From contig NZ_BJDZ01000024.1 of assembly GCF_005405405.1 (NCBI RefSeq), forward strand, positions 1-45,519: a stretch of DNA of 45,519 nt, in the 5' to 3' direction. Shown here piece by piece: positions 1 through 45,519 of this stretch (its first letter is position 1; each line of letters opens with the position of its first letter). The notes below the pieces were generated by a model, which made no database searches, was not told the DNA's origin, and saw only the letters and a program-made list of their open reading frames with translations. This DNA comes from Lactiplantibacillus plajomi (GTDB taxonomy: Bacteria > Bacillota > Bacilli > Lactobacillales > Lactobacillaceae). A program made the translations under genes and the position numbers.

Positions 1-95
1 CAAGTCTCATTTAAAATCAAAATTACAAAAAAGAACCCAATTCGTAAATGAATTGGATTCTCAAATTAGTCCTCATCAACACCGGTTGACAAAGA
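1..95. mobile_element. Probable end of an ISL3-family insertion sequence, truncated by window edge
   Basis: Positions 71-95 read inward from 95 as GGCTCTTTGTCAACCGGTGT, followed by TGATGAGG. This resembles, from memory, the terminal inverted repeats of ISL3-type elements of lactobacilli, which begin GGCTCTTT. The terminator at 24-61 fits the interior of such an element. No transposase is visible because the element would extend left of position 1. The assignment rests on the terminus only. Confidence 0.4.
24..61 (-). terminator. Rho-independent terminator, minus strand
   Basis: Twelve-base arms (32-43 and 50-61, one G-T pair) around a six-base loop are followed on the minus strand by a run of T (31-26). 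It would stop minus-strand transcription leaving the window to the left. It lies just inside a probable insertion-sequence end, and such hairpins are common near IS ends where they block read-through into the transposase. Confidence 0.6.
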
Positions 96-122
96 GCCTT
101 TATTAATCGGTATTGATGTGAG
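71..122. repeat. Long imperfect palindrome
   Basis: The left arm (71-94) and the right arm (99-122) are imperfect inverted copies with centre AGCC; most differences are transitions and one is a two-base gap. The right half can be read as a degenerate second IS terminus in the opposite orientation. A further GGCTCTTT occurs at about 140-147. From 123 to 313 no gene is seen. Confidence 0.6.
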
Positions 123-313
123 GTTAAATTTGGCGGAGGGGCTCTTTTATCTCTAGGTCAATTCTAATAAAATAGTTTTGGACATGCTAAGCACTCGTTT
201 TTAATTGGTTTTAGTCGACTTGATGGTGGCACGGGACGGATGACGGATATGTCCGTAAAAGTTTATCTGTCCATCATAAGTAACCTGTAGCATCTCTGAC
301 TGATTTTTTAGAG

Positions 314-1195
314 TTATATTTTTTCTATTTCATTCAGAGATCGTCCTTGTTCATCTTTCCAAGCCTCTTTTCCGTTTATAGAACTTCCAACAACAAAACT
401 AGCAGCAGAGGACGGTGAACCAAATAGAACATCTTCTTGGAGGATTCCATTTAGTATTAATCCCTTTTCTTTCCGCCTTATGCTTATTTTCTTGGGAACT
501 GAGGCAGAATCAATCGTATTGATATGGCTTCCCTTTAATAAAACGAGACCTTCACTAGTTTGTTTTGCTGTAGTGTTAATAGTTTGATTGTTTTTAGGTC
601 TTAAAAATAGGCGAGGATTAGATTGAATTTCTTTTTTTGAAATAGTATTTTGTGGCACGTCTTCAATTAACGGCTCAAATAAATGATAGCCAAGGGTACC
701 AATGACGATTTTTGTATAATCGATAAATTCTTTCAACTCTGATTCTTTTTCTTCGGTAACGTGACCTTGAGTGGGCTCGTTTCCATTTTTCACGGTGTAT
801 CTGCTGATATCAGAGGCTAGTTTTGTAAATTGATTTTCAAGATAGCTTATTTCGGTAGGCCCGAAGGTGTTATTGGTAGTTGTAAAAGCAACTGCCTCAG
901 TCCAATAATCTTCCTTTGGATTTCTTTTATGCTCTTGCAACCGGTTTAAAACACCTTCTCCGTTTTTACGTGTTCCAGCTTGTCCGATATAAACTATGTT
1001 TTCTTGCGTTTCGTCTGAAGGACTAAACAAGAAGTAGACACCACTTTGCTTTAAGTATTTAATGTTTTTAGCTTTATCTAGCTCTGTTCTTGGTATTTTA
1101 TATGCAATTCCTGTCCAATTAGCTAATGTTGCTTTGATTCTTCCCTTTGGGATACCGTCCATTAAGTATAGTTGTATTGTTTTTTCACCGGCCAT
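314..1195 (-). CDS. GIY-YIG nuclease-like protein with C-terminal DUF4357-like part
   Basis: A 293-residue protein. The central segment has the GIY-YIG signature split as GVYFLF (about residue 53) and VYIGQAG, followed by an R-x-x-x-H-style stretch (NRLQEHKR) and a conserved Glu/Asn (YLENQF) that in this superfamily completes the metal-binding site. The C-terminal part with VLKGS and a tail ending in an SPSSAASFVVG-like region matches the DUF4357 domain found behind GIY-YIG in restriction- and defence-associated proteins. The start at 1195 follows a GGAGG at about 1202-1208; the longer frame to 1327 has no ribosome binding site. The gene stands alone between a probable IS end and a toxin-antitoxin module, so horizontal origin is plausible. 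DNA cleavage is inferred from the family, and the biological target is unknown. Confidence 0.75.
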   Translation of the reverse strand: MAGEKTIQLYLMDGIPKGRIKATLANWTGIAYKIPRTELDKAKNIKYLKQSGVYFLFSPSDETQENIVYIGQAGTRKNGEGVLNRLQEHKRNPKEDYWTEAVAFTTTNNTFGPTEISYLENQFTKLASDISRYTVKNGNEPTQGHVTEEKESELKEFIDYTKIVIGTLGYHLFEPLIEDVPQNTISKKEIQSNPRLFLRPKNNQTINTTAKQTSEGLVLLKGSHINTIDSASVPKKISIRRKEKGLILNGILQEDVLFGSPSSAASFVVGSSINGKEAWKDEQGRSLNEIEKI

Positions 1196-1393
1196 TGAAT
1201 CATCCTCCGTTATCAAAATAGCTAGTAATATTATAGCAGGTAGCTTGATGGAATGACCCGTAACGCGTAAATAGCTATATTCTGAAAGCACAGGGGGGGG
1301 TAAAAAAACAACGAGGCAATGTATCATTGTTTTCTTTTGAAATTAAAACGGAACCAGACTACTGACAGCCAGGTTCCATTTTTAGCTTAATGG

Positions 1394-1732
1394 TTATTCG
1401 CGGTTGAGGTTTTTGATTCTTTCAAGAAAGTGTCGTAGTCGAGCAGTGTCGTCATCACTTAATTGACCGGTGTAGTTGATTTCAGTTGTTTTCTTAGCTA
1501 AGGAATAAAGCTGATAGGTGTCAATCCAGGATTGCTTTTTCAGCCTAGTGGGGTGATAATCTTTAATTTCAAAGTACCACTGTTTGATGAAATCAGATTT
1601 ACTTGTATATTTAGTCGTAATATTGAAAAAGAAAAGCTCGGTGTGAGTTTCCCTTAGAATATAGACGGGGCGACGTTTGCCACCAGAGATTTGGATGAAG
1701 CGGACGTAGGCGGTCGCAATTGTTTTAGTCAT
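1394..1732 (-). CDS. PemK/MazF-like toxin of a type II toxin-antitoxin module
   Basis: A 112-residue protein with features of the MazF/PemK fold: a basic GGKRRPVYIL strand near residues 17-26 and a later KKQSWIDTYQ strand similar to the conserved loop-strand of MazF toxins. These toxins are mRNA-cleaving endoribonucleases in the cytoplasm. The gene overlaps the preceding antitoxin gene by 8 bases, so the two are translationally coupled. The antitoxin is RelB/DinJ-like, so this is a mixed pair. Similarity to MazF is weak and judged by eye; an unrelated toxin with an SH3-like barrel is possible. Confidence 0.6.
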   Translation of the reverse strand: MTKTIATAYVRFIQISGGKRRPVYILRETHTELFFFNITTKYTSKSDFIKQWYFEIKDYHPTRLKKQSWIDTYQLYSLAKKTTEINYTGQLSDDDTARLRHFLERIKNLNRE

Positions 1733-2000
1733 CCTTTTCCGCCCATTTTTTGATTAGCTCCGGTGTCTTTAATTCGGTGACTGGCCAGGTTGTAGTTATT
1801 TTTTGAATGGCCAACTCGTCTTTTTCCCGTTGCGTTAACTTGGGTGAAAATGGGAGGCCGCCTTCAGCAACCAGTCGTTTATAAAACATTGTGATGGCAG
1901 CTGTGGGGGTTAGTCCAAGTTCAGTTAAAACTGCGTCGCCCTCGTCTGCAAGGACGCGATCAACCTGGACTTGAATTCGTTTTTTTGTGGATTGTGTCAT
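1725..2000 (-). CDS. RelB/DinJ-family antitoxin
   Basis: A 91-residue protein starting KKRIQVQVD, the ribbon-helix-helix N-terminus of RelB/DinJ antitoxins, followed by LTELGLTPTAAITMFYKRLV, the classic DinJ helix pair. The C-terminal part (WPVTELKTPELIKKW) would wrap the toxin. The start at 2000 has an AAGGAAGG ribosome binding site. As in other modules it should repress its own operon by binding the palindromic intergenic region. It overlaps the toxin gene by 8 bases. Confidence 0.85.
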   Translation of the reverse strand: MTQSTKKRIQVQVDRVLADEGDAVLTELGLTPTAAITMFYKRLVAEGGLPFSPKLTQREKDELAIQKITTTWPVTELKTPELIKKWAEKDD

Positions 2001-2061
2001 TACTATTCCTTCCTTTTACTTATATTATACTATTAAATGAGTAAAAACTGTTAAAATCAAC

Positions 2062-2090
2062 TTGACCCGTAACTATTTAATAGTGGTCAA
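2062..2090. promoter_or_regulatory. Palindromic operator between divergent toxin-antitoxin operons
   Basis: TTGACC at 2062-2067 is mirrored by GGTCAA at 2085-2090, and the core ACTATTTAATAGT is itself almost palindromic. It sits midway between the two divergent antitoxin genes (starts 2000 and 2136). Two overlapping TATAAT boxes lie at 2101-2106 and 2108-2113 for the rightward operon. Antitoxins usually autoregulate through such sites. Confidence 0.6.
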
Positions 2091-2135
2091 ATGTATGTAT
2101 TATAATGTATAATGTACATACAGGAGGCGATGCAA

Positions 2136-2390
2136 ATGATTAATCCAGCTGATTTGAATCAGAAAGTTAAAATGTTTAAAAATGGTAATTCATATGCGTT
2201 TAGAATTTCAAAGAAAGATCGGGAGTTTCTAGGTGCTGACACTGATACTCGTTTTGAGAAAATTGTATCACCGGATGGTAAAGAAATAACTTTTAAAAAA
2301 ATTGAAAAGCTTCGTCCGGATGTGTTAAAAACTGCTACTCAGTTATATGAAAAGCATTCGGATTTAATGAAACGTTTGGAAGATTTATGA
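2136..2390 (+). CDS. AbrB/MazE-like antitoxin partner of Doc
   Basis: An 84-residue protein with the swapped-hairpin N-terminus of AbrB/MazE-type DNA-binding antitoxins (KMFKNGNSYAFRISKKD, residues about 11-27) and an acidic/basic helical C-terminus likely to bind the toxin. The ATG at 2136 lies 8 bases behind AGGAGG at 2122-2127; the two upstream in-frame ATGs overlap or precede that site. Its stop overlaps the start of the doc gene (ATGA), typical of antitoxin-toxin coupling. Confidence 0.75.
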   Translation: MINPADLNQKVKMFKNGNSYAFRISKKDREFLGADTDTRFEKIVSPDGKEITFKKIEKLRPDVLKTATQLYEKHSDLMKRLEDL

Positions 2391-2779
2391 TTTATTTGAC
2401 AGAAGAGGAGCTCATTGCGATTAATGAATTGGTGATTAAACAAGCTAATGGGCAGTCGATTGGGGTTCAATACCCTCAAGGCTTGGATTTAGTTGTCAAT
2501 CAGCCGAAACAAGTTGTATTTGGGCAAGAATTGTATCCTAATGTTTGGATTAAGGCAGCATTTATTATTCAAAAAATCACTAAGAAGCATATCTTTGTGG
2601 ATGGAAATAAAAGAACTGCACTTTTATCAGGATTGACATTTCTTAGTATCAATGGAATTGAGTTAAATTTTGCAACCGATGAGGGCGAGCAACTGATACT
2701 AGGTGTAACTAATAGTATTGATAGTGATGAAATAATGGTAACTTTGGCTGAATGGTTAAAAAAGCATGCTAAAGTATAA
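2387..2779 (+). CDS. doc: Doc-type (death-on-curing, Fic fold) toxin
   Basis: A 130-residue protein with the Fic/Doc catalytic motif HIFVDGNKRTAL at about residues 64-75. Doc toxins phosphorylate elongation factor EF-Tu (established for phage P1 Doc), blocking translation. The protein begins with the Doc-like LTEEELIAINELVI helix and contains QYPQGLDLVVNQPKQ ahead of the active site. It overlaps its antitoxin by 4 bases. The length matches the family and the catalytic His, Asp, Asn, Lys and Arg are all present, so it is likely active. Confidence 0.88.
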   Translation: MIYLTEEELIAINELVIKQANGQSIGVQYPQGLDLVVNQPKQVVFGQELYPNVWIKAAFIIQKITKKHIFVDGNKRTALLSGLTFLSINGIELNFATDEGEQLILGVTNSIDSDEIMVTLAEWLKKHAKV

Positions 2780-2818
2780 AAATGTTCAATTAAATAAATG
2801 TCATTGGGGGACTTTCAA

Positions 2819-2974
2819 ATGAAACAACGTTGCTACGTTAGCAAAAATGGCCATTTTAAAAGTGTGATCACCACGTATACGCCTAAGGAGGCGTGGCAAA
2901 ACATTAAAGCGGGCGTCAAGAAGATCAAGCTGGGCAAGCGACCACTTTTTTCGCTAAAAATTACTAGAAAATAA
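2819..2974 (+). CDS. Small basic hypothetical protein, 51 residues
   Basis: A short reading frame starting MKQRCYVSKNGHFKSV with a GGGGGA ribosome binding site 6-7 bases ahead of ATG 2819 and a good terminator after it. It is rich in lysine (11 of 51) and includes a PKEAWQNIKAGVKKIK amphipathic helix. I do not recognise a family. The combination of ribosome binding site, clean frame and terminator supports it as a real gene. Confidence 0.6.
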   Translation: MKQRCYVSKNGHFKSVITTYTPKEAWQNIKAGVKKIKLGKRPLFSLKITRK

Positions 2975-2992
2975 TGATATGACGAGTCAATA

Positions 2993-3029
2993 ACTTTAAG
3001 CGTGGTCGGGGCCTGCTTAAAGTTTTTTT
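2993..3029 (+). terminator. Rho-independent terminator
   Basis: ACTTTAAGC (2993-3001) pairs with GCTTAAAGT (3015-3023) and is followed by seven T. It ends the small basic gene. Confidence 0.8.
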
Positions 3030-3125
3030 ATTTTGCTTTGCGAGCGCCATCCTTGAACCCCCGTAGGTGAGCGGGTATGATAAATAAAGATAATATTTTT
3101 GATAAATGAAAGGTGAATTCACTCT

Positions 3126-3932
3126 ATGGAAACCACAACCCTTAGTAACGGTGTCACCATCCCAATGTTAGGCTTTGGGACGTATCAGCTTGACGCAAAA
3201 GACGTGCCAACAGCTTTAAAGACCGCGTTTGACGCGGGTTACCGTCATTTAGACTGTGCCCACATTTACGGGAACGAAGCGGCGGTCGGCGAAGCTATCA
3301 AGGCGTCCGGGATTGCCCGTAAAGACCTGTTTATTACGTCTAAAGTTTGGAACAGCGACCAAGGTTATGACTCAACGTTAGCCGCTTTTGACCGAACCTT
3401 AAGCGATTTACAGTTGGACTACCTGGACCTGTATTTGATCCACTGGCCAAACGAAGACAACTTTGACTTGAGCTTGGATACTTGGCGAGCCCTTGAAACG
3501 CTCTACAAACAGAAAAAAGTGCGGGCAATCGGGGTTTCTAACTTCTCTGAAAAGCAGCTGCAGGCGGTCTTCGACATGGCGACCGTTAAGCCGATGGTCA
3601 ACCAAATTGAACGTCACCCGTACAAGGTTCAAGCAGAACTTGGTAAGTTCGATACCGATAACGGTATCGTTAACGAAGGCTACTCCCCAATCGGCCACGG
3701 TCACTTGATCTTACAAGATTCGGTGATTACAAAGTTAGCGGATAAGTACGGTAAGACACCGGCACAAATTGTGTTACGTTGGCACCTGGATACCGGCTAC
3801 GTGGTCTTCCCGAAGTCGGCGCAACCGGCCCACGTGAAGGAAAACTTCGACGTTGACGGCTTCCACTTGACGCAGGAAGAAATTGCGGCTATCGACGGCT
3901 TGGATCAAGATAAACATTTGAATTACGATTAA
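3126..3932 (+). CDS. Aldo/keto reductase (2,5-diketo-D-gluconate reductase type)
   Basis: A 268-residue NADPH-dependent cytosolic reductase of the AKR superfamily. The catalytic tetrad is visible as D43, Y48, K73 and H106 (GYRHLDCAHIYGNE, ITSKVWN, LIHWP), and the cofactor motif VFPKSAQPAHVKEN lies near the C-terminus. These enzymes reduce aldehydes and ketones to alcohols; the physiological substrate cannot be read from sequence. Length and motif order match AKR5-type bacterial enzymes. The start at 3126 has an AAAGGTG site about 8 bases upstream. It is monocistronic, closed by a strong terminator. Confidence 0.93.
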   Translation: METTTLSNGVTIPMLGFGTYQLDAKDVPTALKTAFDAGYRHLDCAHIYGNEAAVGEAIKASGIARKDLFITSKVWNSDQGYDSTLAAFDRTLSDLQLDYLDLYLIHWPNEDNFDLSLDTWRALETLYKQKKVRAIGVSNFSEKQLQAVFDMATVKPMVNQIERHPYKVQAELGKFDTDNGIVNEGYSPIGHGHLILQDSVITKLADKYGKTPAQIVLRWHLDTGYVVFPKSAQPAHVKENFDVDGFHLTQEEIAAIDGLDQDKHLNYD

Positions 3933-3935
3933 GTT

Positions 3936-3959
3936 AAAGCGGGCAAGGCCCGCTTTTTT
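3936..3959 (+). terminator. Rho-independent terminator
   Basis: AAAGCGGGC and GCCCGCTTT flank a three-base loop and run into six or more T. It ends the aldo/keto reductase gene. Confidence 0.92.
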
Positions 3960-3963
3960 GCGC

Positions 3964-3996
3964 CTAAAAACCGGGGCCGCTGTGAACGACCCCGGT
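3964..3996 (-). terminator. Rho-independent terminator, minus strand
   Basis: ACCGGGG (3970-3976) and CCCCGGT (3990-3996) form a stem; on the minus strand it is followed by TTTTT. It closes the MFS-DUF4811 operon and faces the plus-strand terminator of the reductase. Confidence 0.82.
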
Positions 3997-4000
3997 CATG

Positions 4001-4756
4001 TTATTCTGAATAAATGGATTGGCACTTTGCTTGGGCCGGTAGCGCTGGTACTTGGCGCTTGGCTTGTTGCGTGGCGAGCTGTTGCGCCCGTTGCTGGTAC
4101 TGCTGCTTTAACTGGGCCAGTTGGCTGCTAGTCAGCTGCGGGTCAGCAGCTTGGGCTTGTTGCAGTTGCGTTTTAACGGCCCGCGTCGTTGTTTGCTTAG
4201 CTTTGCTCGTTAGCTTTGTCGCTTTTTTCTCCAGCCATTCTGCCTGGTTAACACTCAGAATTTCCCAGTTAGTCGGAATTTCAAAAGTGTTCGTTTCCCG
4301 CACGAGTAGGTTGTGATGACCGGTACCGCGAAACAGGGTGCGCCACCAGCGGTTGTTGTACGTCCAGCGCCGTTGCACCGTTAGTAGCCGCGCCGATTGC
4401 CGTTGGGTCCGGACGACCCGGTTCGTCGTTTTCAAAGTTGAGGCGGTGTGGAGTTGCTTTTGGCGGTCCGCCCGGCGGTAAACGTAGACCCGCTCGTGGT
4501 GGGCCCGTTTGATGGGACTGTAAAGTAAAAAGTTAACGTTGGGATTGCTGACGGTCGGTTGCAGGGCAGTCATGTGGGTCGTTTTCTCAACGTGCATCCC
4601 CCAGTACCAGCGGTCGTTGCCAATCATCGTTACGGCACCGGCGACCAGCAGGGTAAAGCTAAGCCCACCGATTAGTAACTTACTACGTTGTGACGGCATC
4701 AGGAGCAGGCCGAGGATGAAACCAGCCAACCCGATGCCCATGAGCCATAAAATCAT
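4001..4756 (-). CDS. DUF4811-domain membrane protein
   Basis: A 251-residue protein with two N-terminal membrane segments (residues about 2-20 and 27-45), then an extracytoplasmic-looking domain with a W-rich stretch (YNNRWWRTLF) and a Gln/Ala-rich coiled-coil tail (about residues 185-240). DUF4811 proteins in lactobacilli are typically encoded directly behind an EmrB/QacA-type exporter, as here, where the two genes overlap by 4 bases. It is therefore probably an accessory part of the exporter, but its role is not established. Confidence 0.75.
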   Translation of the reverse strand: MILWLMGIGLAGFILGLLLMPSQRSKLLIGGLSFTLLVAGAVTMIGNDRWYWGMHVEKTTHMTALQPTVSNPNVNFLLYSPIKRAHHERVYVYRRADRQKQLHTASTLKTTNRVVRTQRQSARLLTVQRRWTYNNRWWRTLFRGTGHHNLLVRETNTFEIPTNWEILSVNQAEWLEKKATKLTSKAKQTTTRAVKTQLQQAQAADPQLTSSQLAQLKQQYQQRAQQLATQQAKRQVPALPAQAKCQSIYSE

Positions 4757-6204
4757 TGCACCGCTCCTTTTTTAGGTGTTCGTTTAACAAAAATAGCAAA
4801 GATAAAACTAATAATTCCCATCACGGTCGCGACTAAAAAGGCGGCGTGAAACCCGCGCATTGCCGCGGCGTAGGTCTGATTTTGATAGAGCAGTGGTGCG
4901 GTTTGTAAGAGGTGCTTAGCCGGTTGGCCCTGATTCGCGACGTTGGTTAGGACGCTACCAAGGACGGCGGTCCCCATCGAGGTCATAATCTGGCGCATCG
5001 TGCTGTTGATGGCCGTCCCGTGACTCAGCTGGATACCGTGTAGGTCGACCGAACTGGCGGCCGTTAGCGGCATCGCAACTAACGCAACCCCGCTCATTAA
5101 AATCATGTATTCCATGATAATCATTGGGTAGGGCGTATGGCGGGTCAGTAGTGCAAACGGTAGGGTCCCGAGGGTCAGTAAGAACGTTCCCATCAGGGCT
5201 AACCGGCGCCCACCAATCAGGTCGTAGGCCCGGCCGGAAATCAGGCTGACCAGCCCGTACAACAGGGCTCCCGGTAAAATAATTAATCCGGAAACTAGGG
5301 GCGTGCGCCCGCGCACGTTTTGCAAATACATCGGTAACACCACCTGAATGCCAATCATGGCGGTGTTGGCCAGCCCGGTGATCATCGAAGCAACCGTGAA
5401 CGACGGAATTTTCAGTAGGCGGATGTTGAGCAGCGGTGCTTTTTGGGGCCACTCACGGCGGACAAAGCCGGCGATGAAGATAATGCCGATAATTAGACTA
5501 ATAATGACGATTGCGGAGGTCCAGCCGTGCTCGCCAACGGAAGAAAAACCGTAAAGTAGGCTGCCGAAGCCAATCGTTGACAAGCCGATTGCCCAACCGT
5601 CAATGGCTGACTTTTTCAGCGGGATCACGGGCCGGACCGTGAACGCGGCAATCAGGAGGACGATGGCGACCGGTGGAATCATCATGCCGAACAGATCGCG
5701 CCACGACGCGTTATCTAAGATCCAACCGGAAACGGTCGGTCCTAACGCGGGGGCCAGACCGATGACGATTCCGCCGAGCCCCATCATCGTCCCGCGCTTC
5801 TCGGGCGGGTAGATGACCAGCAGGACCGTCTGGATGGTCGGAAAAGTGATGCCAATGCCGATGGCCTGAATTAGGCGGCCCAATAAGATGAGTTGAAAGT
5901 TGGGCGCCGTGAAGCTAACAATCAAGCCAATCAGAAAACAGGTCAGGGCGGCCATGTAGATCAGCCGTAAGCTAAAGTTGTTCAGCAGCCAGGCACTGAC
6001 CGGGATCATAATTCCCATGACCAGTAAGAAGCCGGTCGTCAGCCACTGGACCGTTGCGCTGGAAATTGAGAAGGTCCGCATCAGCGTTGGGTAGGCCGTT
6101 ACTAACATGTTGGTCGTTAGCGCGGTACAAAACGTACCCAGCACCAGCGTTAGCGTCAGGGCTAGCTGACTATAAGGTTTGCCGTTGTTATCCACCATTG
6201 TCAC
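4753..6204 (-). CDS. MFS multidrug exporter, DHA2 (EmrB/QacA, LmrB-like) family
   Basis: A 483-residue polytopic membrane protein with about 14 transmembrane helices, as expected for proton-drug antiporters of the DHA2 group. Family motifs include LLVMGIMIPVSAWLLN (TM2), LLGRLIQAIGIGI (motif around TM4) and APALGPTVSGWILD (motif C at TM5), followed by WRDLFGMMIP. A TTTAAA/TATAAT-type promoter on the minus strand (6276-6248) is followed by a 21-bp palindrome, so the divergently encoded TetR protein likely represses it. It is translationally coupled to the DUF4811 gene. The substrate range is unknown. Confidence 0.92.
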   Translation of the reverse strand: MTMVDNNGKPYSQLALTLTLVLGTFCTALTTNMLVTAYPTLMRTFSISSATVQWLTTGFLLVMGIMIPVSAWLLNNFSLRLIYMAALTCFLIGLIVSFTAPNFQLILLGRLIQAIGIGITFPTIQTVLLVIYPPEKRGTMMGLGGIVIGLAPALGPTVSGWILDNASWRDLFGMMIPPVAIVLLIAAFTVRPVIPLKKSAIDGWAIGLSTIGFGSLLYGFSSVGEHGWTSAIVIISLIIGIIFIAGFVRREWPQKAPLLNIRLLKIPSFTVASMITGLANTAMIGIQVVLPMYLQNVRGRTPLVSGLIILPGALLYGLVSLISGRAYDLIGGRRLALMGTFLLTLGTLPFALLTRHTPYPMIIMEYMILMSGVALVAMPLTAASSVDLHGIQLSHGTAINSTMRQIMTSMGTAVLGSVLTNVANQGQPAKHLLQTAPLLYQNQTYAAAMRGFHAAFLVATVMGIISFIFAIFVKRTPKKGAVQ

Positions 6205-6221
6205 GCTCCGTTGTTTTTAGT

Positions 6222-6242
6222 TAAACTGATTCAATCAGTTTA
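6222..6242. promoter_or_regulatory. 21-bp palindromic TetR-type operator
   Basis: TAAACTGATT-C-AATCAGTTTA is a perfect 10-base inverted repeat around C6232. It lies immediately downstream of the minus-strand -10 box of the exporter operon, where repressor binding would block transcription. A shorter related palindrome (CGAATCAATTCG, 6331-6342) lies in front of the regulator gene itself and may give autoregulation. Confidence 0.75.
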
Positions 6243-6247
6243 GTAAC

Positions 6248-6276
6248 ATTATAGCGATTTTTATTTTTTATTTAAA
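6248..6276 (-). promoter_or_regulatory. Promoter of the exporter operon
   Basis: Read on the minus strand, TTTAAA (6276-6271) and TATAAT (6253-6248) are separated by 17 bases. The operator palindrome begins 5 bases downstream. Confidence 0.6.
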
Positions 6277-6357
6277 GCGTTTGGCGTCGTTTTGCCCAAT
6301 TATTAACTGATTTTGAGTTATAATAATAAACGAATCAATTCGAGAGTGGGGAAGAAA

Positions 6358-6921
6358 ATGGTAAAGAGAAGAACGTTAACGCAAGCGAAAGTTCTCGCAA
6401 CCGCGAATCAGTTAATCGAGACCAAGGGAATTACTGGGTTAACCATTCGGGACTTAGCGCTCGTCTTAGATGTGCGACCGCAATCAATTTATAACTATGT
6501 TGATAGTTTGAGTGACTTGTTGGACCAGGTCGGGATGCAGTTCGTTAAGAGTGTGTCTGACCAATTAAACGAGAAGTTGGCCGACGTGACCGGTGACGAT
6601 GCCCTGATGGCCTTCGCACAGGAATTCCGCTCGGCTTGTCAGCACCATCGCGGTCTCGCACCGGTGTTGTTGGACTTAAATGATAACTTGAAGATTCCGC
6701 GGACGCGGACGGCGATGATCAAGTTGTACCAGGACATGTTTACGCCGTTACAACTAAACGACGCGGCCCGGGTCGAAAATACCCTGTACCGCTCGACGTT
6801 GTTTGGTTTCATTATTCAGGAAATCGGTGGTTTCTTCACAATGCCCGAGTCCCAATTAGACGACCGGTTCACCAAAACGATGCAGCTGGCAATTGCCCAA
6901 ACGCATTTACCGTCCGAATAA
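6358..6921 (+). CDS. TetR/AcrR-family transcriptional repressor
   Basis: A 187-residue regulator. The N-terminal helix-turn-helix (residues about 10-55) reads TQAKVLATANQLIE, then LTIRDLALVLDVRPQSIYNY, which is the typical TetR pattern; the remaining helical part binds ligand and dimerises. The ATG at 6358 follows GTGGGGAAG; the upstream in-frame ATG at 6313 overlaps the -10 box TATAAT at 6319-6324 and is unlikely. It is divergent from the drug exporter with a palindromic operator between, so local repression of that exporter is the natural role. The inducer is unknown. Confidence 0.9.
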   Translation: MVKRRTLTQAKVLATANQLIETKGITGLTIRDLALVLDVRPQSIYNYVDSLSDLLDQVGMQFVKSVSDQLNEKLADVTGDDALMAFAQEFRSACQHHRGLAPVLLDLNDNLKIPRTRTAMIKLYQDMFTPLQLNDAARVENTLYRSTLFGFIIQEIGGFFTMPESQLDDRFTKTMQLAIAQTHLPSE

Positions 6922-6940
6922 TAATCCATTCATATCCCTA

Positions 6941-6967
6941 GGTCCGGCTATTTAGCCGGGCCTTTTT
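6941..6967 (+). terminator. Rho-independent terminator
   Basis: GGTCCGGCT (6941-6949) pairs with AGCCGGGCC (6954-6962), followed by five T. It ends the tetR-like gene. Confidence 0.85.
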
Positions 6968-7007
6968 AGTGCTATACTTTTGATAAACTGATTTAAACGG
7001 AGGAGTA

Positions 7008-9698
7008 ATGATGGGTAGGACGCTTGAGGTACATACGAATGAAGACTTTTATAACGCGGTTGGCGCAATCAATTTGACCACCAGCGACGATAGTCTTGAA
7101 AAGGTTGACACGGTCCTGATTGGTCCGGGAAAATTTGAAATTGGCGAACTGGTCGGGATTGGGGTGACGGCACCGCTCACCATCCGGGGAACGGCGGCGC
7201 AACCGACCGATACTTATTTAGATGCCCGCATCGTGGTTCAAGTCGCTGGAACGTTGATGCTTGAAAATTTAACGCTTGTGAACCGGGAAGCGGAACAGTC
7301 CGCGGTTTATATGGACAGTGGCACCGACTTAGTGATCAAAAACGCCTTTTTATCCAATCAGTCAGCAACGATTCCAACGGTGCTGCTGGATGGTGGTAAC
7401 GCCACGATTGAAGACGCCGTGATTACTCACCTTGACCCGGAAAGTGACGTCTTAGATGCGATCAACGGCGGTCATTTTACGGTCAGTCGAACCCTCTTTC
7501 AGGGTGGCACCGTTAAGGACTTAGCTACCATGAGCGTGGACGATGTGATGGTCACCGGACCGCTGATTGCGTCGAATTACAGCGATATCGTTGGCGGCAG
7601 TGTCGCGTTTCAGCAGCGAGCCAAAGAAGTCTCAATGATTAATTTAGTCGACGGTAGTCAGTTTAATGTTAAAAGTGTGCTAGTTGGTGCGGGAACGAAC
7701 CAGATTCAAAGTCAAAATTCACGGGTGACGGTGGGAACCAGCAACCTTGATGCCACGCACCAGGTACTCTTGATGGCTGATGAACTGTTAGCGCATAGTC
7801 GTTTCCCAGGGGCACAAGTTTTGGGCAACCTGTCACGTAACGGTCACATTATTGATACGGGCGAGACGGCTACCCCGGTACCACCGGCCGACTTAGTGGG
7901 TTGGCAACAACGGGTCAAAGCTTATTTAAAACGTGAAAGCCAGTTTCCGGATGCGGATCAGGTTCCGTTGGCGACTGAAGTGCAATCGCAAGCGCCGGTT
8001 GCGCCCGCATCACAAGCGGCACCGGTTACGTCGGCAGCAGCAGCTACCAGTGTTGCGGAGACGCCGTCCGCTATGGCGCAGTTAGACGCCATGGTCGGGT
8101 TACCGAAGCTTAAACAGGCGGTTAAAAAATTTATTAACCTAGCGGGCTATAATCAGCAACGCATCGCACGGGGCATGCCGGCACTCGAAGCGTCCTACCA
8201 CGCGCTGTTCTTAGGTAATCCGGGGACCGGGAAAACGACAGTGGCCCGGATCATCGGTAAGCTGATGTACGAGCAGCACATTTTACCGAAAGCAACTTTC
8301 GTGGAAGCGTCACGCCAGGACCTGGTTGCCGAGTACGTTGGTATGACGGCGCCCAAGACGACCAAACTGTTGGAAAGCGCACTCGGCGGCGTCCTTTTTA
8401 TTGATGAAGCGTACAGCCTGTATCAGCAGGGCGGTGAAAATAACTACGGAGCCGAGGCGGTCGATACCATGTTGAAATTTATGGAGGACCACCGCAACGA
8501 ATTAATGATTATTTTGGCCGGCTACACCGCGCCGATGCAGGATTTGATGAGTATGAACCCAGGGCTGACCTCCAGAATTCCGAACGTGTTCACTTTTGAA
8601 GACTACACGCCCGAAGAAATTGGTACGATCGGCATCAATCAATTAATGGCTCAGCATTTTAAGTTTGATCAGCAATTTTACCGTGACACGGTCACCAAGG
8701 CGTACCAGCACGCCATCGATAATAGCAACGGTCGTTGGGTACGTAATTTCAATGAAAAATTACTAGCCATCGTGGCGAATAACTACATGGCCGCCCCCGA
8801 ACAGCGGGCCATCGACCGGATTGAAAATCAGGATTTAACCGAGTTAACGGGTGGTGACCAGCCAATCAAGGACGCCACCGTGACCAAGCTAATGACCCAG
8901 TTGGACGATTTAATTGGGCTGGCCGAGGTTAAAACGTTCGTGCACGACTTAATTGAACGGCGATCCGTGCAACAACGGTTAGCCGGCGTGATTCCGGAAG
9001 ACCACGAAACGAGTTACCACATGTGCTTTAACGGTAACCCTGGGACCGGGAAAACGACGGTGGCCCGTATTATTGCTAAACTCTTTTACAACCTGGACAT
9101 GCTGGCTAAGGACACCGTGATGGAAGTTAGCCGGACTGACCTGGTCGGTAGTTACGTTGGCCAGACCGAACAAAAGACCCAGCAAGTGATTCAAGAAGCC
9201 CTGGGTGGCGTCCTGTTTGTGGATGAGGCTTACGAACTGAGCAACGGTCAGGAAAATGATTTCGGACCGCGGGCAATCGAAGCATTAATGGCCGCGATGG
9301 AAAATTACCGCGGGAAACTCGTGATCATCTTTGCTGGTTACGAGCAGCAGATGGCCACGTTCATGACGACCAACCCCGGGTTACGGTCGCGGGTACCCTA
9401 CACGTTGCACTTTGCTGACGATACCCCGGCAGAAGTTGCTACGATTGTTAATCAGCGCCTAACGCCTGATTGGCAGGTCGATTCCCAACTAATTGCGCAA
9501 CAAGTGAGCGGCCTGTATCGCCAGGTTGCACCTAACGACCGCTCAAATGGCCGCTGGGCACGTAACTTTGCGGAACAACTGGTTAACCAGCAGCAGAACT
9601 GGTTGGCGGATCATCCCGAAGTGACTGACGTGACGACGATTCGCGATGAGGTGGTCTTAGCGACGGTACGCCAGGTTCAAGCAACTTTAACGGCATAA
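7008..9698 (+). CDS. Parallel beta-helix protein fused to two CbxX/CfxQ-type AAA+ ATPase domains
   Basis: An 896-residue protein in three parts. Residues about 1-290 show repeating short beta-strand rungs with hydrophobic, Asn/Asp and Gly turns, as in pectate-lyase-like right-handed beta-helices. A low-complexity Pro/Ala/Thr linker follows (about 300-360). Two homologous AAA+ domains of the CbxX/CfxQ/SpoVK/EccA class come next: Walker A GNPGTGKT at 403-410 and 676-683, Walker B with D466-E467 and D739-E740 (GVLFIDEAY, GVLFVDEAY), each followed by sensor and NGRW-x-RNF signatures. Both ATP sites look intact. This class works as a hexameric remodeller (Rubisco activase CbbX, type VII secretion EccA). 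No ESX genes are nearby. Two adjacent ATGs (7008, 7011) follow GGAGGAG; the second has slightly better spacing. It is monocistronic. Function is unknown. Confidence 0.85.
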   Translation: MMGRTLEVHTNEDFYNAVGAINLTTSDDSLEKVDTVLIGPGKFEIGELVGIGVTAPLTIRGTAAQPTDTYLDARIVVQVAGTLMLENLTLVNREAEQSAVYMDSGTDLVIKNAFLSNQSATIPTVLLDGGNATIEDAVITHLDPESDVLDAINGGHFTVSRTLFQGGTVKDLATMSVDDVMVTGPLIASNYSDIVGGSVAFQQRAKEVSMINLVDGSQFNVKSVLVGAGTNQIQSQNSRVTVGTSNLDATHQVLLMADELLAHSRFPGAQVLGNLSRNGHIIDTGETATPVPPADLVGWQQRVKAYLKRESQFPDADQVPLATEVQSQAPVAPASQAAPVTSAAAATSVAETPSAMAQLDAMVGLPKLKQAVKKFINLAGYNQQRIARGMPALEASYHALFLGNPGTGKTTVARIIGKLMYEQHILPKATFVEASRQDLVAEYVGMTAPKTTKLLESALGGVLFIDEAYSLYQQGGENNYGAEAVDTMLKFMEDHRNELMIILAGYTAPMQDLMSMNPGLTSRIPNVFTFEDYTPEEIGTIGINQLMAQHFKFDQQFYRDTVTKAYQHAIDNSNGRWVRNFNEKLLAIVANNYMAAPEQRAIDRIENQDLTELTGGDQPIKDATVTKLMTQLDDLIGLAEVKTFVHDLIERRSVQQRLAGVIPEDHETSYHMCFNGNPGTGKTTVARIIAKLFYNLDMLAKDTVMEVSRTDLVGSYVGQTEQKTQQVIQEALGGVLFVDEAYELSNGQENDFGPRAIEALMAAMENYRGKLVIIFAGYEQQMATFMTTNPGLRSRVPYTLHFADDTPAEVATIVNQRLTPDWQVDSQLIAQQVSGLYRQVAPNDRSNGRWARNFAEQLVNQQQNWLADHPEVTDVTTIRDEVVLATVRQVQATLTA

Positions 9699-9705
9699 AA
9701 TAAGT

Positions 9706-9736
9706 GCGTTCGGTACGGTTACCGGGCGCCTTTTTT
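9706..9736 (+). terminator. Rho-independent terminator
   Basis: A ten-pair stem with CGGTA/TACCG as its inner part and two G-T pairs is followed by six T. It ends the AAA+ gene. Confidence 0.75.
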
Positions 9737-9867
9737 ATGCCGTTGTTAGTCAGAAAACTGAATTCCAGCAAAAAAAGTTGTAATTCGTTTAAGTAAGGGT
9801 TAAATCCAGCCTGTTCGGCCATAAAATCGTTTACAATGGACGTAATTAGAGAACAGGGGGCGGTTAG

Positions 9868-12207
9868 ATGAGCAACCGTTACTTACCACCCGTTGAGACG
9901 GGATTAACGGCCAAACAGGTTAAGCAGCGGCAAGCCGCAGGGCGCCAAAATACGTCGCTACCGCCGTTGACCCGCTCAATCAAGCAAATTTTTCGGGATA
10001 ACTTAATGACCCTGTTTAATTTGATTAACGTGGGGTTGGCCGGCCTAGTGGTGTGGACTGGCAGTTATAAAAATCTACTGTTTTTCTTCGTCGTAATTAT
10101 TAATACGGCCATCGGGATCTTTCAGGAAATTCGTTCCAAGCGCCAGGTCGACCGCCTTTCAATTTTGTCGGAGGCCCAATTACAGTTGATTCGTGACGGA
10201 CAAACTCTGACCGTTAACCAGGCGGCCATCGTTGAGGATGACTTGCTAGCAATCAGTCGCGGTGACCAGCTCCCGGTCGACGGAATCGTCCGGACGACCA
10301 CCGGCTTAGAAGTTGACGAGTCACAGATTACCGGGGAAGCGGAACCGGTGCTTAAGGCGACTGGCGATCCGTTGACCTCCGGTAGTATTATCCTGGGTGG
10401 TCATGGTGTCGTGCAGGCCACCAAGGTTGGTGACGGGAGCTTTATCAAACGGATGTCCAAGGCTGCGAAGCAAAAGCACCGGACGCCGAGCGAGTTGTTG
10501 ACCGTTATTAACCGCATTATTAAGGTGCTCACGATTGTGATTATCCCGTTGGGCGCGGGGTTGTTCATTGCAACCTTAATGCGCGGTGCATCGCAAAACC
10601 GGGCCATTCTTGGGACGGTCGCTGCAATGGTCGGCATGATTCCGGAAGGGCTCGTGTTGTTGACGTCGGTTGCCTTGGCCGCCGGCGCGTTTACCCTTGG
10701 TCGGCACCGGGTGTTAGTCCGCGAATTACCCGCAATCGAAGCGCTAGCAAGGGTTGACACCCTCTGTTTGGATAAAACCGGAACGATTACGAGTGGTCAG
10801 TTGACCTTCGAACGGGTTGAACCGGTCAGCGGGCAAAGTGAAGCGGTCGTTACCCAGCGGTTAGCCGAATTAATTACGGCGATCGACGACGATAACGAGA
10901 CCGCCCGGGCCATTCGGACGGCACTGGGACAGCCAACCGTCGATGTGCAGACCGTGCAGCCGTTCTCCTCCGCCCGTAAGTGGAGTGGGGCGCAGTTTAA
11001 CGGCCAGTCGTTGGTGTTGGGAGCCCCTGAATTTATTCTTGAAACTGTGCCAAAAGATTTGGCACACCGGGTCGACCAGCTGGCACAGCGGGGTTACCGG
11101 GTGCTACTGATGGCAACGGTGACCGCCCTGACAACGCCGCGGCCCCAAGCTCCCCAAGCGTTAGGCCTTGTGCTGATTACGGATGAGCTGCGGCCGAACG
11201 CCCAGACGACTTTTGGTTACTTTGAAAATCAGGACGTGGCGTTAAAGGTGATTTCCGGGGATAACCCGGTCACTGTCGCCAGCGTTGCCAAGCGCGCCGG
11301 CATTAGTGGCACCGACCAGCTCGTTGATATGAGCCGGGTCGGGGCACAACCGGATTACGCGGCGCTAGTGACTGACTACAACGTCTTTGGGCGGGTCACC
11401 CCGGCTCAAAAGGAACGGCTGATCAAAGCCTACCAAGCGGCGGACCACACGGTGGCAATGACCGGTGACGGGGTGAACGACCTGCTTGCCCTGAAACAGG
11501 CGGATTGTAGCATTGCGATGGCTTCTGGGAGTGAAGCAACCAAGAGTCTAGCGGACTTCGTGTTACTGGATTCTAATTTTGATGCCATGGTCCAGGTGCT
11601 CAACGAGGGGCGCCGGGTGATCAACAACGTCGAGCGGGTCGCAGCCCTGTACCTGATTAAAACGATGTATTCAGCGGCCTTAACGTTGATTTTCATTTTC
11701 ATGCACAGTGCTTATCCGTTCGAACCGATTCAGCTCACGCCAATTTCATCGTTGATGGTCGGCATCCCGACATTTTTCTTAGCGTTACAACCGGACTACG
11801 CGCGAATCACCGGTCGCTTTATGCGCCAGGTGATGGAAATCGCGGTTCCCGCGGCGTTGTGCATCGTTGGTTACATTGTTGGTATCATGTTACTGGGTCA
11901 CCAGTTACACCTCCCGTACGCGGTGACCTCGACCCTGTGCGTGTTGCTGACGGGGGTCATCAGCCTCAACGCGTTGATCATTGCGGCGCGACCGCTGAAC
12001 CGGTTTAAAATTGCGCTGGTAGCGCTGATGGCGTTACTATTTGCGGCCGTCTTTTTCTTTGGCGGGCGGGTTTTCTCACTGGTCAGTCCGTGGAATTGGA
12101 AGTTTGCGTTGCTGTACCTGCCGCTAATTATTAGCGCCAACCCGGTCTTTATCTTGGTTCAAAACGGATTGGGAAAACGGGTGTTAAGTCGCATTCGGTG
12201 GCGTTAA
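9868..12207 (+). CDS. P-type cation-transporting ATPase, CtpE-like
   Basis: A 779-residue P-type ATPase. Signature elements are ITGEAEP (actuator, T155-A158), PEGL in the M4 ion-binding helix (P259-L262), the phosphorylated aspartate in DKTGT (D302), GDNP in the P-domain and TGDGVND (532-538). There are about ten membrane helices and no N-terminal metal-binding domain. The MIPEGLVLLTS M4 motif and C-terminal layout are those of the CtpE subgroup, for which a mycobacterial member has been linked to calcium uptake; the ion here is an inference. A GGGGGCGG site precedes the ATG. It is monocistronic, with a terminator 24 bases after the stop. Confidence 0.9.
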   Translation: MSNRYLPPVETGLTAKQVKQRQAAGRQNTSLPPLTRSIKQIFRDNLMTLFNLINVGLAGLVVWTGSYKNLLFFFVVIINTAIGIFQEIRSKRQVDRLSILSEAQLQLIRDGQTLTVNQAAIVEDDLLAISRGDQLPVDGIVRTTTGLEVDESQITGEAEPVLKATGDPLTSGSIILGGHGVVQATKVGDGSFIKRMSKAAKQKHRTPSELLTVINRIIKVLTIVIIPLGAGLFIATLMRGASQNRAILGTVAAMVGMIPEGLVLLTSVALAAGAFTLGRHRVLVRELPAIEALARVDTLCLDKTGTITSGQLTFERVEPVSGQSEAVVTQRLAELITAIDDDNETARAIRTALGQPTVDVQTVQPFSSARKWSGAQFNGQSLVLGAPEFILETVPKDLAHRVDQLAQRGYRVLLMATVTALTTPRPQAPQALGLVLITDELRPNAQTTFGYFENQDVALKVISGDNPVTVASVAKRAGISGTDQLVDMSRVGAQPDYAALVTDYNVFGRVTPAQKERLIKAYQAADHTVAMTGDGVNDLLALKQADCSIAMASGSEATKSLADFVLLDSNFDAMVQVLNEGRRVINNVERVAALYLIKTMYSAALTLIFIFMHSAYPFEPIQLTPISSLMVGIPTFFLALQPDYARITGRFMRQVMEIAVPAALCIVGYIVGIMLLGHQLHLPYAVTSTLCVLLTGVISLNALIIAARPLNRFKIALVALMALLFAAVFFFGGRVFSLVSPWNWKFALLYLPLIISANPVFILVQNGLGKRVLSRIRWR

Positions 12208-12230
12208 GTACCTTGTTAAAAAAACATCAA

Positions 12231-12267
12231 GACGGTCATCCCGGCAGTTTTCGGGATGGCCGTTTTC
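12231..12267 (+). terminator. Rho-independent terminator
   Basis: ACGGTCATCCCG (12232-12243) pairs with CGGGATGGCCGT (12252-12263) and runs into TTTT. It ends the P-type ATPase gene. Confidence 0.85.
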
Positions 12268-12359
12268 ACCGTTGTGACGGTTAAAATTTCCGACCCGATT
12301 CAGTAGCCGTCTGGCGACCGTTCACCTATAATGAAAAGGAATGAAAATGGGGGGATCTT

Positions 12360-13679
12360 ATGGGCTTGACGCAACGACACTTATTGCGGCAACTAGTGCC
12401 GCGGCTACAACGGTTACGTGAAACGAACTTTTACCGGGTCATTCAGCGGACCCTGATGTTGACGTTTCCGTTTATTTTGATTGGAACGTTCAGTGCACTG
12501 ATTCAGCAAACCGTTTTGACGAAAAGCGGCTTTTTCGCCAGTCTCTTTCACTTATCCAAATGGGTGCCGTACTACCGTTACTTGCACTACCCGTTCGATA
12601 ACTTAACGGCGTTAACGCTGGATAGTGTCGCGGTGGTCGCCGCTTTTGGGGCGGCAAAGTACCACGCCAAGTTACATCAGCGCGATGATCAATTGGCCGG
12701 GCTAACGGCGGCGATCGCGTTACTAGTGATGGCCTACCAGTATGCGGATGATGCCAGCGCGTTCAATGACTTGATGCTGGGTACCAACGGGCTAACCGGT
12801 GCGCTGATTGTGGGTGGCTTGACCGGCGAGTTTTTTAAATGGTTCGGTCGACCAATTCGGGATGACCACGACGTGCACACTGGTCAGATTCTGAGCCGCA
12901 CCTTTCAGTCGTTATTACCGATGGTGGCGATGCTGATAGTGGCGTTACTGGTCAGTCTGGGACTTAACTGGCTGATCATCAATACTCAGACCGAACAGCT
13001 GTGGGAAAACTGGCAGAAGTACGCCACCACCAGTCACAGCGTTTGGGTCACGTTTGCAATGGCGGCGTTGACGTTGTTGCTAGAAATTATTGGCTTATTC
13101 GGTCCGTACCAGCAGCAATTAGCCGTAAATACACCGGCCATGAACGCCAACCTCAACGCCGCGTTGACTAATCACAGCGCTACCAACGTGCCGTATCCGT
13201 TCACGGCCAGTACCCTGTACCACGCGTTTGGGACCTTTGGCGGTACCGGGATGTTGTTGGCGTTAGTCATTGCAATTTTTATCGGTAGCAATAATCATAA
13301 TTATCACGTGGTGGCGCGCTGGGGACTTTTACCGGCGCTCTTCAATAGTAACGGTCCGATTTTAACGGGACTGCCGGTCCTATATAACCCGATTTACGTG
13401 ATTCCGTTCCTATTAGCACCGTTGCTGAACATGGCAATTGCGGCGACGGCGATTGCGTTCAAATGGATGCCGCCGGTCGTTTACCCGGTCCCCGTTGGCA
13501 CGCCGGGACCGCTGATTGCCTTTATCGGAACGGACGGGAACCCGGTCGCTTTAATATTAGGGGGCGTGTGCCTGATTTTATCGGTTTTGATCTACTTACC
13601 ATTTATGAGTTTGGCGGAGGCCACCGTCAGTGCTAGCGTCATCAAGGCCACGATGGAAGGGGCGAGTGACGATGCGTAA
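12360..13679 (+). CDS. PTS sugar-specific EIIC permease (cellobiose/lactose-type), orphan
   Basis: A 439-residue polytopic protein with about ten hydrophobic segments. It has the RTLMLTFPFILIGTFSALIQ start and the hallmark late segment NVPYPFTASTLYHAFGTFGG...GMLLALVIAIFIGSNN of EIIC proteins of the lactose/cellobiose group. EIIC forms the sugar channel and normally needs EIIA and EIIB, neither of which is encoded nearby, so it would have to borrow them or act in another way. GGGGGGAT precedes the ATG. The 3' end overlaps the following hydrolase gene by 8 bases. The sugar is unknown; the neighbouring RpiR regulator and lysozyme-like protein hint at cell-wall sugars, but only as inference. Confidence 0.82.
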   Translation: MGLTQRHLLRQLVPRLQRLRETNFYRVIQRTLMLTFPFILIGTFSALIQQTVLTKSGFFASLFHLSKWVPYYRYLHYPFDNLTALTLDSVAVVAAFGAAKYHAKLHQRDDQLAGLTAAIALLVMAYQYADDASAFNDLMLGTNGLTGALIVGGLTGEFFKWFGRPIRDDHDVHTGQILSRTFQSLLPMVAMLIVALLVSLGLNWLIINTQTEQLWENWQKYATTSHSVWVTFAMAALTLLLEIIGLFGPYQQQLAVNTPAMNANLNAALTNHSATNVPYPFTASTLYHAFGTFGGTGMLLALVIAIFIGSNNHNYHVVARWGLLPALFNSNGPILTGLPVLYNPIYVIPFLLAPLLNMAIAATAIAFKWMPPVVYPVPVGTPGPLIAFIGTDGNPVALILGGVCLILSVLIYLPFMSLAEATVSASVIKATMEGASDDA

Positions 13680-14565
13680 ATCAATTAATTGGCCCCGGCG
13701 GCGTCGGAGTTTGATCGTCTTATTACTCGGGTTATGCTTCATTGGGCTCTTGATTTGGCCCGCCTTTCACTGGACGCGGGCCAACGTGAAGGGCATGACT
13801 GGCCGCCACGATTCACGGTTGTCGCCGATCATTATGATTCCGGGCAGTAGTGCCAGCCAAAATCGCTTTGATGGGCTCGTCGACCAGCTGAACAAGGCTG
13901 ATAAGCGTAAACACAGTTTGATCAAATTAACGGTCAAGAAAAACGACCAAATCACCATGTCCGGGTCACTGCGACCGCGGGATAACGAACCGGTGATCGT
14001 GGTCGGCTTTGAAAATAATAAGGACGGCTACGACAACATTAAAAAGCAGGCCCGCTGGTTTTCACTGGCCTTTAAACGCCTTACGAAAACGTATCAGTTC
14101 AATAATTTTAAGGCGATCGGTCACTCGAACGGTGGGCTGATATATACCTACTACTTGGAACACTACTTTGACCGTGACGATATTACGGTCAAGCGGATGA
14201 TGACGATCGGGTCGCCGTTTAACTTTTCCGAAGCCAATCTCGACCATAAGACACAGATGCTGGCTGATTTTATTAAGTATCGTGATAGTTTGCCCGCTAG
14301 TATGACGGTGTATTCGGTCGCGGGGACGGAAAACTACGATTCTGACGGCTTGGTCCCGGCGCGTAGTGTTGAAGCCGGGAAGTACGTCTTTCAGGGGCGG
14401 GTCAAACACTACACGGAAATTACGGTGACCGGCGATAACGCCCAGCACTCTGATTTGCCACAAAACCGGCAAATTGTGAAATTAATCCAGCAATACATGC
14501 TGGATAAACGGATGCAGCCGAACCGTAAGCGGGGACTGGTTGGGGCTAATCCGGAGAATCCTTAA
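13672..14565 (+). CDS. Membrane-anchored alpha/beta hydrolase (DUF915-type)
   Basis: A 297-residue protein with an N-terminal basic cluster (NWPRRRRSL) and one membrane segment (residues about 12-30), then an extracytoplasmic alpha/beta-hydrolase domain: oxyanion strand IIMIPGSSASQNRF, nucleophile elbow GHSNGG with S152, and the DGLVPARS acid region and a QHSDLP histidine near the end. The layout matches DUF915 hydrolases of lactobacilli. The ATG at 13672 follows GGAAGGGGCG; the frame open from 13630 has no site and overlaps EIIC more. It is coupled to EIIC by an 8-base overlap. The substrate, probably an ester or lipid outside the cell, is unknown. Confidence 0.85.
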   Translation: MRKSINWPRRRRSLIVLLLGLCFIGLLIWPAFHWTRANVKGMTGRHDSRLSPIIMIPGSSASQNRFDGLVDQLNKADKRKHSLIKLTVKKNDQITMSGSLRPRDNEPVIVVGFENNKDGYDNIKKQARWFSLAFKRLTKTYQFNNFKAIGHSNGGLIYTYYLEHYFDRDDITVKRMMTIGSPFNFSEANLDHKTQMLADFIKYRDSLPASMTVYSVAGTENYDSDGLVPARSVEAGKYVFQGRVKHYTEITVTGDNAQHSDLPQNRQIVKLIQQYMLDKRMQPNRKRGLVGANPENP

Positions 14566-14643
14566 GACTTTGGTAGCGGTCGCAATGCCGGTCTAGGGCG
14601 TTTGTACGAACTGTGGTAAAATTTGGATATGGAGGTGGCAACC

Positions 14644-15519
14644 ATGTCCACACACGCATCAGTACAACGCAACCGCGTGTTGACGCTGATTCGGTCCTAT
14701 TACCCGAATTTAAGCGCAACCGACCGGAAGATTGCGGATTATATTATTCAGGCCCCGGTTAAGACGGCGGCCCAATCGATTTCGGATTTAGCGGCGGCGG
14801 TTGGCGTTTCGACCGCCACCATTTCTCGCTTTGTCAAACGGATTAGTTTTAACAGCTTTCGCGATTTCTCACGGGAATTAACGGCGGCCCAGCCGGCTGA
14901 ACCGGCCGCGACCGCTTTTCAGGACGTGGAGAAGCAGGCCACGTTCAAGGGAATCGCCCGCTCAACGTTTAATAGTATTCAAAGCTCGCTGGATCAAACC
15001 AGTCAGGTGATGACCGAAGCCGACTTGAAGCAGGCGGTCCACCTGTTATTGCACGCCAAAACAATTGCTTTTTACGGCTTGGGCGGCTCGGCGGTCGCGG
15101 CCCTAGACGGTTACCATAAGTTTGTCCGGACCGGAATCAACTGCTCGCATAATGCCGATTACGATATGCAGCTGATGCAAGCAGCCCAGATGACCGACCA
15201 GGACGTGGCGGTCGTGATTTCACACACCGGCCGTAACCAACAGACGCTCCAGATTATGGCAACGCTCGAGGCGCAAAAGGTGCCGGTGATTGCACTAACT
15301 AGTTTTGGTAATTCACCGTTAGCCAAGGCTAGCACGGTGGCGTTTATTTCGGTCGCGGAAGAAATTAATTACCGCTCCGAAGGTTTGACTTCACTGATTG
15401 CCCAAATGAGCATTATTGACAGTTTATTTTTGATGACGGCCGTCCATGGCAACATTGAAATGGCGGCTAGTTTAGGCCGGGTTCGCGAAACGATTAGCGC
15501 GACCCGAACCGATTGGTGA
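14644..15519 (+). CDS. MurR/RpiR-family transcriptional regulator
   Basis: A 291-residue regulator. The N-terminal helix-turn-helix (residues about 1-77) includes LSATDRKIADYIIQAP, then AAAVGVSTATISRFVKRI, typical of RpiR proteins, followed by a SIS domain (about 115-260; FYGLGGSAVAALD, VVISHTGRNQQTLQ, ALTSFGNSPLA) that senses phosphosugars. The ATG at 14644 follows GGAGGTGG; two in-frame ATGs upstream overlap that site. It likely controls the neighbouring EIIC or lysozyme-like gene in response to a sugar phosphate, an inference from position. Confidence 0.9.
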   Translation: MSTHASVQRNRVLTLIRSYYPNLSATDRKIADYIIQAPVKTAAQSISDLAAAVGVSTATISRFVKRISFNSFRDFSRELTAAQPAEPAATAFQDVEKQATFKGIARSTFNSIQSSLDQTSQVMTEADLKQAVHLLLHAKTIAFYGLGGSAVAALDGYHKFVRTGINCSHNADYDMQLMQAAQMTDQDVAVVISHTGRNQQTLQIMATLEAQKVPVIALTSFGNSPLAKASTVAFISVAEEINYRSEGLTSLIAQMSIIDSLFLMTAVHGNIEMAASLGRVRETISATRTDW

Positions 15520-15544
15520 AATTTCACTAAGGGTGGATGATGGA

Positions 15545-16321
15545 ATGACAAAACAACAGCGATTACGTCCGGCCTACGCGCGGACGCGCAGTGGCCGTTG
15601 GTGGCACCGCTTGATGGTGTTGCTAGTGCTGAGCCTCGTCATCGCCGGTGTTTGGGGCGGGCTAGCGTGGTACCAGTCCCGTCAGGCCGCCGTGGTGAGC
15701 GGCTTTAACGTCCGCGGGGTCGCCGTCTCACAAACGGATGGTTACTTAGACTTCGCCGCCCTCCAAAATAACGGGCTGAAGTTTGCGTACTTGCACGCTA
15801 CTCAGGGTGCTAGTTATTCGGACGACTACTTTGCTAGTAATTATGACCGGATTGCCGGCACCGACATGGGGGTCGGGGTGGTGCACGTTTTTAGTTTTTC
15901 GAGTTCCGCGGCGGCGCAAGCGGCCTATTTCGAAAAGATGGTCGGCGATGATATCGGCGATTTACCGATCGCCATTCAGGTTCAATATTATGGCAATTAT
16001 TCCGCTAAGACCGTTGACGTCCAAAAGGCGCAGGCAAAGTTACGGGCACTGGTTTATAAATTAACCAATTATTATAACCGCCAGTGCGTGGTGTGGTCAT
16101 CGCCAACGGTGGCTAAACGACTGGTTAAGCCGGTAATTACCAAGACGCCGCTCTGGTATGATACGACTAATACGCATCACCGGGCAGCTCGCATCATGTT
16201 CATGCACTATTCCAGCCGGGTCGTTTACCGACAAAACGGGACCCGCCAGGAATTTGCCGGCCTGGTGTTCAACGGTAGCTCGCAACGTTTTACCAAGTTA
16301 CGTGCCGATCCCTGGTTCTAA
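15545..16321 (+). CDS. GH25 lysozyme-like membrane protein lacking the catalytic acids
   Basis: A 258-residue protein with a basic N-terminus, one membrane segment (residues 23-41) and an extracytoplasmic GH25-like barrel (about 52-258). Family landmarks are present: LDFAALQNNGLKFAYLHATQG (in place of IDW..V...G..F...KATEG), YSDDYFASNYDRI and GVVHVFSFSS. The first catalytic Asp in the GIDVS motif is Ala60 (GVAVS), and the LDxE pair of the active site is Q145 and Q147 (IQVQ). By family knowledge the protein should not hydrolyse peptidoglycan, though it might bind it. The ATG at 15545 lies 8 bases behind AAGGGTGG. It is followed by a strong terminator. Confidence 0.8.
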   Translation: MTKQQRLRPAYARTRSGRWWHRLMVLLVLSLVIAGVWGGLAWYQSRQAAVVSGFNVRGVAVSQTDGYLDFAALQNNGLKFAYLHATQGASYSDDYFASNYDRIAGTDMGVGVVHVFSFSSSAAAQAAYFEKMVGDDIGDLPIAIQVQYYGNYSAKTVDVQKAQAKLRALVYKLTNYYNRQCVVWSSPTVAKRLVKPVITKTPLWYDTTNTHHRAARIMFMHYSSRVVYRQNGTRQEFAGLVFNGSSQRFTKLRADPWF

Positions 16322-16336
16322 AGATGCAAAAAGGCA

Positions 16337-16374
16337 CGTGTGCCAAAAGCCAGCTGACTTTTGGCACACGTTTT
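16337..16374 (+). terminator. Rho-independent terminator
   Basis: A perfect 13-base stem (16337-16349 and 16358-16370) is followed by TTTT. It ends the lysozyme-like gene. Confidence 0.9.
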
Positions 16375-16398
16375 GGCTATTAACATTCGGAAACACAC

Positions 16399-16435
16399 AA
16401 AAGGACGACTACCACACTGGTAATCGTCCTTTTTA
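16399..16435. terminator. Bidirectional terminator
   Basis: AAGGACGA and TCGTCCTT with inner TACC/GGTA form a stem flanked by A and T runs, so it works on both strands. On the minus strand it ends the DUF4828 gene. Confidence 0.8.
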
Positions 16436-16448
16436 TCGTACTTGTAAG

Positions 16449-16832
16449 TTAGCCCGTGGCCTGATCCAAGCGCTTGGGCGCTAAAATGACGTAATTTCGG
16501 TTATCAGCTTCGTCGAAGAGGCTAACGGGACGGGCCTCGTTAGCGTGGACGACTAGGTGAAAGCCGTATTTATCAAGTAGGACTAACTGGGTAGCTGACA
16601 TTGATTCTACGGTTGCGGGCATGGCGCGACCATCGATGCGAATGATCATGCTGGGGTCGATTTCTAATTGATGATCCCGGTGGTGAGCTTCGTCACGATA
16701 AGTCCAAGTACCCGCGTAAAAGACGGCTAAGTCGCCACTGGTCGGATTAGCCGGACGCTTTTTACGAATCAACGTACTTGATAACCCTGCCAGTAAAGAT
16801 AAGCCAAATAAAATGGCACCACGTCGCTTCAC
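16449..16832 (-). CDS. DUF4828-domain protein
   Basis: A 127-residue protein with a short N-terminal hydrophobic segment (AILFGLSLLAGLSS) and a compact beta-rich domain: FYAGTWTYRDEAHHRDHQLEI, a V-x-S-x-T-x-x-Q-L-V-x-L-D-K-Y-G stretch and the end motif PVSLFDEADNRNY. This pattern matches DUF4828 of lactobacilli, whose role is unknown. It is probably anchored in the membrane with the small domain outside. A GGAAGG site lies upstream of the start at 16832. Confidence 0.75.
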   Translation of the reverse strand: MKRRGAILFGLSLLAGLSSTLIRKKRPANPTSGDLAVFYAGTWTYRDEAHHRDHQLEIDPSMIIRIDGRAMPATVESMSATQLVLLDKYGFHLVVHANEARPVSLFDEADNRNYVILAPKRLDQATG

Positions 16833-17173
16833 CGGATCAACCTTCCTTCTTTACAGATTACTCTTAAAATATAACACGAAACCGGTGTTAACGATATGAA
16901 TTCAACCGTTCTTATCAAAGGTTTTAGATGCCTGTTACATCAAGGTAATGAAAGTAATCTTAAATTAATTTAGTTGAGATAATTCGACAATCTTTTGAAA
17001 AGTTGACTGGTTTTACTGTTCTTTTTTGGGGGAGTATGTTAACCTAGTACTTGTGATTAGCATTTAACAGAAGTTCAGAAGTGCCCTTTGTGTGCTACCT
17101 TAACAGACTCTTTTAGGTGTTGATAACATAGTTTTGTTACTTTTGGTTTGTAATCCTAGGAGGATTTGTATAC
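16833..17173 (+). other. Long AT-rich leader region of the cold-shock gene
   Basis: A 341-base intergenic region with no reading frame of note. It contains GTTGACTGGTTTTAC (from about 17002) and many T runs, and ends with AGGAGG at 17159-17164 before the cold-shock ATG. Cold-shock mRNAs often carry long structured leaders; I could not fix the transcription start or a cold box by eye. Confidence 0.4.
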
Positions 17174-17374
17174 ATGAAGAATGGTACTGTAAAATGGTTT
17201 AATGCTGATAAAGGTTTCGGATTTATTACTGGTGAAGATGGCAACGATGTATTTGTTCACTTCTCAGCTATCCAAGTTGACGGTTTCAAGACCTTAGAAG
17301 AAGGTCAAAAAGTTACCTTTGACGAAGAACAAAGCGATCGTGGCCCACAAGCTACTAACGTTGTTCCTCAATAA
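17174..17374 (+). CDS. Cold-shock protein (CspA family)
   Basis: A 66-residue single cold-shock domain. RNA-binding motifs are KGFGFI (RNP1, residues about 15-20) and VFVHF (RNP2, 28-32), with the typical start [12 protein letters not shown]. Such proteins bind single-stranded RNA, melt secondary structure and act as RNA chaperones in the cytoplasm. Strong AGGAGG site. Codon use is more conserved and AT-richer than that of neighbours, as expected for a highly expressed gene. It is monocistronic with a terminator. Confidence 0.97.
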
Positions 17375-17414
17375 TTCGATATAAAATTAGGTGCCTGATC
17401 AACGCTGTTGGTTA

Positions 17415-17462
17415 GGACCGTCAGAAGGGCCCCGGTTCGTTTACGCATGGGGTCCTTTTTTT
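17415..17462 (+). terminator. Rho-independent terminator
   Basis: GGGCCCC (17427-17433) pairs with GGGGTCC (17449-17455) and runs into seven T; an upstream GGACC at 17415 offers an alternative pairing. It ends the cold-shock gene. Confidence 0.78.
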
Positions 17463-17587
17463 GACCGCTAATTAAATTTTATAAAAACGGGCGTTATTCC
17501 TAAGTTGATTACGGAAAACTGGTAAAATAAAGCTATTAGTAAGCGGAACCAGTTAGGCTTGGCTTCATCAATGAGAGGGGTACGAAC

Positions 17588-18598
17588 ATGTTAAAATTAG
17601 GGATTATTGGGACGAACTGGATTACCCAGCAATTTGTGGATGCAGCGACGGCTTCCGGTGAATGGCAGCTGACAACCGTTTATTCCCGTCACGCCGAAAC
17701 GGCCAGCGCCTTTGCGACTAAAAACCACGCGGCTTCGACGTTCACAGACTTAGCCGATTTCTTTAGTCACGGCGACTTCGACGCGGTTTACATCGCGTCA
17801 CCGAATAGCCTGCACTTTGAACAGGCTAAGCTGGCGGTCGAACACGGTAAGCACGTGATCGTGGAAAAACCGGCCATGGCCAACCAGGCGTTGTTTGAAC
17901 AGTTAGACGAGTGTTTAGCAGCTCACCCGGACGTATTGCTGTTTGAAGCGGCCCGTCAAATTCACGAGGTTAACTTTAAGCGGGTTCAGGATCAAATTAG
18001 CCAAATGGAATTAATTCAGGGTGCCACTTTAACCTACATGAAGTATTCCTCCCGCTTTGACGCGGTCCGTTCTGGGCAGGAACCGAATATTTTCTCACCG
18101 AAGTTTGCCGGTGGCGCCCTACAAGATTTGGGCGTCTACGTGGTGTACGACGCGGTCGGCTGGTTCGGGATGCCCGATGAAGTTGCCTACTACCCGACGA
18201 TGTTATCAACCGGGGTCGATGGGAAAGGCGTTGCCATTTTACGTTACCCAACCTTCACGGTCACTCTGAATATTGGCAAAACCAGTAACTCCGCGCTGCC
18301 GTCAGAAATCAACGGTTTACGTGACACCATCGTGATGGATAACGCCGCGGAATTAGCCCGGGTCACGTACCAAGATAATGATGGCAAGCCCCACAACATT
18401 GGCGTTCAACCCGACGACAACCCGATGTTAGCGGAAGCCAAGGACTTCGCCAAGGTAATCAACGACCCGACGACTTACCACGCAGAATATCAAGCATGGC
18501 GGCAACTCAGTCGCAACGTAAACAAACTATTATTTAATTTACGGCAGTCCGGTCACGTCTATTTCTCGGATGACGAACGGGACAGTGCTGCTAAATAG
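17588..18598 (+). CDS. Gfo/Idh/MocA-family NAD(P)-dependent oxidoreductase
   Basis: A 336-residue oxidoreductase. The Rossmann start is LKLGIIGTNWITQQF, the strand-turn AVYIASPNSLHFEQAKLAVE leads into HVIVEKPA with the conserved EKP at about residues 93-95, and the C-terminal alpha/beta domain contains the GGALQDLGVYVV motif with a conserved Asp. Members oxidise or reduce sugars and related polyols; the substrate is not predictable here. GAGAGGGG precedes the ATG. Only 12 bases separate it from the helicase gene, so the two may form one transcript. Confidence 0.92.
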   Translation: MLKLGIIGTNWITQQFVDAATASGEWQLTTVYSRHAETASAFATKNHAASTFTDLADFFSHGDFDAVYIASPNSLHFEQAKLAVEHGKHVIVEKPAMANQALFEQLDECLAAHPDVLLFEAARQIHEVNFKRVQDQISQMELIQGATLTYMKYSSRFDAVRSGQEPNIFSPKFAGGALQDLGVYVVYDAVGWFGMPDEVAYYPTMLSTGVDGKGVAILRYPTFTVTLNIGKTSNSALPSEINGLRDTIVMDNAAELARVTYQDNDGKPHNIGVQPDDNPMLAEAKDFAKVINDPTTYHAEYQAWRQLSRNVNKLLFNLRQSGHVYFSDDERDSAAK

Positions 18599-18610
18599 AA
18601 ACGAGGCACT

Positions 18611-19948
18611 ATGTTAGACGTATTTAAAACAAAATTTGCAACTGAAGGCTTTACCGAGCCGTCACCGATTCAAACGGCGGTTGCCGAACCGTTAGCGGAT
18701 GGGCAGTCGATTCTTGGGTTAGCGCCGACCGGTTCCGGTAAGACGCTGGCTTTCACTTGGCCTATCTTAGAAAAGGTGCGGCCCGGCGAAGGTATTCAGG
18801 CGTTGATCTTAGCGCCGTCGCAAGAGTTGGCGATGCAAACGACCAACGTGGTTCGCGATTGGGCGCAACTGGTCGACGTGAAAGTCCTCGCCATTACCGG
18901 GGGCGCCAACGTTAAGCGGCAGCTCGAAAAGCTTAAGAAACGGCCGGAAGTGATCGTGGCAACCCCGGGCCGGGTAATGAACCTGGTCGGTGATGGTAAG
19001 CTCAAGCTGGGCCACCTCAAGATGATGATCGTGGATGAAGCCGACGAACTGTTAACGGATGAGACCCTCGACCAGATTCGGTCGATTTTAGACGCCACCT
19101 TTGCGGAAACGTTGCAGCTAGCGTTCTTCTCAGCCACCGAAACGAAGATTTTGGACGACTTGCCGCGCTGGTTCGGGCGGCCGGTTGAAAAAATCGACGT
19201 GCGGGCAATTGATCAGACACAGGGCGTGGTTCGCCACCGCATGATGGAAGTTGGTAACCGCCACCGCGTCGAACTCCTGAAAAAAATTAGCCGGGTCGAC
19301 CACTTACGGGCACTGGTCTTCTTTAACAAGATGCAGTTGCTTCAACACGTGGCCATCGAGTTACGCCACCAACACGCTAGCTTCGTGGCGCTGACGAGTA
19401 ACCAGCGCCAGGTTGAACGTGAAAAGGCGTTGCGGCTATTTCGGCAGGGCAAGGTGGCGTTGTTGCTCACGACCGACTTAGCGGCCCGCGGACTCGACGT
19501 GCCACAGCTACCGGCGGTCATCAATTACCAGTTACCGAAAGACGTCACGACCTACATTCACCGCAGTGGGCGGACCGGTCGGATGGGAGCGGACGGCCTC
19601 GTCTTGACACTAGGTGACGACCACGATTTGCGCGACTTTAAGAAAATTATGGCCGATACGGCTTATGAGCTTAAGCGTGCTTATTTGGTTGATTATCAAG
19701 TGGTGGATACGAAACCGGACCGGATCGTCCCACCGTTAGCATTCGATCACGCTGACGACGCTGGTGAACCGTTAGGCAACCGGCACCGTGTCGCCCGTTC
19801 CGGACATCCCGATAAGGTTAGACGCACGGAAACGACTGCTGAGCGGGTGATTCAACCGGCTAAGGCTGTGAAGAAACGCAAGGGTCACAAGAAGCACTCG
19901 AAGAAAAAAGGGATGCGTAAAAAGAATCGCGACCGTTACGGCGAATAA
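18611..19948 (+). CDS. DEAD-box RNA helicase
   Basis: A 445-residue ATP-dependent RNA helicase. Motifs in order: Q-motif EPSPIQTAV, motif I APTGSGKT, Ia APSQELAMQ, Ib TPGRV, II DEAD (VDEADEL), III SAT, IV ALVFFNK, V TTDLAARGLDVP, VI HRSGRTGRMG. The C-terminal tail (about 395-445) is very basic (KKRKGHKKHSKKKGMRKKNR) and should bind RNA. Size and tail resemble CshB-type helicases of Bacillota, involved in ribosome assembly, mRNA turnover and cold adaptation. It lies in a cluster with a cold-shock gene. Confidence 0.93.
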   Translation: MLDVFKTKFATEGFTEPSPIQTAVAEPLADGQSILGLAPTGSGKTLAFTWPILEKVRPGEGIQALILAPSQELAMQTTNVVRDWAQLVDVKVLAITGGANVKRQLEKLKKRPEVIVATPGRVMNLVGDGKLKLGHLKMMIVDEADELLTDETLDQIRSILDATFAETLQLAFFSATETKILDDLPRWFGRPVEKIDVRAIDQTQGVVRHRMMEVGNRHRVELLKKISRVDHLRALVFFNKMQLLQHVAIELRHQHASFVALTSNQRQVEREKALRLFRQGKVALLLTTDLAARGLDVPQLPAVINYQLPKDVTTYIHRSGRTGRMGADGLVLTLGDDHDLRDFKKIMADTAYELKRAYLVDYQVVDTKPDRIVPPLAFDHADDAGEPLGNRHRVARSGHPDKVRRTETTAERVIQPAKAVKKRKGHKKHSKKKGMRKKNRDRYGE

Positions 19949-19963
19949 CGGTTTGCCAAATCG

Positions 19964-20000
19964 AACGATCCGTGAGATGATATTTTACGGATTGTTTTTT
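19964..20000 (+). terminator. Terminator-like hairpin directly before tRNA-Arg
   Basis: AACGATCCGT (19964-19973) pairs with ACGGATTGTT (19987-19996) with one G-T pair, and the T run (19995-20000) abuts the first base of the tRNA. It may end the helicase transcript; the tRNA must then use read-through or a promoter overlapping the hairpin (TTGCCA 19953-19958 with GATGAT 19976-19981 is a weak candidate). Confidence 0.6.
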
Positions 20001-20073
20001 GGCCCCATAGCACAACTGGATAGGGCACCCGCCTCCTAAGCGGTTGATCCCGGTTCGAGTCCGGGTGGGGTCA
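20001..20073 (+). tRNA. tRNA-Arg, anticodon CCT
   Basis: A 73-base cloverleaf: acceptor GGCCCCA (20001-20007) pairs with TGGGGTC (20066-20072) with discriminator A20073; the anticodon loop CTCCTAA sits between CCGC and GCGG; the T arm is CCCGG-TTCGAGT-CCGGG (20049-20065). The anticodon CCT reads AGG, a rare arginine codon. The 3' CCA is not encoded. tRNA-Arg genes are common integration targets, and the sequence downstream is repeat-rich. Confidence 0.95.
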
Positions 20074-20081
20074 TTTGAATA

Positions 20082-20135
20082 TACCAGTAGAATCGTTTCG
20101 TACCGACGCAGAGCGTTGATACGAAGCGGTTTTTA
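20082..20135. repeat. 54-bp direct repeat, copy 1, terminator-like
   Basis: This copy and 20341-20394 are identical except at two positions (20085/20344 and 20122/20381). Each folds with AATCGTTTCGTA against TACGAAGCGGTT around an inner CGACGC/GCGTTG hairpin and ends in TTTTTA, so each is a terminator. Copy 1 would end the tRNA transcript. Confidence 0.9.
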
Positions 20136-20340
20136 TTTTAAGCGAAACGCTCAGAAACAATATAAAACGATATTTTGGTGCATATTTGGTGCACATTAGG
20201 CTTTTTTGGACGTTTGGTGCACCAAGTTGTGCACCAAACCGTCTATCGAGCATAGAGCCACAAGGGCTTTGCTGGTCTCTTTTTTTCCATTTCTCGTAAT
20301 AAGTGTGAATTAGTTTAAATGGTAGTGGGGGATACTTCGT
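20136..20340. other. Spacer between the repeats with TGCACC repeats; possible integrase-gene tail
   Basis: No intact gene. The motif TTTGGTGCA or its complement occurs five times between 20173 and 20238, including an inverted pair around GGTGCACCAAGTTGTGCACC. Read on the minus strand, one frame ends ...GLVHNLVHQTSKKA-stop (stop near 20199-20201), which might be the C-terminal tail of a phage-type integrase pointing at the tRNA. This is a weak suggestion. Confidence 0.25.
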
Positions 20341-20394
20341 TACTAGTAGAATCGTTTCGTACCGACGCAGAGCGTTGATATGAAGCGGTTTTTA
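20341..20394. repeat. 54-bp direct repeat, copy 2, terminator-like
   Basis: Near-identical to 20082-20135 at an offset of 259 bases. It has the same hairpin and T run but no gene before it on the plus strand, so it looks like a duplication product. Confidence 0.9.
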
Positions 20395-20449
20395 CGTTAT
20401 GGATAACTTCTTAGTGCTACCCATTTATTTAGGGGGGCTTATCAAAAAT

Positions 20450-20496
20450 AAACCGATGATCAGGTACACCACTTGGGTGACCTAATCATCGGTTTT
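20450..20496. terminator. Bidirectional terminator
   Basis: AAACCGATGAT (20450-20460) pairs with ATCATCGGTTT (20485-20495), with an inner AGGT/ACCT. On the minus strand it ends the lipoprotein gene. Confidence 0.8.
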
Positions 20497-20548
20497 AATT
20501 AATCTTAATTGAGTTGAGAAGCAACTGTGCTGCGCGTTAAACGGCGGG

Positions 20549-21166
20549 TTAGTTAAACCCGGTCTTCGTCATTGAAACGAGCTTGTTAGCGGTAAATGTA
20601 AAGGAGACGCTAGCGCCCGCTTTTTCGCCCTTAATATTGGTGTAAGTTAGTAGCTGTGAGCTCAACGCGCCCGCTCCTGAAAGCACCTCGCCGTTAGGCT
20701 TACCCAGCTTGGCTTTGACAGTATCCAGACTCGTACCAGTTTTGATGGCGCTCAATGAGCTAGCGGTGATCTTTGAGTTTGTTGTTAGGGAGGCGTTGGC
20801 GTATCCCTTGGCAACGGCTTTACCATCGTAAATGCTAACGGTGACGGTTGCCCCAGTTAGCCCCTTCCCGACGTTGGTCCAACCGTACTGGGTCGCTTGT
20901 TGGTCTAACCCGGTGACGGTGGTTTTGGTTTCTTGGTCGGGTTTACCGAGCAGCTTTTTAACTTCTGCTTCACTAGTCGCAGAACCAAGGTTGGGAAGTG
21001 CCACCTTGATTGTCTCGTAGTTGGCCAGGCTAATACCGCCAGACTGCTGCTTTGAGCTCGTTGTGGCTTGGCTGGCCTTCGATGGGGCTTGCTTCGTATT
21101 GCCACAAGCCGCCAGCGTGCTCCCAGTTAAAATGGTTATCCCGAGTGTGAGTAATTTGTGCATCAT
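20549..21166 (-). CDS. Lipoprotein with two tandem DUF3862/BLIP-like repeats
   Basis: A 205-residue exported lipoprotein: signal peptide residues 1-19 with lipobox LAAC, a Ser/Thr/Gln-rich spacer (about 20-45), then two similar modules. Each module has a short helix with the pattern L-x-x-x-K-x-x-LGKP (KKLLGKPDQ, AKLGKPNGE) followed by strands with a Tyr/Trp (YGWTNVG, LLTYTNIKG). This is the fold of SmpA/OmlA and beta-lactamase-inhibitor-like DUF3862 proteins of Gram-positives; function unknown. Start 21166 follows GGAGGA; the adjacent ATG at 21163 is equally possible. Confidence 0.8.
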   Translation of the reverse strand: MMHKLLTLGITILTGSTLAACGNTKQAPSKASQATTSSKQQSGGISLANYETIKVALPNLGSATSEAEVKKLLGKPDQETKTTVTGLDQQATQYGWTNVGKGLTGATVTVSIYDGKAVAKGYANASLTTNSKITASSLSAIKTGTSLDTVKAKLGKPNGEVLSGAGALSSQLLTYTNIKGEKAGASVSFTFTANKLVSMTKTGFN

Positions 21167-21236
21167 GAGTTCCTCCGAAAGTTGTTGCACCTTTTAGTGA
21201 CATAAGCTTTTGGTCAAACGGTGGTGCTATGTAAAC

Positions 21237-21757
21237 TCACTGGTACTCGTGATAAGTCGTCCAGCAGGCTTTTGCCAGCAGTTTCGTGAGCACGAGCTGT
21301 TGGGGCCCGAATTGTTGCAGTTGATCGCGTAAAGCAGCTGGTAGGAGGTTGTACGGTGCGGCTGAATAATTAGTCACGGCAACGACCGTTACCGGAATGG
21401 TTCGGCCAGCCTGGTAGTCGTGGTCGGCAACGGCGTGGTAGGCGTCGATTGCAGCCTGAAAGTGGCCGTTGCGCACCCGCGCCCAGCGAATCGGGTTATC
21501 TAAGTGGCTGGCGACGGTTGCGACGTCGTTATCGCCCAACGCAATAATTTTGGCGCCGTTCGGAGCGGCGGTTTTGCCACTAACCCGCCATTCACCGCCC
21601 GCAGTCGGGGTGACTTCAGCAAATTAGTTTGAAACAGCTGTTGCGACCCGATACTTGCGTCGGAGCGGTCGATTCCTAAGAAGAGTAGTGAGGTACCCAG
21701 AACGCTCAGGCCAAAGCCTAAGACGATTAACCCGAGGTGCCGTGGCTGTTTACGCAT
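21237..21757 (-). pseudogene. Frameshifted gene for a membrane-anchored hypothetical protein
   Basis: Two overlapping frames fit one gene. The 5' part starts MRKQPRHLGLIVLGFGLSVL (one membrane segment, then ...LFQTN). The 3' part continues in another frame as FAEVTPTAGGEWRVSG, then KTAAPNGAKIIALGDND, to the stop at 21237. Adding one T to the run at 21621-21623 (minus strand) restores a single frame of about 173 residues reading ...QTNFAEVTP. The beta-rich part after the anchor resembles short adhesion-type modules, but I do not recognise a family. It is either a recent single-base loss or a sequencing error; the rest of the frame shows no further decay. Confidence 0.7.
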
Positions 21758-21853
21758 TTTTGTTAGCCTCCCGTTTGTATAAAGCTGGAATACGCTGATG
21801 TCATTATCATAACTGTTTTAAAGTGGTCGGTGGGTAAAACTTTGATGAGAAAT

Positions 21854-21880
21854 AAAAAAACTCCCGGAATTATCCGGGAG
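21854..21880 (-). terminator. Rho-independent terminator, minus strand
   Basis: CTCCCGGA (21861-21868) and TCCGGGAG (21873-21880) form a stem followed on the minus strand by seven T. It ends the universal stress protein gene. Confidence 0.9.
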
Positions 21881-21893
21881 CCTAGTGTCACAA

Positions 21894-22334
21894 TCAACGA
21901 ATTACCAGCACGTTGCACGGTGCCTGGTCAACTAGAAAACTAGTTGTCGACCCAACGGCCAGCCGGTTAGGTGAGTCCGCGCCGGTTGCGCCCAGCACCA
22001 TTAAATCTATATCTGGGTGCTTAGCAGCGTAGTCTTGAATCGCGTACTTAGGTGACCCGTAAGTGATCTCTATCTGAAAATCACTGACCGTGGTGGTGGC
22101 GACGAATGCTTGGCGTTTGGCCATGGCCGCTTTAGCATGGGCGGCCTCGGCATCCAACAGTTCACTTAGGAGAGGATCTAATGCGGGCGTGTGGTAGGCG
22201 CTATCATCGACAACGTAGAGCGCCGTTAGCGTGGCATTGTGACGTTGGGCAATGTTCACGGCTTCGGTAAAGGCCGTCTGGGCGGCTTCGGAACTATCAA
22301 CGGGTGCTAGGATGTGCAGGTAACGACTTGGCAT
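21894..22334 (-). CDS. Universal stress protein (UspA family)
   Basis: A 146-residue cytosolic protein. The N-terminal strand ILAPVDSSEAAQTAF and the C-terminal nucleotide-binding motif VLGATGADSPNRLAVGSTTSFLV (pattern G-2x-G-9x-G-S/T) are those of ATP-binding Usp proteins. Start 22334 follows GGAGGTG; the longer frame adds only five residues overlapping that site. Usp proteins aid survival under stress by unknown mechanisms. Confidence 0.93.
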   Translation of the reverse strand: MPSRYLHILAPVDSSEAAQTAFTEAVNIAQRHNATLTALYVVDDSAYHTPALDPLLSELLDAEAAHAKAAMAKRQAFVATTTVSDFQIEITYGSPKYAIQDYAAKHPDIDLMVLGATGADSPNRLAVGSTTSFLVDQAPCNVLVIR

Positions 22335-22422
22335 AATATCCACCTCCATTTTCTACCTTAATTATAAACAACGGTAATCCGTTTTATAAATTAAATGCAC
22401 TTTTGAACGTTAGGCTGCATTT

Positions 22423-22629
22423 TTAATGGTGACGGGCCGTTCGGCGGTGGCTTTTTTTAACGTTTTTTTTGACGTGTTTACGTTTTGCTGGTCGGCGTTT
22501 TTTGACCCGTAAACGTAAGAAGGACGTGGTCGATCGTAGGCGCATTGCCTGAGCGTCGGTTGTTGGTAATCCCAAACCAACGGCTAACGTTACGACCATG
22601 ATGGCTGTCAGTAACCGGTTCTTTTTCAT
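22423..22629 (-). CDS. Small secreted, strongly basic protein
   Basis: A 68-residue precursor. The signal peptide is clear: basic MKKNR, hydrophobic core to residue about 24, and an AQA cleavage site near residue 28. The predicted mature part of about 40 residues contains 18 Lys/Arg and 4 His (RLRVKKRRPAKRKHVKK, later SHRRTARHH), so its charge is extreme. I do not recognise a family. GGGGGAG precedes the ATG at 22629. Possible roles are binding to teichoic acids or nucleic acids at the surface, or an antimicrobial-like activity; none is shown by the sequence. Confidence 0.7.
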   Translation of the reverse strand: MKKNRLLTAIMVVTLAVGLGLPTTDAQAMRLRSTTSFLRLRVKKRRPAKRKHVKKNVKKSHRRTARHH

Positions 22630-22805
22630 TAAGACTCCCCCAATCTTTGCTATAAGTTTACGGGGAAGGGCGGGCGACGTCAATTCTAGCAAGTAAAGCT
22701 TTACTTAGCGTTAACAAAAACTTTAACGAAAAGCACGTAAATGTGATTGTATTTTAAGTCATTTTCCTTTATGGTGAAGATATTATATAAAAGGGGTTTT
22801 CGGTA

Positions 22806-23249
22806 ATGAATATTGAAATTTTAAACTCAGCAATTCAAGATTTACACTTTACCATTGTTTACGATCGTGATGAAAGTAAGGATGAACCGGGTCAAGGTCA
22901 ATTCAGTTACACGACCGCTAATCCAGACGTTAAGAAGACGTTTGGTGACGACGTGGTTCAAGCCCAATTAAACGTCACCTACAAAGAAGAAATGTACGAT
23001 TTAAGCGCCACCGTTTTTGCAATTGTACGCTTAAGCGGGGAAATGGTTGGTATTATCGAACGTCAGGCCGACAACAAAAAGGTTGAAGACGACGAACAAG
23101 AAATGGTCAACAACTTGAACGGGGCCATCATTCCGGCCTTATCCGCAAAGGTTCGGGCCTACGCCGCCTTACTTTCAACTGAAGCTAGCAACTTTGCAAT
23201 TATGCCAGCGGACTTTGGCGACACGGAACCTAATGAAAGCAACGACTAA
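22806..23249 (+). CDS. Hypothetical cytosolic protein, possibly SecB/DUF1149-like
   Basis: A 147-residue acidic protein without signal or membrane segments. Alternating beta patterns (LHFTIVYDRD, VVQAQLNVTYKEEMYDLSATVFAIVRLSGEMVGII) are followed by a helix (MVNNLNGAIIPALSAKVRAYAALLSTEA), similar to the SecB-like fold of DUF1149 proteins in Bacillota. The match is structural pattern only. Weak site AAAGGGG before ATG 22806. It is monocistronic with a terminator. Confidence 0.6.
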   Translation: MNIEILNSAIQDLHFTIVYDRDESKDEPGQGQFSYTTANPDVKKTFGDDVVQAQLNVTYKEEMYDLSATVFAIVRLSGEMVGIIERQADNKKVEDDEQEMVNNLNGAIIPALSAKVRAYAALLSTEASNFAIMPADFGDTEPNESND

Positions 23250-23258
23250 GCAGACTGA

Positions 23259-23285
23259 GCCTACCATTGTGGTGGGCTTTTTTTT
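23259..23285 (+). terminator. Rho-independent terminator
   Basis: GCCTACC pairs with GGTGGGC (one G-T) around a five-base loop and is followed by eight T. Confidence 0.85.
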
Positions 23286-23339
23286 ACGGTTGGCATGAAT
23301 TTTGAAAGCGCTATTTCGGGTGCTATAATGAAGACGAGC

Positions 23340-23407
23340 ACCGGTTACGGTTGGTAACTGGTGGGGTGTTCGTACGGATCAGTTACCGGAACCCGGGTTT
23401 CGGTAAC
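23340..23407 (+). promoter_or_regulatory. Two related hairpins or operator palindromes upstream of a hypothetical gene
   Basis: ACCGGTTAC...GTAACTGGT (23340-23362) and a 26-base near-perfect palindrome at 23382-23407 (GTTACCG...CGGTAAC with AACCCGGGTT core) lie just upstream of the ribosome binding site at about 23408-23421. They share a GTTAC-type half site. They could be repressor sites or an RNA structure controlling translation. Confidence 0.5.
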
Positions 23408-23423
23408 GAGGGGAGTGATCAGG

Positions 23424-23990
23424 ATGTTTAAACCAACGGCTTCAATTTTTAAAAACCATCAGATTGCGGGGCATTACCGGGCAATTGACCGGGCGCAAAA
23501 GTGTATCGTCCCGTTCCATTTTGAAATTCAGGGGCGTGAGTATCCGGAACCGGCACGAGAAAGTAATTGGTTGCGGCGGCTTTCAGGGACGCGCAGTGAG
23601 CGGCACGCGGTAGTGGAATTGACGCCTAGTAAGGTGATGATTTTATGGTCACCGGAACAACGCAATTTAGGTGAAATGCCACTGAGTCAAATTCGGTGTA
23701 TTCAAATCGGGGCGATTCGCTGGCACGCGACGGAAGGGCTGGATCCACGGCACGCGTTTCGAGCGACCATCTTTGTACTCACGGATGCAGGCAATTTCTA
23801 TTTTGCCAATTCGGATATGGAAGTCTTACCGGCCATCTTTAAATTTGCGCATCAGCACGGCATTGCCGTGGAAGATCCGCTACATTTGATTCCACTCCTG
23901 AAAGTCGGCTGGCACGTGGCCGCCAAAACGTTGCACGCGACTTATAAAGAATTGGTGGCGCATACGGGTTATCCGGAAGGGAAAGTTTAA
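23424..23990 (+). CDS. Hypothetical protein, 188 residues
   Basis: Soluble protein starting MFKPTASIFKNHQIAGHYRA. It has beta-strand/loop patterns with a possible pleckstrin-like centre (HAVVELTPSKVMILWSP, then LSQIRCIQIG, then FRATIFVLTDAGNFYFAN) and a helical end. I do not recognise a family. The ATG at 23424 follows GAGGGGAG; the longer frame from 23361 runs through the palindromes and is unlikely. It ends at a strong bidirectional terminator. Confidence 0.75.
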   Translation: MFKPTASIFKNHQIAGHYRAIDRAQKCIVPFHFEIQGREYPEPARESNWLRRLSGTRSERHAVVELTPSKVMILWSPEQRNLGEMPLSQIRCIQIGAIRWHATEGLDPRHAFRATIFVLTDAGNFYFANSDMEVLPAIFKFAHQHGIAVEDPLHLIPLLKVGWHVAAKTLHATYKELVAHTGYPEGKV

Positions 23991-24007
23991 TATAAAATTG
24001 AGTATAA

Positions 24008-24052
24008 AAATGGCATGACCAAGACTACAAGGGTGTCTTAGTCATGCCATTT
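24008..24052. terminator. Bidirectional terminator
   Basis: AAATGGCATGACCAAGAC and GTCTTAGTCATGCCATTT form an 18-pair stem with one mismatch, A-rich before and T-rich after. It separates the convergent hypothetical gene and gdhA. Confidence 0.9.
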
Positions 24053-24074
24053 ATTATGCTTTAATTGGATCTAA

Positions 24075-25445
<1,371 letters not shown>

Positions 25446-25497
25446 TTAACTTTGTGATTTTAGTCTACTGGTTTCGTTCGGAAAATGCACGAGTTAA

Positions 25498-25529
25498 AAT
25501 CACTAATTTTCAATGCTATTTTAGTGATT
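25498..25529. promoter_or_regulatory. Inverted repeat upstream of gdhA
   Basis: AATCACTAA (25498-25506) is mirrored by TTAGTGATT (25521-25529) with 14 bases between. It lies in the gdhA/serine-hydrolase divergent region and could be an operator; no regulator is assigned. Confidence 0.4.
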
Positions 25530-25652
25530 ATGTTGTATCCCACAGCTATCAAGGTAACCGAATTTGGTTCGGATGACTAACATTAGCGTGTGTATCCGTG
25601 CATTTCTCCCCCACACCAAGTACGCTAAGAAACGTGATTGGGGGAGTCGCAA

Positions 25653-26826
25653 ATGAAAAGATGCTGGCGCGACGGTTTTGTCGCGGTGATGTTAGCTTTA
25701 GTTGTGTTCTTATTGGGATGGGGGCGCTACGCGGTCAATGACGAGGCGACGGCAGTACCGGTTAACGTGCATAAGCGGCGCCTCCCACCGGTGCACCGGA
25801 AAAGTCCGTCTCAGTCAGTCGATAGTCGAACGCACAAAACTGTGACGGGGTTGTTAACCGAGGCGCAGGCACTAAAACAAATCGATCAATTGGTGAAAAG
25901 TCATCAAATTATGGGGACGCTATTATTAACAACTAACGGAGCAGCGGGAGTGCGCATCAAAACGTACGGGTATGCCGATTTAGCAACGCAGACTCGGAAT
26001 CAACCCAATGAGGCCTACCCGCTGGCTTCGCTACAAAAGGCGTTGACTGCCACGGTTATTCAACAGTTGATCAACCAGTATAAGCTTAAGATGACGACGC
26101 CGTTGAGCCGTTTTTACCCACAAATCCCGTACGCACGAAAAATCACCATTCGCCAGTTATTAGACCACCGTTCCGGTATTCGGATGGCTGAACCGCAACC
26201 TCAGGTCGTGTTACCCACGGAGACGGCCCAAATCGACTTTACGTTACGGAACCTCCGGTCAACGGGGGACCACGCCTATTTTTACACCAATGCCAACTTC
26301 ACGTTGCTGGCGGGGGTGATACGGCAGGTGAGTCACCGGTCCTACATGACGATGTTACGGCGGACCATCATTGCCCCCTTGGGTTTAAAGCACACTTTTG
26401 CGTATAACCAGATTCCCGGCAACGTGGTCGATCCGGATGCTTACCGGTTAAGTAACGGTTTTTCGGCGGCAACGCTCATTTCAAAGCCACTCCAGTCCAG
26501 CGAGCTTGGCTGTGGTAGTCTCTATATGAGTGTGGGGGATTACTACCGCTTTATGCTGAGCTTACAGCAGGGCAAACTAGTCGGCCAAGCCGGGTTGCGC
26601 GAATTGACTAGCAATTTCACGCCCCGTTATTCGGGGGGGCGTCTATTATCAGCCAAATGGCGATATCCGGGTCGGTGGTAATGATAATCAGTTCCATACT
26701 TATTATATGGGCAGTCGTGACGGTAAAATTGCGTTAGTACTGTTCGAAAATCAGGGGACCTTTACCGGTGATAACCAGGTGGCCTACCAAATTCTGGCAA
26801 TTTTGAAACGGACGACCCCGTTTTAG
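25653..26826 (+). pseudogene. Serine hydrolase (beta-lactamase class C/PBP-like), frameshifted in a G7 run
   Basis: An extracytoplasmic serine hydrolase: N-terminal membrane segment (residues about 10-26), spacer, then a class-C/D-alanyl-peptidase-like domain with S126-x-x-K129 (SLQK) and Y211-T-N213. The frame breaks at GGGGGGG (26633-26639) and stops at 26681 after VRYPGRW-like nonsense. Removing one G restores YSGGVYYQPNGDIRVGGNDN and HTYYMGSRDG, with a natural end at 26826 (about 390 residues). The ATG at 25653 follows GGGGGAG. Catalytic SxxK and YxN are intact, so a one-base change would give a full enzyme. Homopolymer phase variation, a real mutation and sequencing error are all possible. 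Confidence 0.85.
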
Positions 26827-26929
26827 CTTTTAAAGAAAGCGTAATTCTTATTATTCTTAAGTAGCCAGGTTTAACCGTAAACGGTATGATGAAGCTAATA
26901 GTAATTAGAAAATGTAGGTGATTAAAGGT

Positions 26930-28039
26930 ATGGTAAAACCAATTAAAGTAATGACGATTTTTGGCACCCGCCCGGAAGCAATCAAGATGGCTCCGATTGT
27001 GTTGCAACTGCAGCAGCAGGAGCGCTTTGAGCCGGTCACGGTCGTCACGGCTCAGCACCGTGAAATGCTCGATCAGGTCTTGGAAATTTTTAAAATTAAA
27101 CCGGACTATGATTTGAATATCATGCAGCCCAATCAGACGTTAGCCGGTATTACCAGCCGGGTGCTAACGAAGCTGGATGCCATTATGGAAGAAGTGCGTC
27201 CCGCTATTGTGTTGGTGCACGGCGATACCACGACGACCTTTGCCGCCAGTGTCAGTGCATTCTATCACCAGATTCCGGTGGGGCACGTTGAGGCCGGTCT
27301 GCGGACTTGGAATAAATATTCGCCGTATCCCGAAGAAATGAATCGGCAATTGACGGATGTCTTAGCCGACATGTACTTTGCGCCGACTGAACTCAGCCGC
27401 CAAAACTTACTGCAAGAACATCACCCGGACGCTAACATTACCATTACGGGGAATACGGCAATTGATGCGCTACACCAGACCGTTTCGAAAGACTACCAAC
27501 ATGAAGCGTTGTCGTTGATTGAACCGGGCCACCGCATGATTCTACTCACAATGCATCGGCGCGAAAATCAAGGGGCGCCAATGGAAACGGTTTTTAACGC
27601 GATCAAGGACGTGGTGCGCCACCATCCGGACGTGGAAGTCGTTTATCCGGTGCACCTGAGTCCGGCCGTGCAAGAAGTGGCGCACCGGATCTTAGGTCAT
27701 CAGGACCGGATTCACCTGATTGAACCGTTGGACGTGTTAGATTTTCATAACATGGCAGCCCGCAGTTACTTCATTATGACCGATTCTGGCGGGGTTCAGG
27801 AAGAAGCGCCGTCGCTGAATAAACCGGTCCTGGTCTTGCGCGATACAACGGAACGGCCTGAAGGAGTCGATGCGGGGACTCTGAAACTGGTCGGGACGGA
27901 TGGCGCCAAGGTCACGGCGGCGATGAATCAATTATTAGATGACCACGGTGAATACCAGCGGATGGCTGAAGCTAAAAATCCGTACGGTGACGGGCATGCC
28001 GCTGAATACATTCTCGATGCAATTTATAATCACATATAA
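26930..28039 (+). CDS. mnaA: UDP-N-acetylglucosamine 2-epimerase (non-hydrolysing)
   Basis: A 369-residue cytosolic enzyme interconverting UDP-GlcNAc and UDP-ManNAc, a precursor for wall teichoic acid linkage units and some polysaccharides. Motifs: IFGTRPEAIKMAPI, HGDTTTTFAASVSAF, HVEAGLRT, PEEMNRQLTD, TMHRREN, TDSGGVQEEAP and RDTTERPEGV. ATG 26930 has AGGTGA at suitable spacing; a GTG at 26918 is less likely. It lies upstream of, but separated from, the exopolysaccharide locus. Confidence 0.96.
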   Translation: MVKPIKVMTIFGTRPEAIKMAPIVLQLQQQERFEPVTVVTAQHREMLDQVLEIFKIKPDYDLNIMQPNQTLAGITSRVLTKLDAIMEEVRPAIVLVHGDTTTTFAASVSAFYHQIPVGHVEAGLRTWNKYSPYPEEMNRQLTDVLADMYFAPTELSRQNLLQEHHPDANITITGNTAIDALHQTVSKDYQHEALSLIEPGHRMILLTMHRRENQGAPMETVFNAIKDVVRHHPDVEVVYPVHLSPAVQEVAHRILGHQDRIHLIEPLDVLDFHNMAARSYFIMTDSGGVQEEAPSLNKPVLVLRDTTERPEGVDAGTLKLVGTDGAKVTAAMNQLLDDHGEYQRMAEAKNPYGDGHAAEYILDAIYNHI

Positions 28040-28127
28040 AATATAATAATTAAATATATTTACAAATTATGAAAAGCGTTGTAAGATAGTCCCCGACATA
28101 GTGGTTATTCCAACATTGACGTGGAAT

Positions 28128-28175
28128 AAAAAAGGCGCAACCGGCCTCCGTCCCCGGAGTTGGTTGTGCCTTTTT
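28128..28175. terminator. Bidirectional terminator
   Basis: AAAGGCGCAACC (28131-28142) pairs with GGTTGTGCCTTT (28162-28173) with A and T runs on both sides. It separates mnaA and the convergent glycosyltransferase gene. Confidence 0.88.
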
Positions 28176-28204
28176 GTGTTGATGAAAATGACATGTAAAC
28201 TGAG

Positions 28205-29146
28205 TTACTTCTTTTCTTGAACGATGTATTGCGGTCGGTGCTTGGTTTCCAAATAAATTTTGCCGATATAATTACCAATAATACCCAGACAGAAAAGTTG
28301 AACCCCACCGATGAACAGCATAATCGTTACCATCGAGGCCCAACCACCAACGCTGTTGCCCCAAATAATTTTACGGATAATAACAATGAAAATGCTAATC
28401 ACAGAAATGAAGGACAGCAGGCTTCCCAAGAAGGTTGCAATCTTTAAAGGAACGTCTGAAAAGTCAACGATGGCCTCAATTGAGTAATTAAATAATTGCC
28501 AAAAGGACCAGTGGGTTTCACCAGCTGCCCGCGGCGCGTTTTCAAATTTAAGGTAAGTGGTTCGAAAGCCGACCCAGTTGAAAATTCCCTTAGAAAAACG
28601 ATTATATTCTGGTAGTTCCAGGATGGCGTCAACCATTTGGCGGGTCATTAAGCGGTAATCGCGGGCGTTCGGAATAATTTGGACTTTTGAAATACGGTTA
28701 ATTAGCGCGTAAAATGAGCGTGAGAAAAATGAACGAATCGGTGGCTCACCTTTGCGATCTTCGCGCATTGTACCGACACAATCGTAGTCGCCGCTTTCTA
28801 GCGTGGTCAACATTTTAGGTAGTAACTGTGGTGGATCTTGAAGATCAACGTCCATTACCGCGATGTAATCGCCAGTGGCGTGTTGTAGCCCGGCGGCGAG
28901 TCCCGCCTCCTTGCCGAAGTTCCGGGAGAAGGAAATATAGTGGACTGTTTCCGGAAAGCGTTCATGAAGTTTCCGAAACTCAGCAAGGGTCCCGTCACTA
29001 GAGCCATCGTTGATAAAGAGGTACTCGTGGTTAATATCGCTGAAGGTGTCACGATTGTCTGCAAAAACTTTTTCGACCGTGTCAAAGAAGAGTGGAACGG
29101 TCGGTTCCTCATTATAGCAAGGAACAATTAGACACATTGTTTTCAT
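28205..29146 (-). CDS. Family 2 glycosyltransferase with C-terminal membrane helices (GtrB/CsbB/YkcC-like)
   Basis: A 313-residue enzyme. The GT-A domain has CLIVPCYNEEPTVPLF, FINDGSSDGT, DVDLQDPP (the D-x-D site) and the RDYRLMTRQM segment typical of polyprenyl-phosphate sugar synthases. Two membrane helices follow (about 230-252 and 265-290). Such proteins transfer a sugar (often glucose or GlcNAc) to undecaprenyl phosphate at the inner face for later decoration of wall polymers. Start 29146 follows GGGGAG; 29137 is an alternative. The partner flippase and transferase are not in the window. Confidence 0.9.
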   Translation of the reverse strand: MKTMCLIVPCYNEEPTVPLFFDTVEKVFADNRDTFSDINHEYLFINDGSSDGTLAEFRKLHERFPETVHYISFSRNFGKEAGLAAGLQHATGDYIAVMDVDLQDPPQLLPKMLTTLESGDYDCVGTMREDRKGEPPIRSFFSRSFYALINRISKVQIIPNARDYRLMTRQMVDAILELPEYNRFSKGIFNWVGFRTTYLKFENAPRAAGETHWSFWQLFNYSIEAIVDFSDVPLKIATFLGSLLSFISVISIFIVIIRKIIWGNSVGGWASMVTIMLFIGGVQLFCLGIIGNYIGKIYLETKHRPQYIVQEKK

Positions 29147-29265
29147 GCGTGGTAGTCTCCCCATTATTTTCTATGCTTATAGCTTATCATATTTGCGTGT
29201 AGGATGTTTTCTAGTTGCAGGCCATGTATAATTAAACTTATTAGATAACTATTGGAGATTAACTC

Positions 29266-30180
29266 ATGAACCTTAAAAACCGTTTTCCAAAAACAAATAA
29301 ATGGTTGGCAATCATTATTCGCCGCTATAGCCAGGCCAATGTGAGTAATAACGCCATTGTGCTGGCCTACTACGCGTTGATGTCAATTGCGCCAATTATT
29401 TTGATTGTTGGGAACATCGTGGCGCGGTTTAACTTAAAAACCGGGCAGATTCTAGCTTACGTGCAAGAGGTGATGCCGAGTAACGTTTACCAAACGTTTA
29501 AACCAATCTTAGTGTCCTTCTTGTCGAGTGGCAGTAGTAGCAGTCTGTCAATTGGGATTATTGTGACGATTTGGTCGGCGTCCAAAATCATTGCGGCGGT
29601 TCGCCGGAGCCTTAATGAGGCCTACGGTGTCGATAATGCGCAGGGTGCGATTGTTACCCGCTTGATTGCATTTTTGCTCACGCTTGGGTTACTACTCCTC
29701 ATCGTGGCAATGGCCATGTTTTTCACACTTAGTCAGGTGATCATGGACACACTGTTGGCTTTAACGCACACATCGCAATCCTTTCTGCCAATGTGGTGGC
29801 GCCAGTTGCTGGACAACAAGAACTTGATTACCTTCATTGGGATGTTTCTCGGGGCACTATTGTTATACTACTTCGTGCCGAATGCCCAGGTTCGGTTACG
29901 CTACGTTTGGCCGGGAGCGTTGGTCACGACGATCGGTTGGATTGTAATTTCACAGGGATTTCGGATTTACATCGAGTTATTTGCAAAACGGGTGACGACT
30001 TATCAAACAATTGGTAGTCTGATTGTCCTAATGTTCTGGTTGAACTTTTCGGGCATCTTACTGATGTTCGGGGGCGTGGTCAATGCAACCGTCCAGGAAT
30101 GGTTCGAACACACCATTAAACCCAAGTCACCGCGGGTGATGCGCCGCTTGAAACGGGGACTGACTAATTTACGCAAATAA
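29266..30180 (+). CDS. YihY/BrkB-family membrane protein
   Basis: A 304-residue integral membrane protein with six hydrophobic segments. Family marks: SNNAIVLAYYALMSIAPIIL near the N-terminus, SASKIIAAVRRSLNEAYGV in the centre, and the late FVPNAQVRLRYVWPGAL and SFRIYIELFAKRVTTYQTIGSLIVLMFWLNFSG-like region. It was formerly annotated as ribonuclease BN by mistake; its role is unknown. Ribosome binding site TTGGAGAT. It is monocistronic. Confidence 0.93.
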   Translation: MNLKNRFPKTNKWLAIIIRRYSQANVSNNAIVLAYYALMSIAPIILIVGNIVARFNLKTGQILAYVQEVMPSNVYQTFKPILVSFLSSGSSSSLSIGIIVTIWSASKIIAAVRRSLNEAYGVDNAQGAIVTRLIAFLLTLGLLLLIVAMAMFFTLSQVIMDTLLALTHTSQSFLPMWWRQLLDNKNLITFIGMFLGALLLYYFVPNAQVRLRYVWPGALVTTIGWIVISQGFRIYIELFAKRVTTYQTIGSLIVLMFWLNFSGILLMFGGVVNATVQEWFEHTIKPKSPRVMRRLKRGLTNLRK

Positions 30181-30286
30181 TTGACCATAATCGGCTGTTT
30201 CAGGACATTATCCTTGGCAAGAATGAAAAAATCAGGTAAAATCGGAACATTTTTACAAATTCCATTTCATTAGTTCTTTTTTTGTG

Positions 30287-30292
30287 TATAAT
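30287..30292 (+). promoter_or_regulatory. Possible -10 box of the aquaporin gene
   Basis: TATAAT about 100 bases upstream of the GTG start. A clear -35 at standard spacing is not seen, so the call is tentative. Confidence 0.35.
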
Positions 30293-30389
30293 GGATAACA
30301 TGTGAAAAATGGTCCGTTACTTTCTGAAAGTTCAGGTGCCTATTTCAACTAATAAACGGGCGTCGCGAACGCCACAGGAGGAGAACGTC

Positions 30390-31106
30390 GTGATTCATCA
30401 GCTTTTGGCAGAGTTCATGGGAACCGCCTTGATGATTATTTTTGGTGTCGGAGTTCATTGTAGTGAGGTTCTGAAGGGAACCAAGTACCGTGGATCCGGC
30501 CATATTTTTGCAATTACCACTTGGGGTTTTGGGATTACCATTGCCTTGTTCATTTTTGGTGATGTTAGTATTAACCCAGCAATGGTGCTGGCGCAGTGTA
30601 TTTTAGGAAATATTTCCTGGGCACTGTTCATTCCGTATTCCGTTGCCGAAGTCTTGGGTGGGGTTGTTGGTGCCGTGATTGTCTGGATCATGTACGCCGA
30701 CCACTTTGCAGCGTCAGCTGGTGAAATTTCTCCAATTACCATTCGGAACCTGTTCTCAACGGCACCGGCCGTTCGGAACTTACCCCGGAACTTCTTCGTC
30801 GAATTTTTTGATACCTTTATTTTTATTTCTGGAATTTTAGCCATTTCTCAGGTGAAGACGCCGGGTATCTTACCGATTGGGGTTGGGTTACTTGTCTGGG
30901 CCATCGGGATGGGACTAGGTGGACCGACCGGATTCGCCATGAACCTTGCCCGGGACATGGGCCCGCGGATTGCTCACGCGATTTTACCAATTGAAAACAA
31001 AGCTGATAGCGATTGGCAATACGGGATTATCGTACCAGGGATCGCACCATTTGTTGGGGCGGCTTGTGCGGCGGTATTTATGAATGCTTTCTTTGGAATT
31101 AATTAG
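30390..31106 (+). CDS. Aquaglyceroporin (MIP family, GlpF-like) with variant second NPA motif
   Basis: A 238-residue channel with six membrane helices and two half-helices. The first motif is N62-P-A (SINPAMVLAQ); the second is N185-L-A-R-D (MNLARDMGPR), where the usual proline is leucine. The aspartate after R188 is typical of glycerol-conducting members. MIP proteins in lactobacilli pass water, glycerol and sometimes lactic acid. The GTG start at 30390 lies 8 bases behind AGGAGG (30376-30381); the longer ATG frame from 30309 lacks a site. It directly precedes a locus that uses glycerol phosphate, but no link is shown. Confidence 0.88.
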   Translation: MIHQLLAEFMGTALMIIFGVGVHCSEVLKGTKYRGSGHIFAITTWGFGITIALFIFGDVSINPAMVLAQCILGNISWALFIPYSVAEVLGGVVGAVIVWIMYADHFAASAGEISPITIRNLFSTAPAVRNLPRNFFVEFFDTFIFISGILAISQVKTPGILPIGVGLLVWAIGMGLGGPTGFAMNLARDMGPRIAHAILPIENKADSDWQYGIIVPGIAPFVGAACAAVFMNAFFGIN

Positions 31107-31216
31107 TTTTTTAATCTTCCAACATTAAACGTGTATTGCTTTGTTTATCAGGATTGTGTACCATGTGATACGTAACTTTTAAACAAAATTAGCAGACGCC
31201 AATGGTGGAGGATATG

Positions 31217-31876
31217 ATGGATTCTATATACGAGGTTAATGGTAAGGCCATTACAAGATTTTTTAAACGTTATTTAGTCGTTATAATTATTACTGGTGCG
31301 ATTTTTGCCTTTATCGGTATGGGGATATCGTTGATTACTCCAGGTATTAAATATAGTGCAAATAGCGCACTTGTTCAGAATGACAATAATTACGTGGTCG
31401 TTCGGCTATTTCCTAATTACGTCAAATCGAGCTCATTTGAAAAGCAGGTAAAAAAAGCCGTTGGTGAGTCTAAATGGCGTAACCAAACGTATGGAGAAGA
31501 TTATCAGGTGTCGGCCTCTACTGCTAGTTCAACCACTACTCAAGTAACGCTGACAGTGGTGAGCTCAAAAAAAGCGTTTTCGAAATATTTAATAACGACA
31601 GTAACTAAAGCTTTTGCCCGGAATGTTAAAAAGTCACTTCCCCGGGCAAACGTATCGATTATGAATATTAACAGTAAGCCGGTAGTATTCCACTTAAAGG
31701 TACAGCTATTTAAGGTCGGATTGATTGGATTCTTGTTGGGAGCTTTAGGTGCGGCACTGTTTTTACTAAGAAAGATGGTATTCGTTGGAGCTGTTGAAGA
31801 CAATCGATATATTAGTGATGTTTACGGTATTCCAGAACTGGGATCCATGGATGTCGAAACTAATAGGGTGAAATAG
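31217..31876 (+). CDS. Polysaccharide chain-length regulator (CpsC/EpsA, Wzz type)
   Basis: A 219-residue membrane protein with two transmembrane helices (residues about 17-39 and 172-193) bracketing an extracytoplasmic domain, ending in a short cytosolic tail. This is the Gram-positive chain-length determinant/kinase-activator layout; the VRLFPNYVKSSSFEKQV segment is typical of the group. It normally activates the CpsD kinase by contact with its tail. ATG 31217 follows GGAGG at 31207-31211. The next gene starts 11 bases after its stop. From here on DNA is AT-richer than upstream. Confidence 0.85.
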   Translation: MDSIYEVNGKAITRFFKRYLVVIIITGAIFAFIGMGISLITPGIKYSANSALVQNDNNYVVVRLFPNYVKSSSFEKQVKKAVGESKWRNQTYGEDYQVSASTASSTTTQVTLTVVSSKKAFSKYLITTVTKAFARNVKKSLPRANVSIMNINSKPVVFHLKVQLFKVGLIGFLLGALGAALFLLRKMVFVGAVEDNRYISDVYGIPELGSMDVETNRVK

Positions 31877-31887
31877 GTGACGTGACC

Positions 31888-32487
31888 ATGGATGAAATTA
31901 AGAATGTAATTCGTCAGATTAATACCAATTTGCAACGGCTTAATCAAGATGCAAAGTCGATAATGTTCGCATCAGTTGATGATACTGCAGCACAGCAAAC
32001 ACTGTTAGTCAATATGGGATTAATGTATGGCCGTGCGGGTGAGTCAGTTTTAATCGTAGATACCGATTTTAGTAATACTAGAATTGCCAGTGCTTTTAAG
32101 TTAGAACCAAAGTCTGGGTTAGCGGAATATATTGCTGATACAAGTATTACGGAAGCGCAAATGTGTTCAAAGTTATCTACGACTATGCCTGTCGAAGTAA
32201 TCGTATCAGGTAATACTGGTAACGAAAGCCAATCGAGTTTGTTGAATGATCCAAGGTTTGATAGTCTGCTGAATTCGGCTAAAAATCGCTTTGACCATAT
32301 ATTGATCAATACTGCATCGTTACCCAAGATTGAGTCGTTGGAGAACCTATCTCGAAATGTTGATGGCTGTATTTTAGTGGTCAAACCTGACGTTACAGAA
32401 AAGAAGAAAGTGTTTCGTGCTTATCAACAGTTCAGGCAAGCAGGCACCCCAGTTTTGGGGTATGTAAATATTAATCGAACACTTTAA
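31888..32487 (+). CDS. CpsD-like tyrosine-kinase relative with degenerate nucleotide site
   Basis: A 199-residue protein aligned with BY-kinases of exopolysaccharide loci. The second Walker motif survives (VLIVDTDFSNTRI, D58 and D60). The P-loop region reads MFASVDDTAAQQTLL (residues 26-40), without the GEGKS/T signature, and the Walker B position is ILINTAS with N141 for Asp. There is no C-terminal tyrosine cluster; the tail ends NINRTL. ATP binding and autophosphorylation are therefore doubtful; it may be a structural partner of CpsC. ATG 31888 lies 7 bases after AGGTGA. Confidence 0.8.
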   Translation: MDEIKNVIRQINTNLQRLNQDAKSIMFASVDDTAAQQTLLVNMGLMYGRAGESVLIVDTDFSNTRIASAFKLEPKSGLAEYIADTSITEAQMCSKLSTTMPVEVIVSGNTGNESQSSLLNDPRFDSLLNSAKNRFDHILINTASLPKIESLENLSRNVDGCILVVKPDVTEKKKVFRAYQQFRQAGTPVLGYVNINRTL

Positions 32488-32519
32488 GTTTTTCAATAAT
32501 TAGAAAGATACGACTTTGT

Positions 32520-32554
32520 GAGCACCTATATCCAGTTGAAGGGTATAGGTGCTC
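32520..32554 (+). terminator. Hairpin, possible terminator after the CpsC/CpsD pair
   Basis: GAGCACCTATA pairs perfectly with TATAGGTGCTC around 13 bases; the T run after it is short (TTTA). The 313 bases between the CpsD-like gene and the next start (32488-32800) otherwise show only AT-rich DNA. Confidence 0.6.
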
Positions 32555-32800
32555 TTTATGGTGGATTTAAATCTTAAAATTGTCTTTGGAGTTTTTATAG
32601 CTAGATTTCTAGGATAAGCCAATGTATTTTTAATGGTTATGTTAAAAAATAACGATTGTAATATTCAATTTTGAAAAAGATAATAATTGTGATAAACTCT
32701 TAACGTTATGGATAATTCCGGACATAAATAGGTAGTGTAATCACGCATTCGTTTAGTTAATTAAATGAATAATATTTCTAAGAAAGTTGAAGGGGTCGTT

Positions 32801-33259
32801 TTGGAAAAGTTAAAGGTTTGTTTAGTTGGGTCTAGCGGGGGGCATCTAACCCATTTAACGATGTTAAAACCCTTTTTGAAAGATAAAGATCGATTTTGGG
32901 TAACCTTTGATAAGGCAGATGCACGTAGCCAATTGAAGCGTGAAAAAATGTATTCGTGTTATTACCCAACAAACAGAAGTATTAAAGCGCTAATTAAAAA
33001 TACGTTCCTTGCGCTTAAAGTAATTAGAAAGGAACGTCCCGATTTAATTATTTCTTCAGGGGCAGCCGTAGCGGTACCTTTTTTCTACATTGGGAAGCTC
33101 TTTGGGGCTAAGCTAATCTATATTGAAGTGTTTGACCGGATTGATAAGCCGACTATAACGGGAAAGCTGGTTTACCCGATTACGAATCGCTTTATAGTAG
33201 AATGGGAAGATATGAAAAAGATTTACCATAAGGCCATTAATTTGGGAAGTATTTTTTAG
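32801..33259 (+). CDS. Alg14-like subunit of a two-part glycosyltransferase (PssD/EpsE type)
   Basis: A 152-residue protein beginning KLKVCLVGSSGGHLTHL, the Alg14/PssD start; a hydrophobic helix recruits the catalytic partner to the membrane. RFWVTFDKADARS, then PDLIISSGAAVAVPFF, and IYIEVFDRIDKPTITGKL are typical. The preferred start is TTG 32801, 5 bases behind GAAGGGG, which gives the usual length; ATG 32765 has no site. With the next gene it forms a heterodimeric sugar transferase, often adding the second sugar of the repeat unit. Confidence 0.88.
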   Translation: MEKLKVCLVGSSGGHLTHLTMLKPFLKDKDRFWVTFDKADARSQLKREKMYSCYYPTNRSIKALIKNTFLALKVIRKERPDLIISSGAAVAVPFFYIGKLFGAKLIYIEVFDRIDKPTITGKLVYPITNRFIVEWEDMKKIYHKAINLGSIF

Positions 33260-33269
33260 GAGAATTACG

Positions 33270-33764
33270 ATGATATTTGTAACTGTAGGGACTCACGAAC
33301 AACCATTTAATCGACTTATTAAAAAAATCGACGAATTAAAACGCGATGAATTATTTGGTGATGATGTGGTTATTCAAACTGGTTATTCTGACTATAAACC
33401 AAATAATTGTGAACATAGTAAATTTTTTGGACACGATGAGATGCAACAATTGGTAAAAGACGCAAGAATTGTGATTACTCATGGTGGACCTTCCAGCTTC
33501 ATTATGCCATTACAAGTTCAAAAAGTTCCGATAGTAGTTCCACGCTTGAAGGCCTTCAATGAACATGTAAATAATCATCAACTTGATTTTGCTAGGCAAG
33601 TTGCAACACGGCAAAAAAATATCTTAGTTGTTGAGAACATTGATAATCTAGGGCCAACAATTCATAATTATGAAAGTGAAATTTCTAAATTAAACGGCTC
33701 GCTGGAGAGTAATAACAGCCGTTTTAATAAGTCACTTCAAAATATGGTTGATGATTTATTTTAG
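33270..33764 (+). CDS. Alg13-like catalytic subunit (PssE/EpsF type)
   Basis: A 164-residue GT28-like domain: MIFVTVGTHEQPFNRLIKKID, FFGHDEMQQLVKDARIVITHGG and VVPRLKAFNEHVNNHQ carry the donor-binding loop. It pairs with the Alg14-like protein encoded 10 bases upstream to form an active transferase on the inner membrane face. The exact sugar (often Gal or GlcA in Gram-positive loci) is not predictable. Confidence 0.9.
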   Translation: MIFVTVGTHEQPFNRLIKKIDELKRDELFGDDVVIQTGYSDYKPNNCEHSKFFGHDEMQQLVKDARIVITHGGPSSFIMPLQVQKVPIVVPRLKAFNEHVNNHQLDFARQVATRQKNILVVENIDNLGPTIHNYESEISKLNGSLESNNSRFNKSLQNMVDDLF

Positions 33765-33796
33765 CGAAAACTATTAGTGAGGACTGGTAAATAATC

Positions 33797-34225
33797 ATGC
33801 GGAAATTTAAGAGGGGCTACACACAGGGGGTGTTCGACATGTTCCATGTTGGTCACTTGAATCTGATTAATAATGCAAAGGCACAATGTGATTCATTGAC
33901 TGTCGGGGTTAATGCAGATGAGCTGGTTAAGGCTTATAAGGGCAAGGTGCCGGTTGTGTCTGAAGATAATCGGGAAAAGATCGTGGCTAATATTAAAGCT
34001 GTAGATCACGCCGTAATTGCTGACACGCTCGATAAAACGAAACAGTTAGAAAAATATAATTTTGATGCTATCTTTATTGGCGATGATTGGAAAGGTGATC
34101 CACGATGGGAACAAACCGTTAAGGATCTTGCCAAGCAAGATGTTGAAGTAGTCTTTTTACCAAGAACTCAGGGAGTTAGTTCAACTGGTATGCGAATTGT
34201 TAAAAATGATCGAATCGATGGGTAG
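33797..34225 (+). CDS. tagD: Glycerol-3-phosphate cytidylyltransferase (TagD-like)
   Basis: A 142-residue cytosolic enzyme making CDP-glycerol from CTP and glycerol 3-phosphate. The nucleotidyl-transferase signature is FDMFHVGHLNLI (HxGH), with the RTQGVSSTGMR motif (RTEGISTT in TagD) near the end. An AGGAC element precedes the ATG. Its product is the substrate of the next gene product, so the two make a glycerol-phosphate decoration or backbone. It sits 9 bases before the transferase gene. Confidence 0.92.
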   Translation: MRKFKRGYTQGVFDMFHVGHLNLINNAKAQCDSLTVGVNADELVKAYKGKVPVVSEDNREKIVANIKAVDHAVIADTLDKTKQLEKYNFDAIFIGDDWKGDPRWEQTVKDLAKQDVEVVFLPRTQGVSSTGMRIVKNDRIDG

Positions 34226-34234
34226 GTTAATAAA

Positions 34235-35389
34235 TTGATTAAGAATGTGTTTTTAAAAAATTTACTGATTGGCTCCGTATTTAAAGGGATTTCGGGTGTT
34301 AATCAATTTATTCCTAAAAATGATCAGAAAATACTTTTATATTCTGACCTGGGATTTAGAGATAATGTGAAGTATCTATATGACTACTTAATTCAGCATA
34401 ATTACAATGAAAAGTATCAGATTATTTGTGCAGTAAAGGGCTATCAAAAATTTACGGGTAGTGCTCCTAAAAATGTTGTTTTTACACGACCTTTTAGTGG
34501 TATTTTTGCGTATTTGCGAACTACTCATGTGTTTTATTGTTTTGGTAAACTTCCAATTAGTGCAACTCGTAAACAGAAGGTTATCCAAATGTGGCACGGC
34601 ACTTCATTTAAAGGATTTGCACAAAATCAGACTCAAACGGGCGCTAATGCAAACTCATTCTACACTTATGTTTATGCCAGTTCACCTTATTTCGTACCAA
34701 TCGTCGCGCGCAAATTTAACGTTGACAGAAATCATGTTGCAATTTGTGGACATCCTAGAACAGATGTATTTTATGAGCCGAAAGCGAATTATGCGTTAGG
34801 TGATTTTAAAAAAATCCTCGTTTGGTTGCCGACTTTTCGGCAATCTAAACGACTCGGTCAAACGGATACAAAACAAGACTCTATTTTGCCTTTTCTAGCA
34901 GACTCAGAATTGGCTCATTTTAATGATTATTTGCAGGAGAAGGATGTCAAAGTTATTGTTAAATTGCATCCGATGCAAGATGTTTCGGAAATAGATCACG
35001 CTGGCTGGAAAAATTTAGTATTGATGAGTAATAGTGAGTTTGAAAAAAGTGGTATGGATTTATATCGGCTTTTGAATTTAAGTGATGGGTTACTTACGGA
35101 TTACTCCTCTGTTTTTTATGATTATTTGTTGCTTGATAAACCTATTGGTTTTACGGAAAGTGATGTTGAAGAGTACGAGAAAAAGCGTGGCTTTGCAGTT
35201 GATCCTGATAAGTTTCGACCGGGACAACGAATTCGGCAACAAGCTGATTTAAGACTGTTTATTGAAAATGTTATCACTGGCAATGATGCTTTTAAGCCAG
35301 ATCGAAAAAAAATTAATTTAATTGCTAATAGAAACCAGAATGGAACGAACAGTGAACAATCATTGAAACTATCAGATATTCATATGTAA
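34235..35389 (+). CDS. CDP-glycerol glycerophosphotransferase family protein (TagB/TagF-like)
   Basis: A 384-residue membrane-associated enzyme. Marks of the family are VIQMWHGTSFKGF (catalytic His), VYASSPYFVPIVARKFNV, ICGHPRTDVFY, ILVWLPTFRQSKR, KLHPMQD and LLTDYSSVFYDYLLLDKPI. It transfers glycerol phosphate from CDP-glycerol, here to a polysaccharide repeat unit rather than to wall teichoic acid, judging by context. The start is a TTG (34235) with weak AGG spacing; no better start is seen before the first conserved motif. Confidence 0.9.
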   Translation: MIKNVFLKNLLIGSVFKGISGVNQFIPKNDQKILLYSDLGFRDNVKYLYDYLIQHNYNEKYQIICAVKGYQKFTGSAPKNVVFTRPFSGIFAYLRTTHVFYCFGKLPISATRKQKVIQMWHGTSFKGFAQNQTQTGANANSFYTYVYASSPYFVPIVARKFNVDRNHVAICGHPRTDVFYEPKANYALGDFKKILVWLPTFRQSKRLGQTDTKQDSILPFLADSELAHFNDYLQEKDVKVIVKLHPMQDVSEIDHAGWKNLVLMSNSEFEKSGMDLYRLLNLSDGLLTDYSSVFYDYLLLDKPIGFTESDVEEYEKKRGFAVDPDKFRPGQRIRQQADLRLFIENVITGNDAFKPDRKKINLIANRNQNGTNSEQSLKLSDIHM

Positions 35390-35413
35390 ATTTGTTAGCT
35401 TGGAGGTCAAAGC

Positions 35414-36556
35414 ATGTTGCGGATAATGCAAATTAATAGTGGACAGCGGTATGCCGGGGTTTCCGCCATGATTTATCATCTTTATCAAAATATGGATCAT
35501 GAAAGAATCCAGTTTGATTTTGTTGCACCAAAAACATCCTCTTTCAGTATCTATAGAAAGCAGATTGAGGATGCAGGTGGACGTATCATTGAATTAAAAA
35601 CAAGCGGCAATTTTATTAAGCGAAAAATCCAGTTTTTCAAAAGGCTGTCACACCTTATAAAGGAAAATCAATATGAGATTGTACATGTGAACTCGGGATC
35701 AATCTTTTTGAATATTCAGGTTTCTTGGATTGCAAAATTTTGTGGTGTGAAAACGATTATTGCTCATTCGCACACGGGTGGGAATATTCACCCATTTTTA
35801 ACGTTACTAACTAAGCTGACTAAGCCATTATTAGAATTTGGTCCTAACCTTTATTTCGCTTGTTCAAACAGTGCGGCTAGGTTTATGTTCTTACCCAGTC
35901 GGATTAAGCGGCACGATTATACTGTTATTGATAATGGTATTAAAATTGAACAGTTTAAATTTAATTCTAAGGTGCGAACAGATTATCGTTCAAAATTGGG
36001 GCTAAATGGTAAAACGGTTTTTTTACACGTCGGACGGTTTCAGAGTGTCAAAAATCACCATAAGTTGGTACAAGTGTTTGCTGACTTTCATAAAGCACAT
36101 CCAAACTCTGTCCTTTTATTAGCCGGCGAAGGAGAATTGTTAGACAGCGTTAAAAATCAGGTTAAGCAGCTTGGCCTATCTGTAGACGTGCGGTTTTTGG
36201 GTCTCAGAAAGGACGTTGCGAGTTTAATGTCAGCAGCGGATATTTTCGTACTACCATCTTTATTTGAGGGCTTGCCAGTAGTAGGAGTTGAAGCGCAAGC
36301 TGCCGGTTTGCCTATCCTTTTTTCAAGTTCGATAACAGACGAGGTTAATTTAATTCCTGAGAGTAATTTCTTTATGGACTTAAAAGCTTCAGATGCAGAT
36401 TGGGCGCAAGCCGCTCAGCAACTGGTGGATAAAAATAAACAAGCTGATCGAACAATTGCTGCAAAAAAAGTGGCGCGAGCGGGTTATTCATTACCTGTGG
36501 TTGCAAAACAAGTTGAACAAATTTATTTGCAACGTGCGAGTGGAGAAGTTAAATGA
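35414..36556 (+). CDS. Family 4 glycosyltransferase
   Basis: A 380-residue GT-B enzyme. The N-terminal part has SGQRYAGVSAMIYHLYQN, TIIAHSHTG and YTVIDNGIKIEQF; the C-terminal donor site has LHVGRFQSVKNHHKLV, LLLAGEGELL and the E-x7-E motif region LFEGLPVVGVEAQAAGLPI. Retaining transferases of this kind add one sugar to the lipid-linked repeat. TTGGAGG precedes the ATG. It overlaps the polymerase gene by 4 bases. Confidence 0.93.
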   Translation: MLRIMQINSGQRYAGVSAMIYHLYQNMDHERIQFDFVAPKTSSFSIYRKQIEDAGGRIIELKTSGNFIKRKIQFFKRLSHLIKENQYEIVHVNSGSIFLNIQVSWIAKFCGVKTIIAHSHTGGNIHPFLTLLTKLTKPLLEFGPNLYFACSNSAARFMFLPSRIKRHDYTVIDNGIKIEQFKFNSKVRTDYRSKLGLNGKTVFLHVGRFQSVKNHHKLVQVFADFHKAHPNSVLLLAGEGELLDSVKNQVKQLGLSVDVRFLGLRKDVASLMSAADIFVLPSLFEGLPVVGVEAQAAGLPILFSSSITDEVNLIPESNFFMDLKASDADWAQAAQQLVDKNKQADRTIAAKKVARAGYSLPVVAKQVEQIYLQRASGEVK

Positions 36557-37686
36557 TAGTTTATCTAGGGATGTTTTTGATTGCTAGCTGTTTTGCGTTC
36601 TTTTCGGAATATGAGTTACGACGAACGTTACCAGATTTAAGACAATATACGGTCACTGCAAAATTTAAAAGGTCGAGAATTTTATTTTGGCTGGCTGCGA
36701 TACCTTATTTCATTATTGCGGCTTTACGGTATCGTGTTGGAACTGACTATTTAACGTATATTCAGATACAGATTCCACAGTTATTGCAGGGGAACGATGC
36801 ACGTCTGAAGTTCGAGTATTTATACCAGTTTGTCATCAAAATTGGTATGTCACTTGGTGGCACGCAAGTAGTCTTTGCGTTAACGCATTTGATATTTTTA
36901 TTCTTTATTTGGAAAGCGGTACAATTTTTTTCTACGGATTACGTAATTAGTTTGTTTATTTTTATGTTTGGTTGTTATTATAATCTGTCACTGAATATTA
37001 TGCGTCAATCAATAGCGATGGCTATATTTTTAATGGCGACAGTTTATATTGTTCGGTCAAGCCCTGTTAAATACGTTGTAACAGTTATTGGTGCAATGCT
37101 ATTTCATAAGACTGCAATTATTTATTTACCAATGTACTTACTGAGCAAAATTAAAGTTCGAGAGCGAATGGCAATTTGCACTGTTATAGTACTAGGCGTA
37201 CTTGCTAGTCCTATTAGAAAAGTACTAGTTTGGCTTACGGACATTACTGGAGTATACGCTTCCTATTTTAATAGTCGCTATGATGTTCTTGACCGACAGT
37301 GGGACTTAATTCTTTTTAATTTATTTATTTTATTAATGTATGCTTATCTACATCATTTTTTCTCGAAGGCAACACCAGGTTGGGTATATGAGCATACGTT
37401 GATCAGTAAGGTTAATGAAGAACGATTTAACAACCTGTTTTTTAACTTGCAGGTAATTGCCACGGCATTTGCGGGATTATCGTCTGTGATTCCGAACAGC
37501 ACTAGAATTATTATGATGTTTTCATTGGGACAGATTATCTATGTTCCGTATTTAATTCAAAAGATTCGGGATGTTGCGTTACGTAGATGGTTCTTGTTAG
37601 TATTTATTTTTTGCTATGTAGGAATTTTTATTCGACTAATTATAATGAAAAATTTAGGAGAAACGTTGCCTTACCAGTTTATATAG
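36553..37686 (+). CDS. EpsG-type polysaccharide polymerase (Wzy function)
   Basis: A 377-residue protein with about ten membrane helices. The segment FIIAALRYRVGTDYLTYIQ and the later NIMRQSIAMAIFLMATVYI and FHKTAIIYLPMYLLS are characteristic of EpsG/Wzy proteins, which polymerise repeat units outside the membrane. It is coupled to the GT4 gene (ATGA overlap). Sequence is AT-rich like its neighbours. Confidence 0.88.
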   Translation: MIVYLGMFLIASCFAFFSEYELRRTLPDLRQYTVTAKFKRSRILFWLAAIPYFIIAALRYRVGTDYLTYIQIQIPQLLQGNDARLKFEYLYQFVIKIGMSLGGTQVVFALTHLIFLFFIWKAVQFFSTDYVISLFIFMFGCYYNLSLNIMRQSIAMAIFLMATVYIVRSSPVKYVVTVIGAMLFHKTAIIYLPMYLLSKIKVRERMAICTVIVLGVLASPIRKVLVWLTDITGVYASYFNSRYDVLDRQWDLILFNLFILLMYAYLHHFFSKATPGWVYEHTLISKVNEERFNNLFFNLQVIATAFAGLSSVIPNSTRIIMMFSLGQIIYVPYLIQKIRDVALRRWFLLVFIFCYVGIFIRLIIMKNLGETLPYQFI

Positions 37687-37789
37687 TTATGCAAAACAGT
37701 AGGATGGTTGATCCAAACAGTGAGTTAGTTTTCGCATTTAGTGGGTATTGAGAAACTTAATTATTTAAGACAATTGTGGGTGAAGTGAG

Positions 37790-38734
37790 ATGAATAGTTT
37801 AGTATCTGTTATTGTCCCTATCTATAATGAGTCTAAATATTTAGATTCTTTTTTTTCTATGCTTGACAAGCAAACATATCACAAGCTAGAAGTCATCATG
37901 ATAGATGATGGATCAACAGATGGCTCTTTAATGATGTTGAACAAAAAAAAGCGTGACAGTAAGTACAAGATAATTCATCAGGAAAATTGTGGAGTATCAG
38001 CGGCAAGAAATGCTGGTATTAAACATGCTAGCGGTAAGTTCTGTGTATTTGTAGATGCTGATGATCAATTTGATGACTGCTATATACAGTACCTAGTTAC
38101 TGCTATTGAAAAGAGTAACGCACAACTCGTTTCGTGCGGATACAGTGAATTCAAAATTAATGAAGGCGAAATATTTCGATATTCACAAAAAAATAGTAGT
38201 GAAAATTTAAATTTTGCCGTGGCTAAGATAGTTACGCATCACGAAATGGGATCAGCGCTTTGGAACAAGATTTTTAAAACCGAGATTATTTTGAAGAACA
38301 ATTTAAAATTTAGTGTTGATATAGCTGTTGGAGAAGATTTATTGTTCGTTATTAGTTATTTAACCCATGTAAAAAAATGGGTCGAAATTCCCTATGTACT
38401 CTATCATTATCAGCTTAATGATTTTGGCACCATGCAAAACTATAAAACTGCGAAAGAATTTAATCAAAATTGGTTAACTGAATGGAAAGCACTCAAATTA
38501 GCACAGATACACTTAGCAAGTGCTGAAAAGCGCTATGTATTTGACGAAAATATTTTGCATGCTAAGAGATTAAGAGTCGCTATAAAATTGCTGGGTAGAA
38601 GCAAACAAATGAATTATAAATCTAAGGAAATTTTTGAGTTACGACAGTATGTACGCAAAGGACTTATTACTGTATTAACAAGTAAACAGTTTCCTCCGAA
38701 GCAGGTGTTGAAGGCATTATTGGTTAGCTTTTAG
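37790..38734 (+). CDS. Family 2 glycosyltransferase
   Basis: A 314-residue GT-A enzyme. It begins SVIVPIYNESKYLDSFFSML, has VIMIDDGSTDGS, CGVSAARNAGIKHASG and the metal site FVDADD (D-x-D), followed by GEDLLFVISYL. Inverting transferases of this sort add a sugar to the repeat unit in the cytoplasm. GTGAAGTGAG lies before the ATG, a fair site. Confidence 0.94.
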   Translation: MNSLVSVIVPIYNESKYLDSFFSMLDKQTYHKLEVIMIDDGSTDGSLMMLNKKKRDSKYKIIHQENCGVSAARNAGIKHASGKFCVFVDADDQFDDCYIQYLVTAIEKSNAQLVSCGYSEFKINEGEIFRYSQKNSSENLNFAVAKIVTHHEMGSALWNKIFKTEIILKNNLKFSVDIAVGEDLLFVISYLTHVKKWVEIPYVLYHYQLNDFGTMQNYKTAKEFNQNWLTEWKALKLAQIHLASAEKRYVFDENILHAKRLRVAIKLLGRSKQMNYKSKEIFELRQYVRKGLITVLTSKQFPPKQVLKALLVSF

Positions 38735-38769
38735 CCATTACTAATTTTTCAATGTTGAAAGGAATACAG

Positions 38770-39894
38770 ATGAAACTTGCAATTGATACTATTGTAGATT
38801 ATTCAAATTATGGCAATCGGCTCCAAAACTACGCATTACAAACAGTTTTGGAGAATTTGGGGCATGAAGTAGTCACGTTAAGAAACTACACGCACGTTGT
38901 ACCTTCTGAGCCTAGAAAAAAAAGACTGTTGAGGCTATTAAAGGAGGGGCACTTTCTTGATAAGGGACGACGAAAAGTTATAAAAAGGATTAAACGGTTA
39001 CGACAATCTAAAAAATATAATCAGTTAAGGATCAATAACTTTATTGCATTTACTAACGATTATATCCATGAAACGAGTGCAACTGTTACCCAAGAGTCTA
39101 CTGATTTTTCTTTTGACAATAGTATCGATGGATACGTTGTCGGCAGTGATCAAGTATGGAATTGTAACTTTTCTCGTTTTTCAGGTTTTGATTTTATTTC
39201 ATTTAGCGACAAGCCCCGAATAAGTTATGCAGCTTCCTTTGGAATTTCGGAGATTCCTGACAAATTTGTTGATGTCTATCGTGAAGGCTTGGCTAATTTT
39301 AATGCCATTTCTGTGAGAGAATTGGCGGGTAAGCAATTAGTGGAGTCGCTATCAAATATGTCAGCCGAAGTAGTACTGGACCCAACGCTATTGCTAGAGC
39401 CAGAAGATTGGCTGGAGCTAACAAATGGAAGAAAAAGGTATACTGAAAAATATGTACTTGTCTATTTTCTAGGAAAGCAAAGCCGTGAGGACAAGCGGTA
39501 TATTGAAGCGTATGCAAAAAAACATGGGTTACAGATTAAGACGTTAGCAACGTATGATGATTTGGATCTATGGGTGGCAGATCCAGCTGAATTTATTAAT
39601 TTATTCAGTCAGGCAGATGCAATTTTTACGGATTCTTTTCATGCCTGTGTCTTTTCAATAATGTTTGAAAAGTATTTTGAAGCCTTTTCTAGAAGATATG
39701 ATGGCCCATCGATGGATTCTCGGCTTGAAACATTGTTTGCAGACTTGGGGTTGAGTGATCGTTGGCACACAAATGTTATCACTAACAATAACAATTCTGT
39801 TGATTACAGCGTGGTTAAAAATAAACTGCTTAAACGACGCGCGGAATCTCTGCATTTTTTAGAGCAAGCTTTACTAAAAATGAAAAGGGCATAA
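38770..39894 (+). CDS. Polysaccharide pyruvyl transferase family protein
   Basis: A 374-residue protein of the CsaB/PssM-like group: KLAIDTIVDYSNYGNRLQNYA, the IDGYVVGSDQVWN signature, ISYAASFGISEIP, SVRELAGKQLV, VLDPTLLLEPEDW and TDSFHACVFSIMFEKYF are all typical. These enzymes transfer pyruvate from PEP to a sugar as a ketal, adding negative charge to the polymer. ATG 38770 follows GAAAGGA; the frame opens at 38752 without a site. Behind it the locus decays. Confidence 0.9.
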   Translation: MKLAIDTIVDYSNYGNRLQNYALQTVLENLGHEVVTLRNYTHVVPSEPRKKRLLRLLKEGHFLDKGRRKVIKRIKRLRQSKKYNQLRINNFIAFTNDYIHETSATVTQESTDFSFDNSIDGYVVGSDQVWNCNFSRFSGFDFISFSDKPRISYAASFGISEIPDKFVDVYREGLANFNAISVRELAGKQLVESLSNMSAEVVLDPTLLLEPEDWLELTNGRKRYTEKYVLVYFLGKQSREDKRYIEAYAKKHGLQIKTLATYDDLDLWVADPAEFINLFSQADAIFTDSFHACVFSIMFEKYFEAFSRRYDGPSMDSRLETLFADLGLSDRWHTNVITNNNNSVDYSVVKNKLLKRRAESLHFLEQALLKMKRA

Positions 39895-39905
39895 CTAAAA
39901 ATTGA

Positions 39906-40069
39906 GTGAAAAAAGTTTTAATTACGTTATATAAAAATCAGTTGATAACCAATATAACTTTGGTGTTGGAACGTGGATAATTGATGGTATCAAAAATAAA
40001 ATGGAATTAGATAAATTTGTTGTTTACCATCCGGTAAAGAGTGATTCGAGTGTTATTTTTACGCAATGA
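39906..40069 (+). pseudogene. Remnant of a glycosyltransferase gene
   Basis: Two frames retain GT-like sequence: a GTG frame MKKVLITLYKNQL, and from 39962 another frame GVGTWIIDGIKNKMEL ending at 40069. Joined with a frameshift they look like the first 55 residues of a GT4 enzyme (GG-x-GTWI motif). Nothing of the rest is recognisable. Confidence 0.5.
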
Positions 40070-40241
40070 TGGGGTTGATGTTTTGAGTAAACCTGCTTAT
40101 CTACTACTTAAAAAAGTCAGATATTGCTAATGAATTATTTGTCTGGATTTAAAATCTGAGTGCAATACTTAAAAAAATTAGATCAAAAGGACCATGAACA
40201 TCTATTCTTAAATCACCACAAGGTAAGAAGGAGGTACCTTC

Positions 40242-40440
40242 ATGGCACATAACCAGAACACCATCGCTCAGTATTACCAACAACTTCAGCATTGTGAACG
40301 GTGATGTAATTATGCCACGCTAATCTGACGGCTAGTCTTGCCAGTGTACTTCATCGCGCTACGGTCAGTCGTGAATGAAACGGGAAACGGTCCGTCAGAT
40401 TGGGCCTATTCAAATGATTAAAGAAAATAACCCAGTTTTT
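40242..40440 (+). pseudogene. Remnant of an IS30-like transposase gene
   Basis: A strong GAAGGAGG site precedes ATG 40242, then MAHNQNTIAQYYQQLQHCER stops at once. Downstream frames preserve LASVLHRATVSRE and KRETVRQIGPIQ, which fit the helix-turn-helix region of IS30 transposases (R-S-x-S-TISRE). It is broken by at least two changes. The stretch 40070-40241 shows nothing else. Confidence 0.5.
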
Positions 40441-40503
40441 AAATTAGAATGTACTAGAATAATCTTTTGAAATAACTAAAATTTTAGGCTTGAAGGAGTA
40501 AAC

Positions 40504-41892
40504 ATGGAGAGGTATAAAAAACTTTTTTCTAATTCAGCCATTTTTGCAATTGGAAACTTAGGCAGTAAAATGATTACGTTTTTGATGGTTCCGCTATATA
40601 CAAGGTACTTAACGACAGCTGAGTATGGACAGTCTGACGTAATGTGGACGTTAGTAAGCCTATTAACGCCTATTTTGACCTTATCGATTATTGATGCAGT
40701 TTTTCGATTCTCTTTAGATGAGGACTCTGACAATACGAGTGTGTTGTCTAATGGTGTAATCATTAGTTTAGTTAGCGCAGTCCTTTGTTTGCTTCTTTCA
40801 CCCATACTGGCCCGCTTTCATTATGGTATCTATGTCTGTGTTTTAACATTAGCAAGTGCCGTTGAATCTATGTTCCAACAATTTGCAAGAGGAATAGGCA
40901 AGTCAAAGTTGTATGCTAGCACAGGAATTGTAATGTCGGTCATTACTGTAGTTAGTAATATCATTATGATTGTTTGGGTTGGTTGGGGATTATTCGGTTA
41001 TCTAGCGTCAATGTTAATCGCACAACTTGGAGGATTTGTGTACTTGTTTATAGCTTTGCGAGCGTGGCAATATATACAGTTCTCGAAGGCAAATATGGTT
41101 CTTGCTAAAAGAATGTTGATTTATAGCATTCCACTGATTCCTAATGCAGTTTCGTGGTGGTTGAGTAATTCTGCTAATAAGATTTTTATTGCGTTGATGC
41201 TCGGCGCGGCAGCAAACGGAATTTATGCGGTTGCTAATAAAATTCCATCATTAATTTCGGTTTTTTACACTATTTTTACCCAAGCATGGCAAATTTCGGC
41301 AGTTGAGGAGTATAAAAGTAAGGACGTTGGGCGCTTTTTTAGCACGGTTTTAAATGCGACCTTGAATGTATTATTCATTGGTGTGGCTACATTAACATTA
41401 TTTTCTAAGGTGTTTGTTCATATTTTATCTACGCCTGCCTATTATTCAGCGTGGCAGATTGTCCCCTGGCTTTCATTAGCAGTCTTGTATTCTTGCGTTT
41501 CATCCTTTATTGGGACCGTATATACTTCATCGATGAAAACTGGACAGATTTTATACACTACCGTAGCTGGAGCTGTCATTAACGTTTTGATGAATCTTAT
41601 CTTGATTCCCATCTTTGGCGTTGTTGGAGCGGGAGCAGGAGCCGCAGTATCTTTTGTAGTTGTTTCTTTATTGAGACTGCGAGGATCACAAAAGTTTGTC
41701 AATATTAAGTTGGATTGGAAAATTTTAGTGGTATCACAGCTCCTGATATTTATTGAGATTTGGCTAATGCATCAAGTGAAGGCTCCTTTGGCTGTTGCTA
41801 TGCTCATTTTAACGGTGGGTGTATTGGTTATTCTTAATCTAAGACCTTTTATTCCGTTGGCGGCAAAATTAAGACAGCGTCAAAAACATTAG
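40504..41892 (+). CDS. wzx: Wzx-type polysaccharide flippase
   Basis: A 462-residue protein with about 12-14 membrane helices of the MOP/PST superfamily. The start (KLFSNSAIFAIGNLGSKMITFLMVPLYTRYLTTAEYG) and the segment IYSIPLIPNAVSWWLSNSANK are characteristic. It moves lipid-linked repeat units to the outer leaflet for polymerisation. GAAGGAG precedes the ATG. It is intact despite debris on both sides. Confidence 0.93.
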   Translation: MERYKKLFSNSAIFAIGNLGSKMITFLMVPLYTRYLTTAEYGQSDVMWTLVSLLTPILTLSIIDAVFRFSLDEDSDNTSVLSNGVIISLVSAVLCLLLSPILARFHYGIYVCVLTLASAVESMFQQFARGIGKSKLYASTGIVMSVITVVSNIIMIVWVGWGLFGYLASMLIAQLGGFVYLFIALRAWQYIQFSKANMVLAKRMLIYSIPLIPNAVSWWLSNSANKIFIALMLGAAANGIYAVANKIPSLISVFYTIFTQAWQISAVEEYKSKDVGRFFSTVLNATLNVLFIGVATLTLFSKVFVHILSTPAYYSAWQIVPWLSLAVLYSCVSSFIGTVYTSSMKTGQILYTTVAGAVINVLMNLILIPIFGVVGAGAGAAVSFVVVSLLRLRGSQKFVNIKLDWKILVVSQLLIFIEIWLMHQVKAPLAVAMLILTVGVLVILNLRPFIPLAAKLRQRQKH

Positions 41893-41994
41893 GGTATGAA
41901 TTCTTAATCAGTATTTTTTAATATTATCAGCTAAATATGGATGATAAATAGAGTGTGGAATAACACGTAATTTGTGATAGTAGGAGTAGTGAAA

Positions 41995-42972
41995 TTGGAA
42001 CGTTTCGGAAGAAAATCATGGGTCAATATTCGGGGACTTGCAATGCTTAGAGTCATTTTGATTCATATTACTGGACCATTTATGTATCAGGGAAGTGCCT
42101 TTAACAAGGATTTATTTTATCTATGTGTTAATTAACTGTCACGATTCGCGGTTCCAATATTTTTTATAGCGTCTGGCTACGGATTAACGGTAAGTAATAG
42201 CTATTCAGGCGATTTAATTTGTTTTTATAAAAAAAGATTAAAATTAATTCCTGCATACCTTGTTTGGACAATGATTTATTTTATTCAAACTAAAGCTAAG
42301 TTATCAGTGCCAACTGTATTGAGTGGTGTATTCTTAGGTAGTTCGCGATACCATATGTACTTCATAACTGTTTTGATCTTTTTTTGTTTAATTTATCCAT
42401 TTGTGTATATGTGGTTTAGCCAAACTCTTGGTTTTGTTATTGCAGCTGTAATAAGCGTAATTGGACAAGTGGTATTTTTAGCCGGATCAACTTTTGAAGT
42501 TCATTACTTTTTAAACTTCCTAGTATATTTTGCATTGGGCATCTATCTTGCGAAGCGAGATAGAATGAAAAAACTGGTACGACATGCTAATGTCAGTGTT
42601 GCTATTGGGATATTGGTAGTGTTAAGTACGTCTATCTATTTTAAATATTTCACTGATAGAAGCCAGTCGCTTGTAACAACTAGTATGCGACCAGCCGTCT
42701 TTTTGCTCTCTATAGGCATGGTAGCTTTTGCAATGAAACATCTAAGTAAGCCAACCAAATTTTTGAGTTTAGTAGATCGCCAATCTCTGAATATTTACTA
42801 CGTTCACCCTATAATGCTTATGGTGATTCAAAAATTATTGCAAGAAAGTCCACTTCCAAGCCTTCTTTTGTTTATTATTATAACGTCATTTGTAATATGT
42901 GCTTCAATAATTTTTGCTATTCCTTACAGTTGTACTATTAAAAAAATCCCAATACTAAGAAATGTTTTCTAA
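41995..42972 (+). pseudogene. Acyltransferase (acyltransferase-3 family) with an in-frame stop
   Basis: From TTG 41995 (behind TAGGAG) the frame reads LERFGRKSWVNIRGLAMLRVILIHI, has TAA at 42133-42135 (codon 47), then continues without shift as LSRFAVPIFFIASGYGLTV and ten or so membrane helices to 42972, giving 325 codons in total. The context VN-stop-LSRFAVPIFFIASG strongly suggests a CAA to TAA change of a glutamine. Acyltransferase-3 proteins acetylate exopolysaccharides. Restart within the gene (for example ATG 42271) would lack the catalytic His region, so the protein is probably non-functional. Confidence 0.85.
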
Positions 42973-43146
42973 GGAAAGTACACGTGAAAGACTCTCGTTT
43001 TGTAATATAAGTTAGGATTACGCCAACCTTTTAATTTTTATATCAATTGTAGGTTCTATTTATCTGAAATACAGAGAAATAGGCCTTTTTCTACGTTTTG
43101 TCAATAGGAATGCTGTTAAATCGATGTTTTATGACGAGGAGTTTAG

Positions 43147-43190
43147 GGCCTAGGTTCCGGAACGAAAAACATCGTTCCGGAACCTAGGCC
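43147..43190. repeat. Perfect 19-bp inverted repeat
   Basis: GGCCTAGGTTCCGGAACGA (43147-43165) and its exact complement (43172-43190) flank a six-base loop AAAACA. It is GC-rich in AT-rich surroundings. T-rich sequence follows only after a gap (43197-43206). It may be a terminator, or a foreign palindromic element. The region 42973-43284 contains no gene. Confidence 0.9.
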
Positions 43191-43284
43191 TTATTACTAT
43201 TTTTTGAGTGATTTAGACCCAACTAAATAAGCCTTGGAGGTATCAAATTTTTTTCAAGGCTGGTATGATAAATTATAGCGAATG

Positions 43285-44511
43285 TTACTTCGATTGAGGG
43301 CTTAGCTCATAGGAGTAAGGTTGATTCGTTTTTATCAGGTATAGGATTGTTTTAATCAGGCGATCCATTTGACGGACGATGAGTTTCTTCTTTGAAGAAG
43401 AGGCTTCTCGTCTTTTTTCGTATGCATCGCGAATATGATTATTACCCATTTTAGGATTAAGCATAAGAATGACCGTCCAGTATAGAATCCGACGTGCGTG
43501 AGGATTACCATGTTTTGTAATATGCCTTGCTGATTGATGGTCACCAGAGTCAATTTCCGTTGTATCAAGACTAACATAGCTATTCAACTGTTGACGAGTA
43601 TCGAACCGCCGGATGTCACCTAATTCGCTAATTAGCCGAATGGCGGTACTGCCACCGATGCCAGGAATTGTTTGAAGAAGCGTAAACTCCGGCAAGGATT
43701 TACCTAAGGTCATCATGCGCACGACCTGCTGGTCCTGCGCTGCTTCTAGGGCAAGAACTTGCTCCGCCAAAGCTTCCATTTGCCGTGTGTTATCCGAAGT
43801 AACGGGTACCGCATCACCATTTTGAGCGGCTAGTTTCCATAGCTTGCGTGCGGCATCGTGAATACGTCTAGCGCCCATCCCTTTGAAATGTGCTGCCGAT
43901 ATACGTGCTTCTAACGCGTTAAGGTCGCCAATCTCACGAACGATTTGTGCATGTGGAAAGAGCGTTAGGAGTTCCCAAGCTAGCTTTGTATCGAAGTTAA
44001 AGCTACCCTTGGAGGCCCCAAATGACGCAAATACAAGCTGTAAGACACGATGAGCTCGATTGCGGGCCCGTTTCTTGTCTTCATTGAGTTGGTCGTAGTA
44101 ACGGTTCATATCTGTTAATTCACGATAGATGGGATTCTGTTTATAAGCTAGAAGATATGGTTCCAGCTGTTCGGTAAACTCGGTAATCGCCAGTCGACGT
44201 GCGTCTCGTTGATCGTTTTTTCTCAGTCGTGAACCAGTGGCGATACGATTTTTAGCTGCTAGTGGGTTTAAAATGTGATAATTCAAACCTGCTTGCTGAA
44301 GAAAATATTCTAAACGCCGGGAGTAAACACCAGTTGCTTCAAAAACGATTTCCGCTTTTTCATTGAACTGAAACACGGCGTGTTTCAGCTCATTAAACCC
44401 CAATAAATCCAAAGAGATGGTTAGTTCTTTGACGACTACTAAATCAGTCACTACCGCAACGTTAGCTTTGTTCTTACTGACATCGATTCCAATTATTGTT
44501 CGCATCATCAT
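43285..44511 (-). CDS. IS110-family transposase (DEDD recombinase)
   Basis: A 408-residue recombinase. The N-terminal RuvC-like DEDD domain starts MRTIIGIDVSKNKANVAVV (D10), with IVFEATGVYSRRLEYFL (E) and RKNDQRDARRLAITEF (D...D). The C-terminal Tnp_20 part has LLQTIPGIGGSTAIRLISELGD, a helix-hairpin-helix, and DSGDHQSARHITKHGNPHARRIL with the catalytic serine and the K-x-GN motif. The frame is intact. IS110 enzymes insert DNA guided by a bridge RNA encoded upstream of the gene; such a structure is seen at 44530-44730. The first ATG of three in a row is used; AGG lies just before. Confidence 0.95.
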   Translation of the reverse strand: MMMRTIIGIDVSKNKANVAVVTDLVVVKELTISLDLLGFNELKHAVFQFNEKAEIVFEATGVYSRRLEYFLQQAGLNYHILNPLAAKNRIATGSRLRKNDQRDARRLAITEFTEQLEPYLLAYKQNPIYRELTDMNRYYDQLNEDKKRARNRAHRVLQLVFASFGASKGSFNFDTKLAWELLTLFPHAQIVREIGDLNALEARISAAHFKGMGARRIHDAARKLWKLAAQNGDAVPVTSDNTRQMEALAEQVLALEAAQDQQVVRMMTLGKSLPEFTLLQTIPGIGGSTAIRLISELGDIRRFDTRQQLNSYVSLDTTEIDSGDHQSARHITKHGNPHARRILYWTVILMLNPKMGNNHIRDAYEKRREASSSKKKLIVRQMDRLIKTILYLIKTNQPYSYELSPQSK

Positions 44512-44529
44512 ATACCTGTCTTTCTGAAG

Positions 44530-44730
44530 TCTTCACGTCAGTTTTAGTAATCTCGTTTTCAAAACACGGCTTCAAGAGCCCAAATACTTTGATCAAATTG
44601 ACTAAAACCAGTGAAGCGGCCATTTTTTAATACGGTCTCAAGGACCCAAAAGCCGTACGGCCTATCTTCACTACCACTATAAAGTAATAGAGGCATAGGA
44701 GCACCCCGTCGGGTAACTTCTATGCCTCTA
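44530..44730 (-). ncRNA. Candidate bridge RNA of the IS110 element
   Basis: Read on the minus strand: a 5' hairpin with ten pairs (44729-44720 with 44698-44689), then stem-loop 1 closed by AGTGAAG/CTTCACT (44672-44666 with 44616-44610) and GGCC/GGCC, and stem-loop 2 closed by ACTAAAAC/GTTTTAGT (44608-44601 with 44548-44541). Each loop holds a small hairpin in 19-nt near-copies (44632-44650, 44566-44584): GGTC-TCAAG-GACC and GGCT-TCAAG-AGCC on the plus strand. The four differences form two compensatory pairs. This two-loop design is that of IS110 bridge RNAs, whose loops bind target and donor DNA. Exact ends unknown. Confidence 0.65.
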
Positions 44731-44759
44731 AGCTTAGTATTTTTTTATGGATAAATTGA

Positions 44760-45151
44760 GAGAGAAGAGTAGTAGCACAAATGATAATTATTTTTGTTTT
44801 TACAAAATTATTAAGTAAATATATATTCTCTGTAAAATGAACTTCGTAGACTTATTTCTGGTGAACATAGAATTTCGTTAGTTAAGTATTAATATATTTA
44901 ATCGCTAAGCCAGAAGAATGCAAAAGCGAGATAGACAGTGGATAAGGTTAGTGAATAATGTTAAATATTCAAAAAAACACAATGGGATTCGTTTGTTGAC
45001 TTAAACAAATTAATTGTAATTACAAATTAAATGTCTGATATCCAAGGTTCAACAGCTATTAATCCGAACAAATCCCCCCTATACTTATGTTAAAGTAGTA
45101 ATCATATAAAACCGAAGTGTTTATAGAACCATCGAGTTTTGGGGGATTTGT
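44760..45151. other. AT-rich intergenic region
   Basis: No coding potential. A 12-base perfect palindrome TTGTAATTACAA lies at 45014-45025 in a longer imperfect one and could be an operator for the downstream glycosyltransferase gene. A GGGGGATTT element at 45141-45149 is its ribosome binding site. Confidence 0.4.
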
Positions 45152-45420
45152 ATGGATAAAATTGCATGTGTCATTGTGACGTATAATCGGAAAAGGTTAA
45201 TGGTCGAAGCGTTAAATAGCGTTTTGACTCAAGAGCAGGCACCCGAGTACGTTTTTGTGATTGATAACGCCTCGACGGACGGCGTAGCGGAATTGTTACA
45301 CGATCGGTTTGCCTTTGATCAGCAGCACCTCGTTTATTATCGTAGTCCGAAAAATTTAGGTGGGTCGGCCGGATTTGCGCAGGGGATTAAGCTAGCGCTC
45401 AGAACCGATTGCAACTGGGG
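45152..45420 (+). pseudogene. Family 2 glycosyltransferase gene, 5' part, interrupted by an insertion sequence
   Basis: About 90 residues of a GT2 enzyme related to GlfT2-type galactofuranosyl/rhamnosyl transferases: CVIVTYNRKRLMVEALNSVL, VFVIDNASTDG and RSPKNLGGSAGFAQGIK, then LRTDCNW. Intact relatives continue with W-x-MDDD at this point. Here the frame turns to unrelated sequence after TGG (about 45420) and stops at 45454. The GC content is higher than in the island, so it may belong to a different, older locus. The remainder presumably lies beyond the inserted element. Confidence 0.85.
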
Positions 45421-45519
45421 TGGGCCTAGAATAAAAAGTGTACAAGTTAAATAGAGACTCTGATTTAGTATAATTAAGGAAGTAAATTGGAGGATCAAAT
45501 AATGACGAAGCACAGTTAT
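45420..45519 (+). mobile_element. Left end of an IS3-family-like element, truncated by window edge
   Basis: Beginning near TGGGCCTAGAATAAAAAGTG, there is a TATAAT box (about 45468-45473), a TTGGAGGATC site and an ATG at 45502. The jump from conserved GT sequence to this cassette marks the insertion point. The terminus starts with TG, as IS3 elements do. Confidence 0.65.
45502..45519 (+). CDS. Start of an IS3-family OrfA (partial)
   Basis: Only MTKHSY is in the window. This start is common in OrfA proteins of the IS150 group of IS3 elements (MTK-x-SYE-x-KL). The site TTGGAGG lies 9 bases upstream. The call depends on six residues and the context of an insertion. Confidence 0.5.

What the first reader, a model, noticed from the sequence alone, without database searches (positions are those of the whole stretch)
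44530..44730. Bridge-RNA-like structure with internal covariation upstream of an IS110 transposase
The non-coding segment before the transposase folds into a 5' hairpin plus two stem-loops. Each stem-loop has an outer stem, an open internal loop and a terminal hairpin. The two terminal hairpins (44566-44584, 44632-44650) are 19-nt near-copies, and all four differences fall in paired positions (C-G/T-A and T-A/C-G), so the pairing itself is supported by compensatory change within one molecule. The arrangement matches the target-binding and donor-binding loops of IS110 bridge RNAs (established for IS621). The bases CTTCAC near 44611-44616 can pair in either loop, suggesting a switch between two folds.
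Basis: partly seen in the sequence, partly recalled or inferred. Interest (0 to 1): 0.75.

Follow-up and report, generated by a model that had tools for sequence, protein, structure and literature searches.

The report
Bridge RNA with swapped guide order
A jumping gene of lactic acid bacteria appears to carry a small RNA that picks where it lands, often the ends of transcription terminators, and this RNA reads the two halves of its target in the opposite order from the best-studied relative, a version shared by a large family in related bacteria.

Summary
The structure is real, lies on the minus strand (transposase sense) and is very probably an IS110 bridge RNA. Loop 1 covaries with the insertion site and loop 2 with the element's own left end across up to 45 element types (81 loci). 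Left and right are swapped relative to IS621: the 5' guide of loop 1 is the reverse complement of the RIGHT flank, the 3' guide equals the LEFT flank, and the 5' guide of loop 2 is the reverse complement of the LEFT end. Permutation z is 8.5-12.4 (0 of 20,000); IS621's order scores nil. Families outside that set, with windows cut at fixed offsets, repeat this. IS621, read in the same frame, is canonical. The order is that reported for IS1111 seekRNAs, but the RNA lies upstream of the gene as in IS110. These elements form one transposase clade (100/100) and often insert beside terminator hairpins (41 of 75 right flanks against 6 of 77 left). No transcript or activity was tested; loop 2's 3' guide is untested.

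The parts
43285..44511 (-). IS110-family transposase (recombinase), 408 aa, DEDD + C-terminal domain
   Evidence: PF01548 E 2.7e-22 and PF02371 E 1.2e-19; matches IS621 and ISCro4 recombinase chains
43091..44739 (-). the element without its A-tract core; further A-tract bases lie at 44740-44746 and 43086-43090
   Evidence: ends fixed by five copies with different flanks in G279 and relatives; no empty site of the window's own insertion was found
44688..44731 (-). 5' stem-loop (SL1) of the predicted RNA; also terminator-like on the + strand
   Evidence: 16 of 18 pairs with changes on both sides
44536..44676 (-). two-loop core of the predicted bridge RNA (interval used for the covariance model)
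44659..44672 (-). loop 1 (target loop) outer stem, 5' strand
44648..44658 (-). loop 1 5' guide (GTACGGCTTTT): reverse complement of the RIGHT target flank
   Evidence: guide-flank covariation across 41 types, z 11.5-12.3; window's own match partial, score 6
44634..44646 (-). loop 1 terminal hairpin
   Evidence: 3 of 4 pairs with changes on both sides
44622..44633 (-). loop 1 3' guide (GTATTAAAAAAT): sense of the LEFT target flank plus A-tract; last T matches the first left-end base (possible handshake position)
   Evidence: 44 types, z 8.5-9.8; window's own score 7; handshake base agrees in 32 of 44 types
44610..44621 (-). loop 1 outer stem, 3' strand
44601..44608 (-). loop 2 (donor loop) outer stem, 5' strand
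   Evidence: 5' x 3' strand permutation z 9.9 over 44 types
44582..44591 (-). loop 2 5' guide (CAAAGTATTT): AGTATTT is the reverse complement of the left end AAATACT
   Evidence: 43 types, z 12.4, inside clades 8.8, 0 of 20,000
44568..44580 (-). loop 2 terminal hairpin
   Evidence: 2 of 3 counted pairs with changes on both sides
44555..44564 (-). loop 2 3' guide (TTTTGAAAAC): candidate match to the right end plus core, (TA)GAAAA
   Evidence: not testable by covariation, the right end barely varies
44541..44548 (-). loop 2 outer stem, 3' strand
44525..44536 (-). third strand before the transposase start (GTGAAGACTTCA), complementary to both strands of the loop-1 stem
   Evidence: 5' strand x tail z 8.2, inside clades 5.7, over 43 types; in the window only 5 bp to the 5' strand and 6 bp to the 3' strand
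43091..43104 (-). right end TTGACAAAACGTAG; predicted -35 box of the circle-junction promoter
   Evidence: 17-nt spacing from TTGACW to TAANNT in 34 of 41 types with an assumed 4-nt core; 15 nt in the window. TTGAC was part of the pattern used to find right ends
43051..43086 (+). hairpin of the interrupted terminator, downstream of ORF 42271-42972; the T-tract follows at 43086-43090
   Evidence: folding z -3.7; ORF

Best explanation
The region encodes the bridge RNA of an IS110-family element. The RNA has a 5' stem-loop, a target-binding loop and a donor-binding loop, and it guides the recombinase to join the circular element to a short A-tract, often the T-tract of an intrinsic terminator read from the other strand. 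Both guides of loop 1 run from the outside towards the core, as in IS621. The 5' guide reads the half of the target that ends up beside the element's RIGHT end; the 3' guide reads the half beside its LEFT end. The 5' guide of loop 2 reads the LEFT end. If its 3' guide reads the right end, the target half read by a 5' guide is still joined to the donor half read by a 3' guide, as in IS621. Shown here: conserved fold, guide-target and guide-left-end covariation, order, clade, terminator bias. Inferred: transcription from the circle-junction promoter, RNP assembly, recombination, loop 2's 3' guide.
For: Covariation of guides with DNA: rc(5' guide)~right flank z 11.5-12.3 and 3' guide~left flank z 8.5-9.8, 0 of 20,000 permutations each; permuting only inside clades z 9.4 and 7.4. 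Loop-2 5' guide~left end z 12.4. Families outside that set with windows cut at fixed offsets from the model hit: z 8.4 (17 families, 26 sites) and 5.8 (16 families, 25 sites); canonical order -0.6 and -0.3. Without windows, the best match of rc(right flank) over the left end falls in the 5' side of loop 1 at 41 of 72 sites (30 permutations: mean 11, max 16), and that of the left flank in the 3' side at 53 of 71 (mean 30.5, max 39). Structure covaries. IS621 control canonical in the same frame. A second element in the same genome with a target that is not an A-tract fits the swap too: rc(guide) ACTGATGTTGA against right flank ACTGGTGTTGA, and TGTCAAAC shared with the left flank plus the first left-end base.
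Against: No transcript, RNP or transposition was measured. The window's own guides match its own site only partly (scores 6 and 7), the genome holds one full copy, and no empty site was found. The core is an A-tract, so part of every match is low-complexity; permutation controls this but families are related. Some copies match poorly (right flank: G314/L112 and G104 score 3; left flank: G648 3, G653 3-5). Loop 2's 3' guide could not be tested. Guides in the main set were delimited by hand. The T-before-B order statistic (31 of 39) does not beat permutation (mean 30, max 36). About half the right flanks (34 of 75) do not reach z -2 as hairpins.
Confidence: 0.86

Rival explanations
1. It is an ordinary IS621-type bridge RNA with canonical guide order (5' guide = left flank and right end; 3' guide = reverse complement of right flank and left end).
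For: Same two-loop architecture and left-end location.
Against: The canonical pairings show no covariation: target z -1.4 to 0.2 and -0.9 and 0.8 inside clades; donor -0.8 and -0.1, inside clades 0.2 and 0.5; outside set -0.3 and -0.6.
Confidence: 0.04
2. The hairpins form a leader that regulates the transposase mRNA (attenuation or RBS control, as described for the ISPpu9 5'-UTR) and do not guide recombination.
For: A third strand before the transposase start covaries with the loop-1 stem; 5'-UTR control is reported for ISPpu9 (PMC8450116, abstract and section list seen).
Against: It does not explain covariation of loop bases with insertion flanks that differ between copies and families. Both roles may coexist.
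Confidence: 0.05
3. The loop-2/left-end match is a DNA inverted repeat bound by the recombinase, and the target bias reflects protein preference for terminator A-tracts; the RNA plays no part.
For: The match is at DNA level too; nearly all targets share an A-tract; a subterminal inverted repeat of up to 11 nt links the two ends in some families.
Against: Element-specific bases beyond the A-tract match in the predicted loop and differ between related elements (permutation inside clades); RNA stems are kept by compensatory change.
Confidence: 0.03
4. The functional RNA is transcribed from the + strand (antisense to the transposase), like Asr9 of ISPpu9.
For: The + strand folds well too.
Against: Only in the minus-strand RNA do both loop-1 guides have the core at their 3' ends, as in IS621; the predicted junction promoter reads the minus strand; the model matches the window only on the minus strand.
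Confidence: 0.02

Closest known systems
IS621 bridge RNA (IS110 group, E. coli)
   Same: RNA in the left end upstream of the recombinase gene; 5' stem-loop plus two guide loops with the core at the guides' 3' ends; junction promoter (here predicted); possible handshake base after the core
   Different: Left and right halves are exchanged in loop 1 and in the testable guide of loop 2; A-tract core instead of CT; terminator bias instead of REP targets; recombinase 408 aa against 326; IS621 falls outside the swapped clade
seekRNA of IS1111-type elements (ISEc11, ISPa11, ISKpn4, ISPst6; PMC11187229)
   Same: Order of guides: the segment complementary to the top strand lies 5' of the one complementary to the bottom strand
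   Different: IS1111 seekRNAs usually lie downstream of the gene; transposases of 330-350 aa; long subterminal inverted repeats. Here the RNA is upstream, the transposase 408 aa, the repeat weak in the window and 11 nt with one mismatch in 7 of 41 types
ISSep2 (Staphylococcus), a named element of the same clade
   Same: Covariance model hit E 3e-13; loop-1 5' guide fits its right flank in the swapped sense (read by eye, scored within)
   Different: 29% identical transposase; no guide RNA is mentioned in the three search listings seen (listing only)
ISPpu9 transposase mRNA leader (PMC8450116)
   Same: IS110-family transposase gene with a long structured 5'-UTR thought to control translation
   Different: Control there involves sRNAs Asr9 and Ssr9; no competition between bridge-RNA stem and leader is stated in the abstract (only abstract and section list seen)

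Membership tests
IS110 family (DEDD recombinase elements) | PF01548 and PF02371 domains | tested here: met
IS110 group | long non-coding region with the RNA upstream of the gene | tested here: met
   left end 228 nt holding the RNA; right end 194 nt without a model match
IS110 group | bottom-strand-complementary guide lies 5' of the top-strand-complementary guide | tested here: not met
   IS621 control; rule from PMC11187229 section 12
IS110 group | no or only 2-3 bp subterminal inverted repeats | tested here: inconclusive
   window: 6 of 8 nt; 11-nt repeats with one mismatch in 7 of 41 types; mean score 5.8 against 3.6 shuffled
IS1111 group | top-strand-complementary guide lies 5' of the bottom-strand one | tested here: met
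   the rule itself from PMC11187229 sections 9 and 12
IS1111 group | non-coding RNA region downstream of the gene | tested here: not met
   the source notes a few exceptions
IS1111 group | transposase of 330-350 aa | tested here: not met
   408 aa; 43 of the 46 clade rows are 399-447 aa, three are 357-370
Bridge RNA (functional) | two internal loops that base-pair with target and donor | tested here: met
   covariation for three of the four guides; fourth guide untestable; pairing itself not measured
Bridge RNA (functional) | transcribed and bound by the recombinase | not testable with these tools
   needs RNA-seq and pull-down
Bridge RNA (functional) | promoter re-formed at the circle junction | tested here: inconclusive
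   sequence prediction only: TTGACW, 17 nt, TAANNT in 34 of 41 types with an assumed 4-nt core; TTGAC was also in the pattern that found the right ends
Rfam | match to a curated RNA family | tested here: not met
   only a cspA thermoregulator and a tRNA in the window

The most novel reading that the evidence does not exclude
One RNA has two competing folds. A strand just before the transposase ribosome-binding site carries copies of both strands of the loop-1 stem. In the read-through mRNA it could dismantle the target loop, so that a transcript serves either as recombinase guide or as transposase message; or the paired helices mark where a bridge RNA is cut from the mRNA. This sits in a clade whose guides are exchanged left for right, a third arrangement beside IS621 and IS1111.
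Probability: 0.35. Interest if true: 0.78.

Novelty: new variant of a known kind. Interest (0 to 1): 0.62.

Why it matters
Bridge RNAs are programmable guides for large DNA insertions. A clade with the RNA where IS110 has it but the guide order IS1111 has shows that location and order are separable, which makes the question of how the two groups arose testable. It also gives a predictive code for dozens of Gram-positive elements and a natural site choice, terminator T-tracts, that would leave coding sequence intact and keep about five T residues beside the interrupted hairpin (inference from the junctions). If the third strand is a switch, it would address how the guide RNA is separated from the transposase message, which the seekRNA paper's discussion leaves open.

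Tried and rejected
Canonical guide order: tested and rejected. RNA on the + strand: rejected on guide polarity and model strand. Rfam: no family. Covariation of loop 2's 3' guide with the right end: no power, because the right end barely varies. T-before-B order of unsupervised best hits: uninformative, as A-tract bias gives 30 of 39 under permutation. Empty site for the window insertion: the flank was found in no genome but its own among 21 of the genus; for the plasmid copy L005 none of the 40 rows listed out of 180 records spans both flanks without the element. Guide order in the downstream-RNA group that inserts into Shine-Dalgarno sequences: not determined. Anti-Shine-Dalgarno group with upstream RNA: the hand-picked 5' segment scores higher with the left flank than with the right in 12 of 12 copies of G1069, G1080 and G398, so canonical-like, without permutation; in G1163 (3 copies) the junction was not placed well enough. 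DBL 5' strand x tail was meant as a control but was contaminated, since that tail still held the loop-2 3' strand; removes it. The 'None' spacings of G695 and own2 reflect a variant left end and a fixed 12-nt cut of the right end, not a shown absence of the promoter.

Dropped before the main counts: loci L072, L076, L080, L081, L086, L127, L133, L135, L141, L144, L146 and L147 and sets G766, G858, G848, G903 and G825 and L171, L172, L174 and L176 were fetched but not. They were used, except L127 and L133 (internal deletion of the RNA); of G766 only L187 was used. That set is not blind throughout: G858, G825 and ISSep2 (L171) had been looked at by eye before, L080 is close to L079 of the main set, and a few junctions there were parsed doubtfully (left of L199 and L203, right of L135) and were kept. 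Near-identical plasmid copies L006-L008 and L010 and contig-end fragments were left out. G384 lacks a complete RNA and was left out.

Full report
What is there. The window holds one full IS110-family element: transposase 44511-43285 on the minus strand, 408 aa, matching the IS621 and ISCro4 recombinases among solved structures. The ends were placed by comparing five copies with different flanks in an unnamed relative (G279) and plasmid copies of Lactiplantibacillus: the left end begins at about 44739 after an A-tract, the right end stops at 43091 before an A-tract. The two 19-nt near-copies and their four compensating differences are as described, and the + strand of the region folds better than all 200 shuffles.

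The structure is conserved. In an alignment of 21 left ends RNAalifold predicts 36 pairs, 25 with changes on both sides. For a stated structure of 35 pairs (5' stem-loop, loop-1 stem, both terminal hairpins) 93.5% of cells pair, against 73.3% in shuffles and at most 50.4% when slid. A covariance model of the two-loop core (21 sequences) was run on the window and 37 further loci. It found 24 of 24 clade loci that were not in the model, at E 2.1e-4 or better; 0 of 12 loci from elements that the tree places outside the clade, IS621 included; and one locus that the tree does not place (L227), at E 0.004. In a second run 30 of 30 clade loci were hit; five of these were also in the first run.

Guides read DNA. 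I read junctions for 45 element types in 81 loci. The four loop segments were compared with the left flank, right flank, left end and right end, and guides were permuted among types. The 3' side of loop 1 matches the left flank (44 types, 77 sites, z 8.5-9.8). The reverse complement of its 5' side matches the right flank (41 types, 75 sites, z 11.5-12.3). Each had 0 of 20,000 permutations as high. Permuting only inside clades leaves z 7.4 and 9.4. The reverse complement of the 5' side of loop 2 matches the left end (43 types, z 12.4; inside clades 8.8). Left-end variants are followed by the guide: AAATACT by AGTATTT, AACATTCT by AGAATGTT, AACAGACT by AGTCTGTT, AACGGACT by AGTCCGTT. The 3' side of loop 2 could not be tested. 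IS621's order gives z between -1.4 and 0.2 for the target (inside clades -0.9 and 0.8) and -0.8 and -0.1 for the donor (inside clades 0.2 and 0.5). The window's own guides score 7 (left) and 6 (right) against its own site, near the family means of 6.4 and 6.5.

Families outside that set. Guide windows were cut at fixed offsets from the model hit and junctions found by pattern. The swapped order again scores (z 5.8, 16 families, 25 sites; z 8.4, 17 families, 26 sites; 0 of 20,000) and the canonical order does not (-0.3, -0.6). Three of these families had been looked at by eye before, and one is close to a main-set type. Without any windows, in the main set, best hits of rc(right flank) over the left end fall in the 5' side of loop 1 at 41 of 72 sites (permuted mean 11, max 16 of 30 permutations) and those of the left flank in the 3' side at 53 of 71 (mean 30.5, max 39); the simple order of the two hits (31 of 39) does not beat permutation.

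Control and comparison. IS621 on an E. coli plasmid was read in the same frame: left flank ATCAGGCCT and 5' guide ATCGGGCCT; right flank CTACGCAG and 3' guide TTGCGTAG, so canonical, as its papers state (PMC11208160 sections 5, 6, 12 and passages; PMC11208158 passages). PMC11187229 (sections 6, 9, 12, 13, 14 read) reports that IS1111 seekRNAs have the top-strand match 5' of the bottom-strand match and ISEc21 of the IS110 type the reverse. The present clade therefore combines an upstream RNA with the IS1111 order. In a transposase tree the 45 rows labelled swapped fall in one clade of 46 (100/100), the 46th being G848, whose family was scored. IS621 and the Shine-Dalgarno groups fall outside. 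The second element of the same genome sits on a long branch, so its exact place is unsure. An upstream-RNA group that inserts into anti-Shine-Dalgarno sequences looks canonical (no permutation).

Where it inserts. Reading towards the A/T-tract, the right flank folds with z below -2 at 41 of 75 sites, the left flank at 6 of 77. The target is thus often the T-tract of an intrinsic terminator with the hairpin on the right; in the other 34 right flanks no such hairpin reached that mark. In the window the hairpin at 43051-43086 (z -3.7) follows ORF 42271-42972.

Expression. Joining right end, a 4-nt core and left end gives TTGACW, 17 nt, TAANNT in 34 of 41 types, with the start predicted near the 5' stem-loop. 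TTGAC was part of the pattern used to find right ends, so its presence is partly by selection; the spacing is not. In the window family the spacing is 15 (14 in one plasmid copy) with four A and would be 17 with the two extra A residues of its left end (inference).

The third strand. Between loop 2 and the transposase start a tail is complementary to the 5' strand of the loop-1 stem. Over 43 types the helix score is 7.19 against 5.77 permuted (z 8.2; inside clades 5.7, 0 of 10,000); for the 3' strand z is 4.5 (inside clades 3.8, 2 of 10,000). A score of at least 6 with the 5' strand is reached in 36 of 43 types, not in the window (5), and in 26 of those 36 it overlaps the loop-1 stem by four or more bases, so the two compete; in the others they could coexist (the rate of 6 or more under permutation was not counted). 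Thermodynamic folding of the whole leader puts the tail pairings ahead in 22 of 43 types, not in the window. Whether this is a switch, a processing site or a closing helix is open.

What is in print. Ten searches of the held library listed no paper whose title or abstract start describes this order in an upstream-RNA clade or terminator targeting by IS110 elements. The listings were capped (for example 30 of 324), and most subscription papers and all bioRxiv preprints are absent from that library, so priority is not established. Four papers were opened (PMC11208160, PMC11208158, PMC11187229, PMC8450116), in the parts named.

Verdict.

Noticed in passing
43147-43190: Long near-perfect hairpin in the right end, seen in the window family (window, G279, G172, G071 and the plasmid copies); its stem sequence differs strongly between elements (for example GGCCTAGGTTCCGGAACGA against GGCATTGGTTCG in the plasmid copies) yet stays complementary. 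Function unknown.
   Followed up: no
L002 1478-1552 (own genome C4:52752-52826); also L031, L032, L034, L038: Solo palindromes resembling the element's left end plus 5' stem-loop, mostly with an A-tract before and a T-tract after; in the own genome between convergent ORFs, like a bidirectional terminator. Whether the element captured such a terminator is open.
   Followed up: partly
L215-L226, L231-L238, L243-L246, L251-L261: Distant IS110 elements (tnp 425-455 aa) with the long non-coding region downstream insert into Shine-Dalgarno-like sequences (AAGGAG at the left junction, GGGAGG at the right).
   Followed up: partly
L207-L210, L239-L242, L247-L250: Distant IS110 elements with an upstream RNA insert into the complement of a Shine-Dalgarno sequence (CCTCC or CTTCC), with a canonical-like 5' guide.
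   Followed up: partly
L166 (own genome C26:37366-38547): Second element of the same clade in this genome, 30% identical transposase, target not an A-tract; its loop-1 5' guide matches its right flank over 10 of 11 bases.
   Followed up: yes
L127, L133: Two loci in which an internal deletion fuses the 5' half of loop 1 to the 3' half of loop 2, leaving a 57-nt model match.
   Followed up: no
45152-45454: A glycosyltransferase-like ORF is cut short near 45415, apparently by another insertion at the window end (not searched).
   Followed up: no
17041-17420: cspA thermoregulator RNA match (Rfam RF01766, 86 bits).
   Followed up: no
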